Source: Sulfurimonas sp. C5
GTDB lineage: Bacteria > Campylobacterota > Campylobacteria > Campylobacterales > Sulfurimonadaceae
Reading direction: 5' to 3'
DNA length: 64,000 nt
Assembly (NCBI RefSeq): GCF_029872055.1
Contig: NZ_JARXNQ010000003.1
Coordinates: 124,001 to 188,000, forward strand
This document shows positions 1 to 64,000 of the stretch, one piece after another (position 1 is the stretch's first letter; every line of letters starts with the position of its first letter). The translations under genes were made by a program, and so were the position numbers. The notes under the pieces are model-generated. The model was not told the origin of the DNA. It searched no databases and saw only the letters and a list, made by a program, of their open reading frames with translations.

Positions 1-949
1 CACCGCCTACCGTTCCTAACATATCTTGTAAATCTGAACGTAGGTTTCTAATTAAACTCTCTCCTGAGAATATCCCTCTTGTTTCAGAGTCAGTAGAACT
101 TTTTGTCAAACTTGTAAGCTCGTCAATTGCAGTATTGTATTTTTCAACAAAACTATCAATTCTTGAAAGAATTTCATCACGATTTTGTTGTACAGATACA
201 GTTGATAAACCTGTTGACTGCAGTGTAATATCATATCCAGTAACAATATCCGTAATATTGTTACTAGTTCTTGTCATTGCTAAACCATTAAATTCAAAGT
301 TTGCATCAACTGCTGTTTGTACAACGCTTGAACCTGTTGTAAGTTGTGTACCCGATAATAACCCACTTGTATCAGTTAGTGTAATATCTTGTGTAGTACC
401 AGTGTCTACAGAACTCATAAATAGTCTGAAGTCACCTGTTGCCACCTGAACAATTGTCGCATCAATCTTTGTCCCTGCAACTGTATTAATCTGATTTTTC
501 AAATCATCCAAAGTAGTCGTCGCATCGTAGTTGATTGTAAAATCTTGCCCGTCAATATTAAGGTTTAAACTACCTGCACCTGTCGCAACCGTATCTGTCG
601 TTGCCGCAAAACTACCCGATTGTTCGATCTGTTTTGTAGCAAGGTTGATTACATTCAATGAAAAATCTTGAATGTCACTATTTGCTGCAGCCGTTACTGC
701 AACCGATGTTCCCGTTACTGTGGCAGATCTTTCATCATAAAGAGTATTTGTCGCAAGTTCATTCATAGCATCATACACGTTCTTCATATTAGCCATTAAA
801 ACATCTAACGCACTTTGTTTGTCTTTTTCTAATGCGAGGCTTAAATCTATCGGTGTAACCCACTGTGATTCATCAGCTTTTCTTAACTGATCAAGTACAT
901 CTTGTGTTAATACACCAGCTCCTGCACCAAGTGAAGATATAGTTGCCAT
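1..949 (-). CDS. fliD: Flagellar filament cap protein FliD (partial, C-terminus off window)
   Basis: Reading the minus strand from the ATG at 949 gives an open frame to the window edge, about 316 residues, so the C-terminus is missing. It begins MATISSLGAGAG and has the FliD N-terminal domain layout: a short N-terminal segment, a coiled-coil stretch around residues 40-65, then a long Thr/Ser/Asp-rich region with the flagellin-hook IN-type motif (about residues 110-200). FliD caps the growing filament and helps flagellin subunits fold in place. A ribosome site (AAGGAG) lies just before the ATG and a sigma-28-type promoter lies 30-55 bases upstream. Flagellin and its glycosylation genes follow on the other side. 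Identification rests on the N-terminal sequence and context; only the end is unseen. Confidence 0.88.
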   Translation of the reverse strand, partial: MATISSLGAGAGVLTQDVLDQLRKADESQWVTPIDLSLALEKDKQSALDVLMANMKNVYDAMNELATNTLYDERSATVTGTSVAVTAAANSDIQDFSLNVINLATKQIEQSGSFAATTDTVATGAGSLNLNIDGQDFTINYDATTTLDDLKNQINTVAGTKIDATIVQVATGDFRLFMSSVDTGTTQDITLTDTSGLLSGTQLTTGSSVVQTAVDANFEFNGLAMTRTSNNITDIVTGYDITLQSTGLSTVSVQQNRDEILSRIDSFVEKYNTAIDELTSLTKSSTDSETRGIFSGESLIRNLRSDLQDMLGTVGG

Positions 950-977
950 AATAAACTCCTTTTTATATATAAGAACT

Positions 978-1004
978 ATATCGGCAAGTTGTAAATAATC
1001 TGTA
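978..1004 (-). promoter_or_regulatory. Sigma-28 (FliA) promoter of fliD
   Basis: On the minus strand the sequence reads TACAGATT, 11 bases, GCCGATAT. The known FliA consensus is TAAAGTTT-N11-GCCGATAA, so spacing is exact and 12 of 16 or more positions agree. It sits about 30 bases before the fliD start, as expected for a late filament gene. Confidence 0.8.
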
Positions 1005-1014
1005 ACTTTTTTTG

Positions 1015-1030
1015 TGGAATTAATATTGCT
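1015..1030 (+). promoter_or_regulatory. Possible sigma-54 promoter of the legF-maf operon
   Basis: The sequence TGGAATTAATATTGCT has the invariant GG and GC of a -24/-12 promoter with exactly 10 bases between them, and matches the TGG...TTGCT ends of the sigma-54 consensus. It lies about 30 bases before the first ORF of the glycosylation operon. Sigma-54 drives middle flagellar genes in this phylum. The middle of the -24 element is poor (AAT for CAC), so the call is moderate. Confidence 0.45.
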
Positions 1031-1060
1031 ATTTACACAGAACATAGCTGGAGTTATTGA

Positions 1061-1354
1061 ATGGATAAAATTTTAACGTTAAATGGAATTATAGAGACTG
1101 ATGGAAGCCGTATCACTGCTATAGAAGAGAAACCTATCCATAAATTTTTTGTCAATGCAGGTATTTATGTACTCTCTCCCCAAGTTTTTGAATACATTCC
1201 AAAGGATCAGTTTTATGATATGCCTACACTTTTCGAAGAGCTTATTAAAGATGATCTAAAAACCATTTCTTTTCCAATTCATGAATATTGGCTAGATATC
1301 GGTCGTATGAGTGATTTCGAACAGGCACAAACTGAATATGGCGAGATATTTTAA
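1061..1354 (+). pseudogene. Truncated nucleotidyltransferase, C-terminal remnant (PtmE/RfbF-like)
   Basis: The 97-residue frame matches only the C-terminal third of sugar-1-phosphate nucleotidyltransferases: ITAIEEKP, then FVNAGIYVLSP, YDMPTLFEELI and YWLDIGRMSDFEQAQ, the typical end of the family. The GxG-type nucleotide-binding N-terminus and any CBS pair (as in Campylobacter PtmE, about 340 residues) are absent, and nothing resembling them is found upstream, where the fliD promoter region begins. The stop overlaps the legF start (TAATG), so translational coupling is kept. I read it as a relic left by a deletion that removed the upstream part of a legionaminate locus. It could still be translated but cannot be catalytic alone. 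Confidence 0.75.
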
Positions 1355-2061
1355 TGCTTGAAGGCAAAACTTTTTTAGCAATTATCCCGGCTAGAGGGGG
1401 TAGCAAAAGGCTTCCGAGAAAAAATATTTTAGACTTATCAGGTAAACCACTTATTGCTTGGAGCATTGAAGCAGCTCTTGAGAGTAAATATATTGACAAA
1501 GTTATAGTAAGCAGTGATGATGATGAAATCCTAGACGTTTCACACAGTTATGGTGTAGAATGTATTAAAAGACCAGATAATTTAGCAAGTGATACTGCTA
1601 CAACATTTGATGCACTGAAGCACACTATTGAAAGTGTATCCAAATACGACTATATAGTATTGCTGCAACCAACTTCTCCCCTAAGAACTGCTAAACATAT
1701 AGATGAAGCAATAGAATTGCTCAACGCAAAAAATGCAGATGCTGTTATTAGCGTATGTGAAATGGAGCATAGTCCTCTTTGGTCTAATACTCTCCCGGAA
1801 GATAAAACTATGGAGCAATTTTTACAGAGTGATCTTTTAAATAAAAGAAGTCAGGATTTACCGACATACTATAGACTTAATGGAGCAATATATATAGCTA
1901 CAACTGACAAACTTCTTGAAGCCAAAAGTTTCTTTTTACAAAACAACATTTTTGCATACGTCATGGATCAAGAATCTTCTGTAGATATAGATACGCTACT
2001 AGATTTTAAGTTTGCACAGATTCTTATTGAAAATAATTCATCAGAACCACTAAAGGACTAA
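1354..2061 (+). CDS. legF: CMP-legionaminate / CMP-sialate synthetase-type cytidylyltransferase
   Basis: This 235-residue protein activates a nine-carbon nonulosonic acid with CTP. The family signature IPARGGSKRLPRKN is at residues 11-24, followed by the QPTSPLR motif near residue 105 and RLNGAIYIA near 175. The form of these motifs is closer to the legionaminate enzyme (LegF/PtmB/NeuA group) than to PseF, but pseudaminate or sialate cannot be ruled out. It is cytoplasmic and provides the donor for the Maf transferases that follow 2 bases downstream. The ATG overlaps the stop of the truncated nucleotidyltransferase. The other biosynthetic genes are not in the window. Confidence 0.82.
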   Translation: MLEGKTFLAIIPARGGSKRLPRKNILDLSGKPLIAWSIEAALESKYIDKVIVSSDDDEILDVSHSYGVECIKRPDNLASDTATTFDALKHTIESVSKYDYIVLLQPTSPLRTAKHIDEAIELLNAKNADAVISVCEMEHSPLWSNTLPEDKTMEQFLQSDLLNKRSQDLPTYYRLNGAIYIATTDKLLEAKSFFLQNNIFAYVMDQESSVDIDTLLDFKFAQILIENNSSEPLKD

Positions 2062-2063
2062 AT

Positions 2064-3974
2064 ATGACTGACATTAATGAAATTATAGTCCAAAACTTCC
2101 AAAAAAATGTCCAATACCTGCAGATCAACCATCGTGCGATTTACGAAAAACTTCTAGCTTACGAGCATTATGTAAGTCAAAACAATATCGCTGAAAATTT
2201 TACATTAAGTTATGAAAACGGTGGTTTTGATATTCTCAACTTACACTCCAATAATTACCTCTATCAACAACAAAGTCAACAGCTCATTCAAATCATGCAG
2301 GAAAGTGTCAATTTTCAAAAAAATGAAAATGTGTTTGAAACCTTTAAAGTTCTGCCAAAAACACCAGAGACGAAAGGATACGATTTTGTTTTTGATCTGT
2401 TTGAAAAAACAAAAAATCAAGAGCTTGAAAAAATATATAAATTTATCTTTTTCGGCACTGGTTTACACATTAATCCAATCGCTGAGAAAATAAATGCTGA
2501 ATTTTACCTCATCATTGAAGACAACATTGAACTCTTTCGTCTCTCTTTGTTTACAACAAAATATTTTGAACTAGCAGATAAAGCAAAACTTTTATTTGCT
2601 ATTGCTTCAGACAAAAGTGAGTTTGAAATCATCACAAAAAAATTTTTAGATGAAGCTTTCTATTACAATCAGTATATAAAATTTTTCGAATCTATTTTTC
2701 ATTCTGATGATAAAGTTAAGCAGTTTCATACAACTGTTGTAACTCAATCACATCTAAATTTCTTTTACTCTTCGATCTTAAAACAGTATACGCAGCCGCT
2801 TCAGTACCTGCAAAAAAACTATAATTTTATAAACTTAACAGCGCAACAACTTAATGAGTATTTTCAAAACAAAAGTGTGTTCTTAATCGCTCCTGGTCCA
2901 TCCTTAGATAAAAACATTGAGTTTATAAAAGAGTATCAAGACCAGTACATCATTGTAGCCCTTTCGGCAACACTAAGAACTTTAGAAACAGCAAATATCA
3001 AACCTGACATCATCACCCATTTTGACGGTTTTGAACGTAGTGCCGTTCATTTTGAAAAACTTGAGAACAAAGCATTCATCCAAGATTCTATACTACTCTT
3101 TAGTGCTAAAACACCACAAAAAATTGTCTCTATGTTTCACAAAGAGAAGCTCTTTTTCTTTGAAAGCGGTACCAATTACAAGCAAGGTTTTGGAGAGTTA
3201 AGTGCTTTTTGTGCAGGTTCATCAACTTACCTTATTTTAGTTGCTCTTGGATTTAAAGAAATTTTTCTTATCGGACTTGATCTAGCACTTGAACAAACAA
3301 CATTAAAAACTCATAGTGATGCTTATACTTATACACTTGATGCACAACAAAAAGATGATACTCTCAGTTTTCGTGATTCCATTATAGAATTAGAAGGAAA
3401 TCTGCGACCACTCGTCAAATCAACTCCTAATTTTTCTCTTTCTGTTAATGCTATGAATGAAATTTCCTTGGGACTCAAACAGCCGTATCAAAATATTTAT
3501 AACTTCAATGACGGTGCAAAACTACAAAACACTATAGCGGTTTCTTCCGGATCTTTAGAGCTGCAAAAGCACTCGAAAAAGTCACTCGAAGAGCTACAAA
3601 AGCTTTTTATCCGAAACAGTGCCCAATCTTTGACTCAAAAGGAACAAAAGTTCCTTTCTACAATTGCAGAAAAAACTCAAGAAAAAATCGAAATACTAAA
3701 ACTGTTTTCATCTGAACATTATGCTACTAAAGAACTATTTCTCAGTGCCCTTATACAACTTAAGAACGATCTTTGCTTGTGTGATGAAAAAGAGTGTGAA
3801 GTGCTTTCAATATTACTTGAACACTATCTCAAATTTGTATATGGATTTATCTTTGATGCATGCAATACACAAGAGTTCAATCCAAATATAGATGAGATAC
3901 AGCTACACTTAACAAACAATCTTTTAGAGATTTTAGAAGAGTTTATACAACATTTTAAAGAGAGCTGGATTTGA
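2064..3974 (+). CDS. Maf-family flagellin glycosyltransferase, paralog 1
   Basis: A 636-residue motility accessory factor (DUF115 / MAF_flag10). Such proteins transfer pseudaminic or legionaminic acid to Ser/Thr of flagellin before export. Seen here: an N-terminal domain starting MTDINEIIVQNFQKN, the IFFGTGLHI and LIIEDNIELFRLSLF segments near residues 128-170, the APGPSLDKNIEFI glycine-proline-serine loop near 277, DIITHFDGFE near 315, and an IGLDLALE segment near 410. The helical C-terminus (about 490-636) is variable. Compared with the next two copies, the His-rich THxxxHIH-like motif after IGLDLA is degraded here (THSDAYTY). It is the first of three tandem copies, each overlapping the next by 4 bases. 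Confidence 0.85.
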   Translation: MTDINEIIVQNFQKNVQYLQINHRAIYEKLLAYEHYVSQNNIAENFTLSYENGGFDILNLHSNNYLYQQQSQQLIQIMQESVNFQKNENVFETFKVLPKTPETKGYDFVFDLFEKTKNQELEKIYKFIFFGTGLHINPIAEKINAEFYLIIEDNIELFRLSLFTTKYFELADKAKLLFAIASDKSEFEIITKKFLDEAFYYNQYIKFFESIFHSDDKVKQFHTTVVTQSHLNFFYSSILKQYTQPLQYLQKNYNFINLTAQQLNEYFQNKSVFLIAPGPSLDKNIEFIKEYQDQYIIVALSATLRTLETANIKPDIITHFDGFERSAVHFEKLENKAFIQDSILLFSAKTPQKIVSMFHKEKLFFFESGTNYKQGFGELSAFCAGSSTYLILVALGFKEIFLIGLDLALEQTTLKTHSDAYTYTLDAQQKDDTLSFRDSIIELEGNLRPLVKSTPNFSLSVNAMNEISLGLKQPYQNIYNFNDGAKLQNTIAVSSGSLELQKHSKKSLEELQKLFIRNSAQSLTQKEQKFLSTIAEKTQEKIEILKLFSSEHYATKELFLSALIQLKNDLCLCDEKECEVLSILLEHYLKFVYGFIFDACNTQEFNPNIDEIQLHLTNNLLEILEEFIQHFKESWI

Positions 3975-5965
3975 CAGATATTAATGCAAAAGTAGCACAA
4001 AACTTTCATGAAAATATAGAATATTTACAACAACATCATCCAAAAGTATTTGAAAAGCTTTCTGCATTTGACATTGCTGTTGAAAACGGCCATTATAAAG
4101 AAAAATATGAGCTTATTTTTGAAAACGATAATTTTGATGTATTGGAGCATGCAACCCAAAAATTTCTTTATGACAAACAAACTTCTTACCATACTGAAAA
4201 ATCTTTGCATAGTGTAGATTACAGTACTGAAAACAACTGTTTTGAGGCTTTTATCAGACAAGACTACACGGAAGATGAGATTAAAGATTTTAAACAACTC
4301 CAAACAAAAGATCCTCTAGAGTCACATCTGCCTTACATTGCAGATATTATTCACATAACCAACCAAAGAGAAAAAAAACTTTTAAACACAATAGATAAAT
4401 ATATTTTCTTCGGTGTCGGACTCGGTTTACATATTGAAGCAATTGCAGAACATATACAAGCAAAAATGTATCTTATAGTTGAAGATGATTTAGAACTCTT
4501 TAGATTATCTCTTTTTTGCATCAATTATAAAAATTTAGCAAAAACAGCAAAGCTTTTTTTTGCTATTTTTGAAGATGATTCGGAATTTGCCCATATTTGT
4601 GAAAACTTTTTAAAAGAGTCTTATTACTTTAACCACTATATAAAATATTTTCAATTACTCAGTCATTCAGAAGTAAAAGCAAATCATTTTTATTTGGCAC
4701 TTTCAAGTCAAGCTGAACTGAAATTTTTATTTCACAACTATCTTCGTACCCTATCTATACCGTTAGAAACATTTTCTCAAGGATATTCGATTATTGAAAA
4801 AAATCTCAATTTCAATACTGAGTATTTTCAAAACAAACCCTTCTTATTCATTGCCAGTGGACCATCACTGCAAAAAAATATAGATGCACTCTTACAAAAT
4901 AAAGACAAGTTCATCATAGTTGCTGTTTCTTCCTCTTTGAACTTCCTTGAGAAGTATCAAATTCAGCCGCACATTGTTTTACATCTTGATCCATTTGAGA
5001 TTAGTGCCACTCCATTTGAAAGATTAGACTCTCTCTCTTTTTTAGATAATTCACTTATTTTTCTATCTGCTCATGCATCAAGAAAAGTATACTCGTTATT
5101 AAACAAAGAAAATATTTATGTTTTTGAAGCAGGTTCTGCATATAAAACAGATGCTTTAAATGTTTCATCTTCCTGCGTCGGTTCCTTAGGATATCTTTTA
5201 CTTACTGTTCTTAAAGTACAAAAACTCTATTTTTTAGGACTTGATTTGGCAGTAGATAACGAAACGGGTTCTAGTCATATCAATACACATATTCATGAAA
5301 AAACTTTAGAATTAAAAGACTCTTTTCAAAATGACACAAATGAGACACTCTCGTATTATGATGACCTCGTCCAGATAAAAGGGAATCAGAGAGAAAAAGT
5401 TTTTACGACACCGCACTTCTTTACTTCCGTCAATCTAATAAATAATTATTTTGCGACTATTGTAAAACCATCTCAACAGTTTTATAATCTTAGTGATGGT
5501 GCTTATTTCCAAAAAACACAAGCTTTGACGTTTAAAGAGTTAAAAGATCTTCCTGATTTACCGGAGTCAATAGAGAGAGAGCTTAAAACACTTCTTGAAG
5601 CACACACACTCCATTCACTCAATGAAAATGAACTAAAATCCCTTAAAAGAAAACTAAAATTTTGTAAAAAGCTTCAATCACAATTACAAAATATTAAACC
5701 GAATAATACAACACCGCTCTCCTATGTTAAAACAATACAACAGTTAATCACTGGGGATGAAAATCTCTATAAATATGAATTAGCTCGTGTATTAGATAGT
5801 TATTTATACTATATCCTTAACTTTATCTATGACTATCTAAACAATCCAAAAATACCCCAGGAAGATTTTCAGCATATAGATCAACTTTTTAAACAACATC
5901 TTGTTGAACTGATATCTGTTTATCAGAATTATTTACACAAAGCTCTCGAAGGAAACAATCAATGA
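3971..5965 (+). CDS. Maf-family flagellin glycosyltransferase, paralog 2
   Basis: A 664-residue copy with the same architecture: IFFGVGLGLHI and LIVEDDLELFRLSLF (about 140-180), ASGPSLQKNIDALL near 295, HLDPFEISA near 335, and LGLDLAVD followed by a His-rich SSHINTHIHEKT stretch near 420-440. The start is a TTG that overlaps the stop of paralog 1; it is chosen because TTG-ACA-GAT gives MTDINAKVAQNF, matching the start of paralog 1, and no in-frame ATG fits. Membership of the operon implies coupled translation. The three Mafs are clearly diverged, suggesting different sites or sugars rather than recent duplication. Confidence 0.85.
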   Translation: MTDINAKVAQNFHENIEYLQQHHPKVFEKLSAFDIAVENGHYKEKYELIFENDNFDVLEHATQKFLYDKQTSYHTEKSLHSVDYSTENNCFEAFIRQDYTEDEIKDFKQLQTKDPLESHLPYIADIIHITNQREKKLLNTIDKYIFFGVGLGLHIEAIAEHIQAKMYLIVEDDLELFRLSLFCINYKNLAKTAKLFFAIFEDDSEFAHICENFLKESYYFNHYIKYFQLLSHSEVKANHFYLALSSQAELKFLFHNYLRTLSIPLETFSQGYSIIEKNLNFNTEYFQNKPFLFIASGPSLQKNIDALLQNKDKFIIVAVSSSLNFLEKYQIQPHIVLHLDPFEISATPFERLDSLSFLDNSLIFLSAHASRKVYSLLNKENIYVFEAGSAYKTDALNVSSSCVGSLGYLLLTVLKVQKLYFLGLDLAVDNETGSSHINTHIHEKTLELKDSFQNDTNETLSYYDDLVQIKGNQREKVFTTPHFFTSVNLINNYFATIVKPSQQFYNLSDGAYFQKTQALTFKELKDLPDLPESIERELKTLLEAHTLHSLNENELKSLKRKLKFCKKLQSQLQNIKPNNTTPLSYVKTIQQLITGDENLYKYELARVLDSYLYYILNFIYDYLNNPKIPQEDFQHIDQLFKQHLVELISVYQNYLHKALEGNNQ

Positions 5966-7947
5966 ATGATATAGAAAATAAAGCTTTAGAACGTTACACA
6001 AAAAACAGTGAATTTTTAGCTCAAAACCATCCTGACGTATTTAATAAGATCAAAATACTTGAGGATGGAATCAATCATGGTCTTTATCAAGAGAAGTACG
6101 CCTTAGAATATCAAAATAAATATTTTGATGTTGTAGATTTAAAAAGCGGTCAATTTTTATATAATACCAATAGCATCCAAGTGTCTGATCAGTTAACTTC
6201 TCTTGTTAATTTCGATAAAAATTCTTATCTCTTTGAAGGTTTTGGTCTTTATTATAATTATGAACAAGGAAAAGATTCTTTTTTAGATACTGCCAAAGGA
6301 GCAGAAGGAATTTATCCCCTAATGACATACTATATCGATAACTTGCCTAAAAATGCGACTATGAATGAGATCGAAAAATTCATTTTTATTGGTGTCGGTT
6401 TAGGGCTCCATATTCTGCAAGTTGATAAAAAAATTCATGCTGAAGAGTATTTCATTATTGAAGATGATTTAGAGCTGTTTCGTCTTTCGCTTTTTACAAC
6501 TCCGTATTATAAAATAAAAGGGAAACTCTCTTTTTCTATACAAGAAAAAGAGGAGCAGTTTACACGAAAATTTCAACTTTTTTTACAACTGAGCTTTTTC
6601 AGAAACAAATTTTTGAAATACTCTTATTTTCCTGCACATTCTAAAGAAAAATTTGATTTTATCAAACACTCTTTAGCATCTCAAGCCTTTTCAGTCTTCC
6701 CATATAAGACAAGACTTATGAAATATTTAAGACCGCTTGAATACATTAAAAATAACTATAAATTTATCAATTTATCAAAGCAATTCAAAAAATCTTCTTT
6801 AAGTGAAAAACCCTGTATAGTTCTCGGTGCTGGACCATCTTTTGAAAAACATATAGACTGGCTGAAAGAAAATCAAGATAGTTTTATCATTATAGCTGTC
6901 TCGGCCGTACTTAAAAAACTACATGAATATAATATAAAACCTGACATTGTGACACATTTGGACGGCTTCGCAATTTCTGCAAAACACTTTGAAGGTTTTG
7001 AAACGAAAAACTTTTTAAATAACAGTATTTTACTCGCCGGCAGTTTTGTACAACAAAATATTATTGACCACTTTGTCAAAACAAATGTGTATATCTATGA
7101 AGAAAATCAAACAAATTACCATAAAGGTTTTGATTCTATCAACGGTTCGTGTGTCGGTTCAACATCAGTGGTTCATTCTGCATTATTGAATTTTGACAAA
7201 ATATACCTTTTAGGTGTTGACCTAGCAATTACAAAAGATGGACAAACTCATGTTTCATCTCATATTCATAGTAAAACTGTAGATCTTAATAAGATTAAAG
7301 AATCTCAGACGAATATCTCTCTCGCAGGCTCATTTTTTAATGTTCCAGGAAATTTAGAGAAAACTGTTTATACTAATCCTACGTTTTACGGTTCTATTTT
7401 AAATCTCAACAATATCATTCCACATGTTAAAAATGAAACTCAAACAATCTATAACTTAAGTGAAGGTGCATACTTTAGTGGTACAGAACCTTTCAAAAAT
7501 TTCGAACAACTAAGCGATAGTTTGGGATCTTATGATAAAAAAGAGATACATGCTGAAATAATGGACCTATTTCAATCTTACTCAAATGACAACTTATCAT
7601 CAGATGAGCTCAAGGAAATTGCGAAAAAACTAGAGTTTGTTACTTCTGTCAAACATATCATTACAACTTTTCAAGAAAAGAAATTTTTACATGCAAATCA
7701 CTACCTGCATGCATTAATATCTCTGATGTTGGATATTCTTCAACCGCCAACTATCACAACTGCAAACCTAATCGATATTTATGACCAGTTCTTTAGTTAT
7801 TCCATGCCTTTAATCTTTGATCTTTTTAATACCAAAGAGTTAAAAGAACAAAATAAACATATAGAGAATATTAATAAACTTATTATTGACGAAATGATGG
7901 AAGTTGTAACTATTTATGAAGAAAAAATAACGGAGTTTTTAAACTAA
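5962..7947 (+). CDS. Maf-family flagellin glycosyltransferase, paralog 3
   Basis: A 661-residue third Maf copy: IFIGVGLGLHI and FIIEDDLELFRLSLF (about 140-180), GAGPSFEKHIDWL near 290, HLDGFAISAKHFE near 335, and LGVDLAI with THVSSHIHSKT near 420-435. The ATG overlaps the stop of paralog 2 (ATGA). It is the last gene of the operon and converges on the flagellin gene, with a strong hairpin between them. Flagellin is the expected acceptor, by family knowledge; which copy acts on which site cannot be read from sequence. Confidence 0.85.
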   Translation: MNDIENKALERYTKNSEFLAQNHPDVFNKIKILEDGINHGLYQEKYALEYQNKYFDVVDLKSGQFLYNTNSIQVSDQLTSLVNFDKNSYLFEGFGLYYNYEQGKDSFLDTAKGAEGIYPLMTYYIDNLPKNATMNEIEKFIFIGVGLGLHILQVDKKIHAEEYFIIEDDLELFRLSLFTTPYYKIKGKLSFSIQEKEEQFTRKFQLFLQLSFFRNKFLKYSYFPAHSKEKFDFIKHSLASQAFSVFPYKTRLMKYLRPLEYIKNNYKFINLSKQFKKSSLSEKPCIVLGAGPSFEKHIDWLKENQDSFIIIAVSAVLKKLHEYNIKPDIVTHLDGFAISAKHFEGFETKNFLNNSILLAGSFVQQNIIDHFVKTNVYIYEENQTNYHKGFDSINGSCVGSTSVVHSALLNFDKIYLLGVDLAITKDGQTHVSSHIHSKTVDLNKIKESQTNISLAGSFFNVPGNLEKTVYTNPTFYGSILNLNNIIPHVKNETQTIYNLSEGAYFSGTEPFKNFEQLSDSLGSYDKKEIHAEIMDLFQSYSNDNLSSDELKEIAKKLEFVTSVKHIITTFQEKKFLHANHYLHALISLMLDILQPPTITTANLIDIYDQFFSYSMPLIFDLFNTKELKEQNKHIENINKLIIDEMMEVVTIYEEKITEFLN

Positions 7948-7976
7948 GGAAAGTTGGACTTGTTTTAAATTAATAG

Positions 7977-8000
7977 CTAAGGCCACCGAAGTAGCCTTAG
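7977..8000 (-). terminator. Hairpin terminator between flagellin and the maf operon
   Basis: On the minus strand CTAAGGCTAC and GTGGCCTTAG form a 10-bp stem closed by a TTCG tetraloop, just past the flagellin stop. The following bases are AT-rich but lack a pure T run. Since the genes converge, it may serve both strands. Confidence 0.75.
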
Positions 8001-8015
8001 TAGATACGGTTAAGA

Positions 8016-8852
8016 CTATTGTAATAATCTTAATACGTTTTGTTGAACAGCATTAGCTTGACTCATAGCATAAGAACCAGATTGAGCTAAAATGTTTCTT
8101 TTGTTGAAGTTTGCAGATTCAGCAGCAAAGTCAACGTCACGAATTTGAGATTCAGCAGCAGTAACATTTACTTGAGTAACTGAAATATTTCTAACAGTTG
8201 ATTCAAGTTTATTTTGCGCAGCACCTAAAGTCGCTCTTTTACCGTTGATTGTATCAAGTGCAGCATCCATTTGTGAAATAGCTGCTTCTGCTTTACTACG
8301 GTTACTTACAACAACACCAGCAAGTGCAGTTCCTACGATTGCAGATACAGTATTTGTACCGATCGCAACATTTTGTGTTTCGTTAGCATATGCACCAACG
8401 TGGAATGTAAATGTACCTGTAGCACCACCTGTAGCATCTAAAAGAGAAACACCATTAAATTTAGTAGTAGTAGCGATATCACTAGCTTCTTGTAAAAGTG
8501 CAGTAACCTCTTTTTGAATGTGACCACGAGATGTAGAATCTTGTGTATCATTCGCCGCTTGAGCAGCAAGAACACGAACTCTTTTTAAAATGTTTGTATA
8601 CTCTTCAAGTGCACCATCAGCAGTTTGGATAAGACCAATACCGTCATTTGCATTAGCGATAGCTTGACCAAGACCTTGAGACTGAGCAGAAAGTTTGTCA
8701 GCGATTGCAAGACCAGCAGAGTCATCAGCAGCTTTGTTGATTCTTAAACCTGAAGAAAGTGATTGTAAACTTTTATCAAGTTGAACATTGTTCATTGTTG
8801 CATTTCTGTGTGCGTTCATCGCACCTACGTTAGTATTAATTCTGAAACCCAT
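8016..8852 (-). CDS. fla: Flagellin (short form)
   Basis: The 278-residue filament subunit starts MGFRINTNVGAMNAHRN. I chose the ATG at 8852, not an upstream one at 8891, because every flagellin starts like this and an AAAGGA ribosome site precedes it. The conserved N-terminal D0/D1 half (residues 1-140) and C-terminal half ending NVLRLLQ (about 190-278) are present; the middle is only some 50 residues, rich in Thr, Gly and Ala, so the outer D2/D3 domains are missing. The LKRVRVLAAQ stretch (89-98) keeps the Arg and Leu of the enterobacterial TLR5-recognised segment, unlike Campylobacter and Helicobacter flagellins. It has its own sigma-28 promoter and is probably the substrate of the adjacent Mafs. 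Confidence 0.95.
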   Translation of the reverse strand: MGFRINTNVGAMNAHRNATMNNVQLDKSLQSLSSGLRINKAADDSAGLAIADKLSAQSQGLGQAIANANDGIGLIQTADGALEEYTNILKRVRVLAAQAANDTQDSTSRGHIQKEVTALLQEASDIATTTKFNGVSLLDATGGATGTFTFHVGAYANETQNVAIGTNTVSAIVGTALAGVVVSNRSKAEAAISQMDAALDTINGKRATLGAAQNKLESTVRNISVTQVNVTAAESQIRDVDFAAESANFNKRNILAQSGSYAMSQANAVQQNVLRLLQ

Positions 8853-8932
8853 AATAAATCCTTTTAGGGAAGAGCCTTTCGCTCTCGTCAATTTAATTTT
8901 ATCTTCAGGCTTCCTTGCCCTAGATGTAAACT

Positions 8933-8959
8933 AAATCGACACTAAAAAAAATAACTTTA
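8933..8959 (-). promoter_or_regulatory. Sigma-28 (FliA) promoter of flagellin
   Basis: The minus strand reads TAAAGTTA, 11 bases, GTCGATTT. This is a near-perfect FliA promoter (consensus TAAAGTTT-N11-GCCGATAA), ending about 80 bases before the flagellin ATG. The leader between is long enough for post-transcriptional control. Confidence 0.88.
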
Positions 8960-9055
8960 GAAAAATTTACATTTTTTTTCAATTTTTTTATATTTAAAGT
9001 TTTTGTGCTAAACTTTCGCACTTGAAACACTATACTATATTATATAGGATTATAT

Positions 9056-11284
9056 TTGAACTTAATTATCGTCGAATCACCCGCAAAAGCTAGAACTATT
9101 AAAAACTTTTTAGGTAAAGATTATGATGTAATCGCGTCAAAAGGACATATTAGAGATCTTCCAAAGTCACGTTTTGGAATTGAGATAGATGAAGATACAC
9201 ATACTATCGTACCTAAGTATTCTGTAGCTAAAGAGAATGCTGCTACAGTAAAAGAGATCAAAGACAAAGCAAAAAACGCAGATACTATCTATATCGCGAC
9301 CGATGAGGACCGCGAGGGGGAAGCTATCGGATGGCATATTGCTCATGCCATAAAGAAAGATCCTGAAGAACTTCCACGTATCGTTTTCCACGAGATCACA
9401 AAAAGTGCTATTACACATGCACTAGAATCTGCTCGTAAAATTGATATGAAAATGGTAAATGCTCAACAGGCTCGTCGTTTACTTGACCGTATTGTAGGGT
9501 ACAAACTATCCCCATTACTAAGTTCAAAAATCCAAAAAGGTTTAAGTGGTGGTCGTGTACAAAGCTCTACTCTTAAACTCGTAGTTGATCGTGAAAAAGA
9601 GATCAGAGCTTTTGTTCCTGAAGAATACTGGAGCATCGATACGACATTTAAAACAGATATTGAAGCAAATCTTATTCAGCATAAAAATGAAAAGATAGAA
9701 AAACTGACTATCAAAAATAAAGAAGCTGCTGCTGCAATCGTTGAAAGTGTAAAAAAAGACAACTTTACAATCACGAAAATTGAAACAAAACAGAGAAAAA
9801 GTTCAACGCCTCCTCCGTTTATGACTTCAACTCTGCAACAAACAGCATCTTCAAAACTAGGTTTTTCACCTAAAAAGACAATGATGCTTGCGCAAACATT
9901 GTATGAAGGTGTAAAAACACCTGATGGTACGAGTGGGGTTATTACATATATGAGAACGGACTCATTAAACCTAGCTAGTGAAGCAGTAAGTGCAGTTCGC
10001 GGTATTATCGAAAGTCGTTACGGGAAAAACTACCTTCCGGGTAAACCTAAAGTGTACACGAAAAAAGCAAAAGGTGCACAAGAGGCCCACGAAGCAATCC
10101 GTCCAACAATGTTGCAGTTTACTCCGGAAGTTGCAAGTAAATACTTAAAAGCTGACGAATTAAAACTTTACCGTCTGATCTATGAAAGATTTATGGCATG
10201 TCAGATGGAAGATGCAGTGTTTGAACAGCAATCAATCATCTTCAGCGGTTCTGAAAACGAGTACCGTGCAAGTGGTAGAAAACTAATTTTTGACGGTTTT
10301 TACAAAGTTCTAGGCAATGATGATAAAGACAAACTTCTACCATCACTTAAAGAGGGTGAAAAAGCTGAGATTGAAAAGATTAAACCAGAACAGCACTTTA
10401 CTGAACCACCTTCACGTTATTCTGAAGCAAGTCTTATTAAAAAACTAGAAGCTGAAGGTGTAGGACGTCCGTCTACGTATGCACCGACAATTGCAACACT
10501 TACAAATAGAACTTACGTAAGCATTGAGAAAAAGCAGATCGTACCTACAGAAGTAGCATTCACTGTTACTGAAATTTTAGAGAAACACTTTGCAAACATC
10601 GTTGATATTAACTTCACTGCGAATATGGAAGAGAAACTCGATGAGATTGCTGAAGGTGATGTTGACTGGGAAAAACTGCTTGTTGATTTTTACGATGAAT
10701 TTATGCAGAAAATTGCAGAAGGTAAAGAGAAAATAGTTTCACTTAAAATGGCAAAACCACTTGGAAGAAACTGCCCTAAATGTGGGAGTGAGCTACTTCT
10801 TCGTTCAGGACGTTTCGGAGAGTTTGTAGCATGTAGCGGTTTCCCTAAATGTAAGTATACGGAACAAGTAGATGCCGAAGGTAACAAAGTAGAAAAACAA
10901 GAGGAAGTTGCTGAAGACAAGTGTGATAAATGTGGTGGTGATATGGTTGTGAAAAATGGCCGTAACGGACAATTTTTGGCATGTGCAAACTATCCGGAGT
11001 GTAAAAATACAAAAAGTATACAGGTAGAAGAAAAAGTGAGTGAAACTCCTTGTCCTGATTGTGGAGGGAAACTCAGTCTGAAAAATTCAAGACGCGGACC
11101 ATTTTGGGGATGCGAAAACTATCCTGATTGTAAATTTATCTCTAAATTCGAACCGACAACTATAAAATGTACACAAGAGGGTTGTGATGGCGTACTTGCT
11201 CCTCGTACGTTTAGAAACAAAGAGGTATATGAGTGTGTTAAATGTAAAACAAAAACGCCTCGTGAAGAGATTGACCAGAAGTAA
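9056..11284 (+). CDS. topA: DNA topoisomerase I
   Basis: This 742-residue type IA topoisomerase relaxes negatively supercoiled DNA. The TOPRIM domain opens with LIIVESPAKA and has the acidic DEDREGEAIGWH motif near residue 83. The active-site Tyr is in ITYMRTDS near residue 300. The C-terminus has four Cys4-type zinc ribbons (CPKC, CDKC, CPDC and a final CTQEGC/CVKC), beginning near residue 575. Start is TTG, preceded by AGGA; the protein would otherwise lose its first TOPRIM strand. The stop region overlaps the next gene. Confidence 0.97.
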   Translation: MNLIIVESPAKARTIKNFLGKDYDVIASKGHIRDLPKSRFGIEIDEDTHTIVPKYSVAKENAATVKEIKDKAKNADTIYIATDEDREGEAIGWHIAHAIKKDPEELPRIVFHEITKSAITHALESARKIDMKMVNAQQARRLLDRIVGYKLSPLLSSKIQKGLSGGRVQSSTLKLVVDREKEIRAFVPEEYWSIDTTFKTDIEANLIQHKNEKIEKLTIKNKEAAAAIVESVKKDNFTITKIETKQRKSSTPPPFMTSTLQQTASSKLGFSPKKTMMLAQTLYEGVKTPDGTSGVITYMRTDSLNLASEAVSAVRGIIESRYGKNYLPGKPKVYTKKAKGAQEAHEAIRPTMLQFTPEVASKYLKADELKLYRLIYERFMACQMEDAVFEQQSIIFSGSENEYRASGRKLIFDGFYKVLGNDDKDKLLPSLKEGEKAEIEKIKPEQHFTEPPSRYSEASLIKKLEAEGVGRPSTYAPTIATLTNRTYVSIEKKQIVPTEVAFTVTEILEKHFANIVDINFTANMEEKLDEIAEGDVDWEKLLVDFYDEFMQKIAEGKEKIVSLKMAKPLGRNCPKCGSELLLRSGRFGEFVACSGFPKCKYTEQVDAEGNKVEKQEEVAEDKCDKCGGDMVVKNGRNGQFLACANYPECKNTKSIQVEEKVSETPCPDCGGKLSLKNSRRGPFWGCENYPDCKFISKFEPTTIKCTQEGCDGVLAPRTFRNKEVYECVKCKTKTPREEIDQK

Positions 11285-11816
11285 CTCTATTTCTGATTCT
11301 ATCAAAATAGGGATTATTTCCGATTCTCATACAAAGCATAACAGAGCCGTAAAAGCTATTGATATGCTACTTAAAGAGGGTGTGGAGTTTTTTATTCATG
11401 CCGGCGATATTGTAGAAGCGGAAACGTTAGAGTATCTTAAAAAAACAAAAAAACGCTACGTTGCCGTTTATGGAAATAACGATGCCCATCTTGTGGATTT
11501 GCATAACAAATATAACTTAGTGCAAGAACCGAACTATTTTAAATTGGCAAATACAACTTTTAAACTGATGCATCTGCCTTTTTATATGTCTAACGATACG
11601 GATATAGTAATATTTGGTCATACTCACAAATTTGAGGTAGAATATAAAGGTAAAACTCTTTATCTCAATCCGGGAGAGGTTTGCGCAAGGAATAAACCGT
11701 CTTCAGAGTGTGTACTCTTAGAGATTACGCCTGAAAAGTTTGATGTAAAATATTTTACAAGAAAGAAAAAAGAGGAGTTTCAACTCGAAGAAGAGTACTC
11801 CTTTCAGAGGGAATAG
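11271..11816 (+). CDS. YfcE/MJ0936-type metallophosphodiesterase
   Basis: A calcineurin-like phosphoesterase of about 181 residues that hydrolyses phosphodiesters with two metal ions. Ligands visible: D-x-H in ISDSH, GD in HAGDI, GNND in VYGNNDAH, and GHTH in IFGHTHK. No ATG lies near. The open frame reaches back to 11184 inside topA, but TTG at 11271, preceded by GAAGAG, gives the usual family length and overlaps topA by only 14 bases. It is probably co-transcribed with topA and bioB (1-base gap). The natural substrate is unknown. Confidence 0.82.
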   Translation: MTRSNSISDSIKIGIISDSHTKHNRAVKAIDMLLKEGVEFFIHAGDIVEAETLEYLKKTKKRYVAVYGNNDAHLVDLHNKYNLVQEPNYFKLANTTFKLMHLPFYMSNDTDIVIFGHTHKFEVEYKGKTLYLNPGEVCARNKPSSECVLLEITPEKFDVKYFTRKKKEEFQLEEEYSFQRE

Positions 11817-11817
11817 A

Positions 11818-12666
11818 ATGAGTCAAAAAATCTTTTTATGCTCAATTTGTAATATCAATAGTGGCACATGTAAAGAGGATTGTAAATTCTGTTCACAAAG
11901 TGTACGTTATAAAGCAGACATTGAGCGCTATAAACAAAAACCGATCGAAGATATTAAACAAGAAGCTATTGCTGCGCGTGATAAAGGTGCACTAGGATTT
12001 TGTCTGGTAACTGCAGATAAAGGCTTAAATGACAAAACACTTGATTTTGTATGTTCAACTGCAAAAGAGGTACAGAAAGTAGCTCCAGAACTTCGCCTTA
12101 TCGCTTGTAATGGTACTGCTTCGATTGAGCAACTAAAAGAGTTAAAAAAATCGGGTATTAAAGCGTATAATCATAACTTGGAAACTAGTGAAGCATTTTA
12201 TCCTGAGATCTGTACAACTCATCCTTGGAGCGAGCGATATGAGACATGTCAAAATGTCAATGAAGCTGGACTTGTACTTATAAGTGGGGGGATCTTTGGA
12301 CTTGGTGAAACTCAAGAGGATAGAATTAGTATGCTAAACTCTCTTAAAGAGTTAAATCCGACAAGTGTGCCGATAAATTTTTATCATCATAATCCGGCAT
12401 TGCAATTACAACCGAATCCTCTAAATATTGAAGAAGCACTAGAACTTATCAAGTTAACTCGTGAAACGTTACCAGATGCAGAACGTATAATGGTAGCGGG
12501 TGGTCGTGAACTGATGTTTGGTGAACGTCAAGGTGAAATTTTTGATTATGGTGCAAATTCAATCGTAATAGGAAATTATCTTACGACTTCTGGACGTGAG
12601 ATGAATAAAGACCTCGAAATGCTAAAATCGCTTAATCTCGAAGTCGCTACAAAAGTAGGAAAATAA
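11818..12666 (+). CDS. bioB: Biotin synthase
   Basis: A radical-SAM enzyme of 282 residues that inserts sulfur into dethiobiotin. The SAM-cluster cysteines are in C-x3-C-x2-C at residues 18, 22 and 25. NHNLETS near residue 120, SGGIFGLGE near 155 and the AGGRE segment near 220 are BioB hallmarks. It is shorter than E. coli BioB (about 345), as is usual in this phylum. Other biotin genes are not nearby; it sits between the phosphodiesterase and an antiporter, spaced by 1 base each. Confidence 0.95.
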   Translation: MSQKIFLCSICNINSGTCKEDCKFCSQSVRYKADIERYKQKPIEDIKQEAIAARDKGALGFCLVTADKGLNDKTLDFVCSTAKEVQKVAPELRLIACNGTASIEQLKELKKSGIKAYNHNLETSEAFYPEICTTHPWSERYETCQNVNEAGLVLISGGIFGLGETQEDRISMLNSLKELNPTSVPINFYHHNPALQLQPNPLNIEEALELIKLTRETLPDAERIMVAGGRELMFGERQGEIFDYGANSIVIGNYLTTSGREMNKDLEMLKSLNLEVATKVGK

Positions 12667-12667
12667 A

Positions 12668-13843
12668 ATGACTCATACGATAGGTGATAATGTTGTTTTA
12701 ATCATAACAATATCACTTATCATCATTTTCTCTCCATTTATAGCTCGTGCTGTTAAACTCCCTACAACACCGATTGAGATCATACTAGGTTCAATCTTCG
12801 GATATATAGGATTTATTCACGATGAACACCTCTTTGAACTCGTTGCGGAGTTTGGATTTTTATATCTGATGTTTATTGCAGGGACAGAGATTAATTTAAA
12901 AAATGTCCTCAAAACCCCATCTAGTATCCTGAAAAAAACAGCTCTGTATCTTGTCTTTTTATATACCTTCTCCTTAGCCTTTTCTCTACAGTTTGATCTT
13001 GGAAAAGTGTTCATGGTGCTTCTGCCTCTAATCTCCGTCGGACTTGTTGCATCATTGGCAAAAGAGTACGGAAAAACCGATTGGCTAGAACTCTCAATGA
13101 CAGTCGGAGGTATCGGTGAAGTTGCCTCTATCTTTATCTTGACAATCACCTCCGCAACACTCCAGTCAGGAATTGGTTTTGGATTAGTGCAGACAATTTT
13201 TGCCCTGATAGTATTTATCTTTATCATGTTTGTGATCTTTCGCTCTATGCAGCTTGTCTTTTGGTGGTTTCCTGCAATTTCTACTGCACTGATGCCGCAT
13301 GAAGACAACAAAGAGCAAGATATACGTTTATCTATGGGGATATTTTTTCTACTCATCGGTGCTATGCTTTACCTTGATCTCGAACTTGCATTTGGTGCTT
13401 TTTTGGCGGGTATTTTTATTCCAAGTTTCTTTGAACATAAACACGAACTGCCTGAAAAACTTTCATCCTACGGTTTTGGATTTTTAATCCCTATATTTTT
13501 CATCCATATCGGGACGATCTTTAACCTTGATGCACTTTTTATGGAAGGTCTTGTAGTTAAATCTTTAATAATCACTGCTGTAATGATACTTATGCGTGTT
13601 ATTGCTTCACTCGTATTTATTAAAAACCTTGGATTTATAGATTCCGTATTAATGGGTCTTTCACACTCTATGCCCCTTACGCTTTTAATTGCGATGGCTA
13701 CACTGGCCTATAATGCACACTCCATAGATAAGCTGCACTATTTTGCTTTTATCTTAGCGGCTTTATTTCAGGTGATATCTGTTATGATAATCATCAAGCT
13801 TATCAATATGTATAAAGAGAAAAAAGAGATAGAGGTAGTGTAA
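12668..13843 (+). CDS. Cation:proton antiporter, CPA2 (KefB/NapA-like)
   Basis: A 391-residue inner-membrane protein with about 12 hydrophobic segments. Family signs are LPTTPIEIILGSIFGYIGF near residue 30, FLYLMFIAGTEINL near 65, and ELAFGAFLAGIF near 240. It should exchange Na+ or K+ for protons. No RCK/TrkA-N regulatory domain follows the membrane part, unlike KefB/KefC. It lies in the topA-bioB run and its stop overlaps the start of the next gene. Confidence 0.88.
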   Translation: MTHTIGDNVVLIITISLIIIFSPFIARAVKLPTTPIEIILGSIFGYIGFIHDEHLFELVAEFGFLYLMFIAGTEINLKNVLKTPSSILKKTALYLVFLYTFSLAFSLQFDLGKVFMVLLPLISVGLVASLAKEYGKTDWLELSMTVGGIGEVASIFILTITSATLQSGIGFGLVQTIFALIVFIFIMFVIFRSMQLVFWWFPAISTALMPHEDNKEQDIRLSMGIFFLLIGAMLYLDLELAFGAFLAGIFIPSFFEHKHELPEKLSSYGFGFLIPIFFIHIGTIFNLDALFMEGLVVKSLIITAVMILMRVIASLVFIKNLGFIDSVLMGLSHSMPLTLLIAMATLAYNAHSIDKLHYFAFILAALFQVISVMIIIKLINMYKEKKEIEVV

Positions 13844-14193
13844 TGGCTCGTTCAGTTTTGCTTCAACTTGCTCGTGATTCAATCCAAGAGGTTATAGAAG
13901 CAAGCAATACTATCAATAAACAAAACCTAATTAACGAGCACCCTTTACTTGATCAAAAAATTGCGACTGTGGTGAAAATTTTTCTTGAAGAAGAGCTTCG
14001 AGGAACTTCAGAGTTAGATGCCAGCAACGCACTTATAGACAATATTATTATTGCCTCAAAAAAAGCGGCTTTTGAAGATAAAAACTTCACACCGCTAACA
14101 ACTTCGGAATATCTTCATTGCTCTATTGAGATCACTCTTGATACGCCAGAAGGTATAATCTCTCAAAAAGATGATCCCATTTTAAAAGCTTAA
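13843..14193 (+). CDS. AMMECR1-like domain protein (reduced)
   Basis: The 116-residue protein begins RSVLLQLARDSIQEVI and ends with AAFEDKNFTPLTTSEYLHCSIEI, matching the first helix and the late strand-helix part of the AMMECR1 domain. The central LRGCIG hexapeptide that defines human and archaeal members is not present; a shorter segment replaces it. Function is unknown for the family. Its ATG overlaps the antiporter stop (TAATG), so the two are probably co-translated. Confidence 0.7.
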   Translation: MARSVLLQLARDSIQEVIEASNTINKQNLINEHPLLDQKIATVVKIFLEEELRGTSELDASNALIDNIIIASKKAAFEDKNFTPLTTSEYLHCSIEITLDTPEGIISQKDDPILKA

Positions 14194-14197
14194 ACCT

Positions 14198-14725
14198 TTA
14201 TCCCAACTTTTCCGGAAAGTGTGTCATAAACTTTTGAAGCTTTGGAGCGATAACCACCTGGCAATATCCCTGCATAGGATTTAAATTGTAATAGTTTTGA
14301 TGATACGCTTCTGCGGGATACACTTCTCCTAAAGGACTCACTTCAGTCACTATCTTTTCTGCAAAATCTTTTTGATGCTTTGCAATCGAGTTTTCTATAA
14401 TAGTTTTTTCTTCCTCATCTGCATAATATATTACAGAACGGTACTGCGTTCCTTTATCTGCACCTTGTTGGTTCAGTGTTGTAGGATTATGTACGGCAAA
14501 GAAGATATCTAAAATCTCATCCAACTTGATAACCTCATTATCAAATTCAATATCAACTATCTCAGCGTGCCCAGTTGCTCCTGAACAAACGTTCTCATAT
14601 GTAGGATTGGGACGTAAACCTCCGCTATAACCGCTTACTGCGGAGATCACACCTTTAACATTTCTGTATACTGCTTCAACACACCAAAAACAACCACCCC
14701 CTAAAACAATCCTTCTTTTATCCAT
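14198..14725 (-). CDS. msrA: Peptide methionine-(S)-S-oxide reductase MsrA
   Basis: This 175-residue cytoplasmic enzyme repairs oxidised methionine. The catalytic Cys is residue 12 in GGGCFWCVEAVY; a second Cys at 15 follows. EVYPAEAYHQNYY near residue 135 and GTQYRSVIYY near 90 are family motifs. MsrB is not fused, unlike several bacterial forms. It faces the antiporter operon tail to tail with a 4-base gap and has its own promoter region shared with the divergent methyltransferase. Confidence 0.95.
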   Translation of the reverse strand: MDKRRIVLGGGCFWCVEAVYRNVKGVISAVSGYSGGLRPNPTYENVCSGATGHAEIVDIEFDNEVIKLDEILDIFFAVHNPTTLNQQGADKGTQYRSVIYYADEEEKTIIENSIAKHQKDFAEKIVTEVSPLGEVYPAEAYHQNYYNLNPMQGYCQVVIAPKLQKFMTHFPEKLG

Positions 14726-14830
14726 GTATCCCTCTTTTTTTATGCTATTATTGCACAGTTTTCTTTTAGAATATAGTAGTGCGATTTTTATCTTAAAAAC
14801 TTAAGTCTTTTACAATTATAAATAGGAAAT

Positions 14831-15406
14831 ATGATGCCTACAATTGACAATAAAACCTTTTATCTTGCCGCCATTAAAAAGTATGGACAAAGTGCTAAAG
14901 GTTTAAATTGGAACTCATCAGACACTCAAATTCTCCGTTTCGATAAACTCATAGAACTTTTGCCTAACAATCTTAATCGTTATACACTTACAGATGCCGG
15001 TTGTGGTTTCGGGGACTTTTATAACTATCTTGATCAAAAACCAAAAAGATATCTTGGATTAGATGCTTTAGAGGAGATGGTAACAATTGCAAAAGAAAAT
15101 ACTTTGCAAGAGATACTCAAATGTGATCTTCTCCAAGAGACACCGCCAGTAAGCGACTATATTGTCTGCAGTGGTGCTTTAAATATACTGACTAGATTTG
15201 AGACCACGATGTTTTTGCAAAACTGCTATAAATCTGCAAAAGAAGGATTTATTTTTAACTGCTTATACGGAGATCGAGAGAGTGATACTTTTAACTATCT
15301 AGATCAGGAGTTTATAGAGAAAATTGCCCTCTCATTAGGGGTAAATGAGGTAAAATACGTTCAAGATTACTTACCAAACGATATCACTGTAGGATTTTTT
15401 AGATAA
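14831..15406 (+). CDS. Class I SAM-dependent methyltransferase
   Basis: A 191-residue protein with SAM-binding motif I LTDAGCGFGDFYNYL (residues 53-67), an acidic motif II in YLGLDALEEM near 75, and CSGALNIL near 118 as motif IV. The substrate is not identifiable. It starts the asnB-transporter operon: its stop overlaps the asnB start (TAATG). By position it could modify an asparagine-derived metabolite or a tRNA, but this is only inference. Confidence 0.82.
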   Translation: MMPTIDNKTFYLAAIKKYGQSAKGLNWNSSDTQILRFDKLIELLPNNLNRYTLTDAGCGFGDFYNYLDQKPKRYLGLDALEEMVTIAKENTLQEILKCDLLQETPPVSDYIVCSGALNILTRFETTMFLQNCYKSAKEGFIFNCLYGDRESDTFNYLDQEFIEKIALSLGVNEVKYVQDYLPNDITVGFFR

Positions 15407-17208
15407 TGTGTGCAATTTTTGGAATTTTAGGGGAATACGACGAGCAAAAAGCAAAAAGCGCACTCTCTAAACTTGCGCACAGAGGACCTGATTTTTGCGG
15501 ACTGACACAGGAAAAAAACATCTTCTTTGCACACCAAAGACTCTCTATCAATGATACTCACCATAGAAGTAACCAACCGCTTCGCTACAAAGATATTCTC
15601 CTTTCATTTAACGGGGAGATTTATAACTTTCAAGAGTTAAAAAAAGAACTCGATTTTGAGTTTCAAACAGAAGGTGACAGTGAAGTTATTATTGCTGCCT
15701 ATCTCAAGTGGGGTATAGATTTTGTGCAGCATCTCCGTGGTATGTTTGCAATCGCTCTCAAAGACGGTGACAAACTTTACCTTTTTCGTGATAGACTTGG
15801 TAAAAAACCACTTTTTTATATGCAACAAAATAATGCACTCTACTTTGCTTCAGAACTGAAGGCACTCACACCGTTTTTAAGCAAAAAAGAGCTGAATGAT
15901 GATGCAATGCTCAGCTATCTTAGCTTCCTAGCTCCCACTCCACCCAATACGTTTTATAAGGGAATTTATAAACTTGCTGCAGGAGAGTATCTAAGCTTTA
16001 TCAACAATAAAGTCAAAGTAGAGAGATACTTCGATCTTTTAGACAACCCTTCTAATATCATAACTTCAAAAGAAGAAGCATTGACAAAAATTGAAGAACT
16101 TTTGGAAGAATCTATTTACATGCGCCTTGATACTCAAGTACCAACTGCAGCACTTCTTAGTGGAGGGATAGATAGTGCTACAATTAACTACTATGCACAA
16201 AAAAAAGGTTTAAGCCTACCCTCGTATACTCTTGGATATAAAGAGTTTGCAAAGTATGATGAACGTAGTAATGCTAAAGAGAGTGCAGAATTTTTAGGTA
16301 TTGAAAATATTGAAGTGGAAATAGATCAAACAAGTTTTATTGAGAAGATCGACGAAGTATTCTACGCTTTGGATGAACCGCTTAACGATCCAGCCTCTGT
16401 CCCTTTGTATATGCTTTTTGAAAAGATTAAAGCTGATGGACACAAGGTGGTGATGAGCGGTGAGGGAAGCGACGAACTTTTCTTAGGCTACAGACAATAT
16501 TTTGAATACCTTGACATAGAAAAAGCTGCAGTTTTAATGCACAAAAACTGGCTGAAAAAATATTTTCGCTCAAACTTCTCCATGAATCGGGAATGGGAGT
16601 GGTATAAACGTATCTTTGATGAGAGCCTGCTATTTAGAACATCAGGTGAGAAGTTTACCGATCTACAAAAGAACACCCTGCTTCGCAGAAACATAAGAGA
16701 TGATGAGAGTCTGAAATATCTGCAACCGTACAGAGATCGTTTTGTAAACTCGACCCATTCTGACAACTCCATATGGTACAGTTATATAGATCTTAATCTC
16801 TTTCAAGCTGAGCATTTCTTGACAAAACTTGATCGCGTATCTATGGCGCATAGTATTGAGTCACGTACACCATTTTTAGATCACAAGCTTGCAGAGTGTA
16901 TCTTTTCAATAGATCCGAAATTACGTTATCAAGATGGGAAAACAAAAGCCCTTTTAAAAGAGATAATGCAAAACAAACTCGATAGTAAAATATTAACAAG
17001 AAAGAAAAAAGGTTTTTCAAATCCATATATGGAGTATCTCATCAATTCAGAAGAGATCAATCTCATCACTGAAGTCAATGAGCAAACAGGTCTTTTCAAA
17101 GATGATGTTTTAGAGCGTTACATTCAGACAGCGGCAAAGGGAAGATTTAAACAACATCTTTGGGGTCTGTATAGCCTTAGTCACTTTCTAAAAAGAGAAT
17201 TCCTATGA
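15406..17208 (+). CDS. asnB: Asparagine synthetase, glutamine-hydrolysing
   Basis: A 600-residue two-domain amidotransferase. The N-terminal glutaminase opens with MCAIFG, leaving Cys2 as nucleophile, with AHRGPD and SFNGEIYN motifs. The C-terminal synthetase has the pyrophosphate loop LSGGIDSA near residue 245 and GEGSDELFLGY near 350. It makes Asn from Asp, Gln and ATP. It overlaps both neighbours by a few bases, so it is the middle of a three-gene operon. Amide-transfer to another acid cannot be excluded given its operon partners. Confidence 0.93.
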   Translation: MCAIFGILGEYDEQKAKSALSKLAHRGPDFCGLTQEKNIFFAHQRLSINDTHHRSNQPLRYKDILLSFNGEIYNFQELKKELDFEFQTEGDSEVIIAAYLKWGIDFVQHLRGMFAIALKDGDKLYLFRDRLGKKPLFYMQQNNALYFASELKALTPFLSKKELNDDAMLSYLSFLAPTPPNTFYKGIYKLAAGEYLSFINNKVKVERYFDLLDNPSNIITSKEEALTKIEELLEESIYMRLDTQVPTAALLSGGIDSATINYYAQKKGLSLPSYTLGYKEFAKYDERSNAKESAEFLGIENIEVEIDQTSFIEKIDEVFYALDEPLNDPASVPLYMLFEKIKADGHKVVMSGEGSDELFLGYRQYFEYLDIEKAAVLMHKNWLKKYFRSNFSMNREWEWYKRIFDESLLFRTSGEKFTDLQKNTLLRRNIRDDESLKYLQPYRDRFVNSTHSDNSIWYSYIDLNLFQAEHFLTKLDRVSMAHSIESRTPFLDHKLAECIFSIDPKLRYQDGKTKALLKEIMQNKLDSKILTRKKKGFSNPYMEYLINSEEINLITEVNEQTGLFKDDVLERYIQTAAKGRFKQHLWGLYSLSHFLKREFL

Positions 17209-18050
17209 ATAAGCTTATGATACTCGCTATGTTTTTTTGGGGAAGCGGCTGGAGTGCACTCAAAATACTCACCTATGAACTTCCTATGGATGTTGTCGTA
17301 TTTTGGCGTTTTTTCTTTATGTCTTTGACATTTATCCCTGTGCTTATCTATTTTAATAAACCTCTGAGGCTAACAAAAGATTCGCTCAAATTTATCTTAT
17401 CAAGTTCAGTCCTCAATGTCAGCTTTATGTTCTCTTCTTTTTACGGTATCAAATATGGCTTAGCGGGTGCAGGAAGTGTTATAATAACTACTTTTAGTCC
17501 AATTATGACTTTTTTACTTGTAGCTTTGTTATTTAGAAACAGATTACACAACAGACAATATTTTGGACTCCTTTTAGGGCTTGTTGGTGGGTATATACTT
17601 CTTCAGCTCAATGATTTTTCCCTCTTTTTAAATTCGGCAAACCTTTACTATCTGCTATGTGCTGTGATTTGGGCAGGTGTAACTGTACTTTCACAGCACT
17701 CGCAAAAACATATCCATCCCGTACATTACAGCTTTTTTATATCTGTCGTTGCAACTGTTTTTATGTTCTTTTATTCCTATGATTCAAACTTATCAGCCGT
17801 TTTTGATCAAGATCTGAAGTTTTGGAGTGCACTCATCTACCTGGCTGTCTTTGGACAAACGATAGCAACGACAATCTTTTTTATAGCAAGCGGTAAACTA
17901 GGAAGTGAAAAAACTAGTTCCTATATGTTCTTGGTACCTGTTTTTGCACTACTTAGTGCATCTGTTTTACTTGATGAATCTATGCAACTACATGTAATAG
18001 TCGGAGGGGTTATTAGTATGTTGGCAGTTTATTTTATTAATAAAAAATAA
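17205..18050 (+). CDS. DMT-superfamily (EamA) transporter
   Basis: A 281-residue inner-membrane protein with ten predicted helices in two EamA repeats (about 1-135 and 145-280), the second ending with the usual LLDESMQLHVIVGG stretch. EamA proteins export amino acids or metabolites. The ATG overlaps the asnB stop (ATGA). Coupling to asnB and a methyltransferase hints at export of an amide or modified amino acid. Confidence 0.85.
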   Translation: MNKLMILAMFFWGSGWSALKILTYELPMDVVVFWRFFFMSLTFIPVLIYFNKPLRLTKDSLKFILSSSVLNVSFMFSSFYGIKYGLAGAGSVIITTFSPIMTFLLVALLFRNRLHNRQYFGLLLGLVGGYILLQLNDFSLFLNSANLYYLLCAVIWAGVTVLSQHSQKHIHPVHYSFFISVVATVFMFFYSYDSNLSAVFDQDLKFWSALIYLAVFGQTIATTIFFIASGKLGSEKTSSYMFLVPVFALLSASVLLDESMQLHVIVGGVISMLAVYFINKK

Positions 18051-18128
18051 TTTTTTCGATACATTGTTGTTAATATAAAGTTAAAAACAATTTTTATAAA
18101 ATACACGATATTTCGAAAAGGGTCACAT

Positions 18129-19310
18129 ATGAAAAAAGTTTTAGTTCTTGGAGGAGGCTTTGCAGGTGTTGATGCTGCAATACATCTAAGAAAAAAAGGT
18201 TACAAAGTTACACTTGTAAGCGATCGAGACTATTTTTATATCTATCCTACTTCTATATGGGTGCCGACACGCAATGCCGAATTTAAAGACGTTTGTGTCG
18301 ACCTAAAAGAACTACAGCAAGCACATGGGTTTGATTTGCTGATAGACGGTGTAAAAACGATTGCTTATAAAGAGAATAAAGTCACTTTAGAAAGTGGAAT
18401 GCAGATTGAGGACTACGATTATCTCATACTTGCAATTGGTGCTTCAAAAATGCAGCCTAAAGGAGTTGAAAATACTCTCTCAATCTGCGGTGCCCCGGAG
18501 CAATCGCTTCTAATCCGCGATAAACTCGATGAACTGATTACAAAAGGAAGCGGAAAAATTGCAATGGGTTTTGGAGGCAATCCAAAAGACACTTCTGCAG
18601 TTCGTGGTGGTCCAGGGTTTGAGCTTATGTTCAATGTTCATCAACTCTTAAAACAAAAAGGGATCCGCCAGAACTTTGAACTTACATTTTTTGCCCCTAT
18701 GCCTGAACCGGGTAAACGTATGGGACCTAAAGCACTTGCAATGATGGATATGTTTTTTACAAGACTGGATATTAAAAAACGATTCGGTAAAAAGATCACT
18801 CACTTTGAATCAGATAGTGTCGTGTTTGAGGATGAGAGTAAACTCGAAGCTGACTTTATTATGTTTATCCCTGCAGGAAACGGGCACAAAGTTGTACAAA
18901 GTTCCGATCTACCGCAAAATGATGCCGGATTTGTCAAAACAGACGACTATTCTTGTGTTATTGATGAAAACGGTTATATGACAAACGTCTATGCTGTCGG
19001 TGATGTTGCAGCACTCGAAGGGTATGAATGGCGTGCAAAACAGGGTCATATTGCCGAAGTTATGGCAAAAAATGCAGTACACAACATTTACCAAAGAGAT
19101 AACGGCGGTTTTGATTTTAAAGGCTATCACGAGCATCTCAATATCTTATGTGTAATGGATAGCGGTGACGGTGCTGCTTTTGTTTACAGAGATGAAAAAC
19201 GTGCCTTTATGCTTCCTCTGCCTTTTATTGGACACTGGCTAAAAAAAGGGTGGGGATTTTACTGTAGGAATTCAAAACTCGGGAAAATCCCAAGAATTCC
19301 AGGTATGTAA
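18129..19310 (+). CDS. FAD-dependent oxidoreductase, sulfide:quinone reductase-like without the canonical Cys
   Basis: A 393-residue flavoprotein with the N-terminal FAD Rossmann motif VLGGGFAGVDAA (residues 5-16), YLILAIGAS near 98 and a second FAD motif NVYAVGDVAA near 285. The order and spacing match sulfide:quinone reductase and type II NADH dehydrogenase. In SQR the first redox Cys sits in a CxGPxYE segment; here the equivalent reads VRGGPGFELMF, with no Cys. A later Cys in NILCVMDSGDG is present. It is thus probably not a standard sulfide oxidiser. No secretion signal; likely a peripheral membrane protein facing the quinone pool. It appears monocistronic. Confidence 0.75.
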   Translation: MKKVLVLGGGFAGVDAAIHLRKKGYKVTLVSDRDYFYIYPTSIWVPTRNAEFKDVCVDLKELQQAHGFDLLIDGVKTIAYKENKVTLESGMQIEDYDYLILAIGASKMQPKGVENTLSICGAPEQSLLIRDKLDELITKGSGKIAMGFGGNPKDTSAVRGGPGFELMFNVHQLLKQKGIRQNFELTFFAPMPEPGKRMGPKALAMMDMFFTRLDIKKRFGKKITHFESDSVVFEDESKLEADFIMFIPAGNGHKVVQSSDLPQNDAGFVKTDDYSCVIDENGYMTNVYAVGDVAALEGYEWRAKQGHIAEVMAKNAVHNIYQRDNGGFDFKGYHEHLNILCVMDSGDGAAFVYRDEKRAFMLPLPFIGHWLKKGWGFYCRNSKLGKIPRIPGM

Positions 19311-19317
19311 CAAGAGC

Positions 19318-20361
19318 TTATTGCTCTTCTTGCAGTCTTCTTTTGAGCTTCATTTTTCTTTTTGCAAGCTCGCGCATATCTTCGGTTGTATCACTCTCAT
19401 CCATAATCTCAACTCCTAAAATTGTCTCAACACAATCCTCTAAAGTCACAATCCCTTCCGTTTGATCATAGTTATCACGAACAAGGAACATATGATCTTT
19501 TTTTGCAATAAACATATCAAGTGCTTTTGATACCGGAATTTTTTCATTGATTGAAAAAATATCTTTTTTAATCACAGTCAAAGGTACACTGTCATCAATA
19601 AGCGCCTGTTTAAATATCTTCTTTGTAAGCACTATACCTGTCACCTCTTCAATTGAGTTTTTAAAGACAGGGATACGTGAAAATTTAAAAATAGCCGGTT
19701 GTGTATTCACAACTTCTTTAATTGTCATATTCTCATCAAGTGCGAAAACAACACTTCTCGGTGTTAATACTTCTGCAACTTTAATCTCGCGAAGTTTTAA
19801 AATATTTTCAATTACCTCTGATTCTTTCTCATCGATAACACCTTCATCCTCACTCAAAAGCATACTTTCTAAAAGTTCCTCTTTCGTCATCGTATGTGCG
19901 TTTTTTTTACCTTTTGAAATCTTATTTGTTACTGCCAATGTAAGTAAAATAACAGGGTATGTAAACCAGATAAACACACGGATGAAATATGCTGCTGCAG
20001 GAGCTAAACTTTTCCAATAAATAGCCCCTATAGTTTTAGGGATAATTTCCGATAAAAATAAAATTGCAAATGTTAAAATAACAGAAACATATACCACTGC
20101 ATCATTTCCGAAAATCTTTGCGGCTTGTGCACCGACAGCTGCAGCACCTAAAGTATTTGCAATGGTATTTAAAATTAAAATAGAAGCTATAGATTTGTTT
20201 ATATTCTCTTTTTGAATACGAAGTAATATACCTATATTTGGTCTTTCTTTCTCCATTACTGCCACGTAAGACATATTGATGGATAAAAGTACAGATTCTA
20301 AAACTGAACATAAAAACGATACACCAACTGAAAGAAGGAAAAACAGTATCAATAAATCCAA
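19318..20361 (-). CDS. CNNM/CorC-type divalent-cation transporter, short form
   Basis: A 347-residue protein with an N-terminal DUF21 (CNNM) membrane domain of about four helices (1-150) and a CBS pair (about 190-315) containing LTPRSVVFALDE and GIVTLEDCVETILG. Such proteins move or sense Mg2+/Co2+. The CorC_HlyC domain that normally follows the CBS pair is missing; the chain ends in a charged, basic tail. The next gene upstream on the same strand is mgtE, with 13 bases between, which supports a role in Mg2+ homeostasis. Confidence 0.88.
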   Translation of the reverse strand: MDLLILFFLLSVGVSFLCSVLESVLLSINMSYVAVMEKERPNIGILLRIQKENINKSIASILILNTIANTLGAAAVGAQAAKIFGNDAVVYVSVILTFAILFLSEIIPKTIGAIYWKSLAPAAAYFIRVFIWFTYPVILLTLAVTNKISKGKKNAHTMTKEELLESMLLSEDEGVIDEKESEVIENILKLREIKVAEVLTPRSVVFALDENMTIKEVVNTQPAIFKFSRIPVFKNSIEEVTGIVLTKKIFKQALIDDSVPLTVIKKDIFSINEKIPVSKALDMFIAKKDHMFLVRDNYDQTEGIVTLEDCVETILGVEIMDESDTTEDMRELAKRKMKLKRRLQEEQ

Positions 20362-20374
20362 ATGATTACTCTCT

Positions 20375-21700
20375 TTATAATAAAATATATGTTGCTAAGC
20401 CTAAAAAACTAAAAAAGCCGACTACATCGGTTACAGTGGTCAAGATAACCGTACTTCCGATCGCCGGATCAATTTTTAGCACTTTAAGTCCTAGTGGCAC
20501 TACGGCCCCAAAAAAACCTGCCATTAACAGGTTTATGATCATACTAAGCCCTATAACAAGCCCTAACATACTTATATCGAACCACAGCCATGCTATAAGT
20601 CCCATGACTATAGCAAAAACCAGTCCGTTCATAAGCGCAATAAAGATCTCTTTTTTTAATATCCTTAAAGCATCACCGTTAGAGATATCTCCCAAAGCTA
20701 ACTGACGTACAACAACCGTTAGCGTTTGTGTTCCCGCATTGCCTCCCATAGATGCGACTATCGGCATCAAAACAGCAAGTGCTACCAAACTTTGCAGTGT
20801 TTGCTCAAACATACCGATTACTAAAGAAGCTATTATTGCTGTTACAAGATTTATTCCAAGCCATGTAGCACGCTTTTGCCCTGCCACTAACACATCATCC
20901 TCTTCCGCTTCGTCATCGACACCGGCAAGTTTATACATCTGTTCTGTTGCATGTTCGTTAATAATATCATAAATATCATCCGATGTGATACGTCCTAACA
21001 GTTTTCCATCACCGTTGACAACAGGCATAACAGAGAGGTCATACTCTTCAAAATAATGTACAACTTCTTTAATATCTTCAGTATCTAAAGCTTTTTTCGG
21101 TTCAAAAGTCTCTTCACTCTCTTCAATATTTTCTTTGATTGTTTTTGAAAAATTAAAAATTAAAAGATCATCCAAACCGACTGCATATAAAAGTTTATTT
21201 CTTCTATCAACTACAAAAAGATTCTGAACATTTTCAAGTTCATGCTCTTTACGAAGTTTTGCAAACCTTTTGATTACATCTTGAACAACTTCATCTTCAT
21301 ACGATGTAAATACTTCCAGCTGCATGTATGCACCGGCTTCATCTTCATCATAACTTTGAAGTGTTTCAATCTCTTCTTTATTCTCTTCGTCAAGCTTTTT
21401 GAAAACCTCTGCAGCAACCTCTTCATCTATATCTTCTAGTTCTTCTAAGAATTCTACCTGGTCATCTGTTTCTAGTTCGTTAACTGCATGTAAAAGTTCA
21501 TCAATACTTAAGTTGCCTACTACATCTTCGAAATATCTATCTGGAAGTGCTAGTGCAACGTCACCGATAATATCTTTAGGAACAAGTTTTATGGCACGCT
21601 TAAACTCTTCTGCATTGAGTTCTTTTAAAAGCTTTGCTATATCTGAGGGATGCATCTCTACATCATCATGTGTTTGTAAATATTTTTCTATCTCTTCCAT
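20375..21700 (-). CDS. mgtE: Magnesium transporter MgtE
   Basis: A 441-residue Mg2+ channel. Order of domains: acidic superhelical N domain (1-125), CBS pair (about 130-255), a plug helix, and five membrane helices (about 275-441) carrying the ion-pore segment PIVASMGGNAGTQTLTVV near residue 315. Intracellular Mg2+ closes the channel through the N and CBS domains. No Mg2+ riboswitch is visible upstream; the next gene lies only 24 bases away. It probably forms a unit with the downstream CNNM gene. Confidence 0.94.
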   Translation of the reverse strand: MEEIEKYLQTHDDVEMHPSDIAKLLKELNAEEFKRAIKLVPKDIIGDVALALPDRYFEDVVGNLSIDELLHAVNELETDDQVEFLEELEDIDEEVAAEVFKKLDEENKEEIETLQSYDEDEAGAYMQLEVFTSYEDEVVQDVIKRFAKLRKEHELENVQNLFVVDRRNKLLYAVGLDDLLIFNFSKTIKENIEESEETFEPKKALDTEDIKEVVHYFEEYDLSVMPVVNGDGKLLGRITSDDIYDIINEHATEQMYKLAGVDDEAEEDDVLVAGQKRATWLGINLVTAIIASLVIGMFEQTLQSLVALAVLMPIVASMGGNAGTQTLTVVVRQLALGDISNGDALRILKKEIFIALMNGLVFAIVMGLIAWLWFDISMLGLVIGLSMIINLLMAGFFGAVVPLGLKVLKIDPAIGSTVILTTVTDVVGFFSFLGLATYILL

Positions 21701-21724
21701 TAATGTAATTATAACTTAGTTGGG

Positions 21725-22384
21725 TTACTTTTTATCATATTTCATAAGCTTATTATATTTTATAATGCTCTTTATTTCATCTACGTAGGACTCACCACGT
21801 TCGGAGTATCCATCCAATCCTTTAATTATTTCAAATACATTACTGCTTGAATAATTTAATTCTCGAAGATTTTGATAACGTTTTCCACGCCCGAGTGTTA
21901 AATAGTATCCTCTTACTGAATCTTCTAACGAACTATATTTTTTTACCCATACCGTGGTGTTGTTATCTCTTTTTTCCTTAGCGGCAATCCGCTGTTCCTT
22001 TTTACTGACACTCCACATTCCGAATAAATTGTTCCCAAGAAGAAAAAAACGGGATGTGCCCCATGCACTCTCCATAGCCGCCTGAGCTATCGTGATACTT
22101 TTAGGTTGTGGTTTCAAAGCCATAAGCAGTTCTTCATTTGTCTTAACTTTGTAATATTGCTTTAATTCTTCTATTTTTTCGTTATTTTTATTTCGATTTA
22201 AATCAGTACTGATTTTTTTATATTCGTTATATCGTTCTTTATATATTTTATCAATAATAGGTACAACTAAGGCATAAAATCGTTGTTTTTTCTCTGTAAC
22301 ACTTATATTTTTAGAGGTTTTAATATAAGCATCTGCATGTGCATCAAGATATAGCAAAGTAACAATTAAAAAGAATTTTTTCAT
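21725..22384 (-). CDS. Bax-type glucosaminidase-domain protein, exported
   Basis: A 219-residue protein with an N-terminal signal sequence (MKKFFLIVTLLYLDAHA) and a C-terminal glucosaminidase domain. The probable catalytic Glu is in AAMESAWGTSRF near residue 115, followed by GNNLFGMWS, as in E. coli Bax and FlgJ. It likely cuts peptidoglycan in the periplasm. It is in a run with an AMIN-domain protein and an FtsB-like protein, suggesting a role in wall remodelling at division. Confidence 0.85.
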   Translation of the reverse strand: MKKFFLIVTLLYLDAHADAYIKTSKNISVTEKKQRFYALVVPIIDKIYKERYNEYKKISTDLNRNKNNEKIEELKQYYKVKTNEELLMALKPQPKSITIAQAAMESAWGTSRFFLLGNNLFGMWSVSKKEQRIAAKEKRDNNTTVWVKKYSSLEDSVRGYYLTLGRGKRYQNLRELNYSSSNVFEIIKGLDGYSERGESYVDEIKSIIKYNKLMKYDKK

Positions 22385-22397
22385 ACCCTACCTAATT

Positions 22398-23054
22398 TTA
22401 ATAAAGAGTAAAAAGATAGCCGCTTTTTGTAGAGACTTTTTTGTATCTATAACTGCCATCAAGCTCAATAACTACTCTATAATAGCCTTTATGTGTACCA
22501 ATTTTGATAGATCTTACATCTTCATCTTTTACTTTTTTTATATAACTTCTTATATCAGTCTCTCTCTTAAAATCACACACTATTCTATGAGGATTAACTA
22601 GCAAGAATGTACGTAGTACTTTATCTTCAGTATCTATTTTTATCTCATTTTTATATATGTTAAATTTTATAAATGGCAGAGACACAATTTCTTTATAAAT
22701 TTTTTTTACTTTTTTAGTTTCTACTTGTTTTGTAGGTTGTTTTAGAGAACTATTATCATTCTTCTCATCTTGATAATTTTGTGTAATAAATATAGGTAAA
22801 TGCCAATCAATACTATTTTGCAGTTCAATTGTCTTTTGTGCAATACTACCGTCTAAATTTTTATAACTGACAGTTACACTCTCAATAGTTCTTGCAGTTG
22901 AAGGTAGTTGTATACTAGCACGTTTTAACGGTACATCTTCTTCATATTGATTTGTTGTTAATGGTATATCTTCGGCTTCTATTGGAAAGAATGGATTTTC
23001 TCTTGAAAAAAGTATTGTAGAAAGAAATAAGAATAAAAAAAGCTGCCTACCCAT
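22398..23054 (-). CDS. AMIN-domain periplasmic protein
   Basis: A 218-residue protein with a signal sequence (to about residue 18) and a C-terminal AMIN domain (about 125-218): FNIYKNEIKIDTEDK, LVNPHRIVCDFKRE and GYYRVVIELDG are typical. AMIN domains bind peptidoglycan or target division and secretion machines. The middle region is low in structure and Lys/Gln-rich. It lies 13 bases from the glucosaminidase gene. I recall a related gene, recorded as an N-glycoprotein, near eno in Campylobacter. Confidence 0.78.
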   Translation of the reverse strand: MGRQLFLFLFLSTILFSRENPFFPIEAEDIPLTTNQYEEDVPLKRASIQLPSTARTIESVTVSYKNLDGSIAQKTIELQNSIDWHLPIFITQNYQDEKNDNSSLKQPTKQVETKKVKKIYKEIVSLPFIKFNIYKNEIKIDTEDKVLRTFLLVNPHRIVCDFKRETDIRSYIKKVKDEDVRSIKIGTHKGYYRVVIELDGSYRYKKVSTKSGYLFTLY

Positions 23055-23097
23055 TATAAAAACCTATTTTTTGTAAACATTATATCACAAATCCCTT

Positions 23098-23379
23098 TTA
23101 CTGTGCAGAGATCTCTTTAAGCTCAAAATATTCACGTTGTAATTCAGCATTTTCAGACTTTAGTCTTACGACTTCATTTTGGAGATATGTTTCATAATCT
23201 TGAAGATTTAGTAGTACCTCTACGGAATTTGTACCATAGAGGATAATACCTAAGTAGACACCAAAGGTTATAACTATAAAAACAAGTAAAAAGAACTTTT
23301 TTAGAGAAAGGCCGAGATATTTTTGAACAATATTCTGCTGAGTATCGATCTCCTCAAAAAGTTCTTCTTGCTGCATCAT
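23098..23379 (-). CDS. FtsB/DivIC-like septum protein
   Basis: A 93-residue bitopic protein: short cytosolic N-terminus, one membrane helix (about 29-50), then a periplasmic coiled coil (about 58-92) with the ExVxRLKxENxELQ heptad pattern. This layout is that of FtsB/DivIC, which bridges FtsL and FtsQ in the divisome. It starts 5 bases after eno ends; the eno-ftsB pairing is widespread in bacteria, which supports the call. Confidence 0.82.
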   Translation of the reverse strand: MMQQEELFEEIDTQQNIVQKYLGLSLKKFFLLVFIVITFGVYLGIILYGTNSVEVLLNLQDYETYLQNEVVRLKSENAELQREYFELKEISAQ

Positions 23380-23384
23380 AACTC

Positions 23385-24650
<1,266 letters not shown>

Positions 24651-24715
24651 TTATCTGCCTTTTTATAAATTATTAGTGCAATTTTAGCAAAATTTGTTTA
24701 AATCTTAGTTTATGC

Positions 24716-25762
24716 CTACAGATCATCCTCTGTAGCTTCAGCTATCTCTGAGGTATCCATAGTCATAAGAGAGCTGATACCCATTGCAACTTTGATTTTT
24801 TCTTCGATTTCACGTGCAAGTTCTGGTTCCTCTTTGAACTTTAGCTTCACATTTTCACGACCTTGTCCAAGTTTTGTTTCACCGTAGCTAAACCATGCAC
24901 CGCTTTTGTCAATTATGTCTAGTTTCACACCGTAATCACAGAGTTCACCCTCTTTAGAGATCCCTTCACCGAACATAATGTCAAACTCAGCTTGTCTAAA
25001 CGGAGGTGCTACTTTATTTTTAATTACTTTTGCTTTTACGCGGTTACCGATTTGTGCTTCACCCTGTTTGAGTGATGCGATACGACGAACATCAATTCTT
25101 ACCGATGCATAGAATTTTAAAGCATTTCCACCTGTAGTTGTTTCAGGTGTTCCATATCCCATCATACCGATTTTCATACGGATTTGGTTAATGAAAATAA
25201 CAGTACAGTTCATTTTATTTAAAACACCTGTCAGTTTTCTCAGTGCTTTTGACATTAAACGAGCTTGCACACCAACTTGCTGATCGTTCATTTCACCTTC
25301 AAGCTCAACTTTCGGTGTAAGTGCAGCAACAGAGTCGATTACGATTAAATCAACCGCCCCACTACGTGCTATCGTTTCAACAATATCTAAAGCTTGTTCA
25401 CCGTAATCAGGTTGAGAGACTAAAAGATTATCAATATCTACACCTAGATTTTTTGCATATACAACATCTAAAGCATGTTCTGCATCAATAAATGCGCAAA
25501 CACCACCGTTTTTTTGACACTCTGCAGTAATTTGAAGTGCCAGTGTTGTTTTACCAGAACTCTCTGGACCATATACTTCAATAACTCTTCCTTGCGGTAC
25601 TCCGCCTATACCAAGTGCAAGGTCAAGTCCCAATGAACCTGTAGAGATCGCCTGAATAGGTTCTATCTCTTTATCCCCTAAACGCATTAAAGCACCTTTA
25701 CCAAATGCTTTATCTATTTGTTTAATTGCTAAGTCGAGTGATTTTTGTTTGTTTGCATCCAT
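24716..25762 (-). CDS. recA: Recombinase RecA
   Basis: A 348-residue strand-exchange ATPase. The Walker [10 protein letters not shown] is near residue 65, Walker [11 protein letters not shown] near 140, and the L2 loop [18 protein letters not shown] near 195-215. The acidic C-terminal tail is present. No LexA-type box is visible upstream, in line with the lack of LexA in Campylobacterota. The 178-base divergent region to the next plus-strand gene is very AT-rich and should contain its promoter. Confidence 0.98.
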
Positions 25763-25941
25763 GATTTATGCTCACTTATTTGAAATTTGGGAAATTATAG
25801 TAAAACTTTTTTTGTATTACTATTAATATGGCAAATTGTCATATTTTTAAAATAATATTTTTTATGATAATTATTATTAATTTGACTTATCATTTTATTT
25901 GATGTATTATTGGTAAATATTTTCATCACGAAGGGGTTTTT

Positions 25942-26148
25942 ATGAAACAATTATTTGTAGTTGTAGTACTCGCTATAGTATCAATCAACGTAACAGCTTC
26001 AGAGTCACATTCAAAATATGATCCGGCTTTATGTAAAGTTTTTCAGAATAAAATAAAAACTTATGAAAAAAAGATGCGTGATGATTCTTACGCTAGAACT
26101 ACTTTAGAATCCTATAAAAAAAGAGCTAAGATCTATTGTACAAAATAG
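25942..26148 (+). CDS. Small exported two-cysteine protein, unknown function
   Basis: A 68-residue protein with a clear signal sequence (about residues 1-20, ending VTAS) preceded by AAGGGG. The mature part is about 48 residues, highly charged (Lys-rich), with a Cys near its start (DPALCKVFQ) and one near its end (IYCTK), so one disulfide is possible in the periplasm. I do not recognise the family. It stands alone between recA and the mqnD operon. Confidence 0.6.
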   Translation: MKQLFVVVVLAIVSINVTASESHSKYDPALCKVFQNKIKTYEKKMRDDSYARTTLESYKKRAKIYCTK

Positions 26149-26195
26149 TTACAGTGTAAGTGCTTTTTTAGTCTGATTGGGCTAAAATATTTTTC

Positions 26196-27059
26196 ATGAA
26201 AAAAACACTTATAGCACACTCACCTGACGCCGACGATATCTTTATGTACTATGCCATCAAGTTTGGCTGGGTAGATATGAAAGATACTCATTTTGATAAT
26301 ATTGCAAAAGATATACAAACACTTAATGAAGATGCACTCAATGGTGTTTATGATATTGTAGCTATAAGTTTTGCACTCTACCCTTTAATAGCTAAAGAAT
26401 ATGCTCCTCTTAGAACAGCGGTAAGTTTCGGTGAGGGTTACGGTCCTAAAATTATTAAGAAAAAAGGGACAAATCTCAAACGTAATTTTAAAGTAGCACT
26501 GAGTGGCAAACACACAACCAATGCTATGTTATTTCGCATAGCTTATCCTGATGCTCGCATTACTTATATGAATTTTTTAGATATTGAACAAGCTGTACTT
26601 GACGGTAAAGTTGATGCAGGTGTACTTATCCACGAATCAATTCTTACATATGATGACCAATTAGAAGTTGAACGTGAAATGTGGGATATATGGCAGGAAC
26701 TTTCAGGTGGTGGTCTGCCGCTTCCTCTCGGTGGTATGGCAATTCGCCGTTCTATTCCTCTTACAAAGGCAATAGAGTATGAATCAACACTAACAAAAGC
26801 CGTTGATGTCGCACGTAAACATAAAGAGAGACTCTCAGAGATGCTTTTAGAACGTAACTTAGTACGTATCGACGCTCCAACTCTTGATAAGTACCTTGAA
26901 CTTTATGCCAATGATGAAAGTGTCAGTTTAAGTCCTATTCAATACAAAGCGATAGATAAACTTTTTGAAATAGGTTACAAACACGGTTTTTATGATACAC
27001 TTGTAAAAGTAGAAGATTATCTCATCCCTACGGAATATAAAGAGTTAAGGTACTCATAA
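26196..27059 (+). CDS. mqnD: MqnD-type menaquinone (futalosine pathway) enzyme
   Basis: A 287-residue protein of the MqnA/MqnD periplasmic-binding fold. The start LIAHSPDADDIFMYYAI and the LPLPLGGMAIRR segment near residue 180 match MqnD, which makes 1,4-dihydroxy-6-naphthoate from cyclic dehypoxanthine futalosine. Use of this pathway is expected in Campylobacterota. MqnA is a related alternative. No clear ribosome site precedes the ATG. The stop overlaps the fliQ start, giving a mqnD-fliQ-murB operon. Confidence 0.8.
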   Translation: MKKTLIAHSPDADDIFMYYAIKFGWVDMKDTHFDNIAKDIQTLNEDALNGVYDIVAISFALYPLIAKEYAPLRTAVSFGEGYGPKIIKKKGTNLKRNFKVALSGKHTTNAMLFRIAYPDARITYMNFLDIEQAVLDGKVDAGVLIHESILTYDDQLEVEREMWDIWQELSGGGLPLPLGGMAIRRSIPLTKAIEYESTLTKAVDVARKHKERLSEMLLERNLVRIDAPTLDKYLELYANDESVSLSPIQYKAIDKLFEIGYKHGFYDTLVKVEDYLIPTEYKELRYS

Positions 27060-27325
27060 TGGAAGCAAAACTGATCGCCCTTGGCGTTGAGACGTTTAAA
27101 ATTGCACTTATTCTCGCACTTCCTGCGTTACTTGTAGGTATGCTTCTAGGTCTAATCGTTTCTATTTTTCAAGCTACTACACAGATTAATGAGATGACTC
27201 TTTCGTTTATTCCAAAAATTTTAGGCGTTGTTATTATCATTGTTTTAACCATGCCTTGGATGATTAATGAGATGCGGGACTTTTCTCTGCAGGTTTTCAA
27301 TATGATTCCAGATTTTATTGAGTAA
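27059..27325 (+). CDS. fliQ: Flagellar export apparatus protein FliQ
   Basis: An 88-residue protein with two membrane hairpins: ALPALLVGMLLGLIVSIFQATTQINEMTLSFIPKIL style sequence spans residues 20-55, matching FliQ/SpaQ, part of the FliPQR export gate. Length is normal. It overlaps both neighbours by single bases (TAATG). It is separated from the other fli genes, as in Campylobacter, where fliQ also precedes murB. Confidence 0.95.
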   Translation: MEAKLIALGVETFKIALILALPALLVGMLLGLIVSIFQATTQINEMTLSFIPKILGVVIIIVLTMPWMINEMRDFSLQVFNMIPDFIE

Positions 27326-28131
27326 TGAAATATAAATCTATAAACTTTAAAAACTACTCCTCTTTTAAAATCGGTGATACTTTTGATGTAGCTCTCTTTG
27401 AAAAAGGAGATACTCAGTACAAAAACTTTTATCTTATAGGCTCATGCAACAATACCCTTATTGGTCATAATCCACCTCCACTTATGATGCTCTCAAAAGA
27501 TTTCGATTATATCAAAATAGAAAACAATCAGCTTAAAATCGGGGGAGCGACTCCATCAGGAAAAATTGCATCATTTTGTAAAAAACATAATATTGCAAAC
27601 TTTGAGTTTGTAAGTCATCTGCCTGGAAAACTAGGCGGTTTAGTTTATATGAATGCAGGACTAAAAGAATATGAGATCTTTAACCAGCTTATAAATATCA
27701 CTACACCAAATGGTAGCAAACAAAAAGATGAAATAGAATTTGGCTACAGATATACAAATATTTCTGAACCAATTTTAGAAGCAACTTTTAAACTGGAATA
27801 TGGATTTGATGAAAATAAAGTTTCTATGTTTAAAAAAATGCGTTCTAACCAACCATCAACACCATCGGCAGGGAGTTGTTTTAAAAATCCTCAAGGTGAT
27901 TATGCGGGTAGATTAATCGAAGCTGTAGGACTTAAAGGAAAACGTATAGGAGATATGGCTTTTAGCGAAGAACATGCAAATTTCTTGGTAAATTACGGTG
28001 AAGGTAAATTTGAAGATGCAATTAGCCTTATCAAAGAAGCACAAAAACTTGTAAAAAAAGAATTTGCTATAAATCTAGAGTGTGAGATTATTATTCTAGA
28101 TCAAGAGTATCTTGGGAAAAAGATACTCTAA
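27325..28131 (+). CDS. murB: UDP-N-acetylenolpyruvoylglucosamine reductase
   Basis: A 268-residue FAD enzyme that makes UDP-MurNAc for peptidoglycan. The FAD part has YLIGSCNNTLIGHNPPP near residue 33 in place of the usual LGxGSN loop. The GKLGGLVYMNAGLKEYEI segment is near 100 and SAGSCFKNPQGDYAGRLIEAVGLKG near 190 carries the catalytic-domain signature; the Ser/Cys proton donor should lie there. It is shorter than E. coli MurB (about 340), fitting the compact form in this phylum. Confidence 0.93.
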   Translation: MKYKSINFKNYSSFKIGDTFDVALFEKGDTQYKNFYLIGSCNNTLIGHNPPPLMMLSKDFDYIKIENNQLKIGGATPSGKIASFCKKHNIANFEFVSHLPGKLGGLVYMNAGLKEYEIFNQLINITTPNGSKQKDEIEFGYRYTNISEPILEATFKLEYGFDENKVSMFKKMRSNQPSTPSAGSCFKNPQGDYAGRLIEAVGLKGKRIGDMAFSEEHANFLVNYGEGKFEDAISLIKEAQKLVKKEFAINLECEIIILDQEYLGKKIL

Positions 28132-28135
28132 AATA

Positions 28136-28900
28136 TTAAAAACGTAGCATTAAACCGCCATAAACCCCGGAAAATTTTAAATCTGCTTTTGTTTTCTCAT
28201 CATCTGTTTCAATGACATAACTTTGTTTTCTATATCCTAATTCTATCGCAGGCTGTACGACCGGAGAGATATCAAATGTATAATCAATTTTTACTCTAAA
28301 ATCTGATAAAGTAGAACCTTTATAGGTGATATATTTTATATCTGATTCTAATCCTATATCAGTTGATGGAATCTCAACACGAGCTCTTGCATATCCCATC
28401 GGTACAGGTAATAAAGCCGTGTCTTTATAGTTACTGATTCCAGGGACAGTATTTACATTTACTCCATTTGCTTCAAAGGTTACATCTAGAACTTTAATAT
28501 CTAAACCAATATCTAGTGTTACCCAACCTGTGTTATCTAAAATGTTATAGTAAGGGATAACATCATACTGATTCAACTTATATGAACCAGTTGTTAAACT
28601 ACCAGCAGTAAAGTCTTTAAACGTTCCGCTTAGAGTCCCTTTGTCCTCTACGCTAGTATATTCTAACCTTAAATTTGGTATAACAGGCATAGGATGTTTA
28701 ATAAGCATCCATGCATATGCTGATGTTTTTTTTGTTTCATTACTCGTGTATGTACCAGTTAAAATACCATTAGTGTATTTAATTGTCCCTGTTGGTTTAT
28801 TTTGCCATGCACCAACACCCATTTCTATTCTTGTAAAATCTGCATTTGTTACAACTGCCAATGCTGAAAGAGCTGTTAAAGTAGCTATGATTTTTTTCAT
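28136..28900 (-). CDS. Outer membrane beta-barrel protein, TIGR04219-like
   Basis: A 254-residue protein with a signal sequence (MKKIIATLTALSALAVVTNA) followed by alternating amphipathic strands and a C-terminal Phe (GGLMLRF), the outer-membrane sorting signal. The opening DFTRIEMGVGAWQ and the ELGYRKQSYVIE segment near residue 210 match the TIGR04219 group found in many Campylobacterota. Function is not known. It is tail to tail with murB (4 bases apart) and upstream of tpx's own terminator. Confidence 0.8.
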   Translation of the reverse strand: MKKIIATLTALSALAVVTNADFTRIEMGVGAWQNKPTGTIKYTNGILTGTYTSNETKKTSAYAWMLIKHPMPVIPNLRLEYTSVEDKGTLSGTFKDFTAGSLTTGSYKLNQYDVIPYYNILDNTGWVTLDIGLDIKVLDVTFEANGVNVNTVPGISNYKDTALLPVPMGYARARVEIPSTDIGLESDIKYITYKGSTLSDFRVKIDYTFDISPVVQPAIELGYRKQSYVIETDDEKTKADLKFSGVYGGLMLRF

Positions 28901-28962
28901 AATACTCCTTTGAAATATATATTTTATTATAGCAAATATTTAAAATAAGGAAAATAAAGCGG

Positions 28963-28983
28963 TTGGGGTCATAAAGACCCCAA
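28963..28983 (-). terminator. Hairpin terminator of tpx
   Basis: TTGGGGTC and GACCCCAA form a perfect 8-bp stem with a 5-base loop, 36 bases past the tpx stop. On the minus strand it is followed by CCGCTTTATTTTCC, only partly T-rich. Confidence 0.7.
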
Positions 28984-29018
28984 AATAGGAGAGAGTTTCT
29001 TTATTTAAGAAAGAAAAA

Positions 29019-29525
29019 TTATTTTTGTGCTGCTTCTAAAGCTGCATCGTAGTTTGGTTCTTCAGTAATTTCTGGAACGATTTCTTTGTAAGTTACAACA
29101 CCGTTTTCATCAACAACGAAGATAGCACGACAAGTTACACCTGCTAAAACAGAACCACCTAAAAGTACTCCGTAAGCGTTAGCAAAATCTTTATTTCTGA
29201 AGTCAGAAGCAACAGTTAAGTTACAAATACCTTCAGCTGAACAGAATCTTCCAGCAGCGAATGGAAGGTCCATAGAAACAACAGTAGTTTTAACACCTTC
29301 TAAAGAAGCTGCTTTAGCATTGAAGTTACGAGTTTCAGTAGCACATACACCAGTATCTAGTGAAGGAACAACAATGATAAGTTGTTTAGTACCTTGTGCA
29401 CCACCTACTACAACATCACCTAAACCATCAGAGTTTACTACTGTGATTTCTGGAGCTTTATCTCCAACATTTACTTGATTACCTAATAATTCTACGTCTG
29501 TACCTTTAAATTTTGTAGTTGCCAT
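29019..29525 (-). CDS. tpx: Thiol peroxidase Tpx
   Basis: A 168-residue atypical 2-Cys peroxiredoxin that reduces lipid and hydrogen peroxides with thioredoxin. The peroxidatic Cys is 61 in SLDTGVCATETR and the resolving Cys is 95 in GRFCSAEGICNL, the same numbers as in E. coli Tpx. A third Cys lies near 101. A strong ribosome site (AAGGAG) precedes the ATG. It appears to be a single-gene unit with its own terminator. Confidence 0.95.
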   Translation of the reverse strand: MATTKFKGTDVELLGNQVNVGDKAPEITVVNSDGLGDVVVGGAQGTKQLIIVVPSLDTGVCATETRNFNAKAASLEGVKTTVVSMDLPFAAGRFCSAEGICNLTVASDFRNKDFANAYGVLLGGSVLAGVTCRAIFVVDENGVVTYKEIVPEITEEPNYDAALEAAQK

Positions 29526-29659
29526 TTTTTGGCTCCTTAGTTTTTAAAATTTCACGTTTTTTACGTTTCACATGAGAAGTATATTTCAATTAGGATAATT
29601 CTACTCTTATTTAAAAATAAAATGGTATAGCGTAAGTTTTATTTAAGTTTTGTGCTTCT

Positions 29660-31219
29660 TTAGGTATCACTTACTATTTTATTTTTTCCTGTTGTTTTAG
29701 CTATATATAGTAATTCGTCTACACGTTTTATCAACTGTTCTGCTGTTTCATGATCTTGCAATTGAGTTACTCCAAAACTACAGGTTAAAACATTGACTGT
29801 ATTAAAGTTGTACTGATTAACCTCATGCTTTAATTTTCCAGCTAATGTCTCTGCATCTTTTACAGATGTTTTAGGTAAAAGGATAATAAACTCCTCCCCA
29901 CCCCATCTGGCAAAAACATCACTTTCACGTATATGTGCCCTTATTAGTCCACTTAACTCTTGTAAAACTATATCACCTATATCATGACCAAAACTATCAT
30001 TAATTTTTTTAAAGTCATCTATATCAAAGAAAATAACACTTAACGCTGAGTTATATCTTCGTGATACAGACATTTTATAACATAATAAATTATCAAAACC
30101 ACGTCTGTTCAAGATACCTGTAAGAGGATCTTTTATAGCCTCTTGAGAAGCTATTTCTACTTTTTTGGTCTCTTTTCGAAAAAGGGTAAAAAATAATAAC
30201 ATTACCATAAAGTTCAATATACTTAATAGTACAAAAACTTGTGCATTTCTTTTTTGTAACAAATCCAATGTAGTGTTGTAATTGTATCCAACTATGTAAG
30301 CAACTTTTTTCTTTTCAAAATTTCGCACAGCCAAAAACGTTACAATCAAATTTTTATTGGGAGCACTGTCTAAAAAAGTATTTACTGCAAAGTTGTCCTC
30401 AGTTTTTAATTTTTCAGACACAACCGAAGATATTTTTTTGTTAATTGCCAGAATATCATCCAATGGTATTCCCATACTATTGCTCAAAATAGTTTTATCT
30501 ATACTGTATTGTCCAAAAACCGTTTTCATATAATGATTTTTTTCATCTTTAAAAACCTTGGTATCAATAACATGGTTATTTATCATAAAAAGATAAGAAG
30601 CCTTCGTGTTAATTTCCAACATATGTTCTAAAAATGCTCTAAAAGAGTATGAAATCTCTACAGTACCAACAAACTTATTATCTTTAAATATTGGATAAAC
30701 ATGTCTAAAACCGTTAAAGATACGTCCCTCTTCAAAACACTCTATAGGTTTTTTATATTGATTTACATACATAATAGACTCTCTAACACTTGCAAGTGAA
30801 TCCCCAAATTTTTCCGGTTTATGAAATCGTAAAAAACTAACAACACCAGGAAGATGAAAGTGAAGTTGTCGTACTCCAAGTGTTTTCATATACTCATACT
30901 CTTTTATATATGTTTGATAGAGTTTAGCTCTGAGTTGTGCTTGTTTTTTTAAATCGTTTGTATTGGAAGCTTCATACATAATGTCTGCGTTGATCGAATT
31001 ATTTAAAACATTAGTATGTAACACTTCCGCAAGAAGATTAAGATAATGTTTTCCTGTTTCAACCTGTATGTTTAGTTCTTTTGTTTTATGTTGTAAAAAG
31101 TTCTTTGTATCCAACTCTTTCATATAATTTACGGAAAAGTAAATCGCCACTTCCACACAACAAAACAAAATAAATGTAGTCAGAAATATATATTTGTTTT
31201 GTAATAAAAACTTTATCAT
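29660..31219 (-). CDS. Membrane diguanylate cyclase with dCache-type sensor
   Basis: A 519-residue two-helix membrane protein: helix 1 about 12-30, a periplasmic sensor (31-325), helix 2 about 328-350, then a GGDEF domain (about 355-515). The active site is GGEEF, and the inhibitory RxxD (RESD) lies five residues upstream, so c-di-GMP feedback is likely. The sensor has [22 protein letters not shown], a pattern I know from Cache-type sensors of Sulfurimonas and Arcobacter. It overlaps tsaD by 4 bases. The exopolysaccharide locus 3 kb away would be a natural c-di-GMP target, though this is only inference. Confidence 0.9.
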
Positions 31220-32199
31220 AAACTGCTCTTTGGTAATATGTCCAAGTCTGCAATCTTGATAAAACTTCTTTCTTGAAATAATTCTACAGCTACTCTGCCT
31301 ATCATCGCTGCATTATCTGAACAATATTGTAATTCACTAAGTAATAATTCTGCACCATAAGGTTTTAGGATCTCCTGAATTTGTCCGCGGAGATATAAAT
31401 TCGCACTCGCTCCTCCGACAATTGCCAGCCTTTTAGGAGGGTGTGATTTAAAATATTTTTTGAGCTTCATCGTAATATGCTTTGTTGCAATATGCTCAAA
31501 CGATGCAGCTATATCTCTATAAAGTTCTTTATTATCTCCTGCTTCTTCTACAGCAAGACGAACGGCATTTTTCAGCCCAGAATAACTAAATGCGATCTGC
31601 GGTGATTGATGTAGCGGTACAGTAAAGTTGTATTTCAACCTGTCACCGTCTTGTGCCAATTTTTGGATCAGCGGCCCACCTGGATATCCGAGCCCCATCA
31701 TCTTGGCAACTTTATCAAAGCTCTCACCAAAACTGTCATCCATAGATTTTGCAACAGTTGTTATTTCATGAAGACTTTTAACTTCCATCACCTGTGTATG
31801 TCCGCCTGAAACTAGTAGGACAGTTAAAGGAAAAACTGTTTCTTTCTCAATAAATAAAGAGTAAATATGCCCTATAAGATGGTTGACACCGATTATCGGA
31901 AGATTTAATGCTATAGCTATAGCCTTTGCCATAGTTACACCTTCAACAAGTGTTACAGCAAGTCCAGGGGAAGATGTTACTGCTACGGCTTTAAGATCTT
32001 TATAGTAAGGTTTTACTTGTTCAAGAATTTTAGGAAGAGCTTCAGCATGAAGACGGGCTGCAAGTTCAGGTACTACACCACCGTATATACTGTGTTCTAC
32101 CTCTTGAGAAATTTTTTTATGAAAAACAAGTTTTTTAGTTTCTATCTCAGTTATCGCTATTGCACTATCGTCACATGAACTTTCTATACTTAAAATCAT
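31216..32199 (-). CDS. tsaD: tRNA N6-threonylcarbamoyladenosine transferase TsaD
   Basis: A 327-residue ASKHA-fold protein that transfers threonylcarbamoyl to A37 of ANN-decoding tRNAs. The metal-binding HLIGH motif is near residue 105. [13 protein letters not shown] opens the chain, LVSGGHTQV is near 130 and [10 protein letters not shown] near 260. Start, length and motifs are standard. It is in the cdsA-dxr-tsaD-cyclase run with gaps of under 10 bases. Confidence 0.96.
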
Positions 32200-32207
32200 T
32201 ACTTTCC

Positions 32208-33272
32208 CTATTTACAAACAAATGCTCTTACTTGCTTATCTAAAGCAAAAACATCTTCTATATTTTTCGGTTTTTCCCTAAAATGCTCATACGCCTGAAT
32301 AATATTTTTGCTTATATCCATAAAACCTATCTCTTTAGAGATAAATCTGCTAATTGCCGCTTCATTGGCTGCATTAACTACGACACCAAGTTCAGGGTTT
32401 TTAAGAAGATCTTCTTTAATCTCCCAAACCGGGTAACGCTCAGGTGTAATTTTACGAAACTCTAAAGTCCCTACTTCCAATAAGTTTACGTGTTCTAAAA
32501 TCTTTTCTTCACACTTGGCATTTAGTGCATAGGCAATCGGTAGTTGCATGGAAGCGTGTGCAAAATGCGCAGTAGTTGAGCCATCTTTATAATCAATGAG
32601 TGCATGAATAAGTGATTTTGTCTCAATAATTGCATCATATTCACCTTCACCAAAAAGCCATCTTGCTTCTAAAAGTTCAAACATCTTATTGACCATTGTT
32701 GCACTATCAATCGTAATCTTCTGTCCCATTGACCAGTTTGGATGTTTTTGCGTATCTTCTAATGTTGCATTGTGAATATCTTCAATTACCCAGTCACGGA
32801 AGGCCCCACCACTTGCAGTGATTGTCATTTTATTGATCGGACGGTCTTGCAACAGATACCAGAGTCCGAAATGTTCACTGTCTATAGGTTGAATTTTTGA
32901 AGTATCTATAAAAGCCCCACCTGCAACTAAAGATTCTTTATTTGCCAGTGCTACTCTTTTCTTACACTCTAGAGCTTTGAGTGTAGGGCGCAATCCTAAG
33001 AAACCCACAAGGGCATTCACAACTAGGTCACTTTTTGCTTCTGTAATAACGTCTAAAATTGCATCTTCACCACATAAAACATTTGGATGCTGGACATCTT
33101 TTACATCATTTTGATTAGCGACGACAACTACTTTTGGATTGTATTCTTTGATCTGCTCATTGAGCAGTTTTATATTGTTCCCGCAAACGAGAACCTCAAC
33201 CTCTATGCCGAATTTTTTTGCGACAATAAGGGCATTGACTCCTATGGAGCCTGTTGAGCCTAAAAGAATCAT
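32208..33272 (-). CDS. dxr: 1-deoxy-D-xylulose 5-phosphate reductoisomerase
   Basis: A 354-residue NADPH enzyme making MEP in the non-mevalonate isoprenoid route. The NADPH loop [14 protein letters not shown] starts the protein; metal and substrate motifs are IDSEHFGLW near 130, ASGGAFRDW near 155 and [13 protein letters not shown] near 190. It is 4 bases after cdsA; both are membrane-lipid precursors, a pairing common in bacteria. Confidence 0.96.
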
Positions 33273-33275
33273 CTA

Positions 33276-34031
33276 TTATACAAGTCCGCGAAGAAGTATT
33301 AACATTATGATAGCACCAAACAAATAGCCGTCAATTCTGTCTAGAATACCGCCGTGCCCAGGTAAAATACTACCACTGTCTTTCACTCCCGCAGCTCTTT
33401 TTAAAGAAGATTCAAACAGATCTCCAAATACAGACACCACAGCTACAAAGAAAGAGATAAAAAATGCAACGGTAAAATCAACAATACTTAAACCAAAGAA
33501 AAGACCACCGAAAGTTGCAACAGTTACACCGCCGACAACACCTTCCATCGTCTTCTTTGGAGATGTTGGAGAAAATGGAGTTTTTCCTATACTTTTACCT
33601 ACCGCATATGCACCGATATCAGTAAGTGCTACGATCGCTAAAAGCCACAAGAGTGAAACCACTCCGTACTCTTGGTACATTGTAAGAATAAAAAGCATAC
33701 CTGCCGTCGGATATACAAAAGGGAGAAAATCATTCCAAGGAAGCTCTTTGTTATACGCTACAGCAGACGCATAAGCAACACCGGCTAAAACAAAAAGATC
33801 ATCACCGTAAGGATATACACCTGCTACCAACCATATACCGATTGCATATATTAAAAGCCCGTCTTTTTCTACACCGAAAAGTTTAACAGCTTCATTAAAT
33901 GCTAAAATATATACTCCGCCAAGTGCTAACCACATTAAAAAAAAGTTATCTATAAAACCTATGATTAATACTACCGCTAAAAGTGCCAACCCCGTTACTA
34001 TACGTTCACTATGCTCTTTAAATATACTCAT
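33276..34031 (-). CDS. cdsA: Phosphatidate cytidylyltransferase
   Basis: A 251-residue polytopic membrane enzyme making CDP-diacylglycerol. About seven helices precede the CDS signature at the C-terminus: GDLFESSLKRAAGVKDSG then LPGHGGILDRIDGY (about residues 195-235). TSPKKTMEGVVGG near 160 is also typical. First gene of the cdsA-dxr-tsaD-cyclase operon; a 170-base divergent region separates it from the exopolysaccharide locus. Confidence 0.94.
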   Translation of the reverse strand: MSIFKEHSERIVTGLALLAVVLIIGFIDNFFLMWLALGGVYILAFNEAVKLFGVEKDGLLIYAIGIWLVAGVYPYGDDLFVLAGVAYASAVAYNKELPWNDFLPFVYPTAGMLFILTMYQEYGVVSLLWLLAIVALTDIGAYAVGKSIGKTPFSPTSPKKTMEGVVGGVTVATFGGLFFGLSIVDFTVAFFISFFVAVVSVFGDLFESSLKRAAGVKDSGSILPGHGGILDRIDGYLFGAIIMLILLRGLV

Positions 34032-34201
34032 ACAATTTCCTATATTTGTCTAAAAGAAGATTATACCTTATAAGAGTTTAATTATCTATTTTAAAATAAA
34101 ATTTTAAGCTAAGCAGTCCTATACTATGAAGAAGAGATAAAAATTGTTTTTTAACATTAGTTGTTTTTTTTCAATGTTTATTTTCTGCAATAGGAGCTTG
34201 G

Positions 34202-35182
34202 ATGCATGTTTTAATAACTGGCGGTGCCGGTTTTATAGGTTCAAATTTGGCAGCATATCATCTTGAGAAAGGTGATAAAGTGCACGTTGTAGACAATCTC
34301 TCTACTGGACGGCTAAAAAATATAAGCTCCTTAATGGAAAGTTCCCGTTTTATTTTTACTGAAGCCAACCTTCTAGAATGGGATGAGTTAGACAAAGCCG
34401 TAAGTTGGGCAGATCGCATCTACCACATGGCAGCAGTAGTAGGTGTTTTTAGAGTTTTAAAAGAACCAATTGCTACGTTGGCAACCAATATTGCCGGTTG
34501 TGAACGTCTTCTACGTGCTTTACATAAAAGTTCGTGGGATACAAAACTCATTATCGCTTCTACATCAGAAGTTTACGGTAATCGTCCTGATGACAAACCG
34601 CTGCATGAAGAGATGGAACTGCTTATTAGTCCCGGTCACAATACACGCTGGAATTATGCAGTAAGTAAAATAGCTGATGAAGCGTTTGCTCTTTCATATG
34701 CAAGAGAGTATGATATGGATATTACGGTCGTTAGATTTTTTAATGTCATAGGTCCTAACCAAACCGGTAAATACGGTATGGTTGTTCCTCGTTTTATCAA
34801 ACAAGCACTTAACGATGATCCTATTACCGTATACGGTGACGGTACACAAGTAAGAGCTTTTATGGATGTTCGTGATTGTGTAAACATACTGCAAAGACTT
34901 GCTGACAATTATAGTTCAAAGGGGGAAACTGTGAATGTAGGAGCACCACAGGAGATCACAATCGGCTCACTTGCCCGCATGGTTAAAGAGCTTGCAAATA
35001 GTGATTCGGAAATCACATACACTTCTTACGATGATGCTTACGGTGTAGATTTTGAAGAGATATATCATCGTAAACCGGAACTTTCAAAGCTACACAGGCT
35101 TACAGGTTATACTCCTGAATGGAGTCTAAAAGAAACAATATCATTTCTTATTCAAAATCAACTTCAAAAGACAAAGGATTAA
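34202..35182 (+). CDS. NAD-dependent sugar epimerase/dehydratase (extended SDR)
   Basis: A 326-residue nucleotide-sugar enzyme. The NAD site TGGAGFIGSNLA is at residues 6-17; the catalytic Tyr-Lys pair is in NYAVSKIADE near 155. VVPRFIKQALNDDPITVYGDGTQVR-like sequence near 195-220 resembles UDP-glucuronate decarboxylase and UDP-glucose/UDP-GlcNAc 4-epimerases. It probably shapes the sugar donor for the next gene's glycosyltransferase, from which it is separated by 2 bases. A C4-epimerase acting with the dehydrogenase at 39641, as in Vi-antigen synthesis (TviB plus TviC), is an attractive reading. Confidence 0.82.
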   Translation: MHVLITGGAGFIGSNLAAYHLEKGDKVHVVDNLSTGRLKNISSLMESSRFIFTEANLLEWDELDKAVSWADRIYHMAAVVGVFRVLKEPIATLATNIAGCERLLRALHKSSWDTKLIIASTSEVYGNRPDDKPLHEEMELLISPGHNTRWNYAVSKIADEAFALSYAREYDMDITVVRFFNVIGPNQTGKYGMVVPRFIKQALNDDPITVYGDGTQVRAFMDVRDCVNILQRLADNYSSKGETVNVGAPQEITIGSLARMVKELANSDSEITYTSYDDAYGVDFEEIYHRKPELSKLHRLTGYTPEWSLKETISFLIQNQLQKTKD

Positions 35183-35184
35183 TT

Positions 35185-36573
35185 ATGGCAGCAGCCTCAT
35201 ATTTTGTAGTAAGTCCAAACCTGGTTTTAAGTGTACTAGGTTTACTTCACGGTCCGGATGAAACAGTCCCTACACCAGCTGAAAACTGGCAAGATGCAAC
35301 TATTAGTGTTGTCATACCTGCTCTCAATGAAGAGAAAAACATTGTATTATGTCTTGACTCTGTTCTCAATCAAACCATAAAACCAAACAATATTATCCTT
35401 ATTGATGATGGCAGTACGGATAATACAGTCGCTTATGCAGAAGCATTTTGTAAAGAAAATGATATAGACATTCTCATAATTAAACGGGACCATCCAATAG
35501 GAAAAACACCTACCATAAAACGTCAAGCCCGTGAATTCCTCTCTGATGTTGAATTTATCTTAGATGCAGATACCATACTTGAATCTGAAAACTATATTGA
35601 AAGAACTGTTCAAGAACTTTATCAAGGTGTTGGAATTGCTTCAGCATGTGGAACGATTGTACCTACAAAAGACAAAAATAGAAAAGCGATGATCCAAGAG
35701 CCAAAAGTTCAAAAGTTCCTACAAAACAATCCTGAAGTCAATCTGCTTCTAAAACAAGATTGGTTGCATATACTTGCAAGAAAGTCAAGTAATATTTACC
35801 GTGAAGTACTTTATATGTATCTGCAACAATTTATATATCATGGTCAAATGGTCTATTTTGGTTCAATTACCAACCCAGTCGGTTGTGCAGTAGCCTACCG
35901 TCGTCAATATGTACAAGAACTTTTTGATCAATATGAACCGATATTCGGTGATGATTTAACAAACTCAGAAGACATTTTCATAGGATTTGCTCTGTTAAAG
36001 CATGGTTATCGCAACATCCAACTAACGGATGTTTTTGCCCGATCGCAAGAACCAGAGATAGAAGATATTCCTCATGAAATCTATATGTGGTCATCCTCTT
36101 TTTATCAAAGTTGTTACTATTTTGATGACTTAGTAAGAAGCCCTTTAAAATCATTCAAAAGTTATCTTCATCACAGAAAAACAGAGAAACTTTATGGAGA
36201 TGAGATTCGAAAACGACGTAAAGTTCAAGAAGCATATCGTCAACAATTCGGTGATGACGTTACTACTCAGTATGGACGACCAATGGGCTGGGTTATTTTT
36301 GTCTCTTTACTTGAAAAAACACTCTTTCCAAGTACACTTTTTGTTATGATTGCTTTAGGTTTATGGGAAGCTTTAGGTTTAACTCTGGTTTTTGAATCGT
36401 TGATTTCCATCTCAATTTTAATGTATATCAATAAAGGAAAAAGATTAGAATACTTCTTCAAAGGTATCTTAGTCACTCCGATCAGATACACTACGATTTT
36501 ATTTGACTTTGCAACCATGATTATATTTGCCAAAGATATTTGGTTTACGAAAAAGAAAGGATGGAGAAAATGA
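35185..36573 (+). CDS. Membrane family-2 glycosyltransferase (PgaC-like position)
   Basis: The start at 35185 (AAAGGA before ATG) is preferred over an earlier frame start inside the epimerase; this gives 462 residues. GT-A domain: ISVVIPALNEEKNI near 39, LIDDGSTDNT near 72, an FILDADT DxD motif near 128 and TNSEDIFIGFALLKHGY near 270. Three or four C-terminal membrane helices (about 370-455) follow. The QxxRW motif expected in processive synthases (PgaC, BcsA) is not evident; the residues after TNSED read RSQEPEIEDIP. It overlaps the fusion gene by 4 bases. It probably polymerises the chain at the inner membrane. Confidence 0.82.
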   Translation: MAAASYFVVSPNLVLSVLGLLHGPDETVPTPAENWQDATISVVIPALNEEKNIVLCLDSVLNQTIKPNNIILIDDGSTDNTVAYAEAFCKENDIDILIIKRDHPIGKTPTIKRQAREFLSDVEFILDADTILESENYIERTVQELYQGVGIASACGTIVPTKDKNRKAMIQEPKVQKFLQNNPEVNLLLKQDWLHILARKSSNIYREVLYMYLQQFIYHGQMVYFGSITNPVGCAVAYRRQYVQELFDQYEPIFGDDLTNSEDIFIGFALLKHGYRNIQLTDVFARSQEPEIEDIPHEIYMWSSSFYQSCYYFDDLVRSPLKSFKSYLHHRKTEKLYGDEIRKRRKVQEAYRQQFGDDVTTQYGRPMGWVIFVSLLEKTLFPSTLFVMIALGLWEALGLTLVFESLISISILMYINKGKRLEYFFKGILVTPIRYTTILFDFATMIIFAKDIWFTKKKGWRK

Positions 36574-39500
36574 GAACTCTTGTAAAATTATCCAGTATAT
36601 TCGTTTTAGGTGCCGTACTGAATGCTGCTGTACCGGAAAATGGGCTTAAGGCTGAAATGGAAGGTAGATGGAATGATGCGATCAATATTTATGAAAAAAT
36701 TGTACAAACATCTCCTGAGCGTACTGATCTTTATCTTCGTCTTGCCGATATCTATTCAAGCCAAAACAAACTTGATAAAGCAGCTCAAACTCTAAACAAA
36801 GCGATCACTGTAGATCCTAAAAATGCATTACTGTATAAAAAGCTCTCAGAAGTCTATGCAGTACAAAACAAACCGGCAGAAGCACTCAACGCTATGGAGT
36901 CTGCATTACAACTAGATGGTAACAATCCAAAGTACCTTATGGCACATGCCAAAATTGCCAACTGGAACAAAAAATTTGCTGAAGCTGTAAAAAGCCTTGA
37001 AAAACTTGTAAAAATGGAACCTAAGAACAAAGAAGCACGTCTGCTTCTTTCACGTTCTTATGACTGGCTTGGTGAACGTGAGAAAGCTCTTGCTTTTTAT
37101 AAAAACTATTTAAAAAACAATCCTGACAATCTTCGTGCAAGACTTGAACTTGCAGATATTCAAGAACTGTTTGGAGATATAAACGGTGCAAATAAAACAC
37201 TTGAAGTAGGATATAAATCTCTAAAAAAGGCTAAAAAGCCCGTCGCTCAAACACAAACACAAGCTAATGTTGAAGTTCCTATATTGCTCTATCACTGTGT
37301 AGATGCAGTACCTCAGAATGATTACTGGATAGCGACAGACGAATTTGATGCACAGATGCAAACACTTGATGACAACAACTACACATCTGTTTCAATGAAA
37401 GATGTTTACAATCATCAAAACTATGGTACAAAACTTCCGGAAAAACCGATAGTAATCACATTTGACGACGGATGTAAAAATCTTTATACGGATGTTTTTC
37501 CTATTTTGAAAAAACATAAATATATTGCAGAGGTATATCTCATTACAGAAGCTATAGGAGATTCTGAAGCGGAGAGAATTGACAATGCAAAGGGAGACGA
37601 TGCGACTAAACTGGGTGAGACAGGTGAAAACTCCCTAACAGAATATTTAGTTTGGCCAGAGGTCAAAGAGATGGCTGATTATGGTATTGTATTTGGATCA
37701 CATACAAAAGCCCACCCTTATATGAGTCAAGTAGATGATGCTAATGCAACATACCAACTACTCTCTTCAAAACTGGCGATTGTAGCGAATACAAATACGG
37801 ATGTTACATCGTTTTCATACCCTTTTGGGGATGGAGCAGCTAAAAAAGAGCTTCATACTCTTTTAGAAAAATATGGATTTTTGACAGCTGTAGCAGCTGA
37901 AGGGGGTATTTTACAAAGTAGTGATGCTGATTTTCTAAACCTTCCAAGAGTCAGTATATACGGTGTACACCCTGCAATAGATCCAAAAAGTAAAGGTGTC
38001 TCTGTTATCCCAGATCCAACGCGACCTGAAGATCTATTTATGGCAAAACTGCAACCTGATGAAGCTGAACAAAAGTTTGAACTATGTAATAAATATACTG
38101 CCCTCGGGCAACACGATAAAGCGCTTGAAGCGATCAATAGATCGGTTGAGCTAAAACCGAAAAACCTCCGTTACCTGGTAAAAAGACTCGAAACTGCAGG
38201 TTCGGCAGACAAAATGAATATCGCTTATGACAGTGCATTACGGGCATATGAACTTGATCCTGATAATGATGAACGCTTGTTAGCTCTTGCACAAACTGCT
38301 GTATGGGCAAATCATCTTGATGATGCCACTATATACTACAAACTGTACACAGAAAAACATCCTGAAAACAAAGAGGCTAAAATCGAGTATGCCCAGGTAG
38401 AATCATGGAAAGGTGCCTATGCATGTGCATTTGAAATACTTGAGTCTTACAAAAAAACTTTTGGGGAAGATGAAGTATACTTACAAACTAAAGCGGATAT
38501 CTTAACTTGGGCAAATCGTCCAACTAAAGCTTTCCCGATTTTAAACGCTCAATTAGCTAAAGATCAAAATAACTATAATACTAACTTTACAAATACTGTC
38601 GCTTTATATAAAGATGGTCAGATCCTCGAATCTCTGGAGAGCCTTGAGAAAACAGAAAAGCTTGCACCTGATTCTGCAGACAGCAAGTTCCTAAGAAAGT
38701 TTATAACTACAGACCTTCGTCACTATGTAGGTGCAGGTGTTGCATACTCTTATGACACCGATCATATTACTACTATCGCTGGAGAATTAGAGGGGAGATA
38801 TTTCATTTCACCACTAACAAGTGTTTATGCACTCGGACATACAGACTATGTATCTTTAAGCAACTCTTCTCCAGCAATATATGCTCAAGACAATGGCTCT
38901 CTTCACGCAAAACAAAACAGTTTGCGTGCCGGAGTAAGTCATAGATTCTCTCCTGACCTTACAGGTGATTTTTCTGCGGGGGTAGCTAACGCGGCAACAC
39001 ATACAACAGGAGTTTACGGAGCAAGTCTCTCATATACCCCTATTGATGAGATGAGATTGAGTCTCGCTTATGACCATCACTACTATACAGCTACACCTAA
39101 AACGATAGGACGTGGTACTTTAGCAGACAGCATTCAGGCAACTCTTTATGCAGAACCGACGACAAGTATGTATGTAGACCTTTCTGGAGGATACAGCATA
39201 CTTTCTGATGATTACTATAACAATCGTAGTTGGAATGTCAGTCTTTCACCTACATGGGCTGTTTTACGTCGCCAGTACTGGAACTTTGATCTTGGATTAA
39301 GTGCTAATCTTGAAGGTTATGCCAAAGAGAGTGAATTTTATGATCTAGGGTATTATGCACCGAAATGGATAGAGTCTTATTATGTTACAAGTTATACAAC
39401 TTGGAAAATAAATGATGATGATAGTGTTAATCTTGCTGTCAACCTTGGAGTGTTTAAAGACAATAGTATGAGTAAATTTGTATTTGGTGGAGGTGCACAT

Positions 39501-39632
39501 TTAGAAGGTGTCTTCGGACGTTATAGAGACTGGATGTTCAAAGTTAATGCAGGGGTAGATTACAGTGCCAGATATTATGATACTCAGTACACTATATATT
39601 CAGCCGGACTCTATATCACAAGAAGATTTTAG
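36570..39632 (+). CDS. TPR / polysaccharide deacetylase / TPR / outer-membrane barrel fusion (PgaA-PgaB-like)
   Basis: A 1020-residue protein with a signal peptide (about 1-20, ending LNAA). TPR repeats follow (about 20-220), then a NodB deacetylase domain (about 240-490) with catalytic TFDDG near 301, SHTKAHP near 380 and SFSYPFG near 425, then more TPRs (about 520-700), and finally a beta-barrel (about 725-1020) ending in RRF with C-terminal Phe. In E. coli PgaA is TPR plus barrel and PgaB is a separate lipoprotein deacetylase; here both roles are one chain. It should bind the polymer, deacetylate it in the periplasm and export it. The ATG at 36570 overlaps the GT stop; earlier in-frame starts would spoil the signal peptide. 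Confidence 0.87.
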   Translation: MRTLVKLSSIFVLGAVLNAAVPENGLKAEMEGRWNDAINIYEKIVQTSPERTDLYLRLADIYSSQNKLDKAAQTLNKAITVDPKNALLYKKLSEVYAVQNKPAEALNAMESALQLDGNNPKYLMAHAKIANWNKKFAEAVKSLEKLVKMEPKNKEARLLLSRSYDWLGEREKALAFYKNYLKNNPDNLRARLELADIQELFGDINGANKTLEVGYKSLKKAKKPVAQTQTQANVEVPILLYHCVDAVPQNDYWIATDEFDAQMQTLDDNNYTSVSMKDVYNHQNYGTKLPEKPIVITFDDGCKNLYTDVFPILKKHKYIAEVYLITEAIGDSEAERIDNAKGDDATKLGETGENSLTEYLVWPEVKEMADYGIVFGSHTKAHPYMSQVDDANATYQLLSSKLAIVANTNTDVTSFSYPFGDGAAKKELHTLLEKYGFLTAVAAEGGILQSSDADFLNLPRVSIYGVHPAIDPKSKGVSVIPDPTRPEDLFMAKLQPDEAEQKFELCNKYTALGQHDKALEAINRSVELKPKNLRYLVKRLETAGSADKMNIAYDSALRAYELDPDNDERLLALAQTAVWANHLDDATIYYKLYTEKHPENKEAKIEYAQVESWKGAYACAFEILESYKKTFGEDEVYLQTKADILTWANRPTKAFPILNAQLAKDQNNYNTNFTNTVALYKDGQILESLESLEKTEKLAPDSADSKFLRKFITTDLRHYVGAGVAYSYDTDHITTIAGELEGRYFISPLTSVYALGHTDYVSLSNSSPAIYAQDNGSLHAKQNSLRAGVSHRFSPDLTGDFSAGVANAATHTTGVYGASLSYTPIDEMRLSLAYDHHYYTATPKTIGRGTLADSIQATLYAEPTTSMYVDLSGGYSILSDDYYNNRSWNVSLSPTWAVLRRQYWNFDLGLSANLEGYAKESEFYDLGYYAPKWIESYYVTSYTTWKINDDDSVNLAVNLGVFKDNSMSKFVFGGGAHLEGVFGRYRDWMFKVNAGVDYSARYYDTQYTIYSAGLYITRRF

Positions 39633-39640
39633 GGGTAATT

Positions 39641-40900
39641 GTGAATAACAAAAAAATATGTGTCATAGGGGCCGGTTATGTCGGTATCCCTTTGGCATTT
39701 GCTTTTAGTAAGCATTTTGATACAACTGTGTACACACATTCAAAAGAACATGCTGAAGAACTTCAAAACGGTTATGACAGGACTCAAAACTTTACAGCAG
39801 AAGAACTCAAAAGTTCTCAGTTAAAAGTCATCTCTGATATTCAAACTGTTAACTCTGCAAATATTTATATTATAACTGTTCCAACTCCTGTCGATGACAC
39901 ATTAAAGCCAGATCTTACACCTATTATCAGTGCTACTTCAACAGTGGCTTCTGTTTTAAAAAAAGGTGATATAGTAGTTTATGAAAGTACTGTGTTTATA
40001 GGCTGTACAGAAGAGTTATGTGTACCGATTTTAGAAAAAGAGAGTCATTTAATTTACAATGAAGAGTTCTTTTGCGGTTACTCTCCTGAAAGAATCAATC
40101 CGACAGACAAAAAAAATACTTTGGAAAATGTTGTCAAGATTGTCTCGGGTTCTACGGAACAAACAAAACAGACCTTAGTATCGCTATATGGAACAATTAT
40201 TAAAGCCGGTATTTATCAAGCACCCTCCATGAAAGTAGCTGAAGCTTCAAAACTGATGGAAAACATTCAAAGAGATGTCAATATTGCACTTATGAATGAG
40301 CTCTCTGCTCTTTATGCTAAACTTGGTATCGCTACACATGATGTGATAGAAGCTGCATCTACAAAATGGAACTTTCATAAATATTTTCCTGGACTTGTAG
40401 GAGGGCACTGTATAGGTGTCGATCCATACTATATACTTCTCAATGCTGAAAATGAGCATATCTCAATGCCTATTGTCGAACAAGCCCGTGACACTAACGA
40501 GAAAGTACCCCTGCGCATCATTAATGAGATTAAAGCTGTTCTTACAAAACGTCAACAATCTCTGGCAGGCAAGATGGTATTGCTTCTTGGCATTGCCTAC
40601 AAAGAGAATACCAACGACATACGTAATTCAAAGAGTGCTGTAGTCTATAAGCTTCTTAAAGAAAACAATGCCATTGTAGACGTAGTTGATCCTTATGCCG
40701 ATAAACAGTTGACAAAAAAATCTTATAATGTAGATCTTCTCGATGATATTCCAGATGAAAAACAGTATGACATTATTATTGTCACACTTGCTCATGACAG
40801 TTTTAAAAAGATCAATTGGAAAAAGTTAAAAAAAGAAGAAACACTTCTTTATGATATCAAAAAGCTTGTACCAAAAGAGGAGCAGGATTTTTATTTTTAG
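39641..40900 (+). CDS. UDP-N-acetylhexosamine 6-dehydrogenase (WbpA/TviB-like)
   Basis: A 419-residue NAD enzyme that oxidises the C6 of a UDP-sugar to a uronic acid. GAGYVGIPLAFAF is at residues 10-22, TVPTPVDD near 85, and the catalytic Cys in LVGGHCIGVDPYYIL near 255. This form of the Cys motif (GGHCIGVDPYY) marks UDP-GlcNAc/UDP-GalNAc dehydrogenases rather than UDP-glucose ones. The start is GTG after AGGGG. It ends the exopolysaccharide operon, 8 bases after the export fusion. Confidence 0.88.
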   Translation: MNNKKICVIGAGYVGIPLAFAFSKHFDTTVYTHSKEHAEELQNGYDRTQNFTAEELKSSQLKVISDIQTVNSANIYIITVPTPVDDTLKPDLTPIISATSTVASVLKKGDIVVYESTVFIGCTEELCVPILEKESHLIYNEEFFCGYSPERINPTDKKNTLENVVKIVSGSTEQTKQTLVSLYGTIIKAGIYQAPSMKVAEASKLMENIQRDVNIALMNELSALYAKLGIATHDVIEAASTKWNFHKYFPGLVGGHCIGVDPYYILLNAENEHISMPIVEQARDTNEKVPLRIINEIKAVLTKRQQSLAGKMVLLLGIAYKENTNDIRNSKSAVVYKLLKENNAIVDVVDPYADKQLTKKSYNVDLLDDIPDEKQYDIIIVTLAHDSFKKINWKKLKKEETLLYDIKKLVPKEEQDFYF

Positions 40901-40902
40901 GG

Positions 40903-41217
40903 TTAGACTTTAATATCTAGTTTATGAAGAGGAGGCATTGGAGGTCCTTCCTCACTTTCTTCTTCAGCGAGCTGTCGCTTTTTGTTTCTTCTATTTTTTT
41001 GATCGGCATCTTCTTTTGTATGTTCACGGTCCGGATCAACTGCTTGATTCTCTTCTGTAGGACGTACTTCAAGTACTTCGTTTTCTTTCTCTTGTACTTG
41101 TGCCTGTGCAACCATATTTTGAAAATCTACACGATTATTATGCGCATTTTGTACGGAAGTAGCTGCCGGTGTCATTTGATTGACAAAAATTGCATTTCCA
41201 ATTGGTCCAACAGCCAT
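40903..41217 (-). CDS. Conserved-looking hypothetical protein, charged tail
   Basis: A 104-residue protein, no signal or membrane segment. The N-terminus MAVGPIGNAIFVNQMTP is ordered-looking; the rest (about 45-104) is highly charged Glu/Lys/Arg and likely disordered. A family is not recognised. Antisense frames of similar length exist; this one is preferred because of its composition, a ribosome site (AGGAAG) and a 13-base gap to the RqcH gene on the same strand. A flagellar link is only a guess. Confidence 0.55.
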   Translation of the reverse strand: MAVGPIGNAIFVNQMTPAATSVQNAHNNRVDFQNMVAQAQVQEKENEVLEVRPTEENQAVDPDREHTKEDADQKNRRNKKRQLAEEESEEGPPMPPLHKLDIKV

Positions 41218-41230
41218 ATTTCTTCCTCTC

Positions 41231-42556
41231 CTATCTTGTATCTATCTCGATAGTTTTGTATTTATTGTATAAAACATTTGCACCGTTTTGGATGCTCACT
41301 TCTCTACGTGGTGTATAATCGACCAAAAATCGATCTTTTGAAGTAGTAGAAAAATCTACACACAAACGTGCAGCCGACTCTATAATTCTTTCAGGCAGAT
41401 TTTGTTTATCTGTAGTTATTATAACATGTGTTGAAGGACGGTCTTTTAAATGAAGCCAAACATCCCTTGCTTTGGCACTCTCTAAAAGTTTTACATTCCC
41501 TTTTTCATTCTTACCGAGCTGAACTTTGTATCCTTCTATCCAAAATGTCTCAATTGATTCATCTTTTTTGATCTTTTTGTTCTGAATCTGCTTAGGGAAA
41601 AGCAGTTCTATCTTCGCCGTATCTTTTGCTTCTTGTACTGTGTTTATAAAAAGTTTTGTATGCTCAATTTTACTTCTAAGGGACTCTTCCTCTATATGTA
41701 AATGTTTTGCCCTTTGTTTTGCTTTTTTACTTTTGCTAAAAAACGATTCACTGATCATAAAAGCATTCGGATATTGTTTCTCTAAACTTACCTGCTTTAA
41801 ACTCCCGTCATAGTCTTCGAGTTCAAGCTTTTGACTGTACGGCTTAATCTTTTGCGCATTAGCAAGTACTAAATTCCCAAGATGTTCATACTCTTGTGCC
41901 TGAATTTGCAGCAACTCCTGTGAGTCCAACTTGCCATACAGTTTTTCAAGTTTTTTGAGTTTTTTTTCTAAAATAGAGATCTTTTGTTTTTTTAAAGATG
42001 CCAGTTTTTGATTTTGCTCTTTTTCAAAGACTTCATATAAAAAACTTTCAACATCTTCTATTTGATACTCTTTTGCTTCAAATGGCGGAGGTGGGACATC
42101 GACAAGTTTTTGCCCTACCCTTACTTCACGAAACGAGGAAAACAGGTCAATATGGCGCAGGGCTTCTAAAACAATGTTATTTTCATCTAACACGATAATA
42201 TTTGTATATTTTCCCGTAAACTCGAGTTGTAAATAAGTGAGCTCCTCTTTATAAGCAGAAGCAATCGCCGTTTTGACACGGATAATCTTATCTCCGTTCA
42301 AAAGCTCCACACCTAACACATTTGAGCGGTTAAACCGTTTAGCAAGAATTACGTCAAATGGAGCATTATAAACTTTAGAACGTGGATATTCATGGCACTT
42401 GAAAATACTGGAGTTTGAGCGTGTCATATTAAAATAGATCGTATCATCTCTGTCAAAAACAACTTTGATAATTGTGTCATTCACACGATGTATAGCTGAT
42501 ATTTTTTTAAATTGTTTAAGATACTCTACGATCTGTTTTAAGTGCGATAATTTCAT
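41231..42556 (-). CDS. rqcH: NFACT-family protein (RqcH-like, DUF814)
   Basis: A 441-residue ribosome-associated quality-control factor. NFACT-N occupies about 1-185, a long coiled coil lies near 185-310, and the NFACT-R (DUF814) domain about 330-435 contains DVWLHLKDRPSTHVII and RLCVDFS. RqcH recruits Ala-tRNA to stalled 50S subunits to add Ala tails. It is shorter than B. subtilis RqcH (about 570) and lacks the NFACT-C part. Whether it adds tails cannot be told from sequence. Confidence 0.87.
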   Translation of the reverse strand: MKLSHLKQIVEYLKQFKKISAIHRVNDTIIKVVFDRDDTIYFNMTRSNSSIFKCHEYPRSKVYNAPFDVILAKRFNRSNVLGVELLNGDKIIRVKTAIASAYKEELTYLQLEFTGKYTNIIVLDENNIVLEALRHIDLFSSFREVRVGQKLVDVPPPPFEAKEYQIEDVESFLYEVFEKEQNQKLASLKKQKISILEKKLKKLEKLYGKLDSQELLQIQAQEYEHLGNLVLANAQKIKPYSQKLELEDYDGSLKQVSLEKQYPNAFMISESFFSKSKKAKQRAKHLHIEEESLRSKIEHTKLFINTVQEAKDTAKIELLFPKQIQNKKIKKDESIETFWIEGYKVQLGKNEKGNVKLLESAKARDVWLHLKDRPSTHVIITTDKQNLPERIIESAARLCVDFSTTSKDRFLVDYTPRREVSIQNGANVLYNKYKTIEIDTR

Positions 42557-42582
42557 AAATGTATTTTACCGAAGATTTTCGT

Positions 42583-42588
42583 TATAAT
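42583..42588 (+). promoter_or_regulatory. -10 element of the B12 operon
   Basis: A perfect TATAAT follows a T-rich stretch, 28 bases before the leader ORF start. A -35 is not evident, as is common in this phylum. Transcription from here would put the leader ORF about 15 bases from the 5' end. Confidence 0.55.
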
Positions 42589-42611
42589 TCGGAAAATTAT
42601 AAAGGAGAGGC

Positions 42612-42767
42612 ATGTATATACCTAAGGGTTTTGGTAGAAACTATTTTACACTAGCAGCGATTCAAGCATATATATCACAGCTAAAAATCATTGCACTTGT
42701 TTCTTCTGTTTGTACACTTAGCGGTAAACCGCTCCGTGTGCAAATTGCTTCTCCACCTGCATCATAA
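42612..42767 (+). CDS. 51-codon leader ORF upstream of the B12 operon
   Basis: An ATG at 42612 after a strong AAAGGAGAGG opens a 51-residue frame that begins MYIPKGFGRNYFTLAAIQ and ends with IASPPAS and TAA at 42767. It lies between rqcH (divergent) and the TonB receptor, 52 bases before the latter's ATG. The centre (about residues 19-36) is moderately hydrophobic. A Pro-Pro pair occurs just before the stop, which can slow ribosomes. A stable hairpin lies inside its 3' half. I do not recognise the peptide. It may be a small protein or a regulatory leader peptide. Confidence 0.55.
   Translation: MYIPKGFGRNYFTLAAIQAYISQLKIIALVSSVCTLSGKPLRVQIASPPAS
42709..42744 (+). promoter_or_regulatory. Stable RNA hairpin within the leader ORF
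   Basis: TTTGTACAC pairs with GTGTGCAAA (9 pairs, one G-T), then a TT/CC internal loop, then AGCGG-TAAA-CCGCT (5 pairs). No T run follows, so this is not a simple terminator. It overlaps the leader codons, as in translation-coupled attenuators. Confidence 0.5.
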
Positions 42768-42819
42768 TCCTCTTAACTAACACAACAAACAAACTATTTT
42801 TTAATTTTTAAGGATTATT

Positions 42820-44643
42820 ATGCAAAAAAAACTGCAATTATTACTATTGGCTGCACTATCTACTCAGCTCAGTGCTCAAGATTTACAACTGGATACTATT
42901 ACTGTTACCAGTGCTACAAAAACTGAACAAAAACTTCATGATGTAACGGCAAATACACAAGTTATTACAGCCGAAGAGATAAAAGAAAAACGCTTTACAA
43001 CTGTTACCGAAGCATTAAACTCGTTAAGCGGTATCAGCTTTACAAATAATGGAGGTCTGGGAAAGACTACATCTGTTTTTGTTCGCGGATTTGATTCAAA
43101 AAGAGTCCTTGTACTTATTGACGGTATCCGTTTTAACGACTTAACAGGTCTTAGCGGTGCACCTTTTGGCAACTTGATGATCTCTGATATTGAACGTATC
43201 GAAGTGATCAAAGGAGCGCAATCTGGTATATGGGGAGCTGATGCAAGTGCCGGTGTTATCAACATCATCACAAAGTCTGCAAAAAAAGGTTTACACACTG
43301 CAGCAAGTCTAGAACTTGGAAGTTACAACACACGAAAGTACGCTGCTCTACTTTCTTATAAAACAGATAATTTTTATGTCAAAGCTTCCTCACAACTTCT
43401 CAAAACTGACGGTTTTAGTACAAAAGTACCAGCAGGTGCAAATGTAGAAGATTTTGAAAACGATGGATACAAAAACATTACAACCGATCTAAAATTCGGT
43501 TTTTCAATAACTCCGACAGATAAAGTTGATCTCTCATATAGATTTATTCATGCAAACAGTCAATACGATCCGTATGATTCAAATAAAACAGTTGAAGCAA
43601 ATAAATACGGTGAAGAAAATACGCAAGATAGCTTTACTCAAATAAATTATAATCATATAGACAGTTTTAATGAATTTAATCTCTATGCAAAATCTTCAAA
43701 ATTTCAAAGAGAATATATTACGGCTACATCAGTTTCACTGTACAACGGTGATGTAAAAGAGTATGGAGTGAGTTCAAAAATCCCTTATAGAACAAAAGAT
43801 TTTACACTCCTTGTAGCTGACTACAAAAAGTTTACGCATGAAAACAGTATCAATGAAAAATATACTAACAAAGCAGGGTCTATTACAAACTCAAACACTC
43901 TGAACATTTGGGGTGAAGAACTCATTTTTGTTGAAGCGCTTAGACGCGATCAATACGATAAATTCGACAATAAAACTACGGGGAAACTTGGATTTAGATA
44001 CAACTCTAAAGCTTTAAAGTCTTTCTCATTTGCAACAAACTTCGGCACAGCTTATAATGTTCCGACTCTCTATCAGCTTTATTCATACTATGGCAACACG
44101 GCTCTTACACCGGAAGACACACGTTCATATGATGTGAGTCTGGAATACGCCGGATTGAAAGCGACATATTTTTATAATACTGTAAAAGATATGATTGACT
44201 ACGATTTTACGATCTCGAGATACAATAATATTGAAGGTAAATCAAGATTCAAAGGCTATGAGTTTGGTTATAAAAATTTTGTGAGTGATACACTTTTAGT
44301 AGATCTGAGTTATACATATTTAGATGCAAGAAATGATGCTAACGAATTTCTCGCTCGCAGACCGCAAGACACTATCAAATATGCTTTTACTTACTATCCG
44401 ACACAAAAATGGCAACTTGGAATTAATGGGGAATACATTGGTTCACGTTTTGATAAAGACGATCGTAAAGGGGTACAAACAGGTTATTATGCACTTGTAA
44501 ACTTTGTAACAAACTATGAGATTGGCAAAAACTTTACAACATATATGAAAATCGATAATATGTTAGATAAAAAGTACCAAGTAATTGACGGCTATGCGAC
44601 TCCATCGAGAAGCTATTATGTCGGTTTAAACTATAACTATTAA
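42820..44643 (+). CDS. TonB-dependent outer membrane receptor, BtuB-like
   Basis: A 607-residue barrel receptor with signal peptide (about 1-19, ending LSAQ), a TonB box DTITVTSA near residues 25-32, a plug domain (about 40-155) with VLIDGIRFND and IEVIKGAQSGIWGADASAGVINI, and a 22-strand barrel ending SYYVGLNYNY. The size and the adjoining binding protein, ABC importer and cobinamide-handling genes make corrinoid the likely ligand. It is the first full-size gene of the B12 operon, 6 bases from the binding protein. Confidence 0.88.
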   Translation: MQKKLQLLLLAALSTQLSAQDLQLDTITVTSATKTEQKLHDVTANTQVITAEEIKEKRFTTVTEALNSLSGISFTNNGGLGKTTSVFVRGFDSKRVLVLIDGIRFNDLTGLSGAPFGNLMISDIERIEVIKGAQSGIWGADASAGVINIITKSAKKGLHTAASLELGSYNTRKYAALLSYKTDNFYVKASSQLLKTDGFSTKVPAGANVEDFENDGYKNITTDLKFGFSITPTDKVDLSYRFIHANSQYDPYDSNKTVEANKYGEENTQDSFTQINYNHIDSFNEFNLYAKSSKFQREYITATSVSLYNGDVKEYGVSSKIPYRTKDFTLLVADYKKFTHENSINEKYTNKAGSITNSNTLNIWGEELIFVEALRRDQYDKFDNKTTGKLGFRYNSKALKSFSFATNFGTAYNVPTLYQLYSYYGNTALTPEDTRSYDVSLEYAGLKATYFYNTVKDMIDYDFTISRYNNIEGKSRFKGYEFGYKNFVSDTLLVDLSYTYLDARNDANEFLARRPQDTIKYAFTYYPTQKWQLGINGEYIGSRFDKDDRKGVQTGYYALVNFVTNYEIGKNFTTYMKIDNMLDKKYQVIDGYATPSRSYYVGLNYNY

Positions 44644-44649
44644 GAAGAG

Positions 44650-46212
44650 ATGATGGGCAAAAAAACACTACTTTTCCTTGTTTTATTTGTACTGAATGTA
44701 AGTGCAACAGAGCGTATTATTGCCCTTTCTCCTTCAATTAACGAAATCATTTTTTCTTTAGGAGGTGCTAATCAGATTGTTGGGAATACTGAATACTGCA
44801 CTTATCCTGAAGCTTCAAAACATGTAGAAAAAGTTGGAGGGTATTTTTCCCCTTCACTTGAAAAAATCGTAGCTTTGCATCCAACACTTGTAATTATGCA
44901 GCAAAACAATTATAAACTCAGCCAAAAATTGCAACAACTCGACATTGCTACCAAGATCGTAAAAATAGACACACTTCAAAACATTAAACACTCGATCCTT
45001 GAAATTGGAACTATATTACATCAGGAACAAAAAGCGCATGAACTTATTCTAGATATAGAGGGTACCCTGCAGAGCCTAAAAAATATAACGACTAACAAAA
45101 AAGTGTTATTTGTTATAGGACATAATACATCTCTCGCTTCACGTGTCTTTGTAGCGGGACAAAACCTCTATTTTGATGACATCATTAATGCAAGTGGCAA
45201 TACCAATGCCCTGCAAAGCTCACGTAAAGGGCAGCCTGTTCTAAATGCCGAAAACATCATAGCAACCAACCCGGATATCATAATCCTTTTAGCTCATTCT
45301 ATGAAGGAGAAACATCTTACACGAGATGATCTCATCAACCCTTGGCATGAGCTCCCAATAAATGCATCAAGAACAAATTCGATCTATATAATAGATAAAA
45401 AATATGCAGGAATTCCGAGCAACCGCCTTGTATATTTTATGAATGATTTTAAAAATATACTTCAGGATTTTGCAGCTTGTGATGGCAAACATATTGTCTC
45501 TCAAAGCCCATATATCACACATACTTTAGAGTTCTTTGATCTTAAAAAATGTGTTATCGGAGCAAGTGTCTATGATGATTTAGTTGAGAAGAATCTGCCT
45601 CGTACAGGTAAAGTAATAGATCCCGATAAACTTGCACTTGAAAAACTCCGTCCCGATTTTCTTTTTACATCGGACTGGACAAAACCAAAGATGCTTCAGG
45701 AAATAACTCCAAAAGGAACATATGCTGTCACACTTCACGGTTTTAATTCAATGCAAGAGATAGAAAACAATCTTTATACGATTGCAAATACACTTCATTT
45801 GAATAAAGAGAAAATTGAGTCCTTTAAAAATGAGTACAAACAACTAAGTCAACAAATCGATTCAAAAAACAAGAGAGTGCTTTTACTCTCGGCATGTTCA
45901 AAAGAGATCTATTCATACGGACAAAATACATATCTTGGAGATCTTTTCTCAAAGGCAGGATTTATTATTCCCGACAATGCTAAAAACGTGAAACATTTTA
46001 AACTTGATGAACTCAATGAATTTATACAAAAAGAGAAAATCGATTTTATTTTCGGTTTTGTCCCTTACTCAAAAGCAACAACGTGTTATGTTCTCGAAAC
46101 TCAAAAAAACCTTCCGATAGTTTATCTTGATGCAGATAATTTTATGCATCCCGCACCTACAACACTTTTAAAAGGCTTACAAGAACTAAAATCCAAAGAG
46201 AGTGAGTGGTAA
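44650..46212 (+). CDS. Tandem BtuF/FhuD-type periplasmic binding protein (two-domain fusion)
   Basis: A 520-residue exported protein (signal peptide about 1-20). It holds two binding-protein modules: the first about 22-265, with RIIALSPSINEIIFSLGG and YFSPSLEKIVALHPTLVI, and the second about 275-515, with HIVSQSPYITHTLEFFDL and DPDKLALEKLRPDFLF. BtuF normally has one module (about 245 residues). It should deliver corrinoid to the ABC importer that follows. Two adjacent ATGs (44650, 44653) are possible. Confidence 0.85.
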   Translation: MMGKKTLLFLVLFVLNVSATERIIALSPSINEIIFSLGGANQIVGNTEYCTYPEASKHVEKVGGYFSPSLEKIVALHPTLVIMQQNNYKLSQKLQQLDIATKIVKIDTLQNIKHSILEIGTILHQEQKAHELILDIEGTLQSLKNITTNKKVLFVIGHNTSLASRVFVAGQNLYFDDIINASGNTNALQSSRKGQPVLNAENIIATNPDIIILLAHSMKEKHLTRDDLINPWHELPINASRTNSIYIIDKKYAGIPSNRLVYFMNDFKNILQDFAACDGKHIVSQSPYITHTLEFFDLKKCVIGASVYDDLVEKNLPRTGKVIDPDKLALEKLRPDFLFTSDWTKPKMLQEITPKGTYAVTLHGFNSMQEIENNLYTIANTLHLNKEKIESFKNEYKQLSQQIDSKNKRVLLLSACSKEIYSYGQNTYLGDLFSKAGFIIPDNAKNVKHFKLDELNEFIQKEKIDFIFGFVPYSKATTCYVLETQKNLPIVYLDADNFMHPAPTTLLKGLQELKSKESEW

Positions 46213-46213
46213 G

Positions 46214-46906
46214 ATGATTACAGTCAACAATTTTACTAACCACATTTTACATGCACTTACTTTTTCTCTTTCAGAAGACGAAAACCTCATTATTTTAGGC
46301 TCAAACGGTGCTGGAAAATCAACGCTTGCCAAACTTTTATGCGGGCTCACCCCTTCAAAAAATGTAGAGTTATTTTCCAAACGAATTGACACTTTAAGTG
46401 CAAAAGAGCGTTCAAAGCTGATCAACTATGTCCCACCGAAGCTTGAGATATTCGATGAGTATATCTCAGTACGTGAATATCTTGAACTCAGCCGTCTTTA
46501 CACTTCATATAGTGTCGACGAAGCACTCAAATTACTCAGAATTGAACATCTGCAAAACAAACCGTGTAAAAATCTCAGCAGTGGTGAAGAGCAACTGACA
46601 ATGTTATGTTCAGCTTTACTCCATGCAGCACAACTCACTATCTTTGACGAACCGACAGCTAACCTTGACCCGCAAAAAACAAAACAGGTTTTTGATTTTC
46701 TTCAAAACGAGTTTGTAAACAATAAAATCATCATTACACATGATCTTAATATTGCTTACAAACTTGGATTTAAAATTCTCTATATACAAGAGGGAAAAAT
46801 AGAGTTTTTTGGTGACAATAAAGATTTTTTTGAAGAACAAAACCTCAATTCAATTTTTGGCGAAAGTCTCAAAAAAGTTGACGAATATTTTATGGTGAAC
46901 CTATGA
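46214..46906 (+). CDS. btuD: Corrinoid/iron ABC transporter ATPase
   Basis: A 230-residue ATPase of the FecE/BtuD type. Walker A is GSNGAGKST near residue 34, the signature LSSGEEQ near 122 (one mismatch to LSGGQ), Walker B LTIFDEPTA near 145, then the His-loop IIITHD near 177. I chose ATG 46214, just after the binding-protein stop; a GTG at 46202 in the same frame would overlap that gene by 11 bases. It energises import with the permease that follows. Confidence 0.92.
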   Translation: MITVNNFTNHILHALTFSLSEDENLIILGSNGAGKSTLAKLLCGLTPSKNVELFSKRIDTLSAKERSKLINYVPPKLEIFDEYISVREYLELSRLYTSYSVDEALKLLRIEHLQNKPCKNLSSGEEQLTMLCSALLHAAQLTIFDEPTANLDPQKTKQVFDFLQNEFVNNKIIITHDLNIAYKLGFKILYIQEGKIEFFGDNKDFFEEQNLNSIFGESLKKVDEYFMVNL

Positions 46907-47847
46907 AGTTACTGTTTCTATTTTTATCACTGTTCTTACTGTTAATTGCTCCTTTTTTTGGTCAAATTGATCTTGATCTGGCAAAGCTAAACAATCTTGC
47001 ATCGATGGATTACACTCTCTTTTTCGATCTGCGTCTTCCACGTGTTGTAACTGCATTTTTCAGCGGTGCATTATTGGGGCTAAGCGGTTTGTTATTTCAA
47101 TCCCTTTTTAGAAACCCTTTAAGTACCCCTTTTACTCTCGGTGTTGCAAGCGGGGCAACTTTAGGGACTGCTTTTGCAATCGTATTTGGATTTGTGAGTT
47201 TTGCGGCTGTTTTTGGATTTTTCGGTGCGATTGCAACGATCATCATTTTATTTGCAATCACGTCTCGTCTGCAAAGTTTTTCGATCGCAACACTTCTGCT
47301 TGTGGGAATTGCTTTATCATTCTTTTACTCGGCAGCGCTCATGATCCTCTTTTACCTTAGTGATGAGAGTCAAAGCTACGAAATAGTCCGCTTTACAATG
47401 GGGAGTTTGGATGTTGTAGGGTTTAAAAGCACTTTGCCTATTATCATCGCCTCTCTTGTGCTTTTGGCAATTGCTTACAAGTTTCAAAAAGAACTAAAAA
47501 TCCTGTTAACCTCTTACGACAATGCCTTTTTAAAAGGGATAGAGGTGAAAAAAGTAAGTTTGCTTTTACTGCTTATCATCTCAATTGCTATCGGTATAGC
47601 CGTTAGTGTTGTTGGACCTATAGGATTCGTCGGGCTTATCGTACCGCATATTTTAAAAACACTTTACAAACAAAGTGCCGACAAACTTTTAGGAGTTACA
47701 TTCTTTTACAGCGGTATATTTTTAGTTCTATGTGACTTAATTGCAAGAAATTTAGGGACATCTTCAGATATCCCTATTGGAGTAATCACATCATTTTTAG
47801 GCGGACCGTTTTTTATCTACCTGCTTGTTTCAAGGAGAAAAAATTGA
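46903..47847 (+). CDS. btuC: Corrinoid/iron ABC transporter permease, FecCD family
   Basis: A 314-residue permease with about ten helices. LRLPRVVTAFFSGALLG near residue 45, FRNPLSTPFTLGVASGA near 72 and GPIGFVGLIVPH near 245 are the BtuC/FecCD signature stretches. It lies between the ATPase and the CbiA gene with 4-base overlaps on both sides, so import and corrin handling are co-expressed. Confidence 0.93.
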   Translation: MKLLFLFLSLFLLLIAPFFGQIDLDLAKLNNLASMDYTLFFDLRLPRVVTAFFSGALLGLSGLLFQSLFRNPLSTPFTLGVASGATLGTAFAIVFGFVSFAAVFGFFGAIATIIILFAITSRLQSFSIATLLLVGIALSFFYSAALMILFYLSDESQSYEIVRFTMGSLDVVGFKSTLPIIIASLVLLAIAYKFQKELKILLTSYDNAFLKGIEVKKVSLLLLLIISIAIGIAVSVVGPIGFVGLIVPHILKTLYKQSADKLLGVTFFYSGIFLVLCDLIARNLGTSSDIPIGVITSFLGGPFFIYLLVSRRKN

Positions 47848-49106
47848 AAGCCTTAACCATTAGTGCCATCGGGTCAAACGAAGGAAAAACAGTTCTCACA
47901 ACTGCTTTGTTGCACTATTTCAAAGATTCCGTAAGACCTTTTAAAATAGGTCCGGATTTTATCGATCCGCAGTTTCATGAGCATATCGCACATACTCCTT
48001 CGATCAATCTTGATCGATTTATGATGGATGATGAGCAGGTCAAATGGCTTTTTAATAGATACTCAGACAAAAATATTTCTATCTGCGAGGGGGTAATGGG
48101 CTTTTATGACGGTATGGATAAAGGCAGTAGTGCTTACGATATCTCAAAACTGCTTGCTATCCCAACAATCCTTCTTTTAAACGGAAGCTCTAGTTATATT
48201 ACCGTCTCAGCCGTTTTAAAAGGGCTGGTGACTTACAAAAACGATAACACTATTCAAGGTGTTATTCTCAACAAACTCTCTTCTCAAAGCCATTTTGAGC
48301 TAATAAAAAATCAGATAGAAAAAGACTTTGACAACATCGTCGTTCTTGGATGGATTAAAAAGGACATTACTTCTTTATCAGATACCCATCTCGGACTTGA
48401 TCTAAAAGAGCAGTACAAAATAGAGAAGATTGCAAATGAGGTATTAGAATACATTGACGTACAAGCTGTTGAACAACTTGCTTCCTCTTACATAGCCAAA
48501 AATGTGAATAACTACCCTTTTGAAAAGCTCTCCCCTATAAATAAAAAAATTGCGATCGTGCATGATGCAAACTTTTCGTTTTTATACCACGACAATGTAG
48601 AGTTTTTAAAAGAGGTGTTTGATGAAGTGCTATTTGTTAATCCGTCACTCGATGAGACAATTGCAGAAGATGTAGATGTTGTATATATTCCAGGTGGTTA
48701 CGTGGAAAATGAAATCAATTACGACAGACTCAAAAATAGCCAGCACTTTAAAAATTCACTTATAAAACACGCTCAGACAAAACATATCTATGCAGAGTGT
48801 GCCGGAATGCTCTACCTTTCAAAATGTGTAGATGAAAAAGAGATGAGCGGAATTCTAGATCTCGAATTTACTCTTCATAACAGATTTCAAAGAATGGGCT
48901 ACTACTGCTCAAGTCTTGATCAAAGAAAAGGGCATGCATTTCATTATACGGACGTTCTTGATCCCAAAGAGGGAGATGAAAGACTTCTAAAAAGTCCTAA
49001 TTCTGAGGGAAAAGTGGGAAGCTGGCAAAAAAATAATGTCTACGGAACCTATTTGCATATTATGCTGCGCTCAAACCCGCAAATTATAACAAGTAGATTT
49101 CTATGA
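47844..49106 (+). CDS. cbiA: Cobyrinate a,c-diamide synthase
   Basis: A 420-residue glutamine amidotransferase that amidates the a and c side chains of cobyrinic or hydrogenobyrinic acid. The ATP site ISAIGSNEGKTVLT is at residues 6-19; the glutaminase Cys is in YAECAGMLYLSK near 320. It starts at TTG with AAGGAG in front, overlapping btuC. Early corrin ring genes are not seen here, so it may act on imported precursors. CobB is the alternative name. Confidence 0.9.
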   Translation: MKALTISAIGSNEGKTVLTTALLHYFKDSVRPFKIGPDFIDPQFHEHIAHTPSINLDRFMMDDEQVKWLFNRYSDKNISICEGVMGFYDGMDKGSSAYDISKLLAIPTILLLNGSSSYITVSAVLKGLVTYKNDNTIQGVILNKLSSQSHFELIKNQIEKDFDNIVVLGWIKKDITSLSDTHLGLDLKEQYKIEKIANEVLEYIDVQAVEQLASSYIAKNVNNYPFEKLSPINKKIAIVHDANFSFLYHDNVEFLKEVFDEVLFVNPSLDETIAEDVDVVYIPGGYVENEINYDRLKNSQHFKNSLIKHAQTKHIYAECAGMLYLSKCVDEKEMSGILDLEFTLHNRFQRMGYYCSSLDQRKGHAFHYTDVLDPKEGDERLLKSPNSEGKVGSWQKNNVYGTYLHIMLRSNPQIITSRFL

Positions 49107-49732
49107 CTTTTACACAGCAAGACAGTATAAAGCTTTTAGAGATTATGAAAGCCAGACGTGACGTGCGTGGCAATCGCTTTATAGATAAAAAAGTGGAAGA
49201 AGAAAAACTCTCATTTATCCTAGAAGCAGCACTGAGTGCACCTTCTGTAGGGTATTCTCAGCCTTGGAAGTTTGTTATTATAGAAGATGCTGCAACTAAA
49301 AATGCAATCCTGCAAAACTTTGATTACGAAAACACAAAGGCAAAAGAGATTTTCAAAGAGAGAGAACTCTATAACAAACTAAAACTCGAAGGGATCAAAG
49401 AAGCACCTTTAAACATTGCCGTTTTGTATGAACCAAAAGAGGAAGATGTACTTGGGATGACAAGTATGCAGCAAATGGGTGAGTACAGCGTCGTATGTGC
49501 CGTACAGAATATGTGGCTGATGGCTCGCTCACTCAATATAGGAATAGGCTGGGTAAGCATCCTGAATGAAAAAAAAGTACTCCAAGAACTTCAGGCAAAA
49601 GAGAACACTAAACTCATCGCTTACCTATGTGTGGGCTACGTCGATCAGTTTTACAAAGAGAGTGAACTTAAAATTCTTGGCTGGGATCGAGAAAAAAAAC
49701 TGCACGAATGTGTACAATATTTGAAAGGATAA
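49103..49732 (+). CDS. bluB: 5,6-dimethylbenzimidazole synthase BluB
   Basis: A 209-residue nitroreductase-fold enzyme that breaks down reduced FMN with O2 to make the lower ligand of B12. The markers are MKARRDVRGNRF near residue 15 and APSVGYSQPWKFVII near 45, which separate BluB from other nitroreductases. Its presence means aerobic or microaerobic lower-ligand synthesis. It overlaps cbiA by 4 bases. Confidence 0.92.
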   Translation: MTFTQQDSIKLLEIMKARRDVRGNRFIDKKVEEEKLSFILEAALSAPSVGYSQPWKFVIIEDAATKNAILQNFDYENTKAKEIFKERELYNKLKLEGIKEAPLNIAVLYEPKEEDVLGMTSMQQMGEYSVVCAVQNMWLMARSLNIGIGWVSILNEKKVLQELQAKENTKLIAYLCVGYVDQFYKESELKILGWDREKKLHECVQYLKG

Positions 49733-49735
49733 ACT

Positions 49736-50161
49736 ATGGGTTATTTATCTTGGTTTGAAGAGCATGCCAGTGCTCATAAAAAAATAGTAGATAAACTTCT
49801 CTCGCAAGGAAAAACTAAAGAGAAGATCATTGAATATTTTGATTTTGACAATATGGTAAAGAATGAAAAAGATTTTTGCCCTTTATATGCAGAAAACAGA
49901 AAATGCCACGATATGGATGAATTAAACTGCTACCTGTGTGCCTGCCCGAATTTCCGCTTTAAAGATGATGGGATCCAACAAATTAAAGATAAAACACAGT
50001 ATAGCTTTTGTTCTATAGACTCTAAAGATGGGCGTCAAGGGGTGTACGGTGAAAAAATACATCAGGATTGCTCAAAGTGTACAGTACCGCACCACAGATC
50101 TTATGTTGAAAAAAACTTCGATCTTGAATGGAAAAAAATTATGAAAAAGTGCATCTTGTAA
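49736..50161 (+). CDS. Nine-cysteine protein of unknown function in B12 operon
   Basis: A 141-residue cytosolic-looking protein with Cys at 48, 57, 65, 68, 70, 92, 112, 115 and 139; CYLCAC and DCSKC suggest metal or Fe-S binding. The sequence around 110-122 has HxDCSKCxxxHH. N-terminal ~45 residues are helical and charged. I recall similar proteins near cobalamin genes in Campylobacterota but know no function. It lies 3 bases after bluB and overlaps the kinase start (TAATG), so it is embedded in the operon. Confidence 0.7.
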   Translation: MGYLSWFEEHASAHKKIVDKLLSQGKTKEKIIEYFDFDNMVKNEKDFCPLYAENRKCHDMDELNCYLCACPNFRFKDDGIQQIKDKTQYSFCSIDSKDGRQGVYGEKIHQDCSKCTVPHHRSYVEKNFDLEWKKIMKKCIL

Positions 50162-50961
50162 TGGGCGTGAATATTCACATCACACTAAATGAGCTGCAAG
50201 AGCTTTTTCCAAGCTATAATTTTGTCAATATAGAAGCGACAAAAGATGGCGTTATAGATACGACTTACATAGTAACTAACACACAAACTAGTTATATATT
50301 AAAACACTTTGATCGCGATATATCAAGTAAAATCCAAACAGATAAAGAGCTTCTTACTCTTTTAAAAGATGCAGAGCTCAATGTCCCGGAATATATTGAT
50401 GAAAAAAAAGGCTGGTACCTTTTTAGCATATTGAAAGGCTCTTCACCAAAAGTGATTCAACTCTACCATATCCAAGCCTTGGCACGTTTTATGGCAAAGT
50501 ATCATGCTCAAACAACTAAGATAAATTCAAGCACAGACTTTATAGACAATTATCCGATTAAAGAGATTTTGAGTTATACAAAAAAATATTTTTATCGCCA
50601 CTATAAAGAGTTGGAAAACTTACAAAACTATAGTCTAAAAACAGACGGTTTTATCCACGGAGATATATTTAAAGACAACACGATTTTTGACGGCGAAAAA
50701 ATTGGTGTATTTGATTTTATAGACGGGGGAAGCGGGGAATTTGCTTTTGATATTGCCGTAGCACTCATCTCGTTTAACCCTAAAAACAAATCCCTTTTTA
50801 CAAACGCTTTTTTGCGTACCTATAACCAAACAGCACCAAAAAAGCTGACTCTTGACGAATTACAAGCCAAAGAACCAAGCGCCCGCCAGCTCTATGCGCT
50901 TTTGAGAATTGAGCGGTATAAAAACACTCAAAGAGCAAACGAACTTCTCAAGATATGCTGA
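50161..50961 (+). CDS. APH-family small-molecule kinase; candidate L-threonine kinase for B12
   Basis: A 266-residue kinase of the aminoglycoside phosphotransferase / type II homoserine kinase fold. The catalytic loop HGDIFKDNTIFD is near residue 174 and the metal-binding DFIDGG near 190; the Lys in YILKHFDRD near 44 should bind ATP. Start at 50161 overlaps the previous stop; an earlier in-frame start at 50128 lies within the Cys-rich gene. Inside a B12 operon, next to CobD-like and CbiB genes, the expected substrate is L-threonine (the PduX or BluE step), which is chemically close to homoserine. Confidence 0.78.
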   Translation: MGVNIHITLNELQELFPSYNFVNIEATKDGVIDTTYIVTNTQTSYILKHFDRDISSKIQTDKELLTLLKDAELNVPEYIDEKKGWYLFSILKGSSPKVIQLYHIQALARFMAKYHAQTTKINSSTDFIDNYPIKEILSYTKKYFYRHYKELENLQNYSLKTDGFIHGDIFKDNTIFDGEKIGVFDFIDGGSGEFAFDIAVALISFNPKNKSLFTNAFLRTYNQTAPKKLTLDELQAKEPSARQLYALLRIERYKNTQRANELLKIC

Positions 50962-50964
50962 GGA

Positions 50965-52650
50965 TCACGATGAGCAACTCACATGCGAAATACCCGCTAC
51001 TCTAAATAACTCGTCAGGTTTGAGTCTATAGTACTTCTCCTCTATCTCTTTTGAGAGTTCAGCATATGGATCGTTCATCACCTCTTGGAGTTCATGTATA
51101 AGGGTATAATCCCCTCTCTCTGCTGCCTGATATGCAGGAACTAAAAACCACTCTCTAAGTGTATATTTCGGATTGACTCCTTTCATCTTTTTAGAGAGTT
51201 GCTCACGTGATTCTTCCGTTGTAGTACCAACAAGTGTTCTCCATCTCTCAAACCACTCTTTCCATCGCCCTAAAAGTTTTTCATTGTAATCTACATAACC
51301 GTAAAAACTTTTTTTGAGTGCAGAGACATCTTCTGGAATTTTAGAGAGCTCACGAAAAAAGATCGTATAGTCAACCGAAGTCTCCACCATCAGTGAGACA
51401 AGTTCGTTAAAGAGTTCTGCATCAAATTTTTCTAAACCGAGTTTTAAAGCCCACATTTGGAACATTTTGCCCTGCATCACTCTTGGAAACTGTTCTTGTA
51501 TCTCTTCCAATCGCTCCAGCTGTTCTTCATTTGAGTTCACTAAAGGTTTCAGTGCTGCAATAAACATCATGAAATTGCGCGCGGCAGCTGTTGGCTGATT
51601 TAAAAATGAGAAGTGAATCCCGCCACCCGTCCACGGCTGATAACGCGGGTCAAAATTATCCATAAATCCAAACGGTCCATAATCAAGGGTAAAACCACCT
51701 ACTGAAGTATTATCGCTGTTAAAATTTCCTTGACAATAGCCGACGCGGATCCAATCAGCTACAAGGGAGCTAAGGCGATCGGCAAATAAATCTGCGAGTC
51801 TCACTACTTTTTCACCAAGTGACAGATCTTGTTTAATCTCTTCTTTATACTCACGCTCAATTACGTGTAAAACGATCATTTCCAACTCTTGCATCGCCTC
51901 TTGATGCTCTTTTTTACGTGCACGGCGACCAAAAAGCTCCACCTGCCCCACTCTTAAAAATGACGGTGCGACACGTGTCGTAATTGCGACATCCTCCTCG
52001 ATCATCACCTCGGGATCTCTTGAGTACGAGCCGTCTCTAAACCACGGACGTCTTACTTTTTCGGTTTTGGAAGTGTACAGAGTTAAAGATCTAGATGTTG
52101 GTACACCTAAAGCGTGCATATGCTCCTGCGCCAAAAACTCACGAATACTTGAGCGCAATACCGCACGACCGTCAGCTCCCCTGCAGTAAGGTGTGCGCCC
52201 GCCACCTTTGAGCTGCATCTCCCAGCGTTTACCATTTATAACAGCTTCTAAAATAGAGACTGCACGCCCGTCCCCATAACCGTTACCAGTGCCAAATGGG
52301 CACTGCTCATAATACTCAGTTCCATAAATTGAAAGGGCATACCCCGTTGCCCATCCTTCATTTTTTAGGGGCTTGGGTAACTGTGAACTATCACCCGAAA
52401 ACATTTTCATAAAATCTTCTGACTTGGCCAAAGCATCATCAAAACCAAGCTCTTCAAAAAACTGCTTGCTATGTGTAATGTATGTAGGATTTTCTATAGG
52501 TGTAGGGTTGACAGGGACATAGTGCCCGCTAAACACTTCCCGAGGCCAGTGATCTTTGCCATCTTTTTTTGCATACGGATCGGAACTAAGTGTCTCTACT
52601 AAAGAATAATCTGCCAATTTTGCCAGATCGTCTAATGTTTGCACCTTCAT
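50965..52650 (-). CDS. selO: SelO/YdiU protein adenylyltransferase
   Basis: A 561-residue pseudokinase-fold enzyme that AMPylates Ser/Thr/Tyr of proteins in redox control. Motifs: [24 protein letters not shown] near residue 150, [11 protein letters not shown] near 180, and a catalytic region [16 protein letters not shown] near 305. The chain ends with HVSCSS, including the Cys that corresponds to the selenocysteine region of animal SelO. It is on the minus strand inside the plus-strand B12 cluster. Confidence 0.92.
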
Positions 52651-52684
52651 ATATTTTCCTTAAAACTCTATATATTATTGGCAC

Positions 52685-52718
52685 TATAGCAAGTAAAACA
52701 CAAACTTTGCTTGCTATA
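52685..52718 (-). repeat. Inverted repeat between esterase and selO
   Basis: TATAGCAAG and CTTGCTATA make a 9-bp perfect stem around a 16-base loop, after the esterase stop and before selO on the same strand. It may be a transcription stop or an mRNA end; no T run is adjacent. Confidence 0.45.
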
Positions 52719-52737
52719 TAAGAGTAGCTAAAATATT

Positions 52738-53364
52738 TTATAAATTTTTATCGCATAATTGTTTTACGACTGTTATCTCATCTTTGTGAATACTATGATC
52801 TTTTTCAATCGCATGAAACTCGACTTCAAATCCACCCTCTATAAGTTGCTCTATTTGATCTTTACTCTCTTCAAACGGCAGTACTTCATCATATGTCCCA
52901 TGCGTGCAGAGCCATTTAGAGTTTTTCACATCAGGATTCATTTCACCCAAAAGCTTTTCTACATCGTATATATATCCACTTATAGCAATGTACCCGGCCA
53001 ATGCTTTATGGTATCTTGCACCAAATTCAAATGTGAGCAGTGAGCCTTGTGAAAAACCGAACAAGTAACTCTGTACAGCATCAAACTCTTCTGCAAACAA
53101 ACTATCCAGACATTTTGTCAGAAGTTCCGATGAGTACTGGATCCCGGGGAGTTGGTTTGGCGGGAGATTGTACCAAGAATAACCGCCATAATATTCAAAA
53201 GGGGCGTCAAATAAAATATAGTTCATATCTTCAATATCTAAAAACGAAGGCAACCCTTCAAATCCTTCGGAGGAGTCCCCTCTTCCATGGAGCACTATCA
53301 TCAACTTTTTTGATGGAATCTTCGATGGTATAAAAATGTTATCTAGTTCTAAATCTTTTCTCAT
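52738..53364 (-). CDS. Alpha/beta hydrolase, carboxylesterase/phospholipase type
   Basis: A 208-residue hydrolase with nucleophile elbow GFSQGS near residue 113, acid in GTYDEVLP near 165 and His in EKDHSIHKD near 193, after an oxyanion strand LHGRGDSSEGFE near residue 25. This is the layout of the bacterial YpfH/carboxylesterase group. The substrate is unknown. It is separated from selO by 87 bases. Confidence 0.85.
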   Translation of the reverse strand: MRKDLELDNIFIPSKIPSKKLMIVLHGRGDSSEGFEGLPSFLDIEDMNYILFDAPFEYYGGYSWYNLPPNQLPGIQYSSELLTKCLDSLFAEEFDAVQSYLFGFSQGSLLTFEFGARYHKALAGYIAISGYIYDVEKLLGEMNPDVKNSKWLCTHGTYDEVLPFEESKDQIEQLIEGGFEVEFHAIEKDHSIHKDEITVVKQLCDKNL

Positions 53365-53410
53365 AATTTATTGTACATTGTTATTTCCATCTTTTGGATA
53401 AAATTACACT

Positions 53411-53617
53411 ATGGAAATAAAACTTACAGAAGATAATTACGAAAACTTGGAAAACTTTGCCCAACTTCTTAAAAAAGAGCCTTCAGAGATGATCAATGAA
53501 GCGCTGCAAAGTTACTTTGAGTATCAGCATAAAAAACTTGTAGAGAAGAATTTGGAAGATGATAATGGCATGACAAACCTAGATTTTGATGAATTCTGGG
53601 ACGGAGTTGATCTATGA
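53411..53617 (+). CDS. Small acidic protein, possible ribbon-helix-helix
   Basis: A 68-residue protein. The pattern strand-helix-helix (MEIKLTEDNYENLENFAQLLKKEPSEMINEALQSY style, residues 1-35) resembles a ribbon-helix-helix DNA-binding domain; the tail is Asp/Glu-rich. The ATG of the CobD-like gene overlaps its stop, so it leads the second half of the B12 cluster. It could be a local regulator or a toxin-antitoxin remnant; no partner toxin is present. Confidence 0.62.
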   Translation: MEIKLTEDNYENLENFAQLLKKEPSEMINEALQSYFEYQHKKLVEKNLEDDNGMTNLDFDEFWDGVDL

Positions 53618-54678
53618 GTCACGGTGGAGATATCTACAAATATGCAAAAATTTTAGAGTGTGAGAGTGATGAGATCATAGATTTTTCATCCAATATCAAC
53701 TGCTATGATCCCCAAACCTCTATAACACTTACAAACGAAACAATAACAAAATACGCAGATTTCCGCTATAAAGAACTAAAGTCTGTCATTGCACAAAATT
53801 ACGAAGTAAAAAAATCGCAGATTGCCCTTTTTAACGGTGCGACTTCTGCTATTTATGAGCTGTTTCGCTCAATCAAACAAAAAGAGGTTTATCTTTATGC
53901 CCCTCTTTACAGTGAATACGAAAAAGCTGCAATAAAAGCTAAAAAAGAGATCTATAAAATCAGCCGCCTGGGTGGAGAGATGAATGACGATGTCTGGGAT
54001 GAGTCAATTGTTGTCTTCGTCAATCCAGCCACTCCGGACGGAACTTACTATGAGAAAGAAGAGCTTGATGAACTTTTTGAGATGTGGATAGAAAGAGAGT
54101 GTACTATCATCATTGATGAAAGCTTTTTAGAGTTTGAAGTCTTAGAGTCTGTCCGCTCAAAAATTAATGAGTACAAAAAACTCTATATCATTCAATCGTT
54201 TTCCAAATTTTACTCTTGTGCAGGTGTACGCATCGGCGCCGTGTTTTCAAATAAAAAAAATATCGAAAAGCTTGATCCTACAATCTGGAATATCTCTTCG
54301 CTTGATGCTGCATTTTTACAGCAAAGACTCTCCGATGAAGAGTTCAAAGCACAAGCAAAAGAGTTTCACAAACAACAAAAACAAGAGCTTTTTGATATCC
54401 TCGAAAACTCAAATCTTTTTGAGCAAGTTTTTGAAAGTGATGCCAACTTTTTTCTCACAAAAACCCAGCGTTCAACAGAGATCTTTAACCATCTACTAGA
54501 ACATAAAATTTTAGTGCGTCGCTGTTTCGATTTTGATTATCTTGACAACAGTTTTTTACGCTTTGCAGTAAAAGATCCTTTCTCTCATCAAAAACTACAA
54601 GAGGCGTTCAGCGGACTTTCTCACATTGAAAACGTTGAACACAACCAAGAAGTCCAAGATGAAACTCCACTCCCTTAG
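53614..54678 (+). CDS. cobD: Threonine-phosphate decarboxylase-like aminotransferase (CobD/CobC)
   Basis: A 354-residue fold-type I PLP protein. It starts MSHGGDIYKYA, as CobD/CobC do (HGG), with IDFSSNIN near 23, FVNPATPDGTYY near 135 and the PLP Lys in QSFSKFYSCAGVRIG near 195. It decarboxylates L-threonine phosphate to aminopropanol phosphate for the nucleotide loop. The 20-base overlap with cobQ and the threonine-kinase candidate upstream fit this step. Confidence 0.85.
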   Translation: MSHGGDIYKYAKILECESDEIIDFSSNINCYDPQTSITLTNETITKYADFRYKELKSVIAQNYEVKKSQIALFNGATSAIYELFRSIKQKEVYLYAPLYSEYEKAAIKAKKEIYKISRLGGEMNDDVWDESIVVFVNPATPDGTYYEKEELDELFEMWIERECTIIIDESFLEFEVLESVRSKINEYKKLYIIQSFSKFYSCAGVRIGAVFSNKKNIEKLDPTIWNISSLDAAFLQQRLSDEEFKAQAKEFHKQQKQELFDILENSNLFEQVFESDANFFLTKTQRSTEIFNHLLEHKILVRRCFDFDYLDNSFLRFAVKDPFSHQKLQEAFSGLSHIENVEHNQEVQDETPLP

Positions 54679-56053
54679 TATCTTCGGTACAAGCAGTGAT
54701 GCCGGCAAATCAACACTAAGTTTTGCCATCACGTATCTGCTTAAACAATACGGCATAAATGTAGCTCCTTTTAAAGCACAAAACGTCTCCAATAATTCTA
54801 TGGTTACAGACTTAGATACTGGTGAAATTGCCATACCACAAGCCTTTGCCGCAGAAGCCATCGGTTTAAAAACAATACCTGCTATGAATCCGGTTCTTTT
54901 AAAATCTGGCGGGAAAAACAAAGCGCATATGATCATCAATGGACAAAGCGTTTCCAATACAGATGTGAAAGAGTATTACCAAAACCTTGACACACTCAAA
55001 CCTGTTGTAAAAAAAGCGTTTAAAAAGCTCAAAAAAGAGTATGACTGCATCGTTGCAGAAGGTGCGGGAAGTCCGGTCGAGCTTAATTTGATGGAAAAAG
55101 ATCTCAGTAATATATACATTGCCGATGAGTTTAATACAAAAATAATTTTGGTAGCAGACATTGAGCGCGGCGGTGTATTTGCTTCTATCTACGGGGTATA
55201 CAACTTACTACCAAAAAAACTCCAAAAGAATGTTATCGGTGTTATCGTCAATAAGTTTCGCGGAGACATCTCCCTATTTGATGAAGGTATTCGCATTATT
55301 GAAGAGCAATTCAAAATACCGGTTCTGGGCGTAGTGCCGTACAAGCCTTTTAACCTTGGTTTTGAAGACTCTGCTTCACTTATTAATTACAAACAAAACA
55401 AACCCTATTCATCAATTAAAGTTGCTGTAATCAATCTGCCTCATATGAGTAATTTTACCGACTTTGAACCGCTTATAGTTGATCAGGAAGTAGAACTTCA
55501 TTTTATTACTAATCCTGTGCAGGCTCAACTGTACGATTTGGTAATCTTACCTGGTTCAAAACGTGTAGTTGATGATCTACTATGGCTGAGAAAAAACGGT
55601 TTTGAGCCTTTTTTTAAAGACAAGTCAAAAAACATCATTGCTATCTGCGGCGGTTATGAAATGATGTTTGAAACTATCAAAGACCCATATAAAACAGAAT
55701 CCAAGATAGAGCATATTGAAGGGTTTGGACGTTTTAAAGGGGAAGTGCTTTTTCAAAAGAAAAAGATCGTAAAAAAAGGCACTTATAACACTATGGGAAT
55801 TATGGCTGAGGGGTATGAGATCCATAACGGTACGACCAAACACAATGCCAAAAAGAAAAAGAACCTTTACGGTACGTTTGTTCACGGTATTTTTGAAAAC
55901 GATGACCTCAGAGATACGATTTTTCAAGAACTTAACCCAAACTATCAAGGGTACAAGTTTAAAGAGTATAAGGCAAAGTCAATAGCAAATTTTGCACAGC
56001 ATATTAAAGATCATGTAGATATTGTGAGAGTTATCAATGAGCTTCACGACTAA
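54659..56053 (+). CDS. cobQ: Cobyric acid synthase
   Basis: A 464-residue amidotransferase that adds amides to side chains b, d, e and g of adenosylcobyrinate diamide. GTSSDAGKSTLSF near residue 8, QNVSNNSMV near 44, VAEGAGSPVELNL near 127 and the glutaminase Cys in AICGGYEMM near 327 are family motifs. The ATG at 54659 is preferred; a TTG at 54626 would start deep in cobD. CbiP is the alternative name. Confidence 0.93.
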   Translation: MKLHSLSIFGTSSDAGKSTLSFAITYLLKQYGINVAPFKAQNVSNNSMVTDLDTGEIAIPQAFAAEAIGLKTIPAMNPVLLKSGGKNKAHMIINGQSVSNTDVKEYYQNLDTLKPVVKKAFKKLKKEYDCIVAEGAGSPVELNLMEKDLSNIYIADEFNTKIILVADIERGGVFASIYGVYNLLPKKLQKNVIGVIVNKFRGDISLFDEGIRIIEEQFKIPVLGVVPYKPFNLGFEDSASLINYKQNKPYSSIKVAVINLPHMSNFTDFEPLIVDQEVELHFITNPVQAQLYDLVILPGSKRVVDDLLWLRKNGFEPFFKDKSKNIIAICGGYEMMFETIKDPYKTESKIEHIEGFGRFKGEVLFQKKKIVKKGTYNTMGIMAEGYEIHNGTTKHNAKKKKNLYGTFVHGIFENDDLRDTIFQELNPNYQGYKFKEYKAKSIANFAQHIKDHVDIVRVINELHD

Positions 56054-56900
56054 TTTTTTTATCACTCTTTTTGCTTATCTGATTGATAACAAGTTTGGAG
56101 AATTCAGCTTTATAAAACACCCTGTTATTCTTATTGGTGACCTCATCAGTTTTAGTGAAAAAAAACTTTATAAAGACTCTGTTTTCTCAGGTTTAATTCT
56201 TGTGTTAGTTGTTCTAAGTGTTAGCAGTTTTATCAGCTTCACTATTGAACACTATCTCAATCATTTTAATATCTATATCCACATTATTATTAGTTCATTT
56301 TTAGCTTCAATGTTTATTGCACACAAAATGTTAAGAGATTCCGTTCATAAGATCATAATTCTGCAAACCTTAAGGGAAAAACGTCAAGCGATTGCAATGT
56401 TAGTTTCACGCGATACACAAAATCTCAGTGAAAATGAGATCAATAAAGCAGCCATTGAGACCTATGCCGAAAACTTAAGCGACGGTGTTATTGCACCTAT
56501 GTTTTATCTTCTTTTTTTTGGACTACCTGGTATTATTATCTATAAAACAATCAATACAATGGATTCGATGATTGGTTATAGAAATGAACGCTATGAAAAA
56601 TTTGGAAAAATAGCTGCACGTCTTGATGATATAGCCAATTTCATCCCTGCCCGCATCACCGCTTTAGGGATTACTCTTTTATGTAAAAAAGGAGTAGATT
56701 TTAGCTATTTAAAATATGCAAAACTGCATGAAAGCCCCAATGCAGGTTTTCCAATCACAGCGATGGCTCTTTGTTTAAATGTGAAGCTTGGCGGAGATAC
56801 ATCCTATTTTGGTAAAGTAAAAAAGAAACCTTTCTTTGGAAATGGCAAGAGCGAAATCACACAAGAAGATATCAAAAAAATGCTCCATATCTCTGACTAA
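56037..56900 (+). CDS. cbiB: Adenosylcobinamide-phosphate synthase
   Basis: A 287-residue membrane protein that attaches aminopropanol phosphate to adenosylcobyric acid. HPVILIGDLISF near residue 27, SRDTQNLSENEINKAAIET near 122, and AENLSDGVIAPMFYLLFFG near 142 are CbiB motifs. The ATG overlaps the cobQ stop by 17 bases. It is the last gene of the B12 cluster and faces the Mla-like operon. Confidence 0.92.
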   Translation: MSFTTNFFITLFAYLIDNKFGEFSFIKHPVILIGDLISFSEKKLYKDSVFSGLILVLVVLSVSSFISFTIEHYLNHFNIYIHIIISSFLASMFIAHKMLRDSVHKIIILQTLREKRQAIAMLVSRDTQNLSENEINKAAIETYAENLSDGVIAPMFYLLFFGLPGIIIYKTINTMDSMIGYRNERYEKFGKIAARLDDIANFIPARITALGITLLCKKGVDFSYLKYAKLHESPNAGFPITAMALCLNVKLGGDTSYFGKVKKKPFFGNGKSEITQEDIKKMLHISD

Positions 56901-56901
56901 A

Positions 56902-57546
56902 CTATTTTAAAAGTTCTATCTTTTTTCTTATTAACTCTTTTTCTTTAAGATCGTTTGTTTTCATCTCAAGTTTGTTCAGTAAAAAAATACTCCCTTTTTT
57001 ATAACCGTGAAAAGAACTCGACGTTATAGCTTGCTGCAGCGTTTCTATAGTAACTGCATCAACAAGCAGAGAAATTTCCAATAGTTGTGAAATGGGATCC
57101 TTCATCTTTTGTACTATGCTATTGGCCTGCTCCGTATTCTTTTGTTGCATTGCAATTACAAAAGCTCTATATCTAGCGGGAAGCATCTCTGTATCTAGGT
57201 TATCAAAATCTTTTTGTATCATTTTGTAATAGTTCTTTATCTTTGGACAAGTGACTAACTCTTCTATATCTTGATACTCTTTACAGCTATCCTCAACTCC
57301 AACTGCAATATTCAATGCACATGTTCCAAGATATATTGAAGCTAGCTGAGTTACATCTGTACCCTGTTTTGCATAAGATACCGCGGATTCTAAATCAGCC
57401 TCTGCCAAAATATCATTATCACTCAGAAAGTTTTTTTTGTAACTTTCAAAATAACTGCTGCTTTTATATTCCCAGCTGTTAGGTGCTGGTTCCGTGCTAC
57501 ATGCGCTAAACAACAATATCAATAAAATCAATAAACTTTTTATCAT
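56902..57546 (-). CDS. Lipoprotein of the Mla-like operon
   Basis: A 214-residue protein with a lipobox LLFSAC (Cys 16), so a lipoprotein; several Cys pairs (near 80, 90, 102) lie in the mature part. The rest is helical. A family is not recognised; position after mlaD suggests an outer-membrane or periplasmic partner like PqiC or MlaA. It overlaps mlaD by 4 bases. Confidence 0.68.
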   Translation of the reverse strand: MIKSLLILLILLFSACSTEPAPNSWEYKSSSYFESYKKNFLSDNDILAEADLESAVSYAKQGTDVTQLASIYLGTCALNIAVGVEDSCKEYQDIEELVTCPKIKNYYKMIQKDFDNLDTEMLPARYRAFVIAMQQKNTEQANSIVQKMKDPISQLLEISLLVDAVTIETLQQAITSSSFHGYKKGSIFLLNKLEMKTNDLKEKELIRKKIELLK

Positions 57547-58457
57547 GGCAACTCAACTTTATCTTTGGATTGATCCTGCAGTAAAGCATCTACTTTTTCC
57601 ATCAAAGCATCGGTCTTTTCTATAGTATGTTTAATCCCTTGACGTATAACTTTAATATCTGCTCCAGATCCCCCAAGATTTTCGATAAGAGGATCAAGAG
57701 TTTTTAGCTTTTTGTTAAGATCATGTAAAATCAGATAAAACTCTCTTATACTTACAGAAGTAGGTTCTACAATATCTGTTTTTAGATTCTTTGTCGCATC
57801 ATTGATATTTTGTAGTATTTGATTAAGTTCATTAACCGAGTTCACCATATTTTGTGTTGCTTTTTTGTCACCTGTAACCGTGGTCAAAAGAGCATCGTTT
57901 TTTGCAAGTTTTTCACTGAAAGCTTCAAGATTTTCAATGCTTCTATTAAACGGTGAATCTTCTCTACTGAGCGTATTGGTCATCATTTCTATATTTTCAA
58001 TGATATTGAGCAGTTTATCGACAACCGGTTCAAATTTTGTGACCAGATCATTGATATCATCCGTAATGACTATCGGAAGCCGTGTTCCAACTTCTAAATA
58101 GTTTGTTTCACTTGTAGCATACACTTCAATATGGGCTGAACCCAGTAATGGCTTTTTCAACATTAGATAGGTATAAGGATTAATCCATTTTCTATTTTCG
58201 CTTGTTACTGAAAAATAGATAAGTACTTCTCCGTCATCTTCAAGCTCTATGTCATCTATATGACCTATAGCGAACCCTGAAAACTTTAAAGGCATACCTA
58301 TAGAAAATGATGCTGCAGATTCTGTAACAAAGTAATATCTATACTGTTTTTCAAATACCCCTTTTGCATCAAGCAAAAAGAAAGTAAACGCACTGAGGCT
58401 AAATATAAGTACAATAACAAAAATGCCTACAGCAAGTTTCATATTTTCATAATGCAT
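57543..58457 (-). CDS. mlaD: MlaD/MCE-domain lipid transport protein
   Basis: A 304-residue protein with one N-terminal membrane helix (about 9-28), an MCE domain (about 37-115; VTESAASFSIGMPLKFSGFAIG and similar), then a long helical region (about 130-300). MCE proteins form rings that carry lipids between membranes. It overlaps the ATPase-like gene by 11 bases. A Campylobacter counterpart (with iamA/iamB) exists by family knowledge. Confidence 0.88.
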   Translation of the reverse strand: MHYENMKLAVGIFVIVLIFSLSAFTFFLLDAKGVFEKQYRYYFVTESAASFSIGMPLKFSGFAIGHIDDIELEDDGEVLIYFSVTSENRKWINPYTYLMLKKPLLGSAHIEVYATSETNYLEVGTRLPIVITDDINDLVTKFEPVVDKLLNIIENIEMMTNTLSREDSPFNRSIENLEAFSEKLAKNDALLTTVTGDKKATQNMVNSVNELNQILQNINDATKNLKTDIVEPTSVSIREFYLILHDLNKKLKTLDPLIENLGGSGADIKVIRQGIKHTIEKTDALMEKVDALLQDQSKDKVELP

Positions 58458-58830
58458 CGATTACAACCTTTTGATCACTAATCTTATCATAATATGACTT
58501 GTGCACAATAGTATCCAAGATGATGATATCTTTTTTAGAGTCCAATTTTCTTATATGCATAACTAAGTCGTTTATATCTAAAAGTGAATGTACTATTGAA
58601 AAAGGGAGACGAATAATAATTTTTTTCTCATCGCTCATCATGGTACGTATCAACATTACATAAAATCTTTGTATACTTGAACACTCTCTTTGACGTCTTT
58701 CAGCGATATCTTCAAGTCCTATTTTTTGCAACATTTCCACCGCTTCATTTTCTGCTACAGAGATCTCAAGGCGATGAAACACTTCCCGTATCAAAGCTAT
58801 ATTTTCTTTCATATTAAGGTTTGAGAGCAA
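58447..58830 (-). CDS. Degenerate MlaF-like ABC ATPase, no Walker A or B
   Basis: The frame aligns to the middle and C-terminus of MlaF-type ATPases: LLSNLNMKENIAL matches the Q-loop region, ECSSIQRFYVMLIRTMM takes the LSGGQ signature position and KKIIIRLPF takes Walker B, where the usual D and E are R and L. The open frame runs back to about 58941 (37 further codons) before a stop, but that includes no Walker A. No ATG, GTG or TTG lies before TTG 58830; ATT or CTG starts after the mlaE stop are possible. It is likely inactive in ATP hydrolysis. Confidence 0.68.
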   Translation of the reverse strand: MLSNLNMKENIALIREVFHRLEISVAENEAVEMLQKIGLEDIAERRQRECSSIQRFYVMLIRTMMSDEKKIIIRLPFSIVHSLLDINDLVMHIRKLDSKKDIIILDTIVHKSYYDKISDQKVVIDAL

Positions 58831-58910
58831 AGGTGTATCTTTAGAAAGCAGTGCAAAAGAAGTTTGCTTGTTTATATACTGGTTGATATCGTGGTAATGA
58901 TGAAACAGTT

Positions 58911-59696
58911 TTATATAAATTGAACTAGTAATGATAACACCTCAATAACAAAAATAGAGATGAACAATCTAACCATCCCTTTTAAAACAGCTATAGGAAT
59001 AGCCGTATAGCTGTTAAATGCATTCAGTCCACTATAAATCGGGATAAGCATTGTCATAAACCCAAATGCTATCCCTTTAAAAAGCAAAATCAGCAGGTCT
59101 TTTATTTCTATTGCATTAAGTAAAAGCATCTTATAGGAATATAGATCAAAATGCATATAAAAAAAGACAAAAACATACCCTGCTGAGAGCATAATAATAG
59201 CAAATAGTGAAGTCAATGCGGTTAAGCTTAAAATACCACTAATGATTCTTGGAATAAACAGATAACTTACCAGATCTATTTTATATTCATTCAGCGTATT
59301 AAGCTCTTTATTTACTTTCATCACTGCTATTTCTGCATTGACCGCAGCTGAAGAACGCAAAGAGATTAAAAGTGCAGTAAATAATGGTGCGAATTCCTCC
59401 ACTACAAACTTGATAATGATCGATCCCATCTGTTCTTGAAGCCCATACTCTACGGCAACAGAGATCACAACGCCAACGACAATCGTCCCGAATATAATAG
59501 AAAGGATTGTAAAAAGCGGCAGAATCTCAATAGCAGTAAAATAGATCTGTTTAATTAAAACAGTACGCATTGCGGGATTATAACTTGAAGGCAAAAACAT
59601 ACCTACGGCACACATGAATGAAAAATATAAGATCTCATTTAATGCATTAATTGCATTAATTGTTTTCTCGCCAATATACTTTACAAAACTCTTCAT
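58911..59696 (-). CDS. mlaE: MlaE-type ABC permease
   Basis: A 261-residue permease with about six helices and the MlaE pattern: FGTIVVGVVISVA near residue 67, EEFAPLFTALLISLRSSAAVNAEIAVMKV near 100 and GLNAFNSYTAIPIAVLKGMV near 225. It would form the inner-membrane part of a lipid transporter. It is the first gene of the operon and overlaps the frame of the degenerate ATPase. Confidence 0.87.
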   Translation of the reverse strand: MKSFVKYIGEKTINAINALNEILYFSFMCAVGMFLPSSYNPAMRTVLIKQIYFTAIEILPLFTILSIIFGTIVVGVVISVAVEYGLQEQMGSIIIKFVVEEFAPLFTALLISLRSSAAVNAEIAVMKVNKELNTLNEYKIDLVSYLFIPRIISGILSLTALTSLFAIIMLSAGYVFVFFYMHFDLYSYKMLLLNAIEIKDLLILLFKGIAFGFMTMLIPIYSGLNAFNSYTAIPIAVLKGMVRLFISIFVIEVLSLLVQFI

Positions 59697-59815
59697 CTTA
59701 TCTCTTCACTTCTTCGATATAGCCTTATTTATGTATTGTATCACAAAACAACAAGTTATATTTTTTTTAAGTTTATTTTGCTTAAAATGAGTACATCTGA
59801 CATAAAGGGGTTAAT

Positions 59816-60790
59816 ATGAAAAGTTCTCTTTTGTTGAGCATCACTCTTGCTCTTCTTTTTACAGGCTGTGCCACAATGGAGCATCAAAAAACACGTGAAG
59901 TTCCCACAGTTTCTGAGCCACAAGTAAGTAAAACACTCCAAGCAAAACAGGATGAGCCAAAAGGTCTTAAACGTAAAGTTGCAATCGGAAGATTTACAAA
60001 TGAAACGCGTTACGGAAACAGTTTTTTTGTCGATCAGGAAAATGACAGAATAGGGAAACAAGCTATGGATATTCTCTCTGCAAAACTGTTTCAAACAGGT
60101 AAATTCATTATGCTTGAACGTGCCGATCTATCAAAGATAGAACAAGAGCTTCAAATGGGTGGAACTATGGAGCTGGAAAATGCAGCAGATTATGTAATTC
60201 TCGGCTCTATTACTGAATTTGGAAGAAAAGAGGTAAGTGATGTAGGTTTCTTCAGTCGTGTCAAAAAACAGGAAGCTTTTGCAAAAGTACATATACGCAT
60301 CGTTGACGTCAGCACAGGACAAATCATCTATTCTGAAGAGGGGCAAGGTAAAGCATTCAGCGAAGCGGGAACCGTTATGGGTGTGGGTGATAAAGCGGGA
60401 TACGATGCGCAACTTAACGATAAAGCTATAGATGCTGCAATCTCTGATCTGGCATCGAACATTATTGAAAACATGTTAGACAAACCGTGGAGAGGCTATA
60501 TACTAGGTTATGAAGACGGCTCTTTCATCACATCAGGCGGAGCAAGCCAAAATATCAAAGTAGGAGATATTTTTGATCTCTTTGAAGAGGGAAAAAAAGT
60601 AAAAAATCCTCAAACAAATATGTATATTACCCTACCTGGTAAAAAACTAGGAACTCTTAAGATTACTGCTACTTTAGGCGATACACCAGAGACTGAAGTC
60701 TCAACAGCAAAACTGATTAGCGGTAAAATAGACAGCTATATACATTCAAAAGAGTTTTCAAAACTCTACATACAAGCAGGAGCAAAATAA
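59816..60790 (+). CDS. CsgG/HfaB-family outer membrane lipoprotein
   Basis: A 324-residue lipoprotein (lipobox LLFTGC, Cys near 18). The CsgG domain covers about 53-230: KVAIGRFTNETRYG, FIMLERADLSKIEQE and YVILGSITEFGRK are typical. CsgG forms the curli export pore, but no CsgA, B, E or F homolog is visible, so it probably serves another envelope role. The C-terminus (about 235-324) is an added domain. First gene of a four-lipoprotein operon. Confidence 0.88.
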   Translation: MKSSLLLSITLALLFTGCATMEHQKTREVPTVSEPQVSKTLQAKQDEPKGLKRKVAIGRFTNETRYGNSFFVDQENDRIGKQAMDILSAKLFQTGKFIMLERADLSKIEQELQMGGTMELENAADYVILGSITEFGRKEVSDVGFFSRVKKQEAFAKVHIRIVDVSTGQIIYSEEGQGKAFSEAGTVMGVGDKAGYDAQLNDKAIDAAISDLASNIIENMLDKPWRGYILGYEDGSFITSGGASQNIKVGDIFDLFEEGKKVKNPQTNMYITLPGKKLGTLKITATLGDTPETEVSTAKLISGKIDSYIHSKEFSKLYIQAGAK

Positions 60791-61092
60791 TGAAAACAAT
60801 TATAATAACACTTGTAACTTTGTTACTAACATTTTTTTCAGGATGTGGATATAAAGAAGGTGTAACAACAGAAGACACAAAAGCTTATCTTTACTTTAGC
60901 GGCGATCTTGACGACGTAACTGTCTCTGTTGATCATGCTGAAGAGTTTAAAGTCAAAGCCGGTAGAGACAACCAGTACAAACTAAAACCGGGTAAACATT
61001 TGATCGAAGTTTATAGAGACGGTCAAAAAATTATACAAAGAGAAATTTTCTTAGGCAACGGAATCGCTAAAGAGATAGAGGTGGCAGAGTGA
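60790..61092 (+). CDS. Small lipoprotein, PEGA-like
   Basis: A 100-residue lipoprotein with lipobox FFSGC (about residue 19). The mature part is a short beta-sandwich-like stretch, KLKPGKHLIEVYRDGQ, resembling PEGA or carboxypeptidase-regulatory modules. I know no function. It overlaps csgG by one base and the next gene by 4, so it is a regular operon member. Confidence 0.68.
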   Translation: MKTIIITLVTLLLTFFSGCGYKEGVTTEDTKAYLYFSGDLDDVTVSVDHAEEFKVKAGRDNQYKLKPGKHLIEVYRDGQKIIQREIFLGNGIAKEIEVAE

Positions 61093-61472
61093 AAAAAATG
61101 ATCTCTATAAAAACTTTCTTTCTTATTGCAGGAATTGTACTCTTGACAGGCTGTGCATCGCAACCTACGGCACTTTATAACTATGACGGTTATTCTGAGT
61201 CTTATTATGCATATAAAAAAGAGCCCTCTAAAGAATCACTTGAAAAACTTATTGAGGTTATTGAGGGAGATATCAGCAATACGGATGAAAGTATCTCAAA
61301 AAGAGTACCGCCTGGACTTTATGCAGAACTAGGGTATCTCTATTTAAAATCAAATAATAAAGAAAAAGCCATTACTTTTTTTGAAAAAGAAAAAGCCCTC
61401 TACCCAGAGTCTAGGAAATTTATGAATGCACTCATTAGAAAGGTAGAAGTTTCTGAAGGGGGGACAAAATGA
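61089..61472 (+). CDS. DUF4810 lipoprotein
   Basis: A 127-residue lipoprotein (LLTGCASQP, Cys near 22). The sequence TALYNYDGYSESYYAYKKEPS near 30-50 and the TPR-like YAELGYLYLKSNNKEKAITFFEKEK near 75-100 match DUF4810. It starts at GTG 61089, or ATG 61098. DUF4810 proteins occur with CsgG-like and DUF799 lipoproteins, as here. Confidence 0.82.
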   Translation: MKKMISIKTFFLIAGIVLLTGCASQPTALYNYDGYSESYYAYKKEPSKESLEKLIEVIEGDISNTDESISKRVPPGLYAELGYLYLKSNNKEKAITFFEKEKALYPESRKFMNALIRKVEVSEGGTK

Positions 61473-62146
61473 AAACAATAATTTTATTTATATCGCTTAT
61501 GGTAACTCTGTTTCTTAGCGGTTGTGCCACTAAAGATATAGCAACCAAGGGGAGTGAATTCCCAAAAATGTATGAGGAACAACCAAGGTCCCTGTTAATT
61601 CTTCCTCCTATGAATGAATCAACAGATGCAGAGGCAAAAGATTACTATATGACAACGGTTGAAGTGCCTTTAGCACAAATGGGATATTATGTATTTCCTG
61701 TTGAGATTGTTAGTGATATTATGAAACAAGAGGGTGCATACAACACAGAGCTTCTCTATAACATGCCTCTTGACAGATTTGCAGAGTACTTTGGGGCAGA
61801 TGCCGTACTGTTTACAAAAATAAAGAAATGGGATTTGATGTACGCTGTTCTCGCTGCAAATCTAACAGTTTCTATCGAAGCAGAGATCAGATCAACAAGC
61901 ACATCGGAGCAACTGTGGCACTATACAGGTACAGTAGTCGTAGATCTTTCAGGAAGCAGTGATAGCGGTGGCGGACTTGCAGGACTCATAGTAAAGGCAG
62001 TAGCGACCGCCATAAATTCAGCTGCAGCAGATTATGTCAGATATGCACGCGTTGCAAACACGAGATTAATGTATGCTTTGCCTGTTGGACCGTACCATGG
62101 ACGTTATATGCAGGATCAAAATGATCAAGTAATGAGGCAAAAATAG
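61469..62146 (+). CDS. DUF799 lipoprotein (GNA1162 family)
   Basis: A 225-residue lipoprotein with lipobox FLSGC near residue 19. PRSLLILPPMNEST near 40 and YYVFPVEIVSDIMKQEG near 75 are hallmarks of the GNA1162/DUF799 group, whose structure resembles secretion-accessory lipoproteins such as TolB-like domains. It closes the CsgG operon. Function is unknown. Confidence 0.85.
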   Translation: MKTIILFISLMVTLFLSGCATKDIATKGSEFPKMYEEQPRSLLILPPMNESTDAEAKDYYMTTVEVPLAQMGYYVFPVEIVSDIMKQEGAYNTELLYNMPLDRFAEYFGADAVLFTKIKKWDLMYAVLAANLTVSIEAEIRSTSTSEQLWHYTGTVVVDLSGSSDSGGGLAGLIVKAVATAINSAAADYVRYARVANTRLMYALPVGPYHGRYMQDQNDQVMRQK

Positions 62147-62230
62147 AAGAAACATTTCTTTTTAACTAATTATGTTTCTTTAAGTTTATTTTCTTTACAA
62201 TGGTTTATATCAAAACTGAAGGAGTTTTAT

Positions 62231-62677
62231 ATGAAAAAGGTTTTAGTAAGTACAGTAGCGGCATTAGCTATTGCATCAACAGCGTTCGCAGGTGTAAACA
62301 ACCAAACAGGTTGTGGTCTTGGTTCAGTAATTATTAAAGATGATTCATCTGCGGTTTTATTAGCTTTACAAGCTACAACAAATGGTACTTCTGGTAACCA
62401 AACTTTTGGTATTACTTCAGGAACTCTTGGTTGTAAAAAAACTAAGTTTGTTATGAACGACAGAGCTGAAGAGTTTGTTGCATCAAACATGGATACTTTA
62501 GCAAAAGAGATTGCAGCTGGTCACGGTGAATCTGTGGACACATTAGCTGAACTTTTAGATGTTCAAGATAAAGATGCTTTCGCTAGCGCTCTTCAAGCTA
62601 ACTACAATAAAATCTACACTTCTCAAAACGTAGAAATGAATGAAGTATTAGACAACATTTCTGAAACTTCAATGTAA
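62231..62677 (+). CDS. DUF3015 periplasmic protein
   Basis: A 148-residue exported protein (signal peptide to about residue 19, ending AFA). NNQTGCGLGSVI near 23 and SGTLGCKKTKF near 66 supply two Cys that could form a disulfide, and FVASNMDTLAKEIAAGHGESV follows, all features of DUF3015. The family is common in Campylobacterota and unknown in function. A good ribosome site (AAGGAG) precedes the ATG; a hairpin follows the stop. Confidence 0.85.
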   Translation: MKKVLVSTVAALAIASTAFAGVNNQTGCGLGSVIIKDDSSAVLLALQATTNGTSGNQTFGITSGTLGCKKTKFVMNDRAEEFVASNMDTLAKEIAAGHGESVDTLAELLDVQDKDAFASALQANYNKIYTSQNVEMNEVLDNISETSM

Positions 62678-62683
62678 TAATTC

Positions 62684-62712
62684 ATAGAGCAAGCAACTTC
62701 GCTTGCCTCTAT
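62684..62712 (+). terminator. Hairpin after the DUF3015 gene
   Basis: ATAGAGCAAGC pairs with GCTTGCCTCTAT (11 pairs, one bulged C), 6-base loop. No T run follows directly, and the next gene's ribosome site begins 4 bases later, so it may be a weak stop or mRNA stabiliser. Confidence 0.5.
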
Positions 62713-62726
62713 CTTAGGAACTTCCC

Positions 62727-64000
62727 ATTTTTAAAAAATCATTTTTATTTTTTATTTTATTTGCATCTACCCTATTTGCGTCAGTAGATGAATATAAGAC
62801 AAAAGCCAAAGAATTAGGCTTAGCAAATGAGCGTTATTGGCATTTACTGTTACATACGAACGGCAATGTGAGCGAAATTGACGACCCTAGATTTTTCTTT
62901 GCAGAAAATGGGAAAGAAGATCCACAAGCGGAACTGGATGCGACACTTGATGCCTTCTTCAATGAGACTCGTTTTGATGACAACTCTTCAGCTTGTAGAT
63001 TTCCGGCAAGAAAAGCTTGGCTGCAAGAAAAGCTAAACATCACAGACTTTCCACAGGTAGCATGTAGAGAATATGACGATACCATCGAAAAACTCTCACC
63101 TACATCGGCAACTTTGGTATTTCCTTCGGCACATATCAACTCACCTGCTTCAATGTTTGGGCACACCTTTTTACGCATAAACTCCAAATACAAATCAAAA
63201 CTTTTGGCTTATGCCATTAATTACGCAGCCGATGCCGATCAGAAAAAAGAGAACGGCTTTTCATTTGCCATAAAAGGACTATTTGGAGGCTATTTCGGTA
63301 AATATTCACTCCTACCTTACTATGAAAAACTCAAAGAATACCGTGATACGGAAAGACGTGATATCTGGGAATACGATTTAAACCTCACGCAAGAAGAAGT
63401 GATGAGAATGGTACGTCACATTTGGGAGCTTAACGGTACCAAATCATATTATTACTTTTTTACTGAGAACTGTTCATACAACATGCTTTGGCTCATGGAG
63501 ATTGCTCGTCCGAGCGTCCACATAAGAGAACATTTTACTTATCAGGTAATCCCTTTAGAGAGTGTACATGCAACAAATGCAGAAAATCTTATTGCCAAAG
63601 AGTTTTACAGACCTTCAAAAAGAACAATTTTACTCAAATATGAGAAGTTGATTGATGATAATGCAATGCATTATGTAAAAGATCTACAAGAGGATGCAAA
63701 GCTAAGCTCAAAACTCTTAGAAGACCAAAATATATCACTACAACAAAAACAATATATCTTCGAAGCGGCTATTGAGTATCTCGAGTATACCTATTCCCGT
63801 AATGAAATGACAAAAGAAGTTTATCTTAAACGATTTTATCAATTCTCTTCTGCTAGAGCACAGCTTGGCAAAGGAAAGATACTTGAATTTAAAGATCCTC
63901 AAAACCCCCTTGACTCACATCGTACAGTTAAAACAACAATCGGTAGTGCTTTTAGAGATTCTCATTACTATACTCTTCTTGGTATTCGTCCTGCATATCA
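62727..64000 (+). CDS. DUF4105 (Lnb N-terminal periplasmic-type) protein, partial
   Basis: An open frame of 424 codons that runs off the window. It begins ATT-TTT-AAA-AAA, giving a normal signal peptide IFKKSFLFFILFASTLFA then SVDE. No ATG, GTG or TTG is in-frame between the upstream TAG (62714-62716) and this signal; AGGA sits 7 bases before ATT, so ATT is the likely start. DUF4105 motifs: SATLVFPSAHINSPASMFGHTFLRINS near 125-150 and FFTENCSYNMLW near 245, with a likely Cys-His active site. Members act in lipoprotein N-acylation (Lnb) in some Gram-positives; the role here is unproven. Confidence 0.78.
   Translation, partial: MFKKSFLFFILFASTLFASVDEYKTKAKELGLANERYWHLLLHTNGNVSEIDDPRFFFAENGKEDPQAELDATLDAFFNETRFDDNSSACRFPARKAWLQEKLNITDFPQVACREYDDTIEKLSPTSATLVFPSAHINSPASMFGHTFLRINSKYKSKLLAYAINYAADADQKKENGFSFAIKGLFGGYFGKYSLLPYYEKLKEYRDTERRDIWEYDLNLTQEEVMRMVRHIWELNGTKSYYYFFTENCSYNMLWLMEIARPSVHIREHFTYQVIPLESVHATNAENLIAKEFYRPSKRTILLKYEKLIDDNAMHYVKDLQEDAKLSSKLLEDQNISLQQKQYIFEAAIEYLEYTYSRNEMTKEVYLKRFYQFSSARAQLGKGKILEFKDPQNPLDSHRTVKTTIGSAFRDSHYYTLLGIRPAY

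Follow-up and report, generated by a model that had tools for sequence, protein, structure and literature searches.

The window, a stretch of 64,000 nucleotides from the sulfur-cycling bacterium Sulfurimonas sp. C5, contains a compact, probably synthase-dependent exopolysaccharide operon, and its product is best read, with a probability of about 0.5, as a partly deacetylated N-acetylxylosamine-type polymer made from UDP-GlcNAc through UDP-GlcNAcA and UDP-XylNAc. Computation showed the four genes as an operon with its domains and folds, the conservation of its gene neighbourhood, the active-site class of the SDR, the class of the dehydrogenase and insertion at an otherwise empty site. As the earlier note had proposed, the four ORFs form one tight operon on a single strand; 2 bases separate the SDR from the GT2 and 8 bases the fusion from the dehydrogenase, whereas the GT2 and fusion genes overlap. 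In the papers searched, no description of a system with this gene set was found, in agreement with the note. The features are as follows:

34202..35182, + strand: SDR acting on a UDP-sugar, extended type, 326 aa; predicted UDP-(N-acetyl)hexuronate decarboxylase (UXS/ArnA-like); Pfam Epimerase, 6e-55
35185..36573, + strand: membrane GT2, 462 aa; predicted polysaccharide synthase and inner-membrane translocase; Pfam Glycos_transf_2, 4e-24
36561..39632, + strand: fusion protein, 1023 aa; signal-like N-terminus, TPR array, CE4 deacetylase, TPR array and 16-strand outer-membrane barrel
37245..38069, + strand: CE4 deacetylase domain within the fusion; PF01522, 3e-21
38724..39632, + strand: outer-membrane beta-barrel part of the fusion, C-terminus ...TRRF; 16 predicted strands and Foldseek
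39641..40900, + strand: probable UDP-HexNAc 6-dehydrogenase, TviB type, 419 aa, GTG start; TviB model, 377 bits

The start of the GT2 was placed at 35185; the ORF start at 35119 would overlap the SDR. The start of the fusion is most likely the ATG at 36561, which gives 1023 aa (1020 in the earlier note), because the resulting 13-base overlap with the GT2 gene recurs in two relatives within the Sulfurimonadaceae and at four Thiobacillus/Burkholderiales loci. The four-gene operon contained neither a PgaD gene nor a gene for a c-di-GMP-binding co-polymerase, and PilZ gave no Pfam match on the GT2. The missing PilZ domain and co-polymerase make the operon a less typical member of such systems, not one less likely to work like them, and a regulator may be encoded elsewhere.

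For the substrates, the identity of the polymer, processivity, export and deacetylation, we infer the following steps. The dehydrogenase would oxidise UDP-GlcNAc to UDP-GlcNAcA, and decarboxylation by the SDR would yield UDP-N-acetylxylosamine or a closely related pentose derivative. This sugar would then be polymerised by the membrane GT2, which would also push the chain into the periplasm. There, the chain would travel along the TPR arrays of a single outer-membrane protein, whose built-in CE4 domain would strip part of the acetyl groups, and leave the cell through the 16-strand barrel.

The architecture of the fusion was evaluated via Pfam, AlphaFold and Foldseek. Polysacc_deac_1 (ORF residues 298-447, E 3e-21) was flanked by TPRs on both sides in one frame, and the predicted model contained TPRs at 23-221 and 498-716 and 16 strands in 719-1019, which supports the single TPR-deacetylase-TPR-barrel protein described in the earlier note. 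A TPR domain was thus joined to an outer-membrane barrel, as in synthase-dependent exopolysaccharide systems. The periplasmic polymer-modifying enzyme of such systems was represented by the predicted CE4 domain, which was assigned to this family by its domain match and by its metal and catalytic motifs (TFDDG, GSHTKAHP as HxxxH, and SYPFG), all of which were present; the CE4 region had low confidence in the AlphaFold model. The matches of this domain in the PDB were deacetylases, including PgaB/BpsB and IcaB-type enzymes. The PgaB model scored 82 bits over the deacetylase part only (model positions 5-144 of 621), and the residues that followed were TPRs. The barrel had BcsC as its first Foldseek match and reached a target TM-score of 0.79 with the PgaA barrel (4y25). 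The PgaA model gave 60 bits, which came from the TPRs, against a cut-off of 367. The barrel fold alone was shared with PgaA; the exporter belongs to another family, whose other members carry no deacetylase domain. A frame error, which the earlier note had named as a possible refutation, and an assembly artefact were excluded, since the same single-frame architecture occurred in two other Sulfurimonadaceae genomes with 50% and 43% identity. The earlier label of a PgaA-PgaB fusion holds in that a deacetylase and a TPR/barrel exporter are combined. It is a description of function rather than of descent, because the exporter family differs, the GT2 is not PgaC and PgaD is absent from the operon. 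In PNAG export, the TPR domain of PgaA binds the deacetylase domain of PgaB and raises its activity (PMC9384988); the fusion would make this contact permanent. An export pore whose two TPR arrays enclose its own deacetylase would represent that contact in a single natural protein, and would be useful for structural work on exopolysaccharide processing during export.

The AlphaFold model of the GT2 (mean pLDDT 69.5) matched hyaluronan synthase (Z 21), chitin synthase (Z 19) and BcsA (Z 17). Its predicted fold is that of processive synthases, and an inner-membrane synthase of the HAS/BcsA fold, as found in synthase-dependent systems, is indicated by this model. Counting against the preferred reading, the Arg of the processive motif QxxRW was replaced in this GT2 family. 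The PgaC model scored 49 bits against a cut-off of 422, indicating that the enzyme was not a PgaC-type synthase. Membership in the PNAG system as a simple variant was rejected on the GT2, exporter and PgaB models.

The sugar-nucleotide enzymes were compared with their characterised relatives. The dehydrogenase had TviB as its best model, with 377 bits and thus below the equivalog cut-off of 592, a point against the preferred reading, and gave 96.5 bits with that of the UDP-glucose dehydrogenase TuaD, which agrees with the dehydrogenase half of the TviB/TviC-like pairing suggested in the earlier note. The SDR half did not stand: a TviC-like epimerase was rejected on score, motif and tree. With the TviC model, the SDR reached 132 bits, whereas genuine TviC-like proteins from its bacterial family reached 413-461 bits. 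The signatures STSEVYG, RWNYAVSK and HRKP were in common with ArnA and UXS1 and were absent from WbpP and TviC-like proteins; the short forms TSE, RWxY and HRKP occurred in nearly all of 17 operon SDRs and were missing from those genuine TviC-like proteins. The SDR also carried the Glu that marks uronate decarboxylases (PMC7984243, PMC10338323), whereas WbpP and TviC-like proteins had Ser at that position. The TSE triad, YxxxK and the conserved Arg (HRKP) of the UDP-uronate decarboxylases UXS, ArnA and UXNAcS were all present, and the corresponding activity is predicted. The closest solved relatives were UDP-xylose synthases, with UXS1 as the best PDB match (9e-44). In the tree, the operon SDRs formed a clade apart from TviC/WbpP, and GnaB clade proteins formed a separate branch; the decarboxylase branch was weakly supported, with long branches. 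The Glu occurs in sugar dehydratases as well (TDE in RffG) and is no proof of decarboxylation. A 6-dehydrogenase together with UXNAcS makes UDP-XylNAc in a known pathway, as given in PMC5078965, which cites Gu 2010.

The order SDR-GT2-TPR/barrel was kept across several phyla, and the SDR adjoined the GT2 in nearly every locus read. In Burkholderiales, the order was SDR-GT2-TPR/barrel-CE4-GH10, with a TviB-like dehydrogenase directly after GH10 in three loci. These three enzymes scored 441-464 bits with the TviB model and no more than 135 bits with UDP-glucose dehydrogenase models. The CE4 gene stood right after the exporter gene in eleven separate Burkholderiales/Thiobacillus operons, and GH10 followed in ten. 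From gene order, the window operon is apparently a shortened form of the Burkholderiales six-gene arrangement, with CE4 inside the exporter and GH10 missing. The operon GH10 was closest to xylanases in the PDB search (6e-88). Its catalytic Glu residues were kept, and the Asn before the acid/base was Ser or Ala in every copy checked. This Asn is expected to contact the 2-OH of the sugar, and its loss would suit a substrate altered at C2. Counting against the preferred reading, the Sulfurimonadaceae genomes tested contained no GH10, so the xylan-like evidence comes from relatives only. A role of this GH10 in plant-xylan degradation was judged unlikely; it lay in the operon in ten contexts, and in one Thiobacillus genome no other GH10 was found. 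Tentatively, these loci may belong to a widespread and undescribed exopolysaccharide operon family that makes a chitin-like N-acetylxylosamine polymer, partly deacetylated to cationic poly-xylosamine. In Burkholderiales, GH10 would be adapted to this sugar, whereas in Sulfurimonadaceae the deacetylase would form part of the outer-membrane exporter. If this sugar reading is true, sulfur-oxidising and other environmental bacteria would have a new class of matrix polymer, i.e., chitin without C6, and a dedicated hydrolase for it would be on offer.

The earlier note had favoured a different polymer, a partly deacetylated zwitterionic N-acetylhexosaminuronan, for which the dehydrogenase and a 4-epimerase would supply UDP-GlcNAcA and UDP-GalNAcA. 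This is not the best reading because the SDR resembles UXS and has the decarboxylase Glu. The TviB-like dehydrogenase, the weak similarity of the SDR to the TviC model and a deacetylase that suits a zwitterionic product speak for it, but the active-site motifs unlike those of WbpP and same-family TviC-like proteins, the PDB similarity to UXS and the xylanase-type hydrolase in related operons make it unlikely. If the polymer were instead built of hexosamines, whether PNAG-like or not, the SDR would act as an epimerase or dehydratase, and a minor or side-chain sugar would come from the dehydrogenase. This would fit the weak resemblance of the GT2 to PgaC/IcaA, that of the CE4 domain to PgaB/IcaB, and the key Glu shared with sugar dehydratases. 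However, the GT2 fell far under the PgaC cut-off, and the constant pairing of SDR and GT2 genes suggests that the SDR makes the main sugar; this alternative was ranked lowest.

The same UXS1 similarity and GH10 family would also agree with a neutral chain of the xylan type, built from UDP-glucuronic acid via UDP-xylose; CE4 would then take off O-acetyl groups or have another target. The CE4 family includes acetylxylan esterases. Nevertheless, the operon dehydrogenases score as the UDP-HexNAc type rather than the UDP-glucose type, and the UDP-glucose-type dehydrogenase of a Thiobacillus genome sits away from the operon. Furthermore, the GH10 lacks the Asn expected to bind the 2-OH, and the window's operon showed no O-acetyltransferase. 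The xylan-type chain is considered quite unlikely. The N-acetylxylosamine-type polymer was retained as the preferred reading.

Several known systems resemble parts of the operon. PgaABCD has a membrane GT2, a CE4 deacetylase working on a TPR scaffold and a TPR/16-strand-barrel exporter, whereas the window operon has its deacetylase inside the exporter, lacks a PgaD gene and the PgaB hydrolase domain, draws its GT2 and exporter from other families and carries its own nucleotide-sugar genes. In Pel, a deacetylase and a hydrolase act with a TPR/barrel exporter (PelA/PelB), and in the Burkholderiales relatives CE4 and the hydrolase are each encoded by a gene of their own; the synthase and hydrolase differ, and the Pel sugar is GalNAc (PMC12022489). 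The cellulose exporter BcsC was the top fold match of the barrel, and the BcsZC fusion of Zymomonas (PMC7112194) is a precedent for joining a periplasmic enzyme to a pore, but it adds a hydrolase rather than a deacetylase and its sugar pathway differs. The UDP-XylNAc pathway of Bacillus cereus NVH 391-98 (UDP-GlcNAc 6-DH and UXNAcS) is alike, by description, in its pair of a dehydrogenase and a decarboxylating SDR; PMC5078965 links this pathway to no system for polymer synthesis. TviB/TviC of the Vi antigen and GnaA/GnaB resemble the operon in having a TviB-like dehydrogenase, but the active site of the window SDR is not TviC-like.

The full-length fusion was rare: of 228 genomes from the family, 3 had it, and of 397 genomes drawn from the phylum, only the window's own. 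A scan of genome contigs with the fusion as single-protein query gave no match, a sample of 398 Pseudomonadota returned the query genome only, and no such GT2 was found on plasmids. No RNA genes were found in the window by Rfam or ARAGORN. The GC3 of the operon (0.25-0.28) was like that of its neighbours, so its composition bears no sign of foreign origin. The site was empty in ten relatives, and the operon was an insertion at this otherwise empty site, which, together with its patchy occurrence, suggests that the operon was gained.

The third of four adjacent genes on the + strand (34202-40900, ORF listing of the window) encoded a deacetylase and an exporter barrel in one protein. The host genome was 2.06 Mb in size and belonged to the family Sulfurimonadaceae, and the window was part of its contig 3.

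34202-35182, + strand, SDR
35185-36573, + strand, membrane GT2
36561-39632, + strand, fusion exporter (TPR, CE4 deacetylase, TPR, 16-strand barrel)
39641-40900, + strand, dehydrogenase
40903-41217, 104-aa gene between cdsA and NFACT, no Pfam match

The GT2 start codon (35185) was located 2 bases past the SDR end, the GT2 stop overlapped the start of the third gene, and a gap of 8 bases separated the third and fourth genes. The 13-base overlap of GT2 and exporter was also kept in the related loci L005, L006 and L025-L028; hence, the fusion start was placed at ATG 36561 (1023 aa). Residue numbers of the fusion model refer to the 1020-residue version (start 36570). The flanking genes cdsA and NFACT adjoined in 10 relatives lacking the operon, and in 9 of these the 104-aa gene was located between the two; the operon thus occupied an otherwise empty site. 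Its base composition was similar to that of the neighbouring genes. Three tandem genes (2064-7947, 636-664 aa) with MptE-like/Maf-type flagellin glycosyltransferase domains lay where the GC content of the window was lowest (about 0.30).

The single frame of the fusion contained TPRs, Polysacc_deac_1 (3e-21) and further TPRs according to Pfam. In the AlphaFold model, the deacetylase was flanked by TPR helices 23-221 and 498-716, which were followed by 16 strands; the deacetylase part had low confidence because only two alignment sequences covered it. BcsC was ranked first by Foldseek, and the PgaA barrel 4y25 was also matched (target TM-score 0.79). Two other Sulfurimonadaceae genera encoded the full-length fusion (50% and 43% identical along its entire length), indicating that it was no reading-frame artefact. 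The ORFs, Pfam and the AlphaFold model bore out the earlier note, which had proposed a tight four-gene operon with a fused deacetylase-exporter. In a third genome, the pieces lay at contig ends and the GT2 contained stops. In the window's own genus, locus L015 (8730-12072, genome G506) carried an SDR, a GT2 and a 332-residue barrel protein with neither TPR nor deacetylase, and no dehydrogenase adjoined; this locus is a reduced, possibly non-functional form of the system.

The earlier note had paired a TviB-type dehydrogenase with a TviC-like SDR; the former assignment is probable, and the latter was not supported. The dehydrogenase scored 377 bits on the TviB model, and those of the related operons scored 415 (L017) and 441-464 (three Burkholderiales); UDP-glucose dehydrogenase models gave at most 135 bits where listed. 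Elsewhere, the window genome encoded another TviB, a more typical one at 557 bits. The exception was Dadabacteria L029 (12082-13404), whose best matches were the general family and the archaeal ManNAc model; with a neighbouring dehydrogenase not clearly TviB-like, the precursor there may differ. The window SDR scored only 132 bits on the TviC model NF011728, whereas Sulfurimonadaceae TviC-like proteins scored 413-461. Its nearest solved structures were UDP-xylose synthases (9e-44), ahead of WbgU (5e-30) and WbpP (6e-28). All 17 operon SDRs carried [ST]SEVYG and RWxY(x)2-3K; in the HRKP region, which read HRCP in one and RR in others, all 17 kept the conserved Arg. The corresponding motifs were STSEVYG, RWIYSVSK and HRKP in E. 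coli ArnA, STSEVYG and RKP in UXS1, and SSSSVYG or ASSSTYG plus LSPY and RHSxA in WbpP and TviC-like proteins. Glu takes the place of the epimerase Ser in UXS, UAXS and ArnA (PMC7984243), and decarboxylases typically carry TSE (PMC10338323). RffG, a dehydratase, likewise has Glu at this position (TDE), and thus the motif is better at excluding a TviC-like site than at proving decarboxylation. In the tree, operon SDRs and TviC proteins formed separate clades (98/96 and 100/100), whose joining to ArnA and UXS1 was weakly supported with long branches.

The GT2 model (mean pLDDT 69.5, pTM 0.71) aligned to hyaluronan synthase (Z 21), chitin synthase (Z 19) and BcsA (Z 17). The QxxRW region of the GT2s retained its Trp and, except for a Glu in the window, its Gln, but Arg was replaced by Leu or Met; in view of this replacement, the enzyme can be called only putatively processive. 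The GT2-alignment scan gave relatives (52-68% identity) in Thiobacillus, other Burkholderiales, Lysobacter, Oleiagrimonas, Guyparkeria, Dadabacteria, Aminicenantes and others. On contigs long enough to show it, a TPR/barrel gene lay downstream of the GT2 and an SDR upstream; L030 was the one locus without a detected SDR. Among the loci examined outside Sulfurimonadaceae, no TPR/barrel protein had a deacetylase domain; a separate CE4 gene followed the exporter gene in L025-L028 and Oleiagrimonas L033. Sampling 399 genomes from the order to which the Thiobacillus genome belongs gave 9 with the GT2. Eight of these contexts were read, and all 8 showed SDR-GT2-TPR/barrel-CE4, with GH10 next in 7 and a dehydrogenase directly after GH10 in 3. 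Counting separate operons (n = 10: L025-L028, L169-L173, L176; L174 and L175 are the same contigs as L025 and L026), GH10 was present in 9. The window operon, SDR-GT2-[TPR-CE4-TPR-barrel]-DH, thus follows the relatives' order, with CE4 inside the exporter and without GH10. Lysobacter psychrotolerans carried an additional GT2 from this family (L034 6894-8531), diverged to 40% identity, immediately upstream of the SDR, and two transferases may be required for its polymer.

The best matches of the operon GH10 were xylanases (XynZ 6e-88), and both catalytic Glu were retained. In place of TPENEMKW, the enzyme had TPEN[AS][ML]KF. The Asn preceding the acid/base Glu, which in clan GH-A makes contact with the 2-OH of the -1 sugar, was changed to Ala (WDVAAEA) or Ser (WDVVSE). 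The operon enzyme was the only GH10 in one Thiobacillus genome searched, and GH10 was absent from all four Sulfurimonadaceae tested.

An N-acetylxylosamine-type polymer is proposed in place of the N-acetylhexosaminuronic acid chain of the earlier note. The dehydrogenase would convert UDP-GlcNAc to UDP-GlcNAcA, the SDR would yield UDP-XylNAc, and the GT2 would polymerise it; CE4 on its TPR scaffold would partially deacetylate the chain, and the barrel would export it. B. cereus NVH 391-98 provides a precedent for the UDP-GlcNAc to UDP-GlcNAcA to UDP-XylNAc route (PMC5078965). In PNAG export, the PgaA TPR domain binds the PgaB deacetylase domain and raises deacetylase activity (PMC9384988); the TPR domain would likewise be a scaffold here, with both in one protein. 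A survey that covered synthase-dependent operons systematically lists fusions, BcsZC and GT-PgaB among them; its accessible portion does not name a deacetylase-exporter fusion (PMC7112194). Nothing closer was found in the other literature searched, mostly without subscription papers, and the view that this gene set is undescribed stands within that scope, absence not being proof.

A membrane GGDEF-type protein was predicted, from its sequence, on the opposite strand (29660-31219), a few genes upstream of the operon, and through it a c-di-GMP link of the operon is possible.
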